Shown here piece after piece: positions 1 to 40,847 of a DNA stretch of 40,847 bases; position 1 is the first letter of the stretch; each line of letters begins with the position of its first letter. The translations under genes were made by a program, and so were the position numbers. Source of the stretch: Xanthobacteraceae bacterium. GTDB lineage: Bacteria > Pseudomonadota > Alphaproteobacteria > Rhizobiales > Xanthobacteraceae. The stretch spans positions 1 through 40,847 of the forward strand of contig JASHQS010000125.1 of the NCBI GenBank assembly GCA_030038995.1, written 5' to 3'. The notes beneath the pieces were generated by a model. It did not search any database. It was given only the letters and a program-made list of their open reading frames with translations, and had not been told where the DNA came from.

Positions 1-13
1 CGGTCGCGAGCAT
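1..13 (-). CDS. Possible start of a leftward gene leaving the window (YifB-like?)
   Basis: Only four codons are visible: an ATG at 13-11 read leftward, giving M-L-A-T. It is preceded by a purine-rich GGCGGAG about 8 nt upstream, a good ribosome binding site. In related Hyphomicrobiales the gene downstream of gshB is often a YifB/ComM-like Mg-chelatase AAA ATPase, which would fit position and direction. The identity is inference from gene order; the sequence shows only a plausible start site. Confidence 0.3.
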
Positions 14-69
14 GATCGAACTCCGCCTTTTTCACCGAGTGGTCGCGCCACTTTAGACCTTTCGGTCCG

Positions 70-106
70 TGTCTGGCTTATTCCAGCCAGGCATTGCCTG
101 ACGCTC
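70..106. other. Two small adjacent hairpins in the leader region
   Basis: A 6-bp stem, ctggct/agccag, is followed at once by caggca/tgcctg. They lie about 60-95 nt upstream of the possible leftward start at position 13, so they would fall in its leader or act as a weak terminator for something entering from the right. There is no T tract. No function can be assigned. Confidence 0.3.
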
Positions 107-282
107 AATAATGCGCCAATATTTACGCATAAGAGCGAGCCGTGGCCGAGCCCGGACGAGAGAAGATCGAGAGCGAAGGCTGACACGGCGGCGTTGCTAG
201 AGCAAATTCCATTCATATGGAATCGCACGTGCCATCGTTGTATCAGCCATTGTCATGCCCCGCGAAAGCGCATAGGCGCTCA

Positions 283-434
283 CATAGGCCTGTTTCCCGG
301 ATGCGGTGCAGCGCGAAGCAGTGCACCGCTGATCCGGGACCGTCCCAGACTCCGCAACTTGTTACGATCCCGGGTCTGCAGCGCACCACTTCGCTGCGCT
401 TCGTGCTGCGCTGCGCCCGGGAAACGCAGCTATG
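283..434 (+). repeat. Composite palindromic repeat, copy 1
   Basis: Two GC-rich palindromes in tandem: one around tttcccggatgcggtgca, the other between cccgggtctgcagcgcacc and gcgctgcgcccggg. A second copy in opposite orientation lies at about 26556-26698. In the first palindrome 38 of 39 bases match between copies. Copy 1 carries about 10 extra bases (a ctgcgcttcg duplication) in the second. An outer, imperfect inverted repeat (about 255-281 against 436-462) brackets the element. It looks like a REP/RPE-type intergenic element; it encodes nothing recognisable. Confidence 0.75.
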
Positions 435-462
435 TTAGCGCCTATGCGCGAAAGCGGGGCAT

Positions 463-527
463 CCAGTAACCTCCTCAAATCTTTTGCGATTACTGGATCG
501 CCCGCCTTCGCGGGCGATGACAGGGAA
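463..527 (+). repeat. Palindromic intergenic repeat downstream of gshB
   Basis: Contains ccagtaa...ttactgg as outer arms around 'cctcctcaaatcttttgcga', then a second hairpin atcgcccgc/gcgggcgat with loop cttc. This type of hairpin ending in 'gatgacag' is frequent in rhizobial genomes. It follows the gshB stop at 565 and may help end that transcript, but it has no clear T tract. Confidence 0.6.
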
Positions 528-564
528 GGAGTGGGCTGCGCACTCAATCAAATCGGAATCCGCT

Positions 565-1509
565 CTAGACTGCCCGCTTCGCCTCGATCTTGTCCCAGAT
601 CAAAGCCGCAATGTCGGGCCCGCCGAAATTCTTCACCGAGCGGATACCGGTCGGCGAGGTGACGTTGGCCTCGGTGAGAAAGCCGCCGATCACGTCGATG
701 CCGACGAACAGCAGGCCGCGCTCGCGCAAATGCGGCCCAAGGCGCTCGCAGATATGGCGCTCGCGCGCGGTCAGCTCGGTCGCGGTCGGCACGCCGCCGC
801 GCACCATGTTGGAGCGCAAATCGTCGGCCGCCGGCACGCGGTTGATGGCGCCGGCGAACTCGCCATCGATCAGGATGATGCGCTTGTCGCCGTCGCGTAC
901 CTCGGGCAGGAATTTTTGCACCACCCACGGCTCGCGGAACATGCCGGCAAACAAGTCGTAGAGCGAGCCGAAATTGAGATCGTCGGCGGCGAGCCGAAAC
1001 ACCGCCTGGCCGCCGAGCCCATAGAGCGGCTTCATGACGATGTCGCCGTGCTCGGCGCGGAACGTCTTGATGGCGTCGAGGCTGCGGGTGATCAGCGTCG
1101 GCGGCATCAGGTCGGGAAATTCCATGACGAAGAGCTTTTCCGGCGCGTTGCGCACCGCGCTTGGATCGTTGACCACCAGGGTCTTCGGGTGAATGCGGTC
1201 GAGCATGTGGGTGGTGGAAATGTAGGCAAGGTCGAACGGCGGGTCCTGCCGTAACAGCACGACGTCGAACGAGGCCAAGTCGACATGGCGCGGCTCGCCG
1301 AGTGTGAAATGATCGCCGGCGACGTCGCGAACGGCCAGCGGCCGCACCGTTGCCGACACCTTGTCGTCGCGCAGCACGAGCCCGTCGGGCGTGTAATAGG
1401 ACACCGCATAGGCGCGGTTCTGCGCCTCCAGAATAAGCGCGAACGTCGAGTCGCCGCGGACGTTGATCCGCTCGATCGGATCCATTTGGACGGCGACGTT
1501 CAGGCGCAT
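565..1509 (-). CDS. gshB: Glutathione synthetase
   Basis: Cytoplasmic ATP-grasp ligase that joins gamma-glutamylcysteine to glycine, the second step of glutathione synthesis. The protein starts [15 protein letters not shown], the typical GshB opening with the ATP-grasp pre-domain. [13 protein letters not shown] (about residue 155) is the ATP-binding loop, and the C-terminus has [19 protein letters not shown], the Mg/ATP-binding D and E-x-N motif. At 314 aa it is the usual length. I chose the internal ATG at 1509 because the nine residues before it are not family-like. It lies downstream of yraN on the same strand with about 100 nt between them, so they may be co-transcribed. Confidence 0.95.
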
Positions 1510-1612
1510 GGCTCGTTCCGGCAGCAGGGCCGCCAACGTCTACGCAATTTCTTCTGCTGACGCTACCGGCTCGCCGCCCGAGCGCGCGCGGCGGGCGTGC
1601 GGAGCAGCGAAC

Positions 1613-2035
1613 TCAACGCGTCGCATCGAAAGCGTTGACGATGTGGCGCGGCATCTTGCCCGGCGCCACCAGGATCACGTCGAAACGAATGGCGCACTGG
1701 GCGTCCTGCTGGTGATGGGCGAGCCACATTTCGGCTGCCGCGATGATGCGCCGCCTGGTGCGTTCGGTCACCGCTTCGGCCGCGTCGTCGAGGCGGTCAC
1801 GCGCCTTGACTTCGACGAACACCAGATCGCGGCGGCGGCGCGCCACGATGTCGATTTCGCCGAACGGCGTTTTCCAGCGCCGCGCCACGACGCGATAGGC
1901 CTTGGCGATCAGCAACAGCGCGGCGCGGCTCTCCGCCGAGATGCCGAGCCGGAACGCCGCCAGGCGCTCCGGGCGGGGCGGCGGCTTGATCCGCTGAGGC
2001 TTGGCGCGGCGCTGCATCGGATTGCTCGGCCCCAT
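1613..2035 (-). CDS. YraN/UPF0102 family putative endonuclease
   Basis: Small 140-aa protein of the UPF0102 family, which has a PD-(D/E)XK nuclease fold; its physiological role is unsettled. Visible hallmarks are [16 protein letters not shown] (about residues 52-67) and [10 protein letters not shown] (about 70-79). The E-I-D and E-V-K elements form the predicted metal-binding site. The N-terminus is rich in Arg/Pro and the exact start is uncertain. In relatives yraN follows rsmI on the same strand; here an rsmI remnant lies immediately upstream. Confidence 0.88.
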
Positions 2036-2041
2036 AGTGGC

Positions 2042-2297
2042 TCATGTCTTTTCCGAGCGACAGCCCGCGCTGAGAAATTTGCCGGCGAAGAAGAACTGCT
2101 CGGTCGGGCAGGCTCGCAAAGCGAGCGCCGCCGGCAGCGCCGAAGGGCCGGCGAGCGTCGCGGCGCCGTGACCGGCGTCCGGCGCGGCGCGCACCGGATG
2201 CGGGGCTGGGGCGTTCGGCGGCCGGCTCGTGGCCGGCGAAGATAGCGGCTTTGCCGACGGGCCGTCAGCGGCTCGCCGAAATCGTTATCCTTTCCAT
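2042..2297 (-). pseudogene. rsmI: Decayed remnant of rsmI (16S rRNA C1402 2'-O-methyltransferase)
   Basis: Read leftward, one frame gives ...RAAPDAGHGAATLAGPSA followed by LPAALALRACPTEQFFFAGK. This matches the RsmI core region V-R-A-A-x-D-A-G-H ... G-P-S-A-x-x-A-A-L ... L-P-T-D-R-F-F-F-x-G, and then a stop. A different frame upstream reads KAAIFAGHEPAAERPSP, resembling the family's N-terminal lead-in before its 'PGLYLVATPIGNL' motif, which is absent here. An in-frame stop lies further upstream, close to an ATG at 2297. Roughly 85 residues are missing in between and the C-terminal half is gone. The remnant sits in the normal rsmI slot between the divergent lppC-like gene and yraN. The homology call is by eye. 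Confidence 0.6.
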
Positions 2298-2410
2298 TCG
2301 GTTAACGATTCGCCCCCAATATGACCAATTGCTATAGACCTATGCCGTCGCAGGCAGAGGTGGGGAGAACCGTATTGTCCGCGGAATTCCAGGTCCGGGC
2401 GTCCGCGGCC

Positions 2411-3619
2411 ATGCCGTCGCGGCGGCGTTCGCTTGCCGGTTTGTTGGCGAGCGCGGCGGCCTTGCTTGCCGGCTGCTCCGGCAATTCGAGCATTTTTTCC
2501 AGCAATCCCAATCTGTTCTCCACGAGCCCGCCGCCCGCCGCGAACCCGCCCGAGGGCGCGGGGACGGTCATCGGCAGCGGCCAAGTCAAGGTCGCGCTCA
2601 TCCTGCCGCTGTCGGCCGGCGGCAATGCCGGTATCGCCGGCCAGGCCATGCGCAATGCCGCCGAAATGGCGCTCGCCGAATTCAACTCGCCCAATATCCA
2701 GCTCCTGGTGAAGGACGACGCCGGCAATGCCGATACGGCACGGGCCGCCGCCCAGCAGGCGCTCGACGAAGGCGCCGCCATCGTGCTTGGCCCGCTGTTT
2801 GCTCAATCCGTGAGTCTGGTCGGCCAGGTCACGCGCGTCCGCAACGTGCCGGTGATCGCGTTCTCGACCGACGCCAACGTCGCCTCGGCCGGCGTCTATC
2901 TGTTGAGCTTTTTGCCGGAATCCGATGTCCAGCGCATCGTGCAGTACGCGAGTTCGATGGCAAAGCGCTCTTACGCCGCGCTGGTGCCGGAAAACCCCTA
3001 CGGCGCCGTGGTGGAAGCGGCGTTCCGCCAGGACGTTGCCCGCCGCGGCGGCCAGATTGTCGCTCTCGAACACTATCCGCACGATCGGGCCGGCATGGCC
3101 AACCCGGTGCGCATGGTGGCGCAATCGGCCGCGCGCGCCGAGGCGCTGTTCATTCCCGACGGCGGCGATGCGGTGCCGGACGTGGTGCAGACACTGGTCG
3201 CCGACGGCGTCAACACCAAGCGCATTCAACTGCTCGGCACCGGGCTGTGGGACGATCCGCGCATCTTCGCGACCCCGGCGCTCGACGGCGGCTGGTATGC
3301 GGCGCCGGATGCCGACGGCTACCGTGCCTTCTCGGCCCGCTACCGCAACCGCTACCATCAGGATCCGGTGCGCACCGCGACGCTTGCCTACGATGCGGTG
3401 GCGCTGGTCGCGGCGCTGGTGAAGACGCAGCCCGATCCGCTGCAGCGATTTTCGCCGCAGGTCCTGACCAACCCGTCGGGCTTCACCGGCATCGATGGCC
3501 TGTTCCGCTTCCGCCCCGACGGCACCAACGAACGCGGCCTTGCAGTGCTGCGCGTGACGCGATCCGGCCCGCAGACCATTTCGCCCGCGCCGCACAGTTT
3601 CGGCACGTCGGGGATTTAG
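2411..3619 (+). CDS. LppC/LpoA-like lipoprotein, putative penicillin-binding protein activator
   Basis: Predicted 402-aa lipoprotein with a type 1 periplasmic-binding (ABC substrate-binding-like) fold. In gammaproteobacteria the family includes LpoA, an outer-membrane activator of peptidoglycan synthase PBP1A; alphaproteobacterial members are less studied. From the ATG at 2411 the signal is MPSRRRSLAGLLASAAALLAGC with lipobox LLAGC, lipidated Cys at residue 22. A Pro/Ser-rich linker follows, then VKVALILPLSAGGNAGIAGQ, the start of the ligand-binding domain. An in-frame upstream ATG at 2321 would put 30 non-signal residues in front of the Arg-rich n-region, so I prefer 2411. It is divergent from yraN and the rsmI remnant and convergent with hemW. 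Confidence 0.85.
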   Translation: MPSRRRSLAGLLASAAALLAGCSGNSSIFSSNPNLFSTSPPPAANPPEGAGTVIGSGQVKVALILPLSAGGNAGIAGQAMRNAAEMALAEFNSPNIQLLVKDDAGNADTARAAAQQALDEGAAIVLGPLFAQSVSLVGQVTRVRNVPVIAFSTDANVASAGVYLLSFLPESDVQRIVQYASSMAKRSYAALVPENPYGAVVEAAFRQDVARRGGQIVALEHYPHDRAGMANPVRMVAQSAARAEALFIPDGGDAVPDVVQTLVADGVNTKRIQLLGTGLWDDPRIFATPALDGGWYAAPDADGYRAFSARYRNRYHQDPVRTATLAYDAVALVAALVKTQPDPLQRFSPQVLTNPSGFTGIDGLFRFRPDGTNERGLAVLRVTRSGPQTISPAPHSFGTSGI

Positions 3620-3631
3620 ACGCGGGCCGCG

Positions 3632-4786
3632 TTACGCCGCTAGATCGGCGACGACCGCGTCGAGCACCGGAAATCCGGGCAGCGTGACACGCAAGCGTCC
3701 CTGCGACGTGGTCTCGATCAGGCCGTGCCCGCGCAGCGCGGCGATGCGCTGCGGATCGAGCCGGCGGCCGGCAAGTTCGGCGTAGCGGTCAAGATCAATG
3801 CCTTCGGCGAGCCGCAGCCCCATGAGCAGGAACTCGTCGCACATTTCCTCGCGCGTCAGTACGTCGTCGCTGACGACGCCATGGCCGCGCGCCTCGACCT
3901 GCATGAGCCAGCTTTCCGGCCGCTTTTCGGTCGCGGTGGCATGGCGCGCGCCGTCGATGTCGAGGCGGCCGTGGGCGCCCGGCCCGATGCCGGCATATTC
4001 GCGGCCGCGCCAATAGATCAGGTTGTGCCGGCATTCGCCGCCGGGCCGCGCATGGTTGGAGATTTCATAGGCCGGCAGGCGGTGCGCCGCGCAAATCTCC
4101 TGCGTCGTGTCGTAAAGCGCGCGGGCGGTGTCCTCGTCGGGCGTTTTGAGCTTGCCGGCGGCATGGAGCGCGGCGAACGGCGTGTCGGGCTCGATGGTGA
4201 GCTGATAGAGCGAAACATGCTCGCCGGCGTCAGCGAGCGCCTGGGTGAGCTCGCTTGCCCATTGCCGCGGCGTCTGACCCGGGCGCGCGTAAATGAGATC
4301 GAACGAATAGCGCTCGAAAACCGCGCGCGCGACGCCGACCGCATCGAGCGCCTCGCGCGCCGAATGCAGCCGTCCGAGTTCGGCCAGGGCCCGATCGTCG
4401 AGCGCCTGCACGCCGAGCGATACGCGATTGACGCCGGCCGCACGATAACCGCGAAAGCGCGTGGCTTCGACGCTGGTCGGATTGGCTTCGAGCGTCACCT
4501 CGGCGGCGGCGGCCACGCTCCAGTGCCGCGCGATGGCGTCGAGTACGGCCGCGATGGTTTTGGGCTGCATCAGCGACGGCGTGCCGCCGCCGAAGAAGAT
4601 CGACGAGACGGTTCGTCCCGGCACGCGGGCCGCGGTCGCGGCGATCTCGCGCGCAAAAGCGCGCGCAAACCGCGCCTCGTCGACGCCGGCGTGGCGCACG
4701 TGGCTGTTGAAATCGCAATACGGACATTTCGACAGGCAGAACGGCCAATGAACGTAAACGCCGAAATTGCCCTCAGCGCCGTTCAA
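3632..4786 (-). CDS. hemW: HemW-like radical SAM heme chaperone
   Basis: Cytoplasmic radical SAM protein of the HemN/HemW family; HemW members bind heme and are considered heme chaperones, not coproporphyrinogen oxidases. The Fe-S motif C-x3-C-x2-C is seen in [18 protein letters not shown] near the N-terminus, and the HemW-type H-N-x2-Y-W is present in [20 protein letters not shown]. The best start is TTG at 4786, not an ATG. It is preceded by a strong GGAGG six bases upstream and gives 384 aa, the family size; no ATG lies nearby in frame. The start lies inside the end of rdgB (14-nt overlap), so translation is probably coupled. Last gene of rph-rdgB-hemW. Confidence 0.93.
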
Positions 4787-5450
4787 GGCAGGCCTCCGCG
4801 AGTTTGAGAAAGGCGCGGGCGCGATGCGACAAGCCTTTGCCGCGCGGCGGCAGGCCGTGCTTTTCGACGCTCTCCATCTCGCCGAACGTGCGTGTATATC
4901 CGTCGGGCCGGAACATCGGATCGTAGCCAAATCCCTTGTCGCCGCGCGGCGGCCAGACCAGCGTGCCATCGACGCGGCCCTCGAAGTCCTCGACGTGGCC
5001 GTCCGGCCAGGCCACGCATAGCGCAGAGACGAACCGCGCGCGGCGCTGCTCCGGCGCGATGGCGCCTTGCTCGCCCAGTTTTTGTTCGATCGACCGCATG
5101 GCGCGCGCGAAATTCTTGTCCGGCCCCGCCCAGCGCGCCGAATGGATTCCCGGCGCGCCGCCGAGCGCATCGACCGCGAGCCCGGAATCGTCGGCGAAGG
5201 CCGGCAAGCCGCTGGCTTTGGCCGCCGCCTCCGCCTTGATGCGCGCATTATCGCGGAACGTCATTGCGGTCTCTTCCGGTTCGGCAAGTCCCAGTTCGCC
5301 CGCTGAGATGGCGCCGATCCCGTACGGCGCAAGCAGCTCGCGCATTTCCGCAAGCTTGCCGGGATTATGCGTCGCGATCACCAGACGGCAGACGCCAGAC
5401 GGCGGCTGACGGATTTTGCGATGTGCGCCCGCCGGCTCAAGGTCGTTCAT
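4773..5450 (-). CDS. rdgB: RdgB/HAM1-type non-canonical purine NTP pyrophosphatase
   Basis: Hydrolyses dITP, ITP and XTP to monophosphates, keeping deaminated purines out of DNA and RNA. Visible signatures: [17 protein letters not shown] (nucleotide-binding opening), [20 protein letters not shown] (catalytic Asp region) and [14 protein letters not shown] at the C-terminus. From the ATG at 5450 it is 225 aa, about 15-20 residues longer than I expect. The extra N-terminal stretch (…PPSGVCRL) is encoded by a 7-bp repeat array (CAGACGG units on the top strand), so the true start may be later. rph is 44 nt upstream; hemW overlaps the 3' end. Confidence 0.93.
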
Positions 5451-5490
5451 CTGGCGTCCGTCATCGTCATCCGTCGTCTGTCTTCCGCCT
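5382..5490. repeat. Facing heptamer arrays at the rph-rdgB junction (site D)
   Basis: Left arm: CAGACGG CAGACGC CAGACGG (5382-5402), degenerating after that. Right arm: cgtc/gtctg-rich units, about 5454-5490, partly complementary to the left arm. The left arm is translated as the RdgB N-terminus; the right arm is upstream of the RdgB ATG. This is the most degenerate of four such sites in the window. Confidence 0.5.
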
Positions 5491-5494
5491 GCGC

Positions 5495-6208
5495 CTACAT
5501 CACGGCCATCTTCTGCAAATCGATCAGCTTGGCCACACCCTTGCGGGCCAGCGCCAAGAGCGCCGTCAACTGTTCCTCCGAGAACGGAATTTTTTCGGCC
5601 GTGGCCTGCACTTCGACGATATTGCCGGAGCCGGTGAGGACGAAATTGGCATCGGTTTCGGCTTGCGAATCCTCGGCGTAATCGAGATCGAGCACCGCGA
5701 CGCCGCCACAGACACCGCAGGAAATGGCGGCGACATGGTCGCGCAGCACGGCCATTTCGACCATCTGCCGCGTCTTCATCCAGGCGAGGCAGTCGTAGAG
5801 CGCGATCCAGGCGCCGGTGATCGAGGCGGTGCGAGTGCCGCCGTCGGCCTGGATGACGTCGCAGTCGAGCGTGATCTGGCGCTCGCCGAGCGCTTTGAGA
5901 TCGACCACCGAGCGCAGGCTGCGGCCGATCAGCCGCTGGATTTCCACGGTGCGGCCGGTCTGCTTGCCGGCGGAGGCTTCGCGCCGCGTCCGCTCCAGGG
6001 TGGCGCGCGGCAGCATGCCATATTCGGCGGTGATCCAGCCGCGCGCCTGGCCCTTGAGCCACGGTGGTAGCCGATCCTCCAGCGAGGCGGTGACCAGCAC
6101 ATGGGTGTCGCCGAATTTCACGAAGCACGAGCCCTCGGCGAATTTCACCACCCCGCGCTCGAGCGACACGGGACGCAATTCGTCGGGCTGACGGCGGCTC
6201 GGCCGCAT
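5495..6208 (-). CDS. rph: Ribonuclease PH
   Basis: Phosphorolytic 3'-5' exoribonuclease that trims the 3' ends of tRNA precursors. The protein opens [19 protein letters not shown]. It has [20 protein letters not shown] and [17 protein letters not shown], conserved RNase PH segments with the Arg residues used for phosphate binding and hexamer formation. [20 protein letters not shown] (about 125-145) is the active-site Asp region. Length is the usual 237 aa. The ATG at 6208 follows AAGGAG by 7 nt; the longer upstream frame is not family-like. First gene of rph-rdgB-hemW. In related genomes it stands back to back with hrcA; here an MmgE/PrpD gene lies between them. Confidence 0.96.
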
Positions 6209-6393
6209 ACGGGTCTCCTTGCTGCGCCCTCCGCTCGCCCTTCGGGGCGCGAATCGGGCGCACGCTTTTAGGCGTTTGCACAGGGTCGCCACAAGAGCGT
6301 GCCGAGGCAAGATCGCGGCATGGTTCACCGCGCCGGCGTTGCCAGCGCCGGCGGCGTTTGGCTACCTTTCGCGTCGAGCGCAGGGAGAACGAC

Positions 6394-7794
6394 ATGGCAA
6401 ACGACATGGCAGCGGACATCGGCGTGGTGGAAGCAACCCAAAGGCTGGCGTCATTCGCCGCTACGCTCTGCTACGACGACATCCCGCTGCGCGTGCGCGA
6501 TCATTGTAAAAATCTGCTACTCGACGCGCTCGCCTGCGCGGTCGCCGGCCGGCGTGGCGAGGAGACCGGACAGGTCGCGGCGCTGGCACGCGCGCTGGCG
6601 CAATCGCGCGAGGCAAGCGTCATCGGCGGCGAGCCGCTGTCGCTGGTCGGCGCCACGCTGCTCAACGCCTATCTCATCACCGCCGTCACCATGTGCGACG
6701 TGCATCGCGCGACGCTGACCCATGTGACGCCCGAAGTAGTTCCGCCGGCGCTCGCCATTGCCGAGCGGGACGGTCTCACGGGCCGCGCTCTCCTCACCGC
6801 CATTGCCGCCGGCTGCGAGGTGACGACGCGGGTCGGACTTGGGCTCGATTATCCGAAATTTCGCGCCCGCGGCTGGCATGGTCCCGGCGTGATCGGCCCG
6901 TTCGGCGCGGCGGCCGCGGTCGGCTCGCTGCTCGGTTTCGACACCGACGCCATGGCGCGTGCGTTCGGACTTGCCGGCAGCCAGGCGGCCGGCACCTTCG
7001 CCGCCTGGGGCACGCCCACGGTGAAATTCCACCAGTGCCGCGGCGCAATGTCGGGCCTGTTGGCGGCGCTCCTGGCGCAGCAGCGCTTTGTCGCCAGCCG
7101 CGAGTTCCTCACCGCCAAGGACGGCGGCCTGTACAACGCCTATGCGGAAGGCGGCAAACCGGACGTCGCCGTCGCCGATCTCGGCCGGCGCTGGGAGCTC
7201 GAGCAGATCGCACTGCGGCTGTGGCCGTCGGCTTCGCTGATCCAGGGCATGGTGACGGCGCTGTTCGACCTCGTCGGCCGGCAGCCGATCGATTTCGCCA
7301 AGGTGCGCAAAATCCGCATCGCGCTCAGCGCGGGGGCGTTCAAGATGCACGGCGGCTTCGGCACCTACAAAGCCAAGTTCGAAGCGTTGCTCTCGGCGCA
7401 CTACACGGCCGCCGCGATCCTGCACGACAAGGCGCTGACCTTGGCGCAGTTCGAGCCGGATCGTTACGACGACGAAAAGCTGCGGCGCTTCGCGGCCGAG
7501 CGCGTCGAGGTCCGCGCCGATGGGTCGGTCAGCGGATCGCAGGCTCGTGTCGAGGTGGAAACCGCCGACGGTGCAACGTTTTCAGCGCGCTGCGAGCATC
7601 CGCTCGGCTCGTACGACAATCCGCTGTCGCGGGCGCAGATCGAAGACAAGTTCGCCAGCTATGCCAAGGGCGTTTTGCCGGATGCCGGGATTGCCGATGT
7701 CGTCGGTTCGGTCAACGGGCTCGAGTATTTAACCTCGGTCGGAACCCTAATGGCGCATTTGCGCGGCGCGCCCCGAGCGATCGCGGCAGAGTGA
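6394..7794 (+). CDS. MmgE/PrpD family protein (2-methylcitrate dehydratase-like)
   Basis: 466-aa member of the MmgE/PrpD fold, whose characterised members dehydrate 2-methylcitrate or decarboxylate cis-aconitate/itaconate-type acids. Diagnostic parts are an N-terminal helical domain with [17 protein letters not shown], a central G-W-H-G-P-G-V-x-G-P-F-G-A-A-A-A motif (about residues 163-180), and a C-terminal domain with [16 protein letters not shown] and an ending [16 protein letters not shown]. The ATG at 6394 follows GGGAG by 8 nt; an in-frame upstream ATG (6358) lacks this. No prpB/prpC or transporter partner is nearby, so the substrate cannot be named. It interrupts the usual rph/hrcA adjacency, suggesting insertion in this lineage. 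Confidence 0.85.
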
Positions 7795-7938
7795 ATTTTT
7801 TGCTTTCCTGCATTGCGGCCGCGAGCGTGGCGAATGGGCACGAATCGCTCAGTTCGCGACGCCATGGCAGCGCGCACCGGACCGCTTGAAACCCGGCGCC
7901 TAAATGGACAAGTCTTGTCGCAGCATGGGGATTTAGCA

Positions 7939-9024
7939 TTGGCCAATCATGACTTGCCGCTTGGGGCGAACCAGCTCAGCCTTGCGCAGTTGAACGAGCG
8001 CTCGCGCGAAATTTTCCGCCGCATCGTCGACAGCTATCTGGCCACCGGCGAACCGGTCGGCTCGCGCAACCTGTCGCGTCTACTGCCGATGACGTTGTCG
8101 CCGGCCTCGGTGCGCAACGTCATGTCCGACCTCGAGCAGCTCGGATTGATCTATGCGCCGCATACCTCGGCCGGCCGGCTGCCGACCGAAGTGGGACTGC
8201 GGTTCTTTGTCGATGCGCTGATGCAGATCGGCGACCTCACCGAGCAGGACCGCAAGGCGATCGAAGCGCAGGTCGCCGCATCCGGCCAAGCCAAGTCCGT
8301 CGAGGCGGTGCTGACCGAAGCGTCGGGACTGTTGTCGGGCCTGAGCCGCGCCGCCGGCGTGGTGCTCACCGCCAAGGCCAATCCGCGGCTCAAGCACATC
8401 GAATTCGTGCAGCTCGAGCCGGAACGCGCGCTCATGGTCCTGGTCGGCGAGGACGGCCAGGTGGAGAACCGGGTGCTCAAAATCCCGCTCGGCCTGCCGA
8501 GCTCGGCCTTGACCGAGGCCGCCAATTTCGTCAACGCGCGCATCCGCGGCCGCACCCTCGACGAGGTGAAGGCCGAGATCGAGGCGAAGCTCAAGGAAGG
8601 CGAAGCCGAACTCGATCAATTGACGCAAAAAATCGTGGCCGCCGGCCTGGCGAGCTGGTCGGGCGGCGAGACCGAGGAACGCAGGCTCATCGTGCGCGGC
8701 CAGTCGCATCTGCTCGACGATCTCAAGGCGCTGGCCGATCTCGAGCGCGTGCGCCTGTTGTTCGACGATCTGGAAACCCGCCGCGAGGTGATCGATCTGC
8801 TCGGCCGCGCCCAGCAGGCCGACGGCGTACGGGTCTTCATCGGCTCGGAGAACAAATTGTTCTCGCTGTCCGGCTCCTCGACCATCGTGGCGCCCTACCA
8901 CGACGCATCGGGGCATATTGTCGGCGTGCTCGGCGTCATCGGTCCCACCCGGCTCAATTATGCCCGCATCGTTCCCATGGTGGATTATACCGCCAAGCTG
9001 GTGAGCAAGCTGCTCGGCGGTTGA
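7939..9024 (+). CDS. hrcA: Heat-inducible transcription repressor HrcA
   Basis: DNA-binding repressor of chaperone genes; in alphaproteobacteria it typically acts at CIRCE operators, mainly groESL. The N-terminal winged helix contains [32 protein letters not shown] and [20 protein letters not shown], all strongly conserved, and the C-terminus has [21 protein letters not shown] place the start at TTG 7939 (L-A-N-H-D), preceded by GGGG about 8 nt upstream, which gives 361 aa, the family length; an open frame continues upstream to 7813 but is not HrcA-like. grpE follows about 90 nt downstream with its own predicted heat-shock promoter. Confidence 0.95.
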
Positions 9025-9059
9025 CGCCGGTTGCCGCGCCTCGAGGCGACCTGCAAACG

Positions 9060-9088
9060 CTTGATTTTTCCCCGCTGAGCCCTGATAT
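9060..9088 (+). promoter_or_regulatory. Predicted RpoH (sigma-32) promoter of grpE
   Basis: CTTGAT at 9060-9065 and CCTGATAT at 9081-9088, with 17 nt between CTTG and the -10 element. This fits the alphaproteobacterial heat-shock pattern CTTG-N16-18-CYTAT/CCnnAT. It lies 24 nt upstream of the grpE ATG (9113). Inferred from pattern only. Confidence 0.5.
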
Positions 9089-9112
9089 GCGGGGCAAATT
9101 GTGGGGAAAACC

Positions 9113-9757
9113 ATGACCAACCAGCCCGCTCGCGCTGAGGACGAAGCGGTCCGTTCCGGCGAAGCTGCCGCGCCCGGTTCCGCGCCGACGCCGCCCGCCG
9201 ATGCCGCGGCCGCGGCCGCGCAATCCGCGGCGGAGCCCGATCCGGCGGCCGTGGCGTCGGAACTGAAGGACAAGCTGCTGCGCGCGCTTGCGGAGATGGA
9301 AAACTTGCGCCGGCGCACGGCTCGCGAAGTCGCCGATGCCGAGCTGCGCGGCATCGCCTCGTTTGCCCGCGATCTGCTCGGCGTCGCCGACAATATGCGG
9401 CGCGCCCTCGACACGGTGACGCCCGAACTGCGCGACAGCGCCCAACCCGGCGTCAAGGCGCTCATCGAAGGCGTCGAACTGACCGAGCGCGAACTGTTGA
9501 AGGCGCTGGAAAAGAACGGCGTGCGGCAATTCAATCCACAGCGCGAAAAGTTCGACCCGAACTTGCATCAGGCAATCTTCGAAGTGCCGGACGCCTCGGT
9601 GCCGGCCGGCAGCGTCGTGCAGGTGGTGCAGCCCGGCTATATGCTGGGCGACCGTGTGTTGCGGCCGGCGCTGGTCGGCGTCTCCAAAGGCGGCCCGAAG
9701 GCGGCGCCGGCGCCCGCAAATAACGACAACGCCAAGGCTCCGGTGCAGGACTCCTGA
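9113..9757 (+). CDS. grpE: Nucleotide exchange factor GrpE
   Basis: Exchanges ADP for ATP on DnaK as a homodimer. After an Ala/Pro-rich disordered N-terminus (about 45 residues) comes the long dimerisation helix with [18 protein letters not shown]. The C-terminal beta domain carries [16 protein letters not shown] and [20 protein letters not shown], the GrpE signature. The ATG at 9113 is preceded by GGGGAAAA; an in-frame GTG at 9101 would add four residues. Length is 214 aa. It pairs with hrcA, as in related genomes; its partners dnaK and dnaJ are about 5 kb downstream. Confidence 0.96.
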
Positions 9758-9861
9758 CGGCCGCTGATTTCGTCTCGATCAGGCAAGGCCGTTGCGCTCG
9801 ACGGCGCACCGCGACGGGCCACATAAATCACTCGCAACTATAAGGCGTCCCGGCAATCGTT

Positions 9862-10857
9862 TCACTTGAGCTCGATGCTGGCCCGCACGCTGCGCAGCCG
9901 CGCCAGCTCGCTGTCCCAAATGGGTGCGCGGGCAATGCCGACCATCTGCAGGAAGCTGCCGTTGCCGAAGCGCAGCCACTGCACGACCATCATGTCGACG
10001 CCGGTGCCGGCGTCCTTGGCGTGCGCGACGGTCTCGAAGCCGTCCTGATGATCGAGCCGCACCGGCTCGGCCATCGTAAACTGGATATCCTTGATGCCGC
10101 CGATGGCGCCGAAGGCGGCGCGGGCAAAATTCGCTCGCGCATCGTCGGCGGTCGGGCCGCCCGGCGCGGCCACGATCGTGCATCGCGCATCGTACACATA
10201 TTCGGGCAGGTCAGGCGTCACCACCATGTGCGGATAGTCGGGCCGATCGATCAGCAACAGCGCCCGGCCGGGAATGACGTTGACGATGCGAAACCCGGCC
10301 AGATCGCCGACGGTGAACGGCAGCATCGTCAGCAGTTCGGTCTCGGGCACCTTGGCGCGCTGCGCAAGGCTGTTGAGCGCGGCACGCACCGCGGCATCCG
10401 AATACGCCTTGCTTTGCTCCGGCACCTGCACGCTGACGATTGCGGTCAAGTTATGTGCTTCGGCAAGCAGCAGCCACTTGCGATACGGCGTCTTGTCGGG
10501 CGCAAGTTGCGTGCCGACGACCAGAACGGCCGTGCCGACGGCAAGCTGCAGGGTGTCGCGCTTTTCGACGGTGATGCCCTGCTTCTTCAGGGCGTCGGCG
10601 GTGAGCGTCTTTTCCACTTCGGCGTAGGCGCCGCCGGGCAGTGCGGTGATCAGGATGGCGGCCTTGTTGTGGATGTCGACGAATCCGGGGAACGTCTTGG
10701 CCGCGACCATGCCGGCCGGCGGGACAAGCCCGAAGCGCGAGCCGGTGGGGAAGACCGGGTCGGCAGCCGATGCCGGAACGGTGAACAGCGCCAACACGAG
10801 GCTCGCGGCCAGTGCCGCCATTGCGGCGGCGATGAAGCCGGCTTTTTCCGTGGTCAT
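9862..10857 (-). CDS. Exported protein of unknown function
   Basis: 331-aa protein with a clear Sec signal: a short charged start (MTTEK), a hydrophobic core AAMAALAASLVLALF and an A-S-A-A cleavage site near residue 31. The rest is soluble, with no membrane segment and no enzymatic motif I recognise. It contains LPGGAYAEVEKTLTADALKK and two beta-rich halves, suggesting a periplasmic binding or chaperone-type role, but that is a guess. It starts 16 nt after the alkB stop on the same strand, so the two are probably co-transcribed. I recall similar conserved exported proteins in Bradyrhizobium but no function for them. Confidence 0.75.
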   Translation of the reverse strand: MTTEKAGFIAAAMAALAASLVLALFTVPASAADPVFPTGSRFGLVPPAGMVAAKTFPGFVDIHNKAAILITALPGGAYAEVEKTLTADALKKQGITVEKRDTLQLAVGTAVLVVGTQLAPDKTPYRKWLLLAEAHNLTAIVSVQVPEQSKAYSDAAVRAALNSLAQRAKVPETELLTMLPFTVGDLAGFRIVNVIPGRALLLIDRPDYPHMVVTPDLPEYVYDARCTIVAAPGGPTADDARANFARAAFGAIGGIKDIQFTMAEPVRLDHQDGFETVAHAKDAGTGVDMMVVQWLRFGNGSFLQMVGIARAPIWDSELARLRSVRASIELK

Positions 10858-10873
10858 GCTCTGCTTTTTCGGG

Positions 10874-11581
10874 TCATGCTGAAAGGCCTACGTTCTCGCG
10901 ATCCGGCGGCAAAGCCGCCGCGGCGCCCGGGCACGTCACCCGGCGCAGCGTCAAATTGAACCGGCCGCCTTCGGCGAGCAGCGTCGATGTGCCCGGCAGG
11001 ATGCGGTCGACGCCGTGAAAAGCAAGCCGCGCGCCGCCGCCCAATACCAGTGCGTCGCCGGAATGAAGACGGAACGAGCGCGTCGGATCGCCGCGGCTGC
11101 GGCCGCCGATGCGGAACAGGCATGAATCGCCCAGCGACAGCGAAAATACCGGCGCGTCGAAATCGTCCTCGTCGCGGTCCTGATGCAAGCCCATCTTGGC
11201 CGCCGGCCCGTAAAAGTTGATGAGGCACGCTTGCGGCGGATGCGGATAGCGGCCGAGCTCTTGCCATGCCGCACGGAGCAACGCGGGAATCGGCGGCCAC
11301 GGCCGCCCGGTTTTCGGATGCGTCGGCGCATAGCGGTAGCCGCCCGCATCCGAGACCCAGCCCAGCGGCCCGCAATTGGACATGCGGACCGTGAAGGGCC
11401 GCCCGGATGTCGGCATGCGTGGCGTGAAGAGCGGCGCCGCCGCAAGCGCCTCGCGCAGCGCCGCGAGCAGTTCGACCTGCCGTGCACGGTCCAAATAACC
11501 GGGATAAAGACGAAGCCCACTCGCCATATCGCCGCGCGTGAGCGGCCGTGCGTCTTGGTCCTGCCGGACGTCGGGCTTCAT
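10874..11581 (-). CDS. alkB: AlkB-family alkylated-DNA dioxygenase
   Basis: Fe(II)/2-oxoglutarate dioxygenase that removes methyl groups from 1-methyladenine and 3-methylcytosine in DNA or RNA. Seen: CLINFYGPAAKMGLHQDRDE, the N-x-Y...H-x-D metal and cofactor motif; the distal His in LAFHGVDRI; and an Arg pair in FNLTLRRVT for 2-oxoglutarate. A proximal MRMSNCGPLGWVSD-like segment (RMSNCGPLGWVSDAGGYRY) matches the nucleotide-recognition lid of E. coli AlkB. The start is uncertain: ATG 11581 is used here (235 aa); 11605 and 11527 are in-frame alternatives. It is divergent from the GT87 gene, 33 nt away. Confidence 0.92.
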   Translation of the reverse strand: MKPDVRQDQDARPLTRGDMASGLRLYPGYLDRARQVELLAALREALAAAPLFTPRMPTSGRPFTVRMSNCGPLGWVSDAGGYRYAPTHPKTGRPWPPIPALLRAAWQELGRYPHPPQACLINFYGPAAKMGLHQDRDEDDFDAPVFSLSLGDSCLFRIGGRSRGDPTRSFRLHSGDALVLGGGARLAFHGVDRILPGTSTLLAEGGRFNLTLRRVTCPGAAAALPPDRENVGLSA

Positions 11582-11614
11582 CGGATCTTTACCACTGCGC
11601 GACACCGTCCGCGC

Positions 11615-12877
11615 ATGTCTGTGCGCTTAAGGCACGACGGCATTGTGGCGCAAGCGGCCGTTTCGGGCAAAACGGCGGCGGACGAGCTTTACGCCAAATG
11701 GACGGTCGGCGCCGCCGTCTTTTTCGTCATGCTCGAAATTGCGTATCTGGCCATCGCCGGCCTGCCGCCGACGCTGCGGCCGTGGGTCGATGGCACGCAT
11801 TTCGTGCTCGGGCGCGATTTTCTCAACACCTGGATGGGCGCGCGGTCGGTTTTCCAGGGCGGGCCGGCGGCATGGTTCGACGCCGGGGCCTATAACGCCG
11901 CCTTGCGCCAGATGCTCGGCACCGTCTATCCCGAACATTACTGGTCGTACCCGCCGCACGTGCTGTTGTTCATCTGGCCGTTCGGTCTCATCCCGTATTT
12001 GCCGGCCTACGTCGCCTGGTGTGCGGTCGGAATAGCGCTCTATCTGTTCGCCTGCTCGGGCGCCGTTGGGCGCGACCGGCTCTTGTTCCTCGCCGTCGCG
12101 CCGGGCGTCGCAGTGTGCATCTTCTTCGGCCAGAACGGCTTTTACACCGCTGCGCTCTTGATCGGCGGCCTCATGTGTCTCGATCGGCGGCCGCTGCTCG
12201 CCGGGGTGCTGTTCGGCATTCTGACGGTCAAGCCGCAACTCGGCTTGCTGCTGCCGGTGCTGCTCGTGCTCGAGCGGCGATGGCTGACAATCGCCTCGGC
12301 GCTGGCGACGGCCGCCTGCCTGGTAGCTGCAACCGCGGTGCTGTTCGGTCCCGACATGTGGCTCGCATTTTGGCACAAGGTGGTGCCCCAGCAGCAATGG
12401 CTCACGGCGCACGGCGCGGGGCTGCTCATGGTCATGGTGGCGTCGGTGTTTTATGGCGCGCGCCTCATGCACCTGCCGGAAGGGGTTGGTTGGGCGATGC
12501 AGGGCTTGGTCGCGGCGCTCGCGGTTGCGGCACTGGTATGGACTTTTTGGCGGCGCCGCGACCGCACGCTCGCGCTGTCCTTGCTGATCACCGCCACCTT
12601 TCTGGCGACGCCCTACATCCTCAATTACGACATGGTGGTGCTCGGCTTCGTCGTCGCGCTCTTACGCGAGCGTACCGACAACACCATGGCCGATCATTGG
12701 CTGTTGCTCGCGGTGTGGACGCTGCCGGTGGCCATGATGCTCGCCGGCGCCGCGTTCATTCCGCTGGCGCCGATGGTGCTGATGGCGTTCGCCTGCCGGC
12801 TGACCTGGCGCCTCGCCCACGCCGCGGCTAACGCAGCAAAGCCGGAGCCAAGCGCGGCAACAGCCGTCGCGGCTTGA
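11615..12877 (+). CDS. DUF2029/GT87-family membrane glycosyltransferase
   Basis: 420-aa polytopic inner-membrane protein with about 9-10 hydrophobic segments (for example VGAAVFFVMLEIAYLAIAGL, HVLLFIWPFGLIPYLPAYVA and LSLLITATFLATPYI). It resembles GT-C type glycosyltransferases of family GT87, which use polyprenyl-phosphate sugars on the outer face of the membrane. Family-like features are the acidic first loop with G-R-D-F-L-N-T-W, the Y-P-P-H segment and L-T-V-K-P-Q-L-G, a typical GT87 stretch. The ATG at 11615 leaves only 33 nt to the divergent alkB. The frame is open further upstream, but that part is antisense to alkB. Acceptor and sugar are unknown. Confidence 0.82.
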   Translation: MSVRLRHDGIVAQAAVSGKTAADELYAKWTVGAAVFFVMLEIAYLAIAGLPPTLRPWVDGTHFVLGRDFLNTWMGARSVFQGGPAAWFDAGAYNAALRQMLGTVYPEHYWSYPPHVLLFIWPFGLIPYLPAYVAWCAVGIALYLFACSGAVGRDRLLFLAVAPGVAVCIFFGQNGFYTAALLIGGLMCLDRRPLLAGVLFGILTVKPQLGLLLPVLLVLERRWLTIASALATAACLVAATAVLFGPDMWLAFWHKVVPQQQWLTAHGAGLLMVMVASVFYGARLMHLPEGVGWAMQGLVAALAVAALVWTFWRRRDRTLALSLLITATFLATPYILNYDMVVLGFVVALLRERTDNTMADHWLLLAVWTLPVAMMLAGAAFIPLAPMVLMAFACRLTWRLAHAAANAAKPEPSAATAVAA

Positions 12878-14383
12878 TCACGCCGCGCGCGTCGCCTTCT
12901 CCGGCACCAGCCGCACGCTGTCGAGCGCTTCGCGGATGCCGGCCGCACCGGCTTCGTGATATTCGGCGTCCTCGTTGACGTTCCACAGGTCGTAGATTTT
13001 GGCGCCCGCCACGATATTGCGCGCCGCCAGCATCCCCGTCATCATCGCGTGGTCCTGGTTGTTGTAGCGGTGCATGCCGTTGCGGCCGATCAGGTGCAGC
13101 GTCGGATAGGCGCCCTCGAGATCGAAACGAATGGTGGCGACGTTATCGCGATAGCCGTCGTCATAGACCGGATACGCCTTGGCTTGCCGCACCACGCAAG
13201 CATCGACCACGTCTTCGGCGTGCAGCAGGCCGATCTGCGCCGCTTCGCTCCTGGCCAGCGCGATGAGATCGCGGTCCGGCGCGTTCCACAGCCCGTCGCC
13301 CTCGAAGCAGAAATATTCGAGGCCGAGGCAGCTCATGCCTTCCGGCACCATCTCGGGCGACCAGGAGCGGAAATTCTGAACGCGGCCGACTTTCACGCTC
13401 GGATCATGGATGTAGATCCAATTGTCCGGGAACAGCTCGGCCTTGCGCACCATCAGCGCCACGGTGAGAAAATCCCGGTAACGCAGCGCCCGGGCGTGCA
13501 GGAGCGAGATCGGCGCCGGCCGTAGTCGGCTTACCAGTTCGCGCAGCGGGGCCGAGCTGACGACGTGCCGTGCCGTGTAGGTTTCGCGCTCGCCGCCCGC
13601 GAGCGCGACATCGATGCGCCAGAGACGACGCGCTGCATCGAATTCGAGCGCGACGAGTTCGCGGCCCATCAGGATACGCCCGCCATGCGCCGCGATCTTG
13701 CGGGCGGCCGCCTCCCACATCATGCCCGGGCCTTTACGGGGGTACTGAAAGCTTTCGATCAATGTCTTGACCGGCGCGCCGTTGGTCCTGGCTTTGCCGG
13801 CAAGGCGCAGCGACCGTCTCAGTCCGTTGAGGACGGCCGTGGTGAGATCGAGGCCTTTTATGCGCTGCGCCGCCCAGTCGGCCGAAATCTCGTCGCAGGA
13901 CATGCCCCAGACCTTCTCGGTATAGGTCTTGAAGAAAATCTGGAACAGCCGCTCGCCGAACTGATTGCGTACCCACTCGTGCAAGGTGCGCGCCGGCGCG
14001 ATCGGCAATAGCTTGGCGTACGCGTAAGAAGCCATGCAGGCCGCGCTGGTGAGGAAGCCGAGTTTTTGCAGCGCCTCGAATGCCCGCAGCGGATAGGAGA
14101 AGAATTTGCCGCCGTAATAGATGCGCGACAGGCGCGGCCGCTCGATGAAATCATCGGGCATTATTTCACGCCACAAGGCGACGACTTCTCTCGATTTGGA
14201 GAAGAAGCGATGCCCGCCGATATCGAAGTGGAACCCCTTGTACTGAACGGTGCGGCTGATGCCGCCCACATAAACGGGATCGCGCTCGATGACCAGGACC
14301 GACCGTCCTTGCTTGCTCAGGCAATAGGCGGCGGTCAGTCCGGCCGGCCCGGCGCCGATCACGAACACTTCGGCGTCGCTCAT
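12878..14383 (-). CDS. FAD-dependent oxidoreductase of the protoporphyrinogen oxidase/UDP-galactopyranose mutase-like type
   Basis: 501-aa flavoprotein. The dinucleotide-binding fold is at the very N-terminus: VFVIGAGPAGLTAAYCLSKQ, then V-I-E-R-D (about 30-35) and GGISRTVQYKGFHFDIGGHR. The latter is typical of amine-oxidase-like NAD(P)/FAD proteins encoded near polysaccharide genes. The C-terminal FAD segment is LHLIGRNGMHRYNNQDHAMM. Such proteins often cluster with glycosyltransferases, and here it ends exactly against the GT87 gene (convergent, adjacent stops). A shared role in surface sugar metabolism is inference. Start ATG 14383 places the G-x-G-x-x-G motif at residue 9; the frame extends upstream to 14458 without family support. 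Confidence 0.8.
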   Translation of the reverse strand: MSDAEVFVIGAGPAGLTAAYCLSKQGRSVLVIERDPVYVGGISRTVQYKGFHFDIGGHRFFSKSREVVALWREIMPDDFIERPRLSRIYYGGKFFSYPLRAFEALQKLGFLTSAACMASYAYAKLLPIAPARTLHEWVRNQFGERLFQIFFKTYTEKVWGMSCDEISADWAAQRIKGLDLTTAVLNGLRRSLRLAGKARTNGAPVKTLIESFQYPRKGPGMMWEAAARKIAAHGGRILMGRELVALEFDAARRLWRIDVALAGGERETYTARHVVSSAPLRELVSRLRPAPISLLHARALRYRDFLTVALMVRKAELFPDNWIYIHDPSVKVGRVQNFRSWSPEMVPEGMSCLGLEYFCFEGDGLWNAPDRDLIALARSEAAQIGLLHAEDVVDACVVRQAKAYPVYDDGYRDNVATIRFDLEGAYPTLHLIGRNGMHRYNNQDHAMMTGMLAARNIVAGAKIYDLWNVNEDAEYHEAGAAGIREALDSVRLVPEKATRAA

Positions 14384-14772
14384 GGCGCGGCTCTGGCCAT
14401 ACGCGCGGGATGACGCGCGAGCGGCGCCGGTGCCGCCGCCGCGAAGGCATCGATGCAATTGGGCATCACGTCTCCCCTGGCGCTCGGTCGCTCCGAAAAC
14501 CTGCCATGCGGCGGATTCGGGCGCCGTTCGCCAGCGTGATCCGTGGCAGGATTTTCTTAATCGGGGGCTAGCGGCGCGGCCGCTGCTGCGGGGCTCTGCG
14601 CGACACCGTTAAGAGAGCCTCAATGGCGCGCGCCATCGACCCCATCGCCGCGTTCTCGCGGCAACGTCGCAGCTTGGGCGGGCATGGCCGGCGCGTCCCC
14701 GTACCGTTCGTTCACGGCCTGATCCGCATCGGCTTTCGGGCGCACAGAGCGGCTGTCCATCGGCATTTCTGC
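14384..14772. other. Intergenic region between FAD oxidoreductase and dnaK promoter
   Basis: About 390 nt between divergent genes. I see no convincing coding frame, no tRNA and no member of the repeat families noted elsewhere. It holds a GC-rich palindromic patch around ctagcggcgcggccgctgct (near 14568) and presumably the promoter of the leftward gene, which I could not pinpoint. The right side leads into the dnaK promoter. Confidence 0.5.
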
Positions 14773-14800
14773 CTTGCGGGCCGTTGACGCTCTCCTATAT
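14773..14800 (+). promoter_or_regulatory. Predicted RpoH (sigma-32) promoter of dnaK
   Basis: CTTG at 14773-14776 and CCTATAT at 14794-14800, separated by 17 nt, a very good match to the alphaproteobacterial heat-shock promoter. It lies about 115 nt upstream of the dnaK ATG (14916). No CIRCE inverted repeat (TTAGCACTC-N9-GAGTGCTAA) is visible here, which fits dnaK being under RpoH and not HrcA control. Confidence 0.65.
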
Positions 14801-14915
14801 GAGCCAAGGGAAATCGCCCGGAGCGTACCGGGCGATGTGAAGGCGATACGGGGGTCGGACTTAAAGGGCGCCTTTGGGCCTGCCCGACCTGCCGAGAAAG
14901 AGAGGATTAACAACC

Positions 14916-16832
14916 ATGGCCAAGGTCATCGGTATTGATCTCGGGACCACGAATTCGTGCGTCGCCGTCATGGAAGGCAAGACGCCGAAAGTTATCGAGA
15001 ATGCGGAAGGAATGCGGACGACGCCATCGATCGTCGCTTTCACGGACGAGGGCGAGCGGCTCGTCGGCCAGCCGGCCAAGCGTCAGGCCGTCACCAATCC
15101 GGAGCGCACGATTTTTGCCGTCAAGCGCCTGATCGGCCGGCGCTACGACGATCCGATGGTGGAGAAGGACAAGAAGCTCGTTCCCTACAGGATTACGCGC
15201 GCCAGCAACGGCGACGCCTGGGTCGAGGTCGAGGGCAAGAGCTATTCGCCGTCGCAGATTTCCGCGTTCGTCTTGCAGAAGATGAAGGAAACGGCGGAAG
15301 CCTATCTCGGCGCCAAGGTCGAGCAGGCGGTCATTACCGTTCCGGCCTATTTCAATGACGCCCAGCGTCAGGCCACCAAGGACGCCGGCAAGATCGCCGG
15401 GCTCGAAGTTCTGCGCATCATCAACGAGCCGACCGCGGCGGCTTTGGCCTACGGGCTCGACAAGCAGAAGACCGGCACCATCGCGGTCTACGACCTCGGC
15501 GGCGGCACGTTCGACATTTCCATCCTCGAAATCGGCGACGGTGTGTTCGAGGTGAAGTCGACCAACGGCGACACCTTCCTGGGCGGCGAAGATTTCGACA
15601 TGCGGCTGGTCAATTATCTGGCCGACGAGTTCCAGAAAGAGCAGGGCATCGATCTGCGCCGCGACAAGCTGGCGCTGCAGCGGCTCAAGGAAGCCGCCGA
15701 AAAGGCCAAGATCGAGCTGTCGTCCACGACGCAGACCGAGATCAACCTGCCGTTCATCACGGCTGATGCGTCGGGCCCGAAGCATCTGACCATGAAGCTC
15801 ACCCGCGCCAAGTTCGAGGCGCTGGTCGAGGATCTCATTCGCAAGACCATCGATCCGTGCCGGCAGGCGCTCAAGGATGCCGGCGTGTCGGCGGCCGAGA
15901 TCAACGAGGTCGTGCTGGTCGGCGGCATGACGCGCATGCCGAAAGTGCAGGAGACCGTCAAGCAGCTATTCGGCAAGGAGCCGCATAAGGGCGTCAATCC
16001 GGACGAGGTGGTTGCGGTCGGCGCCGCGATCCAGGCCGGCGTGCTGCAGGGCGACGTCAAGGACGTGCTGTTGCTCGACGTGACGCCGCTGTCGCTCGGC
16101 ATCGAGACGCTGGGCGGCGTGTTCACCCGGCTGATCGATCGCAACACCACGATTCCGACCAAGAAGAGCCAGGTGTTCTCCACCGCCGAGGATGGCCAGA
16201 CCGCCGTGACCATCCGCGTGTTCCAGGGCGAGCGCGAGATGGCGGCCGACAACAAGCTGCTCGGCCAGTTCGATCTCATCGGCATTCCGCCGGCGCCACG
16301 CGGCGTGCCGCAGATCGAAGTGGCGTTCGACATCGACGCCAACGGCATCGTCAATGTGTCGGCCAAGGACAAGGGCACCGGCAAGGAGCAGCAAATCCGC
16401 ATTCAGGCGTCGGGCGGCCTTTCCGAAGCGGACATCGAGAAGATGGTCCGCGATGCCGAAGCCCATGCCGAAGAAGACAAGAAGCGGAAGGCGGAGGTCG
16501 AGGCGAAAAATCACGCTGAAGCTTTGGTCCACTCGACCGAGAAGGCGCTGGCCGAGCACGGCTCCAAGCTCGGCGAGGCCGACCGCCGCGCCATCGAGAA
16601 CGCCATGGCCGACCTGAAAGAGGCCCTCAAGGGCAGCGACGCGTCGGCGATCAGTGCCAAGACCAACGCGCTGCAGCAGGCCTCCCTGAAGCTCGGCGAA
16701 GCCATGTACAAGCAGGCTGCCGAGCAGCCGGCCGGCGGGTCCGGTCCCGGCGCCGAGGGCAAGAAGGACGATGTCGTCGACGCCGAATTCACCGAGGTCG
16801 ACGATGACAAGAAGAACAAGAAGTCGGCTTAA
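14916..16832 (+). CDS. dnaK: Molecular chaperone DnaK (Hsp70)
   Basis: ATP-dependent cytoplasmic Hsp70 that binds exposed hydrophobic peptides, working with DnaJ and GrpE. The N-terminus [20 protein letters not shown] holds the first ATP-binding signature. [18 protein letters not shown] (about 190-207) and [15 protein letters not shown] (about 332-346) are the other two Hsp70 signatures, followed by the linker [13 protein letters not shown] and the beta-sandwich and lid domains. The C-terminus [12 protein letters not shown] is the usual bacterial acidic tail. At 638 aa it is standard. The ATG at 14916 is preceded by AGAGGA; the in-frame ATG at 14874 adds 14 non-family residues. dnaJ follows after about 210 nt. 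Confidence 0.98.
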
Positions 16833-16873
16833 AGCGCACCCGCTCCTGATGTGCAGGTGTTTCGCACGGTTCG

Positions 16874-16922
16874 CCTCCCCCCAAACGGGGGAGGTCGACC
16901 GCGGAGCGGTCCGGAGGGGGGA
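16874..16922. repeat. Palindromic repeat between dnaK and dnaJ
   Basis: Perfect 8-bp stem CCTCCCCC/GGGGGAGG with a 5-nt loop (16874-16894), followed by gaccgc/gcggtc (16897-16911) and a second G-rich run. A related element stands at about 40177-40200 and beyond. The first hairpin could attenuate dnaK read-through into dnaJ, but it lacks a T tract. It resembles common rhizobial intergenic palindromes. Confidence 0.6.
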
Positions 16923-17043
16923 GTGAATCTCGCGATTTCAGACATTTTGCCGCTATGCCGTTTCCTGATCTGCGTCAGGGGAGACGGGATACTTTGCTTG
17001 CGCCAAATCGCTTCCCACATGTCTGTCGCCTAAGGGACCGGCG

Positions 17044-18180
17044 ATGGCCAAGCGCTGCTATTACGAGAGCCTCGCAGTCGAGCGCACCGCGAGCGAGAGC
17101 GAGATCAAGGCGGCCTTCCGCAAGCAGGCCATGGCGTGCCATCCGGATCGCAATCCGGGAGACAAGGAAGCCGAGCGCCGCTTCAAGGAGATCAACGAAG
17201 CCTACGAGGTGCTCAAAGACCCCGACAAGCGCGCCGCCTACGACCGGTTCGGCCACGCTGCTTTCGAACACGGCATGGGCGGCGGCGCCGCTGCGGGTTT
17301 CGGCGCCGATTTCGCCACCACGTTCTCCGACATTTTCGACGACCTGTTCGGCATGGGCGGCCGCCGCGGCCGCAGCTCCGGCCGCGAGCGCGGCGCCGAC
17401 CTGCGCTACAACATGGAGATTTCGCTGTACGAGGCCTATATCGGCAAAACCGCGCAGATCCGCATTCCGACGTCGGTCACCTGCGAAGCGTGCTCCGGCT
17501 CCGGCGCCAAGCCGGGGACCAAGCCCAAGACCTGCCCGATATGCGCCGGCCACGGCAAGGTTCGCCACGCCCAAGGCTTCTTCACGCTCGAACGCACCTG
17601 CCCAAATTGCCAGGGCCGCGGCCAAGTCATCGACAGCCCGTGCGGCTCGTGCGGCGGCTCCGGCCGCGTCACCCGCGAGCGCACGTTGTCGGTCAACATC
17701 CCGGCCGGGGTCGAGGACGGCACGCGGATCCGGCTTGCCGGCGAGGGCGAGGCCGGCGTCCGTGGCGGCCCCGCGGGCGATCTCTACATTTTCCTGTCGA
17801 TTGGAACGCACCTGTTCTTCCAGCGCGAGGGCGCCGACCTGCATTGCCGGGTGCCGATTTCCATGGTGACAGCCACGGTCGGCGGCGAATTCGAGGTTCC
17901 CACCATCGACGGCGGCAAGACCCGCGTGAAAATTCCGGAGGGCACGCAGTCGGGCCAACGCTTCCGGCTGCACGGCAAGGGCATGCCGGTGCTGCGCGCT
18001 CGCCAGAGCGGCGACATGTATGTGCAGATCGTGGTCGAAACTCCGCAAAACCTCACCAAAAAGCAGCGCGAACTGTTGATGGAGTTCGACCGGCTGTCAT
18101 CGACAGTGACACAGCCGGAATCCTCGGGCTTCTTCGGCAAGGTCAAGGAATTCCTCGGCGGCCGTGCGGGTTCGGCCTGA
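17044..18180 (+). CDS. dnaJ: Co-chaperone DnaJ (Hsp40)
   Basis: Stimulates DnaK ATPase and delivers substrates. The J domain is at residues about 3-70 with the HPD motif in [12 protein letters not shown], followed by a Gly-rich region ([14 protein letters not shown]). Four zinc-finger repeats C-x2-C-x-G-x-G follow: [24 protein letters not shown] and CGSCGGSG (about 147-215). The C-terminal substrate-binding domains follow. Length 378 aa, normal for type I DnaJ. Start ATG at 17044, 4 nt after a TAAGGGA. pmtA follows 65 nt downstream. Confidence 0.98.
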
Positions 18181-18245
18181 CGGCCGGCTGGCCTTTGGGC
18201 TGCGGATGTTCTAAAAACCGCAATATTAACGGCAATATTCCTGTC

Positions 18246-19046
18246 ATGTGGGATGCGATGCCCCTGCCCGCCCTGCAGAAATTCGAACGCAAGATCGAGC
18301 GGCAAATTCGCCTCCTTGAGGCCAGAAAGTATCTTATCGAGCGCAAGATCGACCGGCAAATCCGGGTATTCGAGCGGAAGCGCGGCGATATCGGCAAGAA
18401 AATCGAGGAGCAGATTCGGCAGTTCGAGCGCAAGAAGGGCATCCGGCTCGATGACGAAGTGCGCTTCATTCGCTCCTGGATCGAGCGGCCGCTGACCATC
18501 GGCGCCGTCACCCCGTCCGGAAAAATCCTTGCCCGCGCCATGGCGCGCTATGTCGATCCGGCGAGCGAAGGCCCGGTGGTCGAGTTGGGACCGGGCACCG
18601 GGCCGGTGACGGAGGCGCTGGTGCAAGCTGGCGTGGCGCCCTCGCGTCTGGTGCTGGTCGAGTTCAATTCGACGTTTTGCCGGATCCTGCACGCGCGCTT
18701 TCCCGAAGCCACGCTGGTGCAGGGCGACGCCTATGGCTTGCGGCGGCTGCTTGCCAGCTTGCTGTTGCAGCCGGCCGCCGCGGTGGTCTCCGGCCTGCCG
18801 CTCGTCACCAAGCCGATCCGCCAGCGCCTGCGCCTGATCCGCGACGCCTTCGATCTGATGCTGCCCGGCGCGCCCTTCGTCCAGTTCACCTATTCGATGG
18901 CGGCACCGCTGCCGAAGCAGCTCGGCGGCTTTTCGGTGGAAGCCTCGAAACGCATCTGGATGAATCTGCCGCCGGCGCGGGTGTGGGTGTACCGGCGGTC
19001 AGAAGACAGAAATCAGAAATCGGAAATCAGAAATCGGAATGACTAG
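18246..19046 (+). CDS. pmtA: PmtA-like phospholipid N-methyltransferase with repeat-built N-terminal extension
   Basis: SAM-dependent methyltransferase related to PmtA, which converts phosphatidylethanolamine stepwise to phosphatidylcholine at the inner membrane. SAM motif I is VVELGPGTGPVTEALVQAG (about residues 114-132), followed by the acidic VLVEFNSTFC. IRSWIERPLTIGAVTPSGK just before the core and VVSGLPL are typical of the Pmt family. It has 266 aa against about 200 for many PmtA proteins. The excess is mostly residues about 13-66, three 18-residue repeats of an amphipathic, highly charged helix. The last residues (…NQKSEIRNRND) are translated from a 7-bp repeat array. In related rhizobia pmtA often lies near dnaJ. 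A second ATG at 18258 is possible. Confidence 0.88.
   Translation: MWDAMPLPALQKFERKIERQIRLLEARKYLIERKIDRQIRVFERKRGDIGKKIEEQIRQFERKKGIRLDDEVRFIRSWIERPLTIGAVTPSGKILARAMARYVDPASEGPVVELGPGTGPVTEALVQAGVAPSRLVLVEFNSTFCRILHARFPEATLVQGDAYGLRRLLASLLLQPAAAVVSGLPLVTKPIRQRLRLIRDAFDLMLPGAPFVQFTYSMAAPLPKQLGGFSVEASKRIWMNLPPARVWVYRRSEDRNQKSEIRNRND
18282..18443 (+). repeat. Three tandem 54-nt (18-aa) repeats inside pmtA
   Basis: The encoded units are FERKIERQIRLLEARKYL, IERKIDRQIRVFERKRGD and IGKKIEEQIRQFERKKGI. Shared core: (F/I)-x-(R/K)-K-I-x-x-Q-I-R at the same place in each unit. Eighteen residues equal five helical turns, so the I/F/L positions would line one face of a long, positively charged helix, as expected for membrane-surface binding. 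Confidence 0.85.
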
Positions 19047-19269
19047 AGCAGATCCCGCTCATGTAGCGCCACTTCCCCGTCATGCGCGGGCTTGACCCGC
19101 GCATCCATGCGGCCCCGACGCAGCATGGATTGCCGGGTCAAGTCCGGCAATGACGAACCGAGGAGTCGCGATTCGATCGGAGCGGAACATGCGCTAGGCA
19201 CAGATATCGCGAGCTTATCCGAACACTCTCTTCTGATTTCTGACTTCCGATTTCTGATTTCCGACTCGA
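19001..19269. repeat. Facing heptamer arrays around a palindromic element (site A)
   Basis: Left arm 19001-19042: AGAAGAC AGAAATC AGAAATC GGAAATC AGAAATC GGAATGA. Right arm 19235-19269: GATTTCT GACTTCC GATTTCT GATTTCC GACTCGA, the reverse complement type. The left arm is the end of the pmtA reading frame; the right arm ends 2 nt before the start codon of the flavin reductase gene. The 190 nt between hold the RPE-type palindromes listed separately. Confidence 0.85.
19082..19151. repeat. RPE-type double palindrome
   Basis: Hairpin 1: ATGCGCGGG/CCCGCGCAT with loop cttga (19082-19104). Hairpin 2: ATTGCCGG/CCGGCAAT with loop gtcaagt (19129-19151). Both are the classic intergenic palindromes seen in many copies in Bradyrhizobium-like genomes. 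They sit between the two arms of heptamer site A. Confidence 0.85.
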
Positions 19270-19271
19270 AC

Positions 19272-19847
19272 ATGCTCGCTCCAAAAATCCTCGTCATTCC
19301 CGGCTCGCTGCGGTCAGGCTCGCACAACGGACGGCTTGCCGCGCTTGCCGCCAAGGAGCTGGCGCTGGCCGAGGCCGAGGTCACGCGCATCTCGCTCGCC
19401 GACTATCCGCTGCCGCTATTCGACGCCGAGATGACCGCCGAGGTCGGTCCGCCGCAACACGCCGTGCAACTGCGGCACATGCTCGAAGCGCATCAGGGCG
19501 TGTTCATGACCAGTCCCGAATACAGCGCTTCGGTGACGCCGCTCGTCAAAAATACCATCGACTGGCTGTCGCGTGCCCGCGGCCAGCCGATTTATGCGGC
19601 CTTCAAGAATCGGGTGTTTGGCATCGGCGCGGCGTCGAGCGGTCCGGGCGGCGGCGTGCGTGCGCTCCTGGCGCTGCGCCAAATTCTTGAACTCGGCTGC
19701 GGCGCGCTGGTGATCCCCGAGCAGATTGCGGTCGGCAATGCCACCGAAGCGTTCGACGACATGGGCAATCTCAAGGACGAAAGCACCGCCACCGCCTTGA
19801 AGACCATGGCGCGTCGGCTGGTCGAGCTGGCGCGCGCCTTGGCGTGA
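19272..19847 (+). CDS. NADPH-dependent FMN reductase-like flavoprotein
   Basis: 191-aa flavodoxin-fold protein of the NADPH-dependent FMN reductase family (ChrR/azoreductase/quinone reductase relatives). [20 protein letters not shown] is the FMN phosphate-binding loop, and [20 protein letters not shown] is the family signature for the isoalloxazine site. [20 protein letters not shown] forms the second flavin loop. The likely job is NAD(P)H-dependent reduction of flavin, quinones or similar acceptors in the cytoplasm. The ATG at 19272 has no recognisable Shine-Dalgarno sequence: the bases upstream belong to heptamer site A. pyrF begins 14 nt after the stop. Confidence 0.9.
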
Positions 19848-19861
19848 GGGAGATTGCCGCG

Positions 19862-20560
19862 ATGCAGCTTGAGCCGCGCGAGCGCCTGATCGTCGCCCTC
19901 GACCTGCCCTCGGTCGAGGCCGCGCAGGCCATGGTGGCGCGGCTCGGCGATGCGGTGTCGTTCTACAAGATCGGCTATCAGCTCGCTTACGCGGGAGGAC
20001 TTGCCTACGCGCCGGTGCTGGCGGATGCCGGCAAGCGGGTGTTTCTCGATCTCAAGCTGCACGATATCGGCAGCACCGTGGCCGAGGGCGTGCGCAGCGC
20101 CGCGCGGCTCGGCGCGACGTTTCTTACCGTGCATGCTTATCCGCAGACCATGAAGGCCGCGGTCGAGGCGCGCGAACGCGGCTTGCATATTCTGGCGGTC
20201 ACGGTGCTGACCTCCTATGATGATGCCGACCTCGCCCGGGCGGGCTATGACTTCACCGTCGCCGAGTTGGTCGCCGAACGCGCCGCGCAAGCCCGCGATA
20301 TCGGGGTTGACGGGCTGATCTGTTCAGGCGCCGAGGCGGCCAAGGTGCGCGGAATCGTCGGCGGCAAGCTCAAGCTGGTAACGCCCGGCATCCGGCCCGC
20401 CGGCGCCGCGGCCGGCGACCAGAAGCGCATCATGACGCCGGCCGCCGCCATTGCTGCCGGCGCGGATCATCTTGTCGTCGGCCGGCCTATCGTCGGCGCG
20501 TCTGATCCGAAGGCGGCGGCGCAGGCGATCGTCGATGAAATTTCACGAGCCGCAAGCTGA
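19862..20560 (+). CDS. pyrF: Orotidine 5'-phosphate decarboxylase
   Basis: Converts OMP to UMP, the last step of de novo pyrimidine synthesis. The catalytic D-x-K-x-x-D array is visible in [14 protein letters not shown] (about residues 60-73). [10 protein letters not shown] opens the TIM barrel, [18 protein letters not shown] is the phosphate loop region and [11 protein letters not shown] the closing motif. 232 aa, standard. The ATG at 19862 follows GGGAG; a GTG at 19844 overlapping the previous stop (ATGA-like arrangement) would add six residues. Probably one transcript with the flavin reductase gene upstream and the DUF1330 genes downstream. Confidence 0.96.
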
Positions 20561-20574
20561 AAGGGAGACTACGC

Positions 20575-20877
20575 ATGGCAAAGGGCTACTGGATTGCGCA
20601 TGTCGATGTGAAAAACGAAGAGGGCTTCAGGCCCTACGCGGCGGCCAACGGGCCGATCTTCAAGAAATTCGGCGGCCGCTACGTGGTGCGCGGCGGCAAG
20701 TTCGAAGGCATGGAAGGCGCTGCCCGTTCGCGCAACGTGGTGATCGAATTTCCCGATTACGCCACCGCGCTCGCCTGCTACCGCTCGCCCGAGTATCAGG
20801 AAAACATCAAGCGGCGCTTGCCGCATGGCACCGTCGATCTCATCGTCATCGAGGGCTACGACGGCGCGCAGCCGTGA
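20575..20877 (+). CDS. Single-domain DUF1330 protein
   Basis: 100-aa cytosolic protein made of one DUF1330 domain, a dimeric alpha/beta (ferredoxin-like) fold with no established function. Signatures: KGYWIAHVDV at the start, GRYVVRGG in the middle, RNVVIEFPDYATALACYRSP and the end VIEGYDG. The start follows GGGAG by 8 nt, and the gene is 14 nt from the pyrF stop. The next gene encodes two further copies of the same domain. Confidence 0.93.
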   Translation: MAKGYWIAHVDVKNEEGFRPYAAANGPIFKKFGGRYVVRGGKFEGMEGAARSRNVVIEFPDYATALACYRSPEYQENIKRRLPHGTVDLIVIEGYDGAQP

Positions 20878-20916
20878 CCGGCAAATTGCTGTCCATTGTC
20901 GCGAAAGGAGCAACCG

Positions 20917-21549
20917 ATGCCGAAAGGCTATTGGATTCCGCACGTCGATGTGACGGATGCGGAAGGCTACAAGGCCTATATGGCGGCGACGCCGCCGGCA
21001 CATGAAAAATATGGCGGCGTCGCGCTGGTGCGCGGCGGCAGATGCGAGGTGGTCGAGGGCCGCGCCCGCAGCCGCAACGTGCTGCGCGAATTTCCCGACT
21101 ATGCCGCGGCGCTCGCCTGCTACCACTCGGACGAATATCAGAACGCGCGCCTGCTGCGTCTGCCGCATTCGCAATGCGATTTCATCATCGCCGAGGGCTA
21201 CGACGGCCCGCAGCCGCCGCAAGGAGTCGCGGCGCCGGCCGCCACCGCGCGCAAGGGCTATTGGATCGGACACAGCGATGTGACCGAGCTCGAGAGCTAT
21301 AAGCGCTACATGGTCGCCGACCAGGAACCGATCGGCCGCTTTGGCGGCCGTTATCTGGTGCGCGGCGGTGCCAGCGAAGTCACCGAGGGTAAGGCGCGAA
21401 GCCGTACGGTGGTGCTGGAATTTCCGAGCTACGATGCCGCTTTGGCCTGCTACCGCTCGGACGGTTATCAAAAGGCCAAGACGTTTCGCGACGGCAACGC
21501 GGCGCTCGATCTCGTCATCGTCGAAGGCTACGACGGACCGAAATTCTGA
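20917..21549 (+). CDS. Tandem-duplicated DUF1330 protein
   Basis: 210-aa protein with two DUF1330 domains in one chain: residues about 1-95 ([10 protein letters not shown] ... FIIAEGYDG) and about 108-208 ([10 protein letters not shown] ... LVIVEGYDG). An A/P/T-rich linker of about 12 residues joins them. Each half keeps the VRGG, ARSR and E-F-P-x-Y-x-x-A-L-A-C-Y motifs, so both look structurally intact. Because DUF1330 domains dimerise, the fusion may form an intramolecular pair. Start ATG 20917 with AAAGGAG 7 nt upstream; TTG 20896 is open in frame but less likely. dapB follows. Confidence 0.9.
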
Positions 21550-21643
21550 ATTTTCGCTCGGCGGCTTGCGGGCAGAGGCAGGGTCCGCGCGTTGCCGCTG
21601 CGGCCACGCTTGGCTATACCGGCAGCGAGCGGAGCAAGTCCCA

Positions 21644-22471
21644 ATGCCGGCGGCACAGCCTGAAATGCGAGTCATCGTCGCCGGCGCCGGCGGGCGCATG
21701 GGCCGCACGCTCATTCATGCCGTGGCGGCCAGCAAGAGGCTGACGCTGATCGGCGCCGTCGAAGCGGCCGGCGCGGCGGTGATCGGCCGCGATGCCGGCG
21801 AACTCGCCGGCTTGGGTGCGAACGGCGTCAAGGTGGTCAGCGATGTTGCGCCGCTGCTCAAGGACGCCGATGGCTTGATCGAGTTCACCATCCCGGCCGC
21901 GACGCTCGCCTTCGCCGAATTGACCGCCGCCGCCGGCCTCGTCCATGTGATCGGCACCACCGGCCATTCGGCCGAGGAGGAGAAGGTGATCGCCACGGCG
22001 GCGCGCCGCGCCCGCATCGTCAAATCCGGCAACATGAGCCTCGGCGTCAATCTGCTCGCCGCGCTCGTCAAGCGGGTCGCCAAGACGCTCGACGAGGCCT
22101 ACGATATCGAAATTCTCGAAATGCATCACGCCAAGAAGATCGATGCGCCGTCCGGCACCGCGCTGATGCTCGGCCGCGCCGCGGCGGCGGGCCGCGGCAT
22201 CGACCTCGCGCAACGCTCGGCGCGCGGCCGCGACGGCATGACCGGCGCGCGCTGCCCGGGCGATATCGGTTTCGCCTCGCTGCGCGGCGGCACCGTCGTC
22301 GGCGATCATACGGTGACGTTCGCGGGGCCCGCTGAGCGGCTCGAACTCACCCACCGCGCCGAGGACCGCATGATCTTCGCCCGCGGCGCGCTGCACGCGG
22401 CGCTCTGGGCGCGCGAGCAGAAGCCGGGGCTTTATTCGATGGCGGATGTGTTGGGGCTCACGGACATTTAA
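21644..22471 (+). CDS. dapB: 4-hydroxy-tetrahydrodipicolinate reductase
   Basis: NAD(P)H-dependent step of the diaminopimelate/lysine pathway, supplying peptidoglycan and lysine. The N-terminal Rossmann motif is [29 protein letters not shown] and [16 protein letters not shown] are family-typical. The catalytic region is [18 protein letters not shown] (His-His...Lys, about 150-168), and [10 protein letters not shown] lies near the C-terminus. 275 aa. ATG 21644 follows GGAG; ATG 21665 is an alternative seven codons later. The R-M island begins 26 nt downstream. Confidence 0.96.
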
Positions 22472-22497
22472 GCTCGATCTGTGAGGGGTTGATTGCA

Positions 22498-23382
22498 ATG
22501 CATCTACAGCAAACAAAACGCGCCAGTGCGGCGTCCGGCGGGCCTCAGTACTATTTCCACGATCTTTCAGACGCGGTCAAAACGTACTTGCGGAGCAAGG
22601 GCGCAGTCCCGGTCGCACTCGTTACGCCTTATGGGGCAACAAAGTCACATTTCTTCGCGGTTGGGAAGGATCATAAGTTGGACGAGAAGGGGAAGGTGGT
22701 GCCGGGAAGCGTTGGTCATGACCGAATCCAACAGGGACAGGGAGAGGCCAGTATTGGCGAGCAAATCCGGCATTGGTATTCCCTGCCCGCAGGGCAATTC
22801 GAGCGCATTGACGTTGAAGTCGACACGATTGATGACGCCTTTTATATGAGGCCGATTGTTTGCAAATACGCAGGCTCCAAGAGGACAACGACGCTGCATA
22901 AAGTAGAGCGTCCTCTCACATTCACGCTCGACTATATAAGTCCGTTTTGGCGGCGACATTTGGAAAAGATTGGGCACGCAAAGCCGGAGGTGCTTGAATG
23001 GTCCGTCCGCGAAATATGCAGAATTGCAAAGGATCATCGTCCTGAAACGAAAATTCCGCATATCCTGGAGCCCGATTTGCTCCGCGCGTCAGGGCCTCTC
23101 AATCATCTCGGTGTGTTCCTGGGTCCTTACGTAGGCAAGGGATATGACTGCGCTTCGATTATCGAGTTTCTCGCATATCCACCCTACCGCGTGCCGGTCG
23201 AGATTAAGAAGAATAGTCACAATTTCCAGTATCAAGAGAAGAAATATGGCAAAGACGAGCTTAGCCGGGCGGTTATTCTCTGTGCAAATCATGATCATGA
23301 AGCTGTACGCCAGAACATCGATGTGATTGAACTTGAGGCGTTCTATAAATATGGCCGTGATGAACTCACGCTGGCATTATGA
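22498..23382 (+). CDS. Putative type II restriction endonuclease (PD-(D/E)XK-like)
   Basis: 294-aa protein with no family I can name by sequence. It is called a nuclease from a plausible PD-(D/E)XK site near the C-terminus: Asp ~217 in GKGYDCASIIEF, then PVEIKKN (Glu ~235 and Lys ~237), followed by a basic stretch QEKKYGKDE. Its stop overlaps the methyltransferase start in an ATGA, the usual linkage of restriction-modification pairs. The N-terminal 190 residues probably include target recognition. Base composition and codon use are clearly more AT-rich than dapB and gpmI on either side, a sign of transfer. The ATG at 22498 follows gagggg; TTG 22489 is also possible. Confidence 0.65.
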   Translation: MHLQQTKRASAASGGPQYYFHDLSDAVKTYLRSKGAVPVALVTPYGATKSHFFAVGKDHKLDEKGKVVPGSVGHDRIQQGQGEASIGEQIRHWYSLPAGQFERIDVEVDTIDDAFYMRPIVCKYAGSKRTTTLHKVERPLTFTLDYISPFWRRHLEKIGHAKPEVLEWSVREICRIAKDHRPETKIPHILEPDLLRASGPLNHLGVFLGPYVGKGYDCASIIEFLAYPPYRVPVEIKKNSHNFQYQEKKYGKDELSRAVILCANHDHEAVRQNIDVIELEAFYKYGRDELTLAL

Positions 23383-24890
23383 ACTTCTACCGGAACGTTG
23401 TGGCAATTCAGCATCCGATCTCGGCAGAGCGTCAAACTGCGAAGCGGCACTATGGCGTGCATCCGTATTTTACCAGGCGCCCGTTTAATGTCGTGCGTGA
23501 TTATATACTGCACTATTCGCGGCCTGGAGATCGGGTAATCGATCCGTTTGGGGGATCGGGCGTCACTGCAATAGAGGCGTTCCTGGAAAATCGGATTGGG
23601 GTTCACAACGACCTCAATCCGCTGGCAAACTTCATCGCGAGCGGTATCGCGGGCCTGGCCAAAGGAAATCTTTCCGATTATCGAGATGCACTGGCAGCCA
23701 TGGAGTCGGCGTGCTCAGGGATTTTGTTCGAGATAGAGAAGTCGGGTGATGACGAATTAGATCGCTACCAAAAGCAGTTTCGATTGCCGAAGAATGTCGT
23801 ACTCCCAGCGAATTCAGACGTAACGTTGCTGTACGATCTATTTGAGCCGAAACAATTAGCCGCGCTTGCTGTGATCCGAGAGCAAGTTGCGAGAATATCA
23901 AATAAGTATGCGCGCAATGCAATGTTGCTGGCATTCTCCGCAACGCTGGCGAAACTAAATCGCACCTTTCTTTCGGCAGAAGGTCGATTGGCGTCGCGTG
24001 GGGGGTCAAGCATATTCAGCATTTACAGGTACAAAGTGGCAAAAAAGCCCGTGCGATTGCCGCTGTGGCCGACATTCCGAGAGCGCGCAATGAATGTGCT
24101 GGCGGCAAAAGCTGAAGTCGATCAGACTATTGAGCACAAGCGACAATCATCGGCTGGTTGGCATGGAGAATTTCATGCATACGACAGGGATGTGTTGGAG
24201 CTTCCCCAGGTGCTCGGGCGCACAGCTGATTATATCTTCACCGATCCACCATACGGAGGCCATATCGCCTATCTCGATTTGTCTACGATGTGGAACGCAT
24301 GGCTCGGCATTTTGCCAACTCCTTCCAGAGCCAAACATGAAATAATCGTTGGCGGCGATCGAAAACATGCCGATCAGGCCTACACAGAGCGCCTCGGATC
24401 GAGTATTCGTGCGTGCCTCGATCTATTAAAGCCGGATCGCTGGCTATCCGTTGTTTTCCAGCATTGGAACACTTCGTATTTTCAAACCATTTTGACCTCG
24501 GCTGCGGACTCGGGCGCAGATTTGCGTGCCGCGGTGCCTCAGGTTGGTGATCCAATTTGGTCGATGCACAAGAAGAAAGGTAGTGCATCGGTGTTGGCAG
24601 GGGAGCTCATCCTGTCGTTCTTCAATACAGGAAGAGCTGTTAAGTATGAACTCGGCCAAAAATTTGATCTTGAGAGCGAACTCTACCAACTCCTGCGTGA
24701 AATGCACGAGCCGCTTTATGGCGAGGCTTTGTTCAATAGAATTGTGTTGCGCGCCTGGCATAAGGGCGCAATCAATTCATTGGGTATTTCAAAGAGCGAT
24801 TTTGCCCAAATGCTGCTTGATATGGGCTGGCAGTACGACCAGCGTAGCCATTTTTGGGTGACTACCCATAGAGCACGCCGCTTGATCTGA
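23379..24890 (+). CDS. DNA methyltransferase (amino-MTase, DPPY type) of an R-M pair
   Basis: 503-aa SAM-dependent DNA methylase. Motif I (SAM-binding) is RVIDPFGGSGVTAIEA at about residues 52-67, followed by NRIGVHNDLNPLANF (acidic residue for the ribose). The catalytic motif IV is TDPPYGG at about 288-294, which marks N6-adenine or N4-cytosine methylation. The order I then IV with about 225 residues between, and the opening HPYFTRRPFNVVRDYI, are those of large single-chain enzymes; a recognition domain may lie in the 100-280 stretch or at the C-terminus. It overlaps the nuclease gene by 4 nt. AT-rich like its partner. The exact modified base cannot be told. Confidence 0.85.
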   Translation: MNFYRNVVAIQHPISAERQTAKRHYGVHPYFTRRPFNVVRDYILHYSRPGDRVIDPFGGSGVTAIEAFLENRIGVHNDLNPLANFIASGIAGLAKGNLSDYRDALAAMESACSGILFEIEKSGDDELDRYQKQFRLPKNVVLPANSDVTLLYDLFEPKQLAALAVIREQVARISNKYARNAMLLAFSATLAKLNRTFLSAEGRLASRGGSSIFSIYRYKVAKKPVRLPLWPTFRERAMNVLAAKAEVDQTIEHKRQSSAGWHGEFHAYDRDVLELPQVLGRTADYIFTDPPYGGHIAYLDLSTMWNAWLGILPTPSRAKHEIIVGGDRKHADQAYTERLGSSIRACLDLLKPDRWLSVVFQHWNTSYFQTILTSAADSGADLRAAVPQVGDPIWSMHKKKGSASVLAGELILSFFNTGRAVKYELGQKFDLESELYQLLREMHEPLYGEALFNRIVLRAWHKGAINSLGISKSDFAQMLLDMGWQYDQRSHFWVTTHRARRLI

Positions 24891-24923
24891 TTGCGAACTA
24901 ACCACCTGGAATTTAGACAGCAC

Positions 24924-26447
24924 TTAATCACCTTGCAACAGCGACACGCCGGTCATTTCCTGCGGCTTCGGCAATTCCATCAGTTCGAGTAAAGTCGGCG
25001 CGATGTCGGCGAGGCGGCCTTCGACGTTGAGCGCGCGGTTGCGCGCACCCACCAGCATGAGCGGCACCGGATTTGTGGTGTGGGCGGTGTGTGGTCCGCC
25101 GGTTTGTGGATCGCGCATCATCTCGCAATTGCCGTGGTCGGCGGTGACCAGGAGCGCGCCGCCGGTTTTTTGAATGGCGTCGGCGATGCGGCCCAAACCC
25201 GCATCGACCGTTTCCACCGCTTTGATGGCGGCGGCCAGGCTGCCGGTGTGGCCGACCATGTCGGGATTGGCGTAGTTGAGCACGATCAGGTCGTATCGGC
25301 CCGAATCGATCGCGGCCACCGCCTCGTCGGTGAGTTCGCGCGCCGACATTTCCGGCTGCAGGTCGTAGGTCGCGACCTTTGGCGACGGCACCAGGATGCG
25401 GTCTTCGCCGGCAAACGGCTCTTCGCGGCCGCCGTTGAGAAAATAGGTGACGTGCGCGTATTTTTCGGTCTCGGCCATGCGCAGCTGCTTGCGCCCGGCG
25501 TCGGCAACCACCTCGCCGAGGATGTGTTTGAGCGTTTGCAGCGGGAAGATCGTCTGCATCAGTTTGTTGAGCTCCTCGGAATATTCGGTCATCCCGGCTG
25601 CCGCGGCGAAGCCGATGATCCGTTGCCGCGCAAAACCGGAAAATTTCGCATCGAGCAGCGCCGAGAGAATTTCACGGACGCGGTCGGCGCGGAAGTTGAA
25701 GCACAGCACGCCATCGCCGTCCTTCATGCCGTGGTAATCGCCGACGACCGCCGGCAGGACGAACTCGTCGAATTTCTTGTTGGCATAGGCGTCGGCGATG
25801 ACGGCCGGCGCTTCGGCAAAGCGCGGCGCTTCGGCATCGACCATTGCCTTGTAAGCCTTTTCGATGCGGTCCCAGCGCTTGTCGCGGTCCATCGCATAGT
25901 AGCGGCCGCTCACCGTCGCGATCGAAACCGATTTCGGCAGCGCCGCCATCAGGCGCTCGATGTCGTCGGCCGCCGATTGCGGCGGCGTATCGCGGCCGTC
26001 GGTGAAGGCGTGCACCAGCGTCGGCACGTTGGCTGCGGCGAGGATTTTCGCCAGCGCCGCGGCATGGTCCTGATGCGAATGCACGCCGCCTGGCGACACC
26101 AGGCCGAGCAGATGGCAGGTGCCGCCGCTCTTTTGCAGCTTGCCGATCAATTCGACGAGCGCCGGCGCGCGGTCGATCTCGCCGTTCGCGATTGCCCGGT
26201 CGATGCGCGGCAAATCCTGCGTCACCACGCGGCCGGCGCCGATGTTCAAATGCCCGACCTCGGAATTGCCCATCTGCCCGTCCGGCAGGCCGACGTCCTT
26301 GCCGGACGTGCGCAGGAAGCCGTGCGGACCCTGCCAGAGCCGGTCGAAGCGCGGCGTCCTGGCCAGGCGGACGGCGTTGTCGGCGCGTTCCTCGCGCCAA
26401 CCCCAGCCGTCCAGAATCACCAGCATGACGGGCCGCCGCCGCTGCAT
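24924..26447 (-). CDS. gpmI: 2,3-bisphosphoglycerate-independent phosphoglycerate mutase
   Basis: Mn-dependent interconversion of 3- and 2-phosphoglycerate in glycolysis and gluconeogenesis. Alkaline-phosphatase-like metalloenzyme: VMLVILDGWGWREE holds the first metal Asp, DGQMGNSEVGHLNIGAGRVV the catalytic Ser, SPGGVHSHQDH the substrate loop, and LLVTADHGNCEMM the C-terminal metal ligands. 507 aa, standard. Start ATG 26447 has a weak upstream signal. The gene is alone between the R-M island (34 nt, convergent) and a palindromic repeat. In many relatives gpmI lies beside envC-ctpA; here it is about 6 kb from that cluster. Confidence 0.96.
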   Translation of the reverse strand: MQRRRPVMLVILDGWGWREERADNAVRLARTPRFDRLWQGPHGFLRTSGKDVGLPDGQMGNSEVGHLNIGAGRVVTQDLPRIDRAIANGEIDRAPALVELIGKLQKSGGTCHLLGLVSPGGVHSHQDHAAALAKILAAANVPTLVHAFTDGRDTPPQSAADDIERLMAALPKSVSIATVSGRYYAMDRDKRWDRIEKAYKAMVDAEAPRFAEAPAVIADAYANKKFDEFVLPAVVGDYHGMKDGDGVLCFNFRADRVREILSALLDAKFSGFARQRIIGFAAAAGMTEYSEELNKLMQTIFPLQTLKHILGEVVADAGRKQLRMAETEKYAHVTYFLNGGREEPFAGEDRILVPSPKVATYDLQPEMSARELTDEAVAAIDSGRYDLIVLNYANPDMVGHTGSLAAAIKAVETVDAGLGRIADAIQKTGGALLVTADHGNCEMMRDPQTGGPHTAHTTNPVPLMLVGARNRALNVEGRLADIAPTLLELMELPKPQEMTGVSLLQGD

Positions 26448-26555
26448 GTCCGCATCCTTCGCTCAAGATAACGCGCGGGCGGTATTGCGGATCGCAGCGC
26501 GAGCGTCAATGCGGGCAGCATTTGGCGTCCAAGGTCAACGCCTCATCGGCGCTAA

Positions 26556-26698
26556 TATAGGTAGCTGCGTTCCCCGGGCGCAGCGCAGCACGAAGTGGTG
26601 CGCTGCAGACCCGGGATCGTCACAAATTCCGAGTTTGAAACGATCCCGGAACAGCGGTGCACCGCTTCGCGCTGCACCGCATCCGGGAAACAGCCGCT
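26556..26698 (-). repeat. Composite palindromic repeat, copy 2 (inverted)
   Basis: Reverse complement of the element at 283-434. gcggtgcaccgcttcgcgct and neighbours (26655-26691) differ from copy 1 at 1 of 39 bases. The second palindrome (26561-26622) lacks about 10 bases present in copy 1. It fills most of the 276-nt gap between gpmI and the Ada-like gene, in which I see no coding frame. Confidence 0.75.
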
Positions 26699-26723
26699 CG
26701 TAAGGTCAAGCCAAAGGGGAGAG

Positions 26724-27611
26724 CTACGCCGCGGCCGCAACCTGCCCGGCTTCCCAGCCGAGCATGGCGCGCTTGCGGGTGATGCCCCAATGGTAGCCGG
26801 TAAGGTCGCCGCTTTTGCCGACGACACGGTGGCACGGCACCACGAACGCGATCGGGTTCTTGCCAACCGCGGCGCCGACCGCGCGCGCCCCCTCGGGCGT
26901 GCAGACCTTTTGGGCGATGCCCGAATAGGTCGCAAGGCGGCCCATCGGGATTTGCAAGAGCGCGTCCCAGACCCGGACTTCCCAATCGGTGCCGATCAGC
27001 ACCACGCGCAGCGGTTGTTGCGGCTGCCATTGCGCCGGATCGAAAATCCGCTCGGCGAGCGTCGCGGTGCGGGCGCTGTTTTCCACGTAGGTCGCTTTCG
27101 GCCAGCGCCGCTTCATATCGTCGAGCGTCGCCAGTTCTTCGCCGGGATCCGCGAAGGCGAGGCCGGCGAGACCGCGCTCGGTCGCCATCACGAGCGCGCT
27201 GCCGAACGGCGACGGATGAAAGCCGAAGTGGATGACGAGGCCGTCGCCGCCGGATTTCCATTGGCCGGGCGACATCGCCTCGTGGGTCACGAACAGATCG
27301 TGCAGCCGGCCGGGGCCGGACAGGCCGACCTCATAGGTGGCGTCGAGCACGCTCGCCGAATCGCGCAACAGCTTGCGCGCGCCGTCGAGCGTGAGCGCCT
27401 GCAAGAACGCTTTCGGCGTCAGTCCGGCCCAACGGCGAAACAGATGATGCAATTCGGTCGGCGTGACGGCGGCGGCCTCGGCGATGGCCTCGATTTCCGG
27501 CTGTTCGCGCCAATGACCGCGGATGTGGCCGATGGCGCGCCGCACCACCTCATAATCGGCGGCGGCCGCCGCGAGCGGCATCGGATGGATCATACGATCG
27601 GGTGAGAGCAT
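26724..27611 (-). CDS. Ada-like AraC-type HTH plus O6-methylguanine-DNA methyltransferase
   Basis: 295-aa repair protein. Residues about 20-110 form an AraC-type helix-turn-helix (IAEAAAVTPTELHHLFRRWA, FLQALTLDGARKLL). The C-terminal half is the O6-alkylguanine methyltransferase, with LATYSGIAQKVCTPEGARAV and the acceptor Cys in FVVPCHRVVGKSGDLTGYHW. It lacks the N-terminal Ada zinc domain that senses methylphosphotriesters, so it is the short 'HTH plus Ogt' form and may not self-induce like E. coli Ada. ATG 27611 has GGAGG 5 nt upstream; the open frame upstream passes through a repeat (site C) and is not used. No AlkB neighbour, though alkB is elsewhere in the window. Confidence 0.92.
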   Translation of the reverse strand: MLSPDRMIHPMPLAAAAADYEVVRRAIGHIRGHWREQPEIEAIAEAAAVTPTELHHLFRRWAGLTPKAFLQALTLDGARKLLRDSASVLDATYEVGLSGPGRLHDLFVTHEAMSPGQWKSGGDGLVIHFGFHPSPFGSALVMATERGLAGLAFADPGEELATLDDMKRRWPKATYVENSARTATLAERIFDPAQWQPQQPLRVVLIGTDWEVRVWDALLQIPMGRLATYSGIAQKVCTPEGARAVGAAVGKNPIAFVVPCHRVVGKSGDLTGYHWGITRKRAMLGWEAGQVAAAA

Positions 27612-27673
27612 GGCTGCCTCCATCATCATCGTTCCCGATCTAGGCGGCGAGGCAGGCGCAAACCACCCGATTT

Positions 27674-27763
27674 CTGGATTGGCGAAGTGGCGCATGGCGA
27701 ACTGGCGCATAGCCAATAGGGTGCGGCTCTTTCATTCGCCATTCGCCATTCGCTATGCGCCAC
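27674..27763. repeat. Facing heptamer arrays (site C)
   Basis: Left arm about 27680-27712 has GGCGAAG/GGCGCAT/GGCGAAC-type units (one is 8 bp). Right arm 27734-27761: ATTCGCC ATTCGCC ATTCGCT ATGCGCC, the reverse complement. The spacer is about 18 nt. The right arm ends next to the DUF2244 stop codon (27764-27766). Located between that gene's 3' end and the Ada-like gene's 5' end. Confidence 0.8.
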
Positions 27764-28270
27764 CTACAGCACCGTCTGGGTCGGCCCGCGCTTCGCCTCG
27801 CCGAGGGCATTCGCCAGCGCCCGCGCAAAGCTCGCCTTCTCGTCCGGCCCGAGCGCGCTGGCGATCGTCAGCCGCCGTCCGCGCGAGACCAGGAACAGCC
27901 GCTCGATGCCGAACTCCTGGTGCACGATGCGCTCGAGACGCACCCAGAGCGGATTGAGCGTCCATTCGCGCACCCCGCCGCGCGCATTGACTTTGCGCAC
28001 GGTCAGCTCCGAGGCGGTCACCGTCACCTCCTCATAGGCGCGCGCCGCGCGAAAGTTGGCACGGAACGCGAAGTAGACCAGCAGCACGTCGAGGCCGAAG
28101 AAGCCGAACACCGGCCATGCCCCCATCAGAACGAACGCCATGCCGGAGACGAAACTCAGGCCGCCGAGGCAGAGCATGAGGATCAGAAAGCCGCGCGGCG
28201 TCAGCGAGCGATGCGGCGTGATCACGGCCGAGAAGATTTTCGGGTCGGCAAAAGCGTTGTCGTTGCTCAT
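27764..28270 (-). CDS. DUF2244 inner-membrane protein
   Basis: 168-aa protein of the DUF2244 family (function unknown). After SAVITPHRSLTPRG come two hydrophobic segments, about residues 27-48 (FLILMLCLGGLSFVSGMAFV) and 51-68 (WPVFGFFGLDVLLVYFAF). A cytoplasmic domain follows with W-V-R-L-E and LFLVSRGRRLTIASALGPDE, family-typical. The ATG at 28270 is 21 nt from the divergent nth ATG, an arrangement I remember from related alphaproteobacteria. The frame is open far upstream, but that part is antisense to nth. Confidence 0.88.
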   Translation of the reverse strand: MSNDNAFADPKIFSAVITPHRSLTPRGFLILMLCLGGLSFVSGMAFVLMGAWPVFGFFGLDVLLVYFAFRANFRAARAYEEVTVTASELTVRKVNARGGVREWTLNPLWVRLERIVHQEFGIERLFLVSRGRRLTIASALGPDEKASFARALANALGEAKRGPTQTVL

Positions 28271-28291
28271 CGCGCCCAGTATACGGGAACC

Positions 28292-29104
28292 ATGCCGCGC
28301 AAGACCATCCGGAAGACCACCAGGCAGAGGCTGCAAGCCGCCCGCAAGGGCAGGGCGGCGCGCGTCAAGGGCGCCAAAGCGAGGATCAAGGCCGACGCTG
28401 CGGCCGTCCACGGCGCCCTGCCGCAATGGACCAAAGCCGAAATCGAGGAAGCGTTCCGCCGCTTCGAGGCCGCCAATCCCGTTCCGCGCAGCGAACTGGA
28501 GCATGTCGATCCGTACACGCTTCTGGTCGCGGTCGTGCTGTCGGCCCAGGCAACCGACGCCGGCGTCAATAAGGCCACCCCGGCTTTGTTCAAGCTCGCC
28601 GACACGCCGGAAAAGATGGTCAAGCTCGGCGAAGCGCGGGTGCGTGCACTGATCAAGACCATCGGCCTGTACCGCACCAAGGCCAAGAATCTGATCGCGC
28701 TGTCGCGGCAGCTCATTGCCCAGCACGGCGGCAAGGTGCCGCCCGACCGCGCCGCTCTGGAGGCCCTGCCGGGCGTCGGCCGCAAGACCGCCAATGTGGT
28801 GCTCAACGTCGCGTTCGGCGAGCCGACGATCGCGGTCGATACCCACATTTTCCGCGTCGGCAACCGCACCGGGCTTGCGGTCGGCAAAACGCCGTTCGAC
28901 GTCGAAATGAAGTTGGTGGAAGTGGTGCCCGAGCGCTACCGGCTGCACGCCCATCACTGGCTTATCCTGCACGGCCGCTATGTCTGCGTTGCGCGCCGGC
29001 CGCTGTGCGAAAAGTGTCTGATTGCCGACCTGTGCAAATGGCCGGGCAAGACCGTCAATGCGCCGGCGCCGCGAGCGGAGCAAGGCGCGGCAGCCGCGCA
29101 ATAA
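28292..29104 (+). CDS. nth: Endonuclease III (DNA glycosylase/AP lyase)
   Basis: Removes oxidised pyrimidines from DNA. The helix-hairpin-helix LEALPGVGRKTANVVLNVAF contains the catalytic Lys (R-K-T), and IAVDTHIFRVGNRTGLA the catalytic Asp. The Fe-S loop C-x6-C-x2-C-x5-C is CVARRPLCEKCLIADLC near the C-terminus. 270 aa: a Lys/Arg/Ala-rich N-terminal extension of about 40 residues precedes the usual core. The start ATG is 28292, close to the divergent DUF2244 start. A small hairpin downstream could end the transcript. Confidence 0.96.
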   Translation: MPRKTIRKTTRQRLQAARKGRAARVKGAKARIKADAAAVHGALPQWTKAEIEEAFRRFEAANPVPRSELEHVDPYTLLVAVVLSAQATDAGVNKATPALFKLADTPEKMVKLGEARVRALIKTIGLYRTKAKNLIALSRQLIAQHGGKVPPDRAALEALPGVGRKTANVVLNVAFGEPTIAVDTHIFRVGNRTGLAVGKTPFDVEMKLVEVVPERYRLHAHHWLILHGRYVCVARRPLCEKCLIADLCKWPGKTVNAPAPRAEQGAAAAQ

Positions 29105-29168
29105 TCGTTCACGTCTCTAACAGGGGAGTTTCGGCAGGTCGATCGGGCTTATTCTGTCGATCAGAGAA

Positions 29169-29192
29169 AGCCGTCGCAACGGCTAACTTTTG
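29169..29192 (+). terminator. Possible terminator downstream of nth
   Basis: AGCCGT/ACGGCT stem with loop cgca (29169-29184), followed by aacttttg. About 65 nt after the nth stop. A short stem and short T run make it weak. Confidence 0.35.
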
Positions 29193-29236
29193 CTGGCCGT
29201 TGCCACCGGCGGCGCGATGCGACCGGGTTCGGTCTG

Positions 29237-29731
29237 TTATGTGCGCGCCTGCGCGAATTCGGCGAATTCGTCGACGACGCGCTCGTAAACCGGGCGCTTG
29301 AACGGCACCACCAGCGCCGGGATGTTTTCCAGCGCCTCCCATCGCCAGGCCGAGAATTCCGCCTCATGGCGGCCGGCGGGCCGTACGATGTCGATTTCGC
29401 TTTCCGCGCCGGTGAAGCGGACCGCGAACCATTTTTGCGTCTGGCCGCGATAGCGGCCGTTCCAGGCTTGGCCGATGCGGCCGGGCGGAATGTCGTAGTT
29501 GAGCCATGCGGCGATTTCGCCGAGCTGTTCGACCGAGCGGATGTTGGTTTCTTCGTACAGCTCGCGCCGCGCGGCGGGCCACGGTTCTTCGCCGGCATCG
29601 ATGCCGCCCTGCGGCATCTGCCAGGCATGCGCCATATCGACGTGCTCGGGGCCGCCGGTACGGCGGCCGATGAAGGCAAGGCCGTCGCGGTTGAGCACCA
29701 TGATGCCGACGCAGGGACGGTAGGGGAGCAT
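29237..29731 (-). CDS. rppH: RNA pyrophosphohydrolase
   Basis: Nudix hydrolase that removes pyrophosphate from 5'-triphosphate mRNA ends, opening them to decay. The Nudix box G-x5-E-x7-R-E-x2-E-E is seen in [20 protein letters not shown] (residues about 42-61). The N-terminus [20 protein letters not shown] and WQMPQGG are RppH-typical, as is the C-terminal [11 protein letters not shown]. 164 aa, expected length. The ATG at 29731 has only a poor Shine-Dalgarno, because the upstream bases are the heptamer array of site B. Downstream member of the envC-ctpA-deacetylase-rppH series. Confidence 0.94.
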
Positions 29732-29810
29732 CAGGTATCAATAATCAGTGGTCAGTAGTCAGGCAATACCGGCATTTTATCCGATCACTGATGACTGATA
29801 GCTGTCTCCT
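29730..29810. repeat. Facing heptamer arrays between deacetylase-like gene and rppH (site B)
   Basis: Left arm 29730-29764: ATCAGGT ATCAATA ATCAGTG GTCAGTA GTCAGGC. Right arm 29783-29810: GATCACT GATGACT GATAGCT GTCTCCT (its reverse complement type). The spacer is 18 nt. The right arm encodes the last residues and stop of the divergent deacetylase-like protein; the left arm fills the rppH leader. Confidence 0.8.
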
Positions 29811-31041
29811 GCCGCTTTGCCACGGCGGTGATCGGCACCAGAAGAATGCCGCGGTCTTGCACGGCCTTGGCCCATTTGGCGATGTGGTCGATCGACACCG
29901 GAAGCGCCGAGGCGATGCCGACCGCGACGTGATGCTCGCGGGCCGCCGTTTCCAGACGGCCGAGCGCGCGATCGATCTCGCCCGGAGTGGGCACCGCGTC
30001 GATGATCACCTCGGCTTCGGCGAACGGCAAGTTGTCGGCGCCGGCAATCCGTCCGGCGACGCTGCGCGGATTGGCGCCGTCATCGACGAAAATCAACCCG
30101 CGGTCGGCGATCTCGTGCAAGATCGGCGCAAACGACTGCTCGGAGGCGGTGAAGCGCGCGCCCATCATGTCGATGAGCCCGACGTAACCTTGGAACCGGC
30201 TCATCACCCAATGCAGCCGGTCGCGGTTTTGCTGCGGCGTGAGCGAGGTCAGCAGGGTCTGCGGGCCGGGGTCGTTGTCCGGATAGCTGAAGGGTTCCAT
30301 CGGCACTTGCAGCAGGATTTCGTGGCCGCCGGCCCGTGCCCGCGCCACCGACGCGGCATCGTTGCCGTACGGCACGAAGGCGAGCGTGACCGGCCCCGGC
30401 AGCCGCGTGATGGCATCGGACGTGGTCTTGGCGCTCACCCCCAAGCCGCTGACGATCAACGCGATACGCGGCGCGTCGGGCTTGCCGGCGAGCGCTTCTA
30501 CCGGTTGGGCAAATGCGTCTGCCGGCCGCACCCCGTCGGCCGCGATCTTCGGAATCGGACCCTGTGCCGTCATCTCGACGAATTTTGCGTCGGCGGGAGC
30601 GCTGATTGCTGGCGACGATCCGTTGCCTGCAAGAGCGGGGGTGGGGATCGTCACCTCCTGACGCGCTCCGGTCATGCCGTTGATGATATTGACCGTGGTG
30701 GTCCCGTTCGGCGGTTCCGCCGCTTTGGCCTGCTTCACCTTCTGGGCCGGATTGGGCGGTGAGCCTTCTTGAGCCGGGCCGTCGTAGCGGCCGGGACCTC
30801 CATGACCCGCGGCGGCTGCATGCACCGCCGGCGTGGCGGATGTGCCGGCCGGCAAATGGGTCGGGACCACGGCCATGGGCTCGCCGCCCAGCGGATCGTC
30901 GCCGATGGCCGCCCACAGCACAAACGTGCCGAGAAAAAGCGCCAGCGCGCCGGCAACGACATATGGCAGGGGGATGCGGACGGCGCGCCGGCGGCGGGTC
31001 CGCCGCTGACCAAGCGGCGCGTTCAAGTCATCCGTGGTCAT
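29785..31041 (-). CDS. Divergent polysaccharide deacetylase-like protein (YibQ type)
   Basis: 418-aa membrane-anchored protein. After a basic N-terminus there is one hydrophobic segment, YVVAGALALFLGTFVLWAAI (about 26-45), then a Pro/Ala/Gly-rich linker to about 170. The C-terminal domain (about 185-400) is of the divergent polysaccharide deacetylase family: ARIALIVSG-like PRIALIVSGLGVSAKTTSDA, LAFVPYGND, HEILLQVPMEPFSYPDNDPG and IFVDDGANP. E. coli yibQ also sits beside envC and gpmI, so a cell-envelope role is likely; the reaction is unproven. The C-terminal …RQETAISHQ is encoded by the heptamer array of site B. Downstream of ctpA. Confidence 0.85.
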   Translation of the reverse strand: MTTDDLNAPLGQRRTRRRRAVRIPLPYVVAGALALFLGTFVLWAAIGDDPLGGEPMAVVPTHLPAGTSATPAVHAAAAGHGGPGRYDGPAQEGSPPNPAQKVKQAKAAEPPNGTTTVNIINGMTGARQEVTIPTPALAGNGSSPAISAPADAKFVEMTAQGPIPKIAADGVRPADAFAQPVEALAGKPDAPRIALIVSGLGVSAKTTSDAITRLPGPVTLAFVPYGNDAASVARARAGGHEILLQVPMEPFSYPDNDPGPQTLLTSLTPQQNRDRLHWVMSRFQGYVGLIDMMGARFTASEQSFAPILHEIADRGLIFVDDGANPRSVAGRIAGADNLPFAEAEVIIDAVPTPGEIDRALGRLETAAREHHVAVGIASALPVSIDHIAKWAKAVQDRGILLVPITAVAKRQETAISHQ

Positions 31042-31228
31042 CGACGGCCGCCTTGCGAATCGCTCGCTTTGCGAATCATCCCGGCAAGTCTAGCACGGCG
31101 GCCGACGCTGCCCTGCTCGCCCGGTTTCCCGGCGAGCGGCCCGCCGTGTCCGCAGATCGGCTGCGGTCGAAAAAAATGGGGCGGCTCCGTTGCCGCCCCG
31201 AGGCGTTGGTCGGCGGAGTTTGCCGCCG

Positions 31229-32566
31229 TTAGTTCGGCACCGCGGTCTGGACCTTCGGCGGGAAGGCCGCGTTGCTGGTGGCGCCGCGCAGAAGATCGAT
31301 CGCCTCTTTCAGCGCCTTGTCGTTCTTCTCGTCCGGCGGCACATAAGACTGCGAGCCGGACTTTTCGGTGCCCTCGGCTTTCAGGTGGCCGGGCAGCGAC
31401 GCTTCGCCCTTGGAGTCGGTCTGTGTCTTCAGCTCGTCGGGCACGTCCTGCAGCACCACGATATCGGGCACGATGCCTTTGGCCTGGATCGAGCGGCCGG
31501 ACGGCGTGTAGTAGCGCGCCGTGGTCAGCCGCAGCGCACCGTTGCCGGCGCCGAGCGGGATGATCGTCTGCACCGAGCCTTTGCCGAACGAGCGCGTGCC
31601 GACCAGGGTCGCGCGCTTGTGGTCCTGCAGCGCGCCGGCAACGATTTCCGATGCCGATGCCGAGCCGCCGTTGATCAGGACGATCAGCGGCTTGCCGTTG
31701 GTCAGATCGCCGCCCGGCCGGGCATTGAAGCGTTGCGTCTCGTCGGAATTGCGCCCGCGGGTGGAGACGATCTCGCCCTTGTTGAGGAACGCGTTCGACA
31801 CCGAGATCGCTTGATCGAGCAAGCCGCCTGGGTTGTTGCGCAGATCGAGGATATAGCCCTTGATCTTGTCGGTGCCGAGCTGGTTTTTCAAGTCGGCGAT
31901 CGATTGCTTCAGGCCATCGGCGGTCTGCTCGTTGAATTGGGTGATGCGGATATAGCCGACGTCGTTACCCTCGGGATGGGAACGCACCGATTTGACGCGG
32001 ATGATGTCACGCGTGATGTTCAACACGATCGGCTTATCGACGCCCTTGCGCACGATGGTGAGCTTGATCTTGGTGTTGACCGGCCCGCGCATCTTGTCGA
32101 CGGCCTGGCTCAGCGTCATGCCCTGAACCGCTTCGTCGTCCAGCATGGTGATCATGTCGTTCGCCCTGACGCCGGCCTTGGCGGCGGGCGTATCGTCGAT
32201 CGGCGCCACCACCTTGATCAGCCCATCTTCCATGGTGACCTCGATGCCGAGACCGCCGAACTCGCCGCGGGTCTGCACCTGCATGTCGTCGAAGCTTTTC
32301 GGATCCATGTAGCTCGAATGCGGATCGAGCCCGGCCAGCATGCCGTTGATCGCCGACTCGACGAGCTTTTTGTCGTCCGGCTTGTCGACGTAGTCGGCGC
32401 GCACGCGCTCGAACACGTCGCCGAACAGATTGAGCTGCCGGTAGGTGTCGGAAGCCGCCGCCTTGGCGCTCGAGCCGATCAGCAGCGTGCGGGGCTGCGT
32501 CACCGCCAGCGTCACGGCGGTTCCGGCCAGGGCACCCAGGAGAATCAGAGTGGTCTTGCGCATCAT
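31229..32566 (-). CDS. ctpA: Carboxyl-terminal (S41) protease CtpA
   Basis: Periplasmic PDZ serine protease; homologues process or degrade envelope proteins and peptidoglycan hydrolases. Signal: MMRKTTLILLGALAGTAVTL, cleaved near the A-K-A-A segment around residue 35. PDZ domain at about 85-170 (EFGGLGIEVTMEDGLIKVVA, AAKAGVRANDMI). Protease domain: YILDLRNNPGGLLDQAI, the catalytic Ser in INGGSASASEIVAGAL and Lys in VGTRSFGKGSVQT. 445 aa. The ATG at 32566 overlaps the envC stop (ATGA), so the two are translationally coupled; an in-frame start at 32599 lies inside envC and is less likely. Confidence 0.95.
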   Translation of the reverse strand: MMRKTTLILLGALAGTAVTLAVTQPRTLLIGSSAKAAASDTYRQLNLFGDVFERVRADYVDKPDDKKLVESAINGMLAGLDPHSSYMDPKSFDDMQVQTRGEFGGLGIEVTMEDGLIKVVAPIDDTPAAKAGVRANDMITMLDDEAVQGMTLSQAVDKMRGPVNTKIKLTIVRKGVDKPIVLNITRDIIRVKSVRSHPEGNDVGYIRITQFNEQTADGLKQSIADLKNQLGTDKIKGYILDLRNNPGGLLDQAISVSNAFLNKGEIVSTRGRNSDETQRFNARPGGDLTNGKPLIVLINGGSASASEIVAGALQDHKRATLVGTRSFGKGSVQTIIPLGAGNGALRLTTARYYTPSGRSIQAKGIVPDIVVLQDVPDELKTQTDSKGEASLPGHLKAEGTEKSGSQSYVPPDEKNDKALKEAIDLLRGATSNAAFPPKVQTAVPN

Positions 32567-33918
32567 CCGCGAACCTTTTCGCTTTCGTTCGTCGCCCACC
32601 AGGGGCTGGGGTCAATGGGAGCGCCGTCCTTGCGGAACTCCACATAGAGTACAGGTTGCTTCGATCCGGCGGCTACGGCGGCAGACACCTGTGCCGGGCC
32701 GCCCATCACCGCTACGGGTTCTCCGGTCAGCACGAACTGTCCGAGATCGACGGATATCCGATCCATCCCCGCTAACAGCACATGATAGCCGCCGCCGGCA
32801 TTGAGGATCAAGAGTTGCCCATAGCTGCGAAACGGGCCGGCGTAAACTACCCAACCGTCGCATGGGGCGGTGATCTGCGCGCCCTTGTGGGTCGCAATGG
32901 AAAGTCCTTTCTGGGTTCCACCGGCGCCGTCGGGCGCGCCGAAGCCGCGAATCGGCACGCCGTTGACGGGCAGATGCAACTGGCCGCGCGTCGCCGCGAA
33001 TGCCACCGCCGGCGCCAAGCGGCCGGGATCGCCGAGCGCGGCAAGCTGCGGGGCCGTCGCATCCTGTTCGACCGAGTGCGCGGCGGCACGCGCTGCGCGC
33101 GTCGCCGAATCAAGGTTCTGCTCCAGCTTGGCGATGAGGTCCTTCAGATTGTCGACCCGGCGCGCCAAATCGACGGCGCGCTGTTGCTCGCCCGCCAAAG
33201 CCTGTTCGGCGGTCGCCTCGCTCTTCTGCCGCGCCTCGATCAGCATGTTGAGGCGCAATTGCTCCTGCGCGAGGTGCTCAAGATCGCCGGCGAGCACGCT
33301 GCGTTCGGCAACAATGTCTTGGCGCACGCGCGCCAAATCGGCGAGATCGCCGGCCAGCGCCTCGGCTTCGGCGCGCATGTCGGGCACCACGGCGCCGAGC
33401 GTGATCGCCGTCCGCAACGCTTGCAGCGCATCCTCGGGCCGTACCAGGAGCGCCGGCGGCGGCCGGCGGCCGACCCGTTGCAGGGCGGCGAGGATTTCAA
33501 TGATCACGGCGCGCCGTTCGTCCAACGATTTTTGAAACACGCTTTCGCGCTCGTCGAGCGACCGCAGCTTGGCCTCGGTTGCTTCGATCTTCGCCTCCAC
33601 GGTCCGCACTCGCGCGGCGGACTCGATGAGCTGCTGGTTGAGCGCGCGGCGGTCCTGGCTGAGCGCCTCGATCTGCAGCCGCAGCTTGGCCTGACTGTCG
33701 GTCGATTGGCGCTGCCGGGCGCGGATGGCATCAAGCTCCTGATCGCGCTGTTTGAGCGCGTCGGCCGAGGATGCAGCAGCCGGCGCAACCGCGTCGGCAG
33801 GCGGCGTCTGGGCGTCGGCATGCCGGGGAGCCCCGAACGGCAGCGCCAAAGCCAAAGCCGAGCCGAGAACCAGGCCCGAATCGATGGCGCGCGACCGGCG
33901 GAGAATCATACTGTGCAC
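32563..33918 (-). CDS. envC: EnvC-like murein hydrolase activator (degenerate M23/LytM)
   Basis: 451-aa exported protein that should activate N-acetylmuramoyl-L-alanine amidases during cell separation. It has an N-terminal signal region (about 1-36, ending A-D-A), two long coiled-coil stretches (about 50-135 and 185-275, for example QRQSTDSQAKLRLQIEALSQ), then a C-terminal LytM/M23 domain. That domain has lost its zinc ligands: the normal H-x-x-x-D is QKGLSIA here, and the final H-x-H is YVEFRKDG. This loss is typical of EnvC and shows it regulates and does not cut. Upstream of, and overlapping, ctpA. The start may be MHSM or MILRR. Confidence 0.9.
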   Translation of the reverse strand: MHSMILRRSRAIDSGLVLGSALALALPFGAPRHADAQTPPADAVAPAAASSADALKQRDQELDAIRARQRQSTDSQAKLRLQIEALSQDRRALNQQLIESAARVRTVEAKIEATEAKLRSLDERESVFQKSLDERRAVIIEILAALQRVGRRPPPALLVRPEDALQALRTAITLGAVVPDMRAEAEALAGDLADLARVRQDIVAERSVLAGDLEHLAQEQLRLNMLIEARQKSEATAEQALAGEQQRAVDLARRVDNLKDLIAKLEQNLDSATRAARAAAHSVEQDATAPQLAALGDPGRLAPAVAFAATRGQLHLPVNGVPIRGFGAPDGAGGTQKGLSIATHKGAQITAPCDGWVVYAGPFRSYGQLLILNAGGGYHVLLAGMDRISVDLGQFVLTGEPVAVMGGPAQVSAAVAAGSKQPVLYVEFRKDGAPIDPSPWWATNESEKVRG

Positions 33919-34041
33919 GGTAGATGCAAGCCTCGCGGATGCAAGGGAAGCCCCACGGATGGGTCGGGAATAAGACGCTCGCTTCTCGTCCGCGTCACAA
34001 TCCAGTGAAGCTGGATTACGGACCGTTAATGGGTCCCGACT

Positions 34042-34524
34042 TTAGCCCCGGTGGTACGGGTGCCCGGCCAAGATGGTGCCGGCACGATAGAGTTGCTCGA
34101 GCAGCATGACGCGCGCGAGTTGATGCGGCCAGGTGGCGGCCCCAAAGGCGAGCTTCAGGCTGGCGCGCCGCCGCAAGCTGTCCGCCAGCCCGTCGGCGGC
34201 GCCAATGACAAAGCAGACGGCCGGGCGATCTTCCGCACGCCATTCGCGAAGCAGCGCCGCGAATGCCGCACTATCCAGATTGTCGCCGCCCCCATCGAGG
34301 ACGACGAGCTTGGCGCGTTGCGGGATCACATTGGCGATGGCGATGGATTCTTCAGTGCGTCGCCGCTCCGCGTCTTGCGCCCGGCTTTCCCGGATTTCGA
34401 CGATTTCGATGTCGCGCAGGCCGAGCCTGCGCCCGACGCCCGCCGCGCGCTTGCGATACATCTCGGCAAGCTCACGCTCGGGTCCCTGCTTCAATCGGCC
34501 GACCGCAATGACAACGATGCGCAT
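34042..34524 (-). CDS. rlmH: 23S rRNA pseudouridine-1915 N3-methyltransferase
   Basis: SPOUT-fold methyltransferase acting on helix 69 of assembled ribosomes. The C-terminal knot is conserved: FVIGAADGLADSLRRRASLK, AATWPHQLARVMLLEQLYRA and ILAGHPYHRG at the end. 160 aa, standard size. ATG at 34524 gives M-R-I-V-V-I-A-V-G-R-L-K, the family opening. The frame open upstream is not family-like. It follows rsfS by about 90 nt in the nadD-rsfS-rlmH order. Confidence 0.96.
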   Translation of the reverse strand: MRIVVIAVGRLKQGPERELAEMYRKRAAGVGRRLGLRDIEIVEIRESRAQDAERRRTEESIAIANVIPQRAKLVVLDGGGDNLDSAAFAALLREWRAEDRPAVCFVIGAADGLADSLRRRASLKLAFGAATWPHQLARVMLLEQLYRAGTILAGHPYHRG

Positions 34525-34613
34525 GGCCGGTTCATCGTCTTGAGGATGAGGAGGATGTAGCGGGCGCGGCGGATTTCTCGCCGCGCTCCGGGGCGCAAGT
34601 TGGTCCCGATCGA

Positions 34614-34982
34614 TCAGCCGGCGCGCCGCGCCACGGGCCCGGACATCCACATCCGTTCCAGATTGTAGAAGGCGCGTACTTCGGGCCGAAACACGTGAAC
34701 GATCACGTCGCCGGCGTCGATCAGCACCCAGTCGCAATGCGGCACGCCTTCGACGCGGGTCGCAATGCCGGCTTTGTCCAAGTCTTCGACGACCCTGTCG
34801 GCGACCGAGCCGACATGGCGCTGGGAGCGGCCGGACGACACCACCATGTAGTCGCCGATCGAAGATTTGTTCCGCAAGTCGATGGTGAGGATGTCCTCGG
34901 CCTTCATGTCGTCGAGGCGCGCGAGAACCAGTTGGAGGATCTCCTCGGCGTCAAGACGCATTCTGGAGACCGCTTCGGGCAC
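34614..34982 (-). CDS. rsfS: Ribosomal silencing factor RsfS
   Basis: DUF143 protein that binds uL14 on the 50S subunit and blocks joining with 30S when nutrients are short. Seen: MKAEDILTIDLRNKSSIGDY, MVVSSGRSQRHVGSVADRV, CDWVLIDAGDVIVHVF and F-Y-N-L-E-R-M-W near the end. 122 aa from the GTG at 34982; ATG at 34961 (seven codons later) is equally plausible and neither has a strong Shine-Dalgarno. Lies between nadD and rlmH, as in relatives. Confidence 0.94.
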   Translation of the reverse strand: MPEAVSRMRLDAEEILQLVLARLDDMKAEDILTIDLRNKSSIGDYMVVSSGRSQRHVGSVADRVVEDLDKAGIATRVEGVPHCDWVLIDAGDVIVHVFRPEVRAFYNLERMWMSGPVARRAG

Positions 34983-35103
34983 GCGACGATCGGCCCGAGA
35001 GATGGCAGATATGGACAGGGATCCTTATCCTTTCGCTCCTGGTCGGCGCCGGGGCGAATCCGCAAGGCGCCGCGCCTAAGATAGGCACGGCCGCCTGACG
35101 GTT

Positions 35104-35715
35104 TCAACCGCCCTGTAACGCTCTTTTCGCCCGCAACGCCGTGGATGAGAGCGGCGATTTGAGGCCGTGCAGGTAAATCCAGGCTGGCGGCTTTCGTTCC
35201 GGCAGCGCCCTGGCGGCGGTTTCGGGCAGCCGGGCGTGGGCCAAAGCGTGGCCGGCCGCGCCGGCGGCGGCGTAAAGACTCGGCCCGAGGCGGTCGATTA
35301 CCACGATCGGTACCATTGCGGCGATGTCGCGCCAGCGCTGCCAGCGGTGAAAGCTGCGCAGATTGTCGGCGCCCATGATCCAGACAAAACGCACGCCCGG
35401 ACAGCGCCGCACCAGGTACGCGATGGTCTCAAAGGTGTAATGGCTGCCGAGCTGGGCCTCGAAGTCGGTGACGTCGATGCGCGGGTGATGCGCCAATGCC
35501 CGCGCGGCAGCAACGCGTTCGGACAGCGGCGCGCGACCGCGCGTATCCTTCAGCGGGTTCCCGGGAGTGACGAGCCACCATACCCGGTCAAGCCTGAGCC
35601 GCCGCATCGCCAGCAGGCAAGCGGCGCGATGCGCCGCATGCGCCGGATCGAACGTGCCGCCGAACAATCCGATGCGCATGCCGGGCGCATGGGGCGGCAA
35701 CGCCACCGGGGCCAT
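35104..35715 (-). CDS. nadD: Nicotinate-nucleotide adenylyltransferase
   Basis: Joins NaMN to AMP to make deamido-NAD in NAD synthesis. The nucleotidyltransferase motif is MRIGLFGGTFDPAHAAHRAA (G-G-T-F-D-P-x-H-x-x-H), with WWLVTPGNPLKD, FVWIMGADNLRSFHRWQRW and the C-terminal S-S-T-A-L-R. 203 aa. I use ATG 35715, which has GGAG 7 nt upstream; an in-frame start at 35814 adds 33 non-family residues, and M-R-I-G-L-F-G may itself be an alternative start. It follows proA by about 175 nt. Confidence 0.94.
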   Translation of the reverse strand: MAPVALPPHAPGMRIGLFGGTFDPAHAAHRAACLLAMRRLRLDRVWWLVTPGNPLKDTRGRAPLSERVAAARALAHHPRIDVTDFEAQLGSHYTFETIAYLVRRCPGVRFVWIMGADNLRSFHRWQRWRDIAAMVPIVVIDRLGPSLYAAAGAAGHALAHARLPETAARALPERKPPAWIYLHGLKSPLSSTALRAKRALQGG

Positions 35716-35890
35716 GATGCCGCTCCGCCGCTTCGTCCCAGGAGCGGGAGAAGAAGCATACGCGGCAGCCGAGCGCCCGGCTCGGGACTCGCTCGTGGTG
35801 CGCGTCAGAAGCAATCCCTCCCCAGAATATCGGGCGCCGGTATCCGTTCGCCCCAGGCGGTGGCGCGGGCGCGGTGTTCATTATGGCCGG

Positions 35891-37183
35891 TTATGGCCGC
35901 GTTTGTCCGCTGCCGCGAATGCGATATTTGAAAGTGGTTAGCTGTTCGACGCCGACCGGCCCGCGGGCGTGCAGGCGCCCGGTGGCGATGCCGATCTCGG
36001 CGCCGAAACCGAATTCACCGCCGTCGGCGAATTGGGTCGAGGCATTGTGCAGAACGATCGCCGAATCCACTTCGCGCAAAAATTTTTCGGCCGCCCGCTT
36101 GTCTTCGGTGACGATCGCGTCGGTGTGGTGCGAGCCGTAGCGCTCAATGTGTGCAACCGCGCCGTCGACGCCGTCCACCACGCCTGCGGTCATGATGGCG
36201 TCGAGATATTCGGTGCTCCAATCGGCTTCGCTCGCCGGCTTGACGCGCGCATCGGCCGCCCGCGCGGCGGCGTCGCCGCGAACTTCGCAACCGGCATCGA
36301 GCAGCATGGCGACGAGCGGCTTGAGCAGCCGCGGCGTGGCCTTGCGGTCGACCAGCAGCGTTTCGGCGGCCCCGCAAACGCCGGTGCGGCGCATCTTGGC
36401 GTTGAGCACGATGGCTTTGGCCATGGCGAGCTTGGCCTTGGCGTCCACATAGACGTGGCAAACGCCCTCGAGGTGCGCGAACACCGGGATGCGCGCCTCG
36501 CTCTGCACGCGCGCGACCAGGCTTTTGCCGCCGCGCGGCACCAAGACGTCGATGGCGCCATCGAGCCCTGCGAGCATCATGCCGACGGCCTCGCGCTCGC
36601 GGGTCGGCACCAGCGAAATCGCCGCAGCGGGCAGCTCCGCTTCGCGAAGCCCGGTCACCAGCGCGGCGTGAATGGCCTGCGACGATCGGAAGCTGTCGGA
36701 ACCGCCGCGCAGCACCACGGCGTTGCCGGCCTTCAGGCACAGCGCGCCGGCATCGGCCGTCACGTTCGGCCGGCTTTCGTAAATGACGCCGACCACGCCG
36801 AGCGGCACCCGCACGCGCTCGATACACATGCCATTGGGGCGTCGCCATGCGGCCATGACGCTGCCGACCGGATCCTTGAGCTTGCGGACCACCTCGATTC
36901 CCGCTGCCATCGCCTCAACCCGCGCGTCGTCAAGGGCCAGCCGATCGATGAAGGCGGCGGTCGCTTGGGCGGCTTTGGCCTGCGCCACATCCTGGGCATT
37001 GGCCGCGAGGATCGCCGCACGGGACCTGCGAACGGCCTCCGCCATGGCGGCGAGCGCCCGGTTCTTTTGCGCCGCGGGGGCAAGAGCAATGGCGCGGGCA
37101 GCCTCGCGGACCTCGCGGCCAAGCGCCCGCATTACGGCCTCAAGCCTTCCGGCGCTTCCAACTGCCTGCAGGGGAACGTTCAT
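35891..37183 (-). CDS. proA: Gamma-glutamyl phosphate reductase
   Basis: NADPH-dependent second step of proline synthesis. Aldehyde-dehydrogenase fold with the catalytic Cys in [40 protein letters not shown] is the cofactor-binding loop and [19 protein letters not shown] a typical ProA stretch. 430 aa from ATG 37183; an in-frame GTG at 37207 has a better AGGAG upstream and would give 438 aa, so the start is open. Usually follows proB directly; here the two are separated by about 0.8 kb that includes an unrelated gene on the other strand. Confidence 0.95.
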
Positions 37184-37379
37184 GGCCTTGATCCGGCTGC
37201 CAGTCACCTTCTCCTAGCACGTTCGCGAAAACCCGGCGAGGCAGCAGGCCGGCCGCCGCGCGCGCCGGTTGTCCACACCTATCCACCGCTTTCTTCGGCA
37301 GCGCGAAGAATTTGAGGAACGGGCCTTGGCTCGGCCCGTTGCGGCAAAGGTGGTGCGCGCGCTCGCAAATTTGGAGAGC

Positions 37380-37676
37380 ATGATGGGTCAAGCGACAGCG
37401 TCATGGGTGAACCGGTTGCCAAAATCGTTCCCGGTCGGTGCCGTCTATGTGGTGGAGGGCAGGGGCGGCGAATACGGCCGCCTCCGCGTATCGGCGCGCT
37501 ACGTGGTCATGCCCGACGGCAAGCATATCGATCTGCCCGCCAAGCCGCGGGACATGGCGCCCGCGCCGGCACGCCATCGCCTGCGAGTGGTAGGCTCCGG
37601 CCGGCAGGTAGCCCGGCCAAAAGAATTTTCGCATCGGTCCAAAAAATTTGCCATCGCGGCAGGAACCAGGAGGTAG
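37380..37676 (+). CDS. Small protein of unknown function
   Basis: 98-aa basic protein starting at ATG 37380, with GGAG about 4 nt upstream. The core is FPVGAVYVVEGRGGEYGRLR followed by V-S-A-R-Y-V-V-M-P-D-G-K-H-I-D-L-P, then a Pro/Arg-rich tail ending in basic residues. It has no signal peptide or membrane segment. I recognise no family, though short proteins of this look occur in related genomes. The frame is open upstream (TTG 37269) without support. A good terminator hairpin follows at 37743, which supports a real rightward transcript. It stands alone between proA and proB. Confidence 0.5.
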   Translation: MMGQATASWVNRLPKSFPVGAVYVVEGRGGEYGRLRVSARYVVMPDGKHIDLPAKPRDMAPAPARHRLRVVGSGRQVARPKEFSHRSKKFAIAAGTRR

Positions 37677-37742
37677 GAACGACGTTGACGGTCAGGCGCC
37701 GGGCGAAGCCCCCCAGCCCCTCACCCTCAATCACCCGGCGTC

Positions 37743-37781
37743 GAACCCCGGTCGTTTTAGCGGCCGGGGTTCATCCTTTTT
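37743..37781 (+). terminator. Rho-independent-type terminator
   Basis: GAACCCCGG (37743-37751) pairs perfectly with CCGGGGTTC (37764-37772), loop of 12 nt, followed by atccttttt. Suits the small rightward gene ending at 37676. The stretch from about 37790 to 38019 holds no convincing gene; it ends in an AT-rich run (tttatattttttatagctta, 37986-38005) just past the proB stop. Confidence 0.65.
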
Positions 37782-38019
37782 CGAGCCTGCATGTTTTTCT
37801 TCTGCAGTTCCGAGCTTTGTGTGGGAACCGGCCGGCCGGTCAGCGGTTGGTGCGGCGTCAGTTGCGGCAAGTTGCGTTTTCGACGCTGCGTCTTCGACGT
37901 TTGCGTATTTTGCGTGGCGTCTTACGCGCGGCAATGGTCAGGGCCGGGTGTGCGGACTCATCCGGATGATGGCGCCCGGCCCGACTGTTTATATTTTTTA
38001 TAGCTTAGCTGCGGTCGGC

Positions 38020-39144
38020 TTATAGGCGATTGACCACCAGATCGTCGCGATGGATCATTTCGGTGCGGCCGGAAAAGCCGAGAATCGACGCCGTATCGGC
38101 GGACGGGCGGCCCCTGATTTTTTGCGCATCTGGGGCGTCGTAGGCGCATAGGCCACGTCCCACCTCGGCGCCGTCCGGGCCGCGGATGACGACGGCGTCG
38201 CCGCGCCCGAAACTACCTTCGACGCGCACCACCCCGGCCGGCAGCAGGCTTTTGCCGCGGCGCAGCGCTTCGACCGCACCGGCATCGATGGTCAGCGTGC
38301 CTTTCGGCTCGAGCGAGCCGGCGATCCACTTCTTGCGCGCCGTCACCGGGTTGCCTGCGGCAACAAACCATGTGCAGCGGGCGCCGTCGGCAATCGCGCG
38401 CAACGGGTGGTCGACGCGGCCCGAGGCGATGATCAGGTAGGTGCCGGCGGCGGTCGCGATCTTGGCAGCTTCGATCTTGGTCTGCATGCCGCCGCGCGAC
38501 AGTTCCGAGCCGGCGGCGCCGGCCATCGCCCCGATGGCGGGTGTGACGCGCTCCACCACGGGCACATGCCTGGCTGAGGCCGCGGTGTCGGGCGGCGCGT
38601 CGTAAAGGCCGTCCACGTCGGAGAGCAGCACCAGGAGGTCGGCGCTTGCCATGGTGGCGACGCGGGCGGCGAGGCGGTCGTTGTCGCCGTAGCGGATCTC
38701 GCTGGTCGCCACCGTGTCGTTCTCGTTGATCACGGGTACCGCGCGCCATTCCAAGAGGCGCTCGATGGTCGAGCGGGCATTGAGGTAGCGCCGCCGCTCC
38801 TCGGTATCGCCCAGCGTCACCAGCACCTGACCGGCGGTGAGGCCGTGCCGCGACAGCGCCTCGGTCCAGGTCCGTGCCAGCGCGATCTGCCCGACCGCCG
38901 CGGCCGCCTGGCTGTCCTCGAGCTTGAGCGCGCCCGCCGGCAGCTTGAGCACGGCGCGACCGAGCGCGATGGCGCCGGAGGAGACCACCAGGATATCGCG
39001 CTTGTTGCCATGCAGCGCCGCGAGATCGGCGACGAGCGACGCGAGCCACGTTTCCTTCAGCTTCCCGGCTTGCGAATCGACCAAAAGCGACGAGCCGACC
39101 TTCACGACGATGCGACGGAAGTCGTCGAGACGCGGCGTCTTCAT
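38020..39144 (-). CDS. proB: Glutamate 5-kinase
   Basis: First step of proline synthesis: phosphorylates glutamate. Amino-acid kinase domain: [14 protein letters not shown] at the start, [36 protein letters not shown] (substrate loop) and [14 protein letters not shown], then [17 protein letters not shown]-terminal PUA domain from about residue 280 ([38 protein letters not shown]). 374 aa. ATG 39144 gives [11 protein letters not shown]; the frame is open upstream to 39246 without family support. In relatives obgE precedes it; here a dehydrogenase does. Confidence 0.95.
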
Positions 39145-39217
39145 GGCCGCCGCCGGCGGGCTTGCTGGCGAAACCCGCGCACGATCTTCGATCCGTCTCT
39201 GTTCATCGATCCGCTTG

Positions 39218-40111
39218 TCACGATGCTGGCGCGCGCACTTCGACACCGGCGCGTTTCTCGATCGGCCGTACCACGGTGGTGATGTCCTTGTCGGGACCGA
39301 GTTCGTCGCAGGTGAGCTTGAGCAGCGCAGCGACCGCTTCGATGGTTTCGACCGGCACGCCGAGCGCTTTGGCCTCCGAGAGGAACAGGTTCACGTCCTT
39401 GAGCATCAACCCGGCAGTGAAGCCCTGGTTGAAGGTGCGCGGAATGACGACTTCCGGAAACTTCTGCTCCGTGGCGGTGCTGCGTCCCGAGCTGGCGTTG
39501 ATCACATCGACCATGATCCTCGGGTCGAGCCCGGCCTTGACACCGGTGACGAACGATTCGGACGTCGCCGCCATGGCGGCGGCGGATAGCACGTTGTTGC
39601 AAAGCTTCATGGTCTGTCCGGCGCCCGGCCGCCCGCCGATGTAGAAAAACTTGCCGATCACCTTGAGCGCGGGCTCGACCGCTTCGACTTCGGCGCGCGG
39701 CCCCGACGCCATGACGGCGACCGTGCCCTTGGCGGCGCCGCGCACGCCGCCGCTGACCGGTGCATCGATCTGCACGATGTTTTTGGCGGCCAGCAGCTTG
39801 AAAATGCGCTGCGCCATCACCGCGCCGGTGGTCGAAAGATCGACGAAGCGGCGCACCCGCTTGCCTTCGATCACGCCGTCCGGCCCGGTTGCGACTTTGA
39901 GAACGATGTCCGGCGTCGGCAGGCTCGCCATCACGGTCTCGGCCGCGTCGGCGACTTCGCGCGGCGAGCGTGTCGCGACGGCGCCAAGCGCCGCGATATT
40001 GCCGATCGCCTCCTGGCGCACGTCGTAGACGATGACCTTGTGGCCGGCCTCGACCAGCCGCCGCGCCATGTGCGAGCCCATATTGCCGAGCCCGATGAAG
40101 CCGATGTCCAT
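39218..40111 (-). CDS. Beta-hydroxyacid dehydrogenase (3-hydroxyisobutyrate/tartronate semialdehyde reductase-like)
   Basis: 297-aa NAD(P)-dependent dehydrogenase of the 6-phosphogluconate-like beta-HAD family. N-terminal Rossmann motif [19 protein letters not shown]. The substrate-binding signature is [20 protein letters not shown] (about 118-137). The catalytic Lys is in [17 protein letters not shown] (about 170), and [20 protein letters not shown] lies in the C-terminal helical domain. Substrate (3-hydroxyisobutyrate, tartronate semialdehyde or another small 3-hydroxyacid) cannot be told from sequence. Start ATG 40111, AGGAGGGA upstream. It lies upstream of proB on the same strand with about 70 nt between. 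Confidence 0.9.
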
Positions 40112-40119
40112 GGGGTCCC

Positions 40120-40225
40120 TCCTGACTCCCCGTCCCCCTTGTGGGAAGGGCTATCGCATGTGTGCCAGACTGACCACCTCCCCCCTGGAGGGGGAAGGTC
40201 GATTGCGCGCAACGCAATCGGCTGA
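40120..40225. repeat. Palindromic repeat next to the dehydrogenase gene
   Basis: C-rich/G-rich inverted runs (CCTCCCCCCtggAGGGGGAAGG around 40177-40198), then gattgcg/cgcaatc around 40200-40219. Same type as the element at 16874-16922. Intergenic. Confidence 0.55.
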
Positions 40226-40262
40226 ATGGAATGAGAGCGCCGCGGAATAACGACGACAAGGA

Positions 40263-40276
40263 TAGCTTTTAAGCTA
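40263..40276. promoter_or_regulatory. Perfect palindrome, candidate operator of the toxin-antitoxin pair
   Basis: TAGCTT-tt-AAGCTA, arms of 6 bp with a 2-nt centre, 12 nt upstream of the toxin ATG (40289). Antitoxins of this kind usually repress their own promoter through such palindromes. Function is inferred from position. Confidence 0.45.
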
Positions 40277-40288
40277 CAAGAGCGCTAT

Positions 40289-40612
40289 ATGATCCAATTG
40301 CTGCGCTATCAGCGCGCGGATGGCCGCGAGCCCTTCAGCGAATGGCTGAACGGCTTGCGCGACCTCAAGGCGCAGGCACGCATCCGGGTGCGGCTGAACC
40401 ACTTGGCGCTGGGCAACTTCGGCGATTGCGAGCCGGTGGGCGAAGGCGTCCTCGAACTGCGCGTCCATGTGGGGGCCGGCTATCGCGTCTATTGCGCCCG
40501 GCATGGCAAGGCGGTCGTGCTGCTGCTCACGGGCGGCGACAAATCGAGCCAGCAGACGGATATCAGGCGAGCGAAGGAATTGTGGGCGGACTGGAAGCGG
40601 AGGCAGGCATGA
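40289..40612 (+). CDS. RelE/HigB-type addiction module toxin (COG3657-like)
   Basis: 107-aa protein of the RelE/ParE superfamily, phage-derived Gp49-like/'addiction module killer' group. Features: REPFSEWLNGLRDLKAQARI (two N-terminal helices), RVRLNHLALGNFGDCEPVGE, then the beta-sheet core GVLELRVHVGAGYRVYCARH and VVLLLTGGDKSSQQTDI with a basic end. Probably an mRNA interferase acting at the ribosome, neutralised by the next gene product. It overlaps the antitoxin by an ATGA and has a palindrome upstream. Confidence 0.85.
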   Translation: MIQLLRYQRADGREPFSEWLNGLRDLKAQARIRVRLNHLALGNFGDCEPVGEGVLELRVHVGAGYRVYCARHGKAVVLLLTGGDKSSQQTDIRRAKELWADWKRRQA

Positions 40613-40847
40613 AAAGGTTGAAGGGATCGCGCTCCCATCATGAGGCGGAGATCGCCGAACTCGCCGCCAACCGCGAGCTGGCGATGGAATATCTGAAAGC
40701 GGCGCTGGAATCGCTCGATGATCCGGAGGACCGTGCGGCGGGCCTGTTGGCTCTGCGCACGGTGGCGGAAGCCTATGGCGGCCTCGGCGCGGTGGCGGCC
40801 GAAGCCGGGATCAGCCGCGAGTCGCTCTATCGCGCGCTCTCGCCCAA
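40609..40847 (+). CDS. HigA-type antitoxin, 3' end cut by window
   Basis: Partial gene, 79 residues visible, starting at ATG 40609 that overlaps the toxin stop (ATGA). The residues ANRELAMEYLKAALESLDDP and LGAVAAEAGISRESLYRALS match the COG3636-type antitoxin: an N-terminal helical part followed by a helix-turn-helix with R-E-S-L-Y-R-A-L. The family has about 95-110 aa, so only a short end should be missing. Toxin first, antitoxin second is the HigBA order. Confidence 0.85.
   Translation, partial: MKRLKGSRSHHEAEIAELAANRELAMEYLKAALESLDDPEDRAAGLLALRTVAEAYGGLGAVAAEAGISRESLYRALSP

Follow-up and report, generated by a model that had tools for sequence, protein, structure and literature searches.

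What keeps long simple repeats in bacteria at 7 bases, and why they should stand in facing pairs, is a question on which the junction between pmtA and a flavin reductase gene (site A) bears directly. It lies in a stretch of 40,847 nucleotides from a Xanthobacteraceae bacterium, referred to here as the window, in which the gene names pmtA, rph, rdgB, rppH and DUF2244 are presumptive. The 5' arm of site A (18,998 to 19,039, forward strand) is a degenerate (CRGAART)n array of about six units. It doubles as coding sequence for most of the final 15 pmtA codons and has the pmtA stop codon TAG (19,044 to 19,046, forward strand) directly behind it. The 3' arm (19,230 to 19,266, reverse strand), the reverse complement of (CRGAART)n in about five units, ends 5 bp short of the flavin reductase ATG (19,272), and a loop of about 190 bp separates the two. 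With up to two mismatches, CAGAAATCAGAAAT has eight matches in the window, every one at site A, compared to a mean of 0.11 in shuffled sequence, where eight matches were reached in none of 100 shuffles. The predicted RNA fold of 18,995 to 19,275 has an energy of -132.8 kcal/mol (z = -9.2), equalled by none of 200 shuffles. Both results confirm the facing 7-bp arrays that an earlier note on this DNA had described at site A. Its claim that the left array extends PmtA also holds: translated in frame, the conserved WVYR of PmtA is followed by 16 codons (the last 15 from 18,999) and TAG, whereas in five relatives without arrays (G001, G008, G011, G014 and G017) the protein stops two codons past WVYR.

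Three further sites in the window show the same architecture, each with a different 7-mer as previously claimed. Site B (unit CRGAYGR, 5,382 to 5,489) has its left arm (5,382 to 5,414, forward strand) within the N-terminal coding region of an rdgB-like gene on the reverse strand, the start codon of which probably lies in the loop, and its right arm (5,447 to 5,489, reverse strand) adjoins the stop codon of an rph-like gene. At site C (degenerate GCGARTR, 27,686 to 27,763) the left arm (27,686 to 27,727, forward strand) was recovered in two pieces in the scan, and the right arm (27,733 to 27,763, reverse strand) adjoins the stop codon of a DUF2244-like gene. The left arm of site D (CAGNNRT, 29,730 to 29,811) is located at the start of an rppH-like gene on the reverse strand (29,730 to 29,765, forward strand), and the right arm (29,778 to 29,811, reverse strand) runs across the end of the gene upstream (ORF 29,785 to 31,041, reverse strand). 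Elsewhere in the window, consecutive ORFs at 20,575 to 21,549 contain similar small domains, which we take to resemble DUF1330-like proteins; an ORF pair between dapB-like and gpmI-like genes (22,489 to 24,890) has, by eye, the look of a nuclease and a DNA methyltransferase, and a small ORF at 40,289 to 40,612 resembles by eye the HigB/RelE-type toxin of a toxin-antitoxin pair.

The genome of the window (4.6 Mb in 316 contigs, 90.7% complete) was read over about 0.6 Mb. Arrays of four unit families were scanned for in 41 stretches (516,512 bp) with no partner demanded, and all 16 arrays scoring at least 20, a threshold picked after the list had been seen, face a partner of the same family, together forming 10 pairs. 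Reversed units gave two matches at that score, both for the CAGACGA unit, and none for the three other units. Among all 115 matches, 25 face the same family and three a different one, 13 lie beside a match that does not face them, and 74 stand by themselves; the reversed units gave 76 matches at all scores, so that the low-score matches are mixed with background. A strict scan of 80 named loci (1,251,064 bp), covering periods 5, 7, 8, 10, 11, 13 and 14, found eight facing pairs at period 7, seven of which are at the junction used to fetch these loci. Period 14, itself twice 7, gave four, and periods 5, 8, 10, 11 and 13 gave none. Same-direction strict pairs at period 7 were absent from the same loci. 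At a looser threshold the 516,512 bp of the window's own genome contain 13 facing pairs at period 7, four of which look unrelated by eye (G+C-rich or palindromic), versus two in one simulated set. The counts are 8, 5, 4, 2 and 4 at periods 5, 8, 10, 11 and 13, and 34, 25 and 21 at periods 6, 9 and 12, where same-direction pairs are equally or more numerous. Inverted period-7 pairs are, by both the strict and the looser count, commoner than chance, which is the outcome on which the earlier note had let its reading depend. Facing heptamer arrays are confirmed as a genome-wide class located between genes. A strict inverted-repeat search of the 516,512 bp (110 inverted versus 36 mirror repeats) was given up as a detector, as it yielded four finds with periodic arms (three of period 7 and one of period 14) and missed degenerate sites, and was replaced by array-first scans.

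The geometry of the class was studied in a curated set of 66 sites from the window's genome and its relatives, most of them chosen by matches to the GGCGAAT or CAGAAAT pattern. The set derives from 78 raw sites, of which three were removed by hand (L113 and L150, G+C-rich coding matches, and L199:10117, in which two adjacent sites had been cross-paired) before duplicates and overlaps were collapsed. In all 66 sites purines are more frequent in the 5' arm (mean content 0.69) than in the 3' arm (0.31), a rule to which the removed L199:10117 would be an exception. Gene directions were taken from a home-made simple codon model, which replaced a first model that told strands poorly. With both neighbours resolved at 48 sites, 31 junctions are co-directional, 12 convergent and five divergent; a second way of placing stops with the same codon model gave 30, 14 and three for 47 sites. 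Among 69 located stop codons, 40 are inside the hairpin, 23 at most 15 nt outside and six further away, proportions that stand without a matched background. The inner arm ends favour one phase of the unit, as seen in 26 of 52 GCGAAT arms (about eight expected) and in 20 of the 37 that are at least 28 nt long (5.8 expected, p = 3e-8), the latter bias holding for left and right arms separately. The restriction to 28 nt was made because some sites had been found with a 16-mer edged at the preferred phase, a possible bias in short arms. The CAGAAAT family shows the same preference (p about 1e-4), and the phase p-values are optimistic in that the two arms of one site are not independent. The phase bias of the outer arm ends is weaker than that of the inner ends.

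Loops measure 0 to 72 nt in 64 sites and are longer at site A (191 nt) and at one other (109 nt). Between the arms of site A the earlier note had placed two hairpins of an RPE palindrome, and a palindrome is indeed present, though as one composite CGTC-tagged repeat (about 19,078 to 19,160) that is dispersed in the genome. When up to three mismatches are allowed, a pattern made from its first half is matched 61 times in the window's genome, 49 of them mismatch-free, and the reversed control has no match. The palindrome is judged incidental to the heptamer arrays, because it is missing from G018, G009 and G002, orthologues of the same clade that do carry the arrays, and because loops in the curated set have a median of 19 nt. 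It starts with CGTC and fits the kind of the CGTC-tagged palindromic repeats (BMC Genomics 2013, PMC3733652), and stands apart from the heptamer class. In G017 and G004, which have no heptamer arrays at the pmtA-flavin reductase junction, a different palindrome is found there.

The window's four junctions were compared across as many as 17 genomes belonging to the genus, which we take to be GTDB BOG-931, the assemblies being fragmented and a pair being called where both arms reached a score of at least 11. Facing pairs are present in 31 of 62 junction-by-species cases and in none of 186 shuffled regions, for which the split points were spaced more coarsely than in the scan of the real ones. 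Cases with a contig end, a different neighbour or a non-orthologue were left out (G004 and G012 at junction A, G002 and the fragments of G001 at B, G017 at C and paralogues at D). Junction A has CAGAAAT in five species, CAGACGA in three, a weak case in one and none in six. At junction B the corresponding figures are ten for CAGACGA, one for GCGAAT, one weak and five without, and at junction C four for GCGAAT, one weak and ten without. Junction D has CAGNNAT in three, CAGACGA in three, GCGAAT and CAGAAAT in one each, one weak case and six without. Unit families thus number four at D and two each at A and B, both arms differ together between species, and array-free orthologues occur at each of the four junctions. 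On a tree of three concatenated proteins at least five changes of state are required at A, at least three at B and at least eight at D, the weak cases of G006 (A), G017 (B) and G019 (D) and the sub-threshold G004 (D) being counted as the named family. At junction A, the clade of G000, G018, G009 and G002 (support 100/99) carries CAGAAAT, CAGACGA is the unit in the adjacent G005 and, with a weak score, in G006, and CAGAAAT is found again in G013, which lies further off; related hairpins occur at this junction in still more distant species (L146, and by eye L132 and L134). A long array of the GCGAAT type stands alone at junction C of G011, an exception to the pairing (L257; scores of 30.5 on the left versus 5.5 on the right in about 120 nt examined). 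Period and inversion are kept while the unit differs, not only between the sites of one genome, as had been pointed out before, but also between species at the same junction. This shows that the layout, in the sense of period, inversion and position, outlasts the unit sequence at fixed junctions. The cores between the arms were also compared. At junction D nine of 36 pairs of cores stood at a level reached by at most 10 of 200 shuffles, including the cross-family pair of G019 with G013 and the pair of the G005 loop with the corresponding region of array-free G001 (3 of 200 shuffles were as good); at junction B one of 16 pairs reached that level. These likenesses are suggestive of a core at junction D that may have been retained rather than added as filler. 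The rppH-like orthologues of G006, G011, G003 and G014 (L270, L275, L277 and L280) align across one in-frame stop codon.

Beyond the genus, array expansions are patchy by lineage across the family. The CAGAAAT pattern CAGAAATCAGAAATCAG, with up to two mismatches, matches in 62 of 198 genomes, mostly in few copies, and in none of the other 136; the highest counts are 101 in G000, 42 in G064, 30 in G009 and 15 each in G013 and G147, the reversed controls being zero in these five. The GGCGAAT pattern GGCGAATGGCGAATGG matches in 146 of 149 genomes, typically about 3 to 15 times, and rises to 144 in G101, 96 in G043, 93 in G000, 56 in G046, 45 in G167 and 41 in G058, where the reversed control gives one to five.

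In order to understand how the arms evolve, mispairs, arm likeness, unit order and arm length were compared. Sense-strand mispairs, which selection on RNA pairing would be expected to tilt towards G-U, comprise 36 G-U versus 52 A-C at the 31 co-directional sites (p = 0.11; strands by the simple codon model). Cognate arms are not more alike than non-cognate ones in the largest family, GCGAAT of G000 (24 sites; 0.64 versus 0.65; 557 of 5000 permutations), and are less alike in G064 (five sites; 4740 of 5000), whereas in the CAGAAAT family of G000 they are more alike (10 sites; 33 of 5000) and two small CAGNNAT sets lean to cognate matching (401 and 190 of 5000). Mirrored unit order is better than shuffled order (z > 0) at 30 of 45 sites. 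Arm lengths show no correlation in the curated set of 66 as a whole (rho 0.16, p = 0.21). Within the CAGNNAT family (13 sites) the correlation is negative (rho -0.60, p = 0.03). The two arms share the word and hardly its spelling order, and turnover at the DNA level is therefore favoured. Of the origins listed in the earlier note, mRNA hairpins under selection find no support, as G-U does not exceed A-C and cognate arms of the largest family match no better; slippage with template switching stands as a candidate, although a simple fold-back copy of one arm is argued against by the uncorrelated lengths and the weak or absent mirrored order.

The reading preferred here, though held with somewhat less than even confidence, is that site A is a copy of a dispersed, DNA-level, concertedly evolving paired heptanucleotide satellite, maintained by slippage and exchange between arms. 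Two facing arrays of one degenerate 7-bp unit would flank a short core and fill the space between neighbouring genes. Each arm would gain and lose units via replication slippage, and the arms, and to some degree other sites too, would swap unit sequence when a hairpin lets the polymerase switch templates or leads to conversion. Both arms would thus change their unit together while period, inversion and position persist. Longer C-termini, a strong stem-loop between cistrons and other effects on genes would be by-products. The class itself, its same-family pairing, its polarity and the replacement of units at fixed junctions are established by the counts given above; slippage and inter-arm exchange are what we infer as their cause. 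In favour of the satellite are the 16 of 16 pairing, the 31 of 62 junction cases, the lack of a G-U excess, the cognate likeness in the CAGAAAT family of G000, the patchy expansion and the array-free orthologues. Against it stand the uncorrelated arm lengths and the GCGAAT and G064 cognate arms, which are not more alike. It predicts neither the polarity (66 of 66) nor the phase of the inner ends, and confidence is kept below even because it accounts neither for these two features nor for the origin of new sites.

The same observations bear on explanations at other levels. On an RNA-level reading the arms would pair in read-through transcripts and, in the manner proposed for REP/BIME hairpins, serve at gene junctions to protect mRNA, terminate it or attenuate it. 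The strong predicted fold of site A, the 63 of 69 stop codons inside or within 15 nt of a hairpin (without matched background) and the rarity of divergent junctions (five of 48, or three of 47 by the other method) are in line with this. Such a role is nevertheless unlikely, given the mispair ratio at the co-directional sites, the GCGAAT family of G000 with no site-specific complementarity, and the presence of pairs at convergent junctions too (12 of 48). Constant period and polarity would also be expected if the arrays flanked a promoter or start site and were bound there by a protein touching DNA or RNA at 7-base intervals, and the resemblance of the G005 loop to array-free G001 at junction D agrees with this; but the diversity of units within a single genome and at a single junction would call for several proteins or non-specific ones, which makes binding sites quite unlikely. 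A mobile hairpin element of MITE or REP type, copied from site to site, would explain why each unit family recurs at scattered places in the genome with fixed polarity, and a Y1 transposase match was found in 11 of 26 genomes, strongly in the array-bearing G009 and G018. The match is absent from the array-rich G064, G101 and G043, and the loops are by eye unlike one another except in orthologous copies, in contrast to the truly dispersed palindrome of site A, of which most copies fit the pattern without mismatch. The facing arrays appear to lack the conserved copies, centre included (loops by eye), with an associated transposase that characterize REP, MITE and CGTC-tagged repeats, and a mobile origin is considered very unlikely.

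Two further explanations concern how heptamers are made. In plain slippage the arrays would arise singly and their inversion would be due to chance. An earlier survey does state that, in the majority of genomes, heptamers were the most abundant class among long simple repeats, but the inversion with family match in 16 of 16 arrays scoring at least 20, and the absence of same-direction strict period-7 pairs, leave this close to negligible. The other holds that, where DNA was nicked or broken, a telomerase- or DRT10-like enzyme added one and the same 7-nt word to each of two 3' ends pointing towards each other, which were then joined, the arrays being scars of a dedicated 7-nt addition at nicked or broken gene junctions. 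DRT10 makes tandem-repeat DNA by a telomerase-like mechanism (PMC12632851, available text). Templated extension predicts fixed polarity, same-family pairs, independent length and order, unlike loops and a preferred stopping phase. Also in its favour, reverse transcriptase matches are present in seven of nine array-rich genomes (at least 30 pattern hits) versus four of 17 others (p = 0.013), G018 and some others not being counted for both patterns. Seven of these enzymes were scanned: all are best matched by group II intron reverse transcriptase/maturase models (NCBIfam), and PADLOC ranks its general reverse transcriptase model first for all seven. A PF00078 match is absent from the array-rich G064 and the single-contig G167, and G000 has a 25-bit fragment below the cut-off, so that a suitable reverse transcriptase was not found in every array-rich genome. 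Several units per genome would need several templates, and at junction D the core has the look of retained sequence, not of filler. Templated extension is accordingly regarded as highly improbable; if true, it would mean interstitial telomere-like repeats in bacteria, the word of which changes over time while length and polarity stay fixed. As an observation in its own right, reverse transcriptases of the group II intron type (G101, G043, G013, G058 and others; L287-L294) are commoner in array-rich genomes.

The satellite has its closest known counterpart in Xanthomonas. Rehm et al. 2015 (PMC4692102) report, in the text available, GGGAATC/GGGNATC heptamers in Xanthomonas and Nostoc with no role identified. 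Two nearby convergent arrays, one per strand, occur in 70 (Xcc) and 75 (Xac) cases, and the pairs are treated there as G-quadruplex formers with four units preferred. The two systems share period 7, an intergenic position, degenerate units, some of them over stop codons, a G-rich strand that reads away from the ORF, and few cases between divergent ORFs. Tandem 7-bp units in inverted intergenic pairs and a purine- or G-rich strand pointing out of the gene towards intergenic DNA (all 66 curated sites) are found here as well, whereas the GGGNATC quadruplex unit is not, as CRGAART and GCGARTR contain no GGG; the third family has GGG in its CAGGGAT variant, and the two commonest units are without it in their consensus. 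Compared to the one G-rich unit described for Xanthomonas in the accessible text (PMC4692102), several units coexist here, all 16 strong arrays are paired and units are replaced at individual junctions. The arrays and the convergent heptamer pairs of Xanthomonas are thus objects of one kind.

Other systems share single features. In the P6b stem of the Nostoc trnL intron (Kaasalainen et al. 2015, PMC4476775, available text) the stem is built of one of two classes of 7-nt motif, and repeated independent class replacement occurs at one place; that case concerns one locus in a structured intron RNA, as opposed to dozens of junctions with no known RNA constraint here. Geobacter metallireducens also has dispersed tandem 7-mers, with 15 sites of five units and a consensus MTYCTGA, which by our own comparison is near the 3' arm unit TTTCTGA; in the available part of the paper (PMC2700814) they are described as predicted regulator sites or RNA elements rather than facing pairs. 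The TAACTGA repeats of Beggiatoaceae are, in the accessible description, direct with one inverted case. The accessible text of a Bradyrhizobium repeat paper (PMC5082802) describes other palindromes and does not contain the word 'heptamer', and no report of facing heptamers in this family was recognised by title or abstract, subscription papers lying outside this scope. New compared to what is known are therefore the commonest units without GGG tracts, the several units per genome and the fact that, at ordinary junctions between genes, one unit has repeatedly taken the place of another.

That layout and polarity hold without GGG tracts, and with units that are swapped, separates the cause of the layout from its sequence. 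The four mapped junctions constitute natural before-and-after cases, in which an array-free state, one unit and another unit are found at the same place in related species, and such cases could tell apart slippage, arm-to-arm conversion and templated addition.
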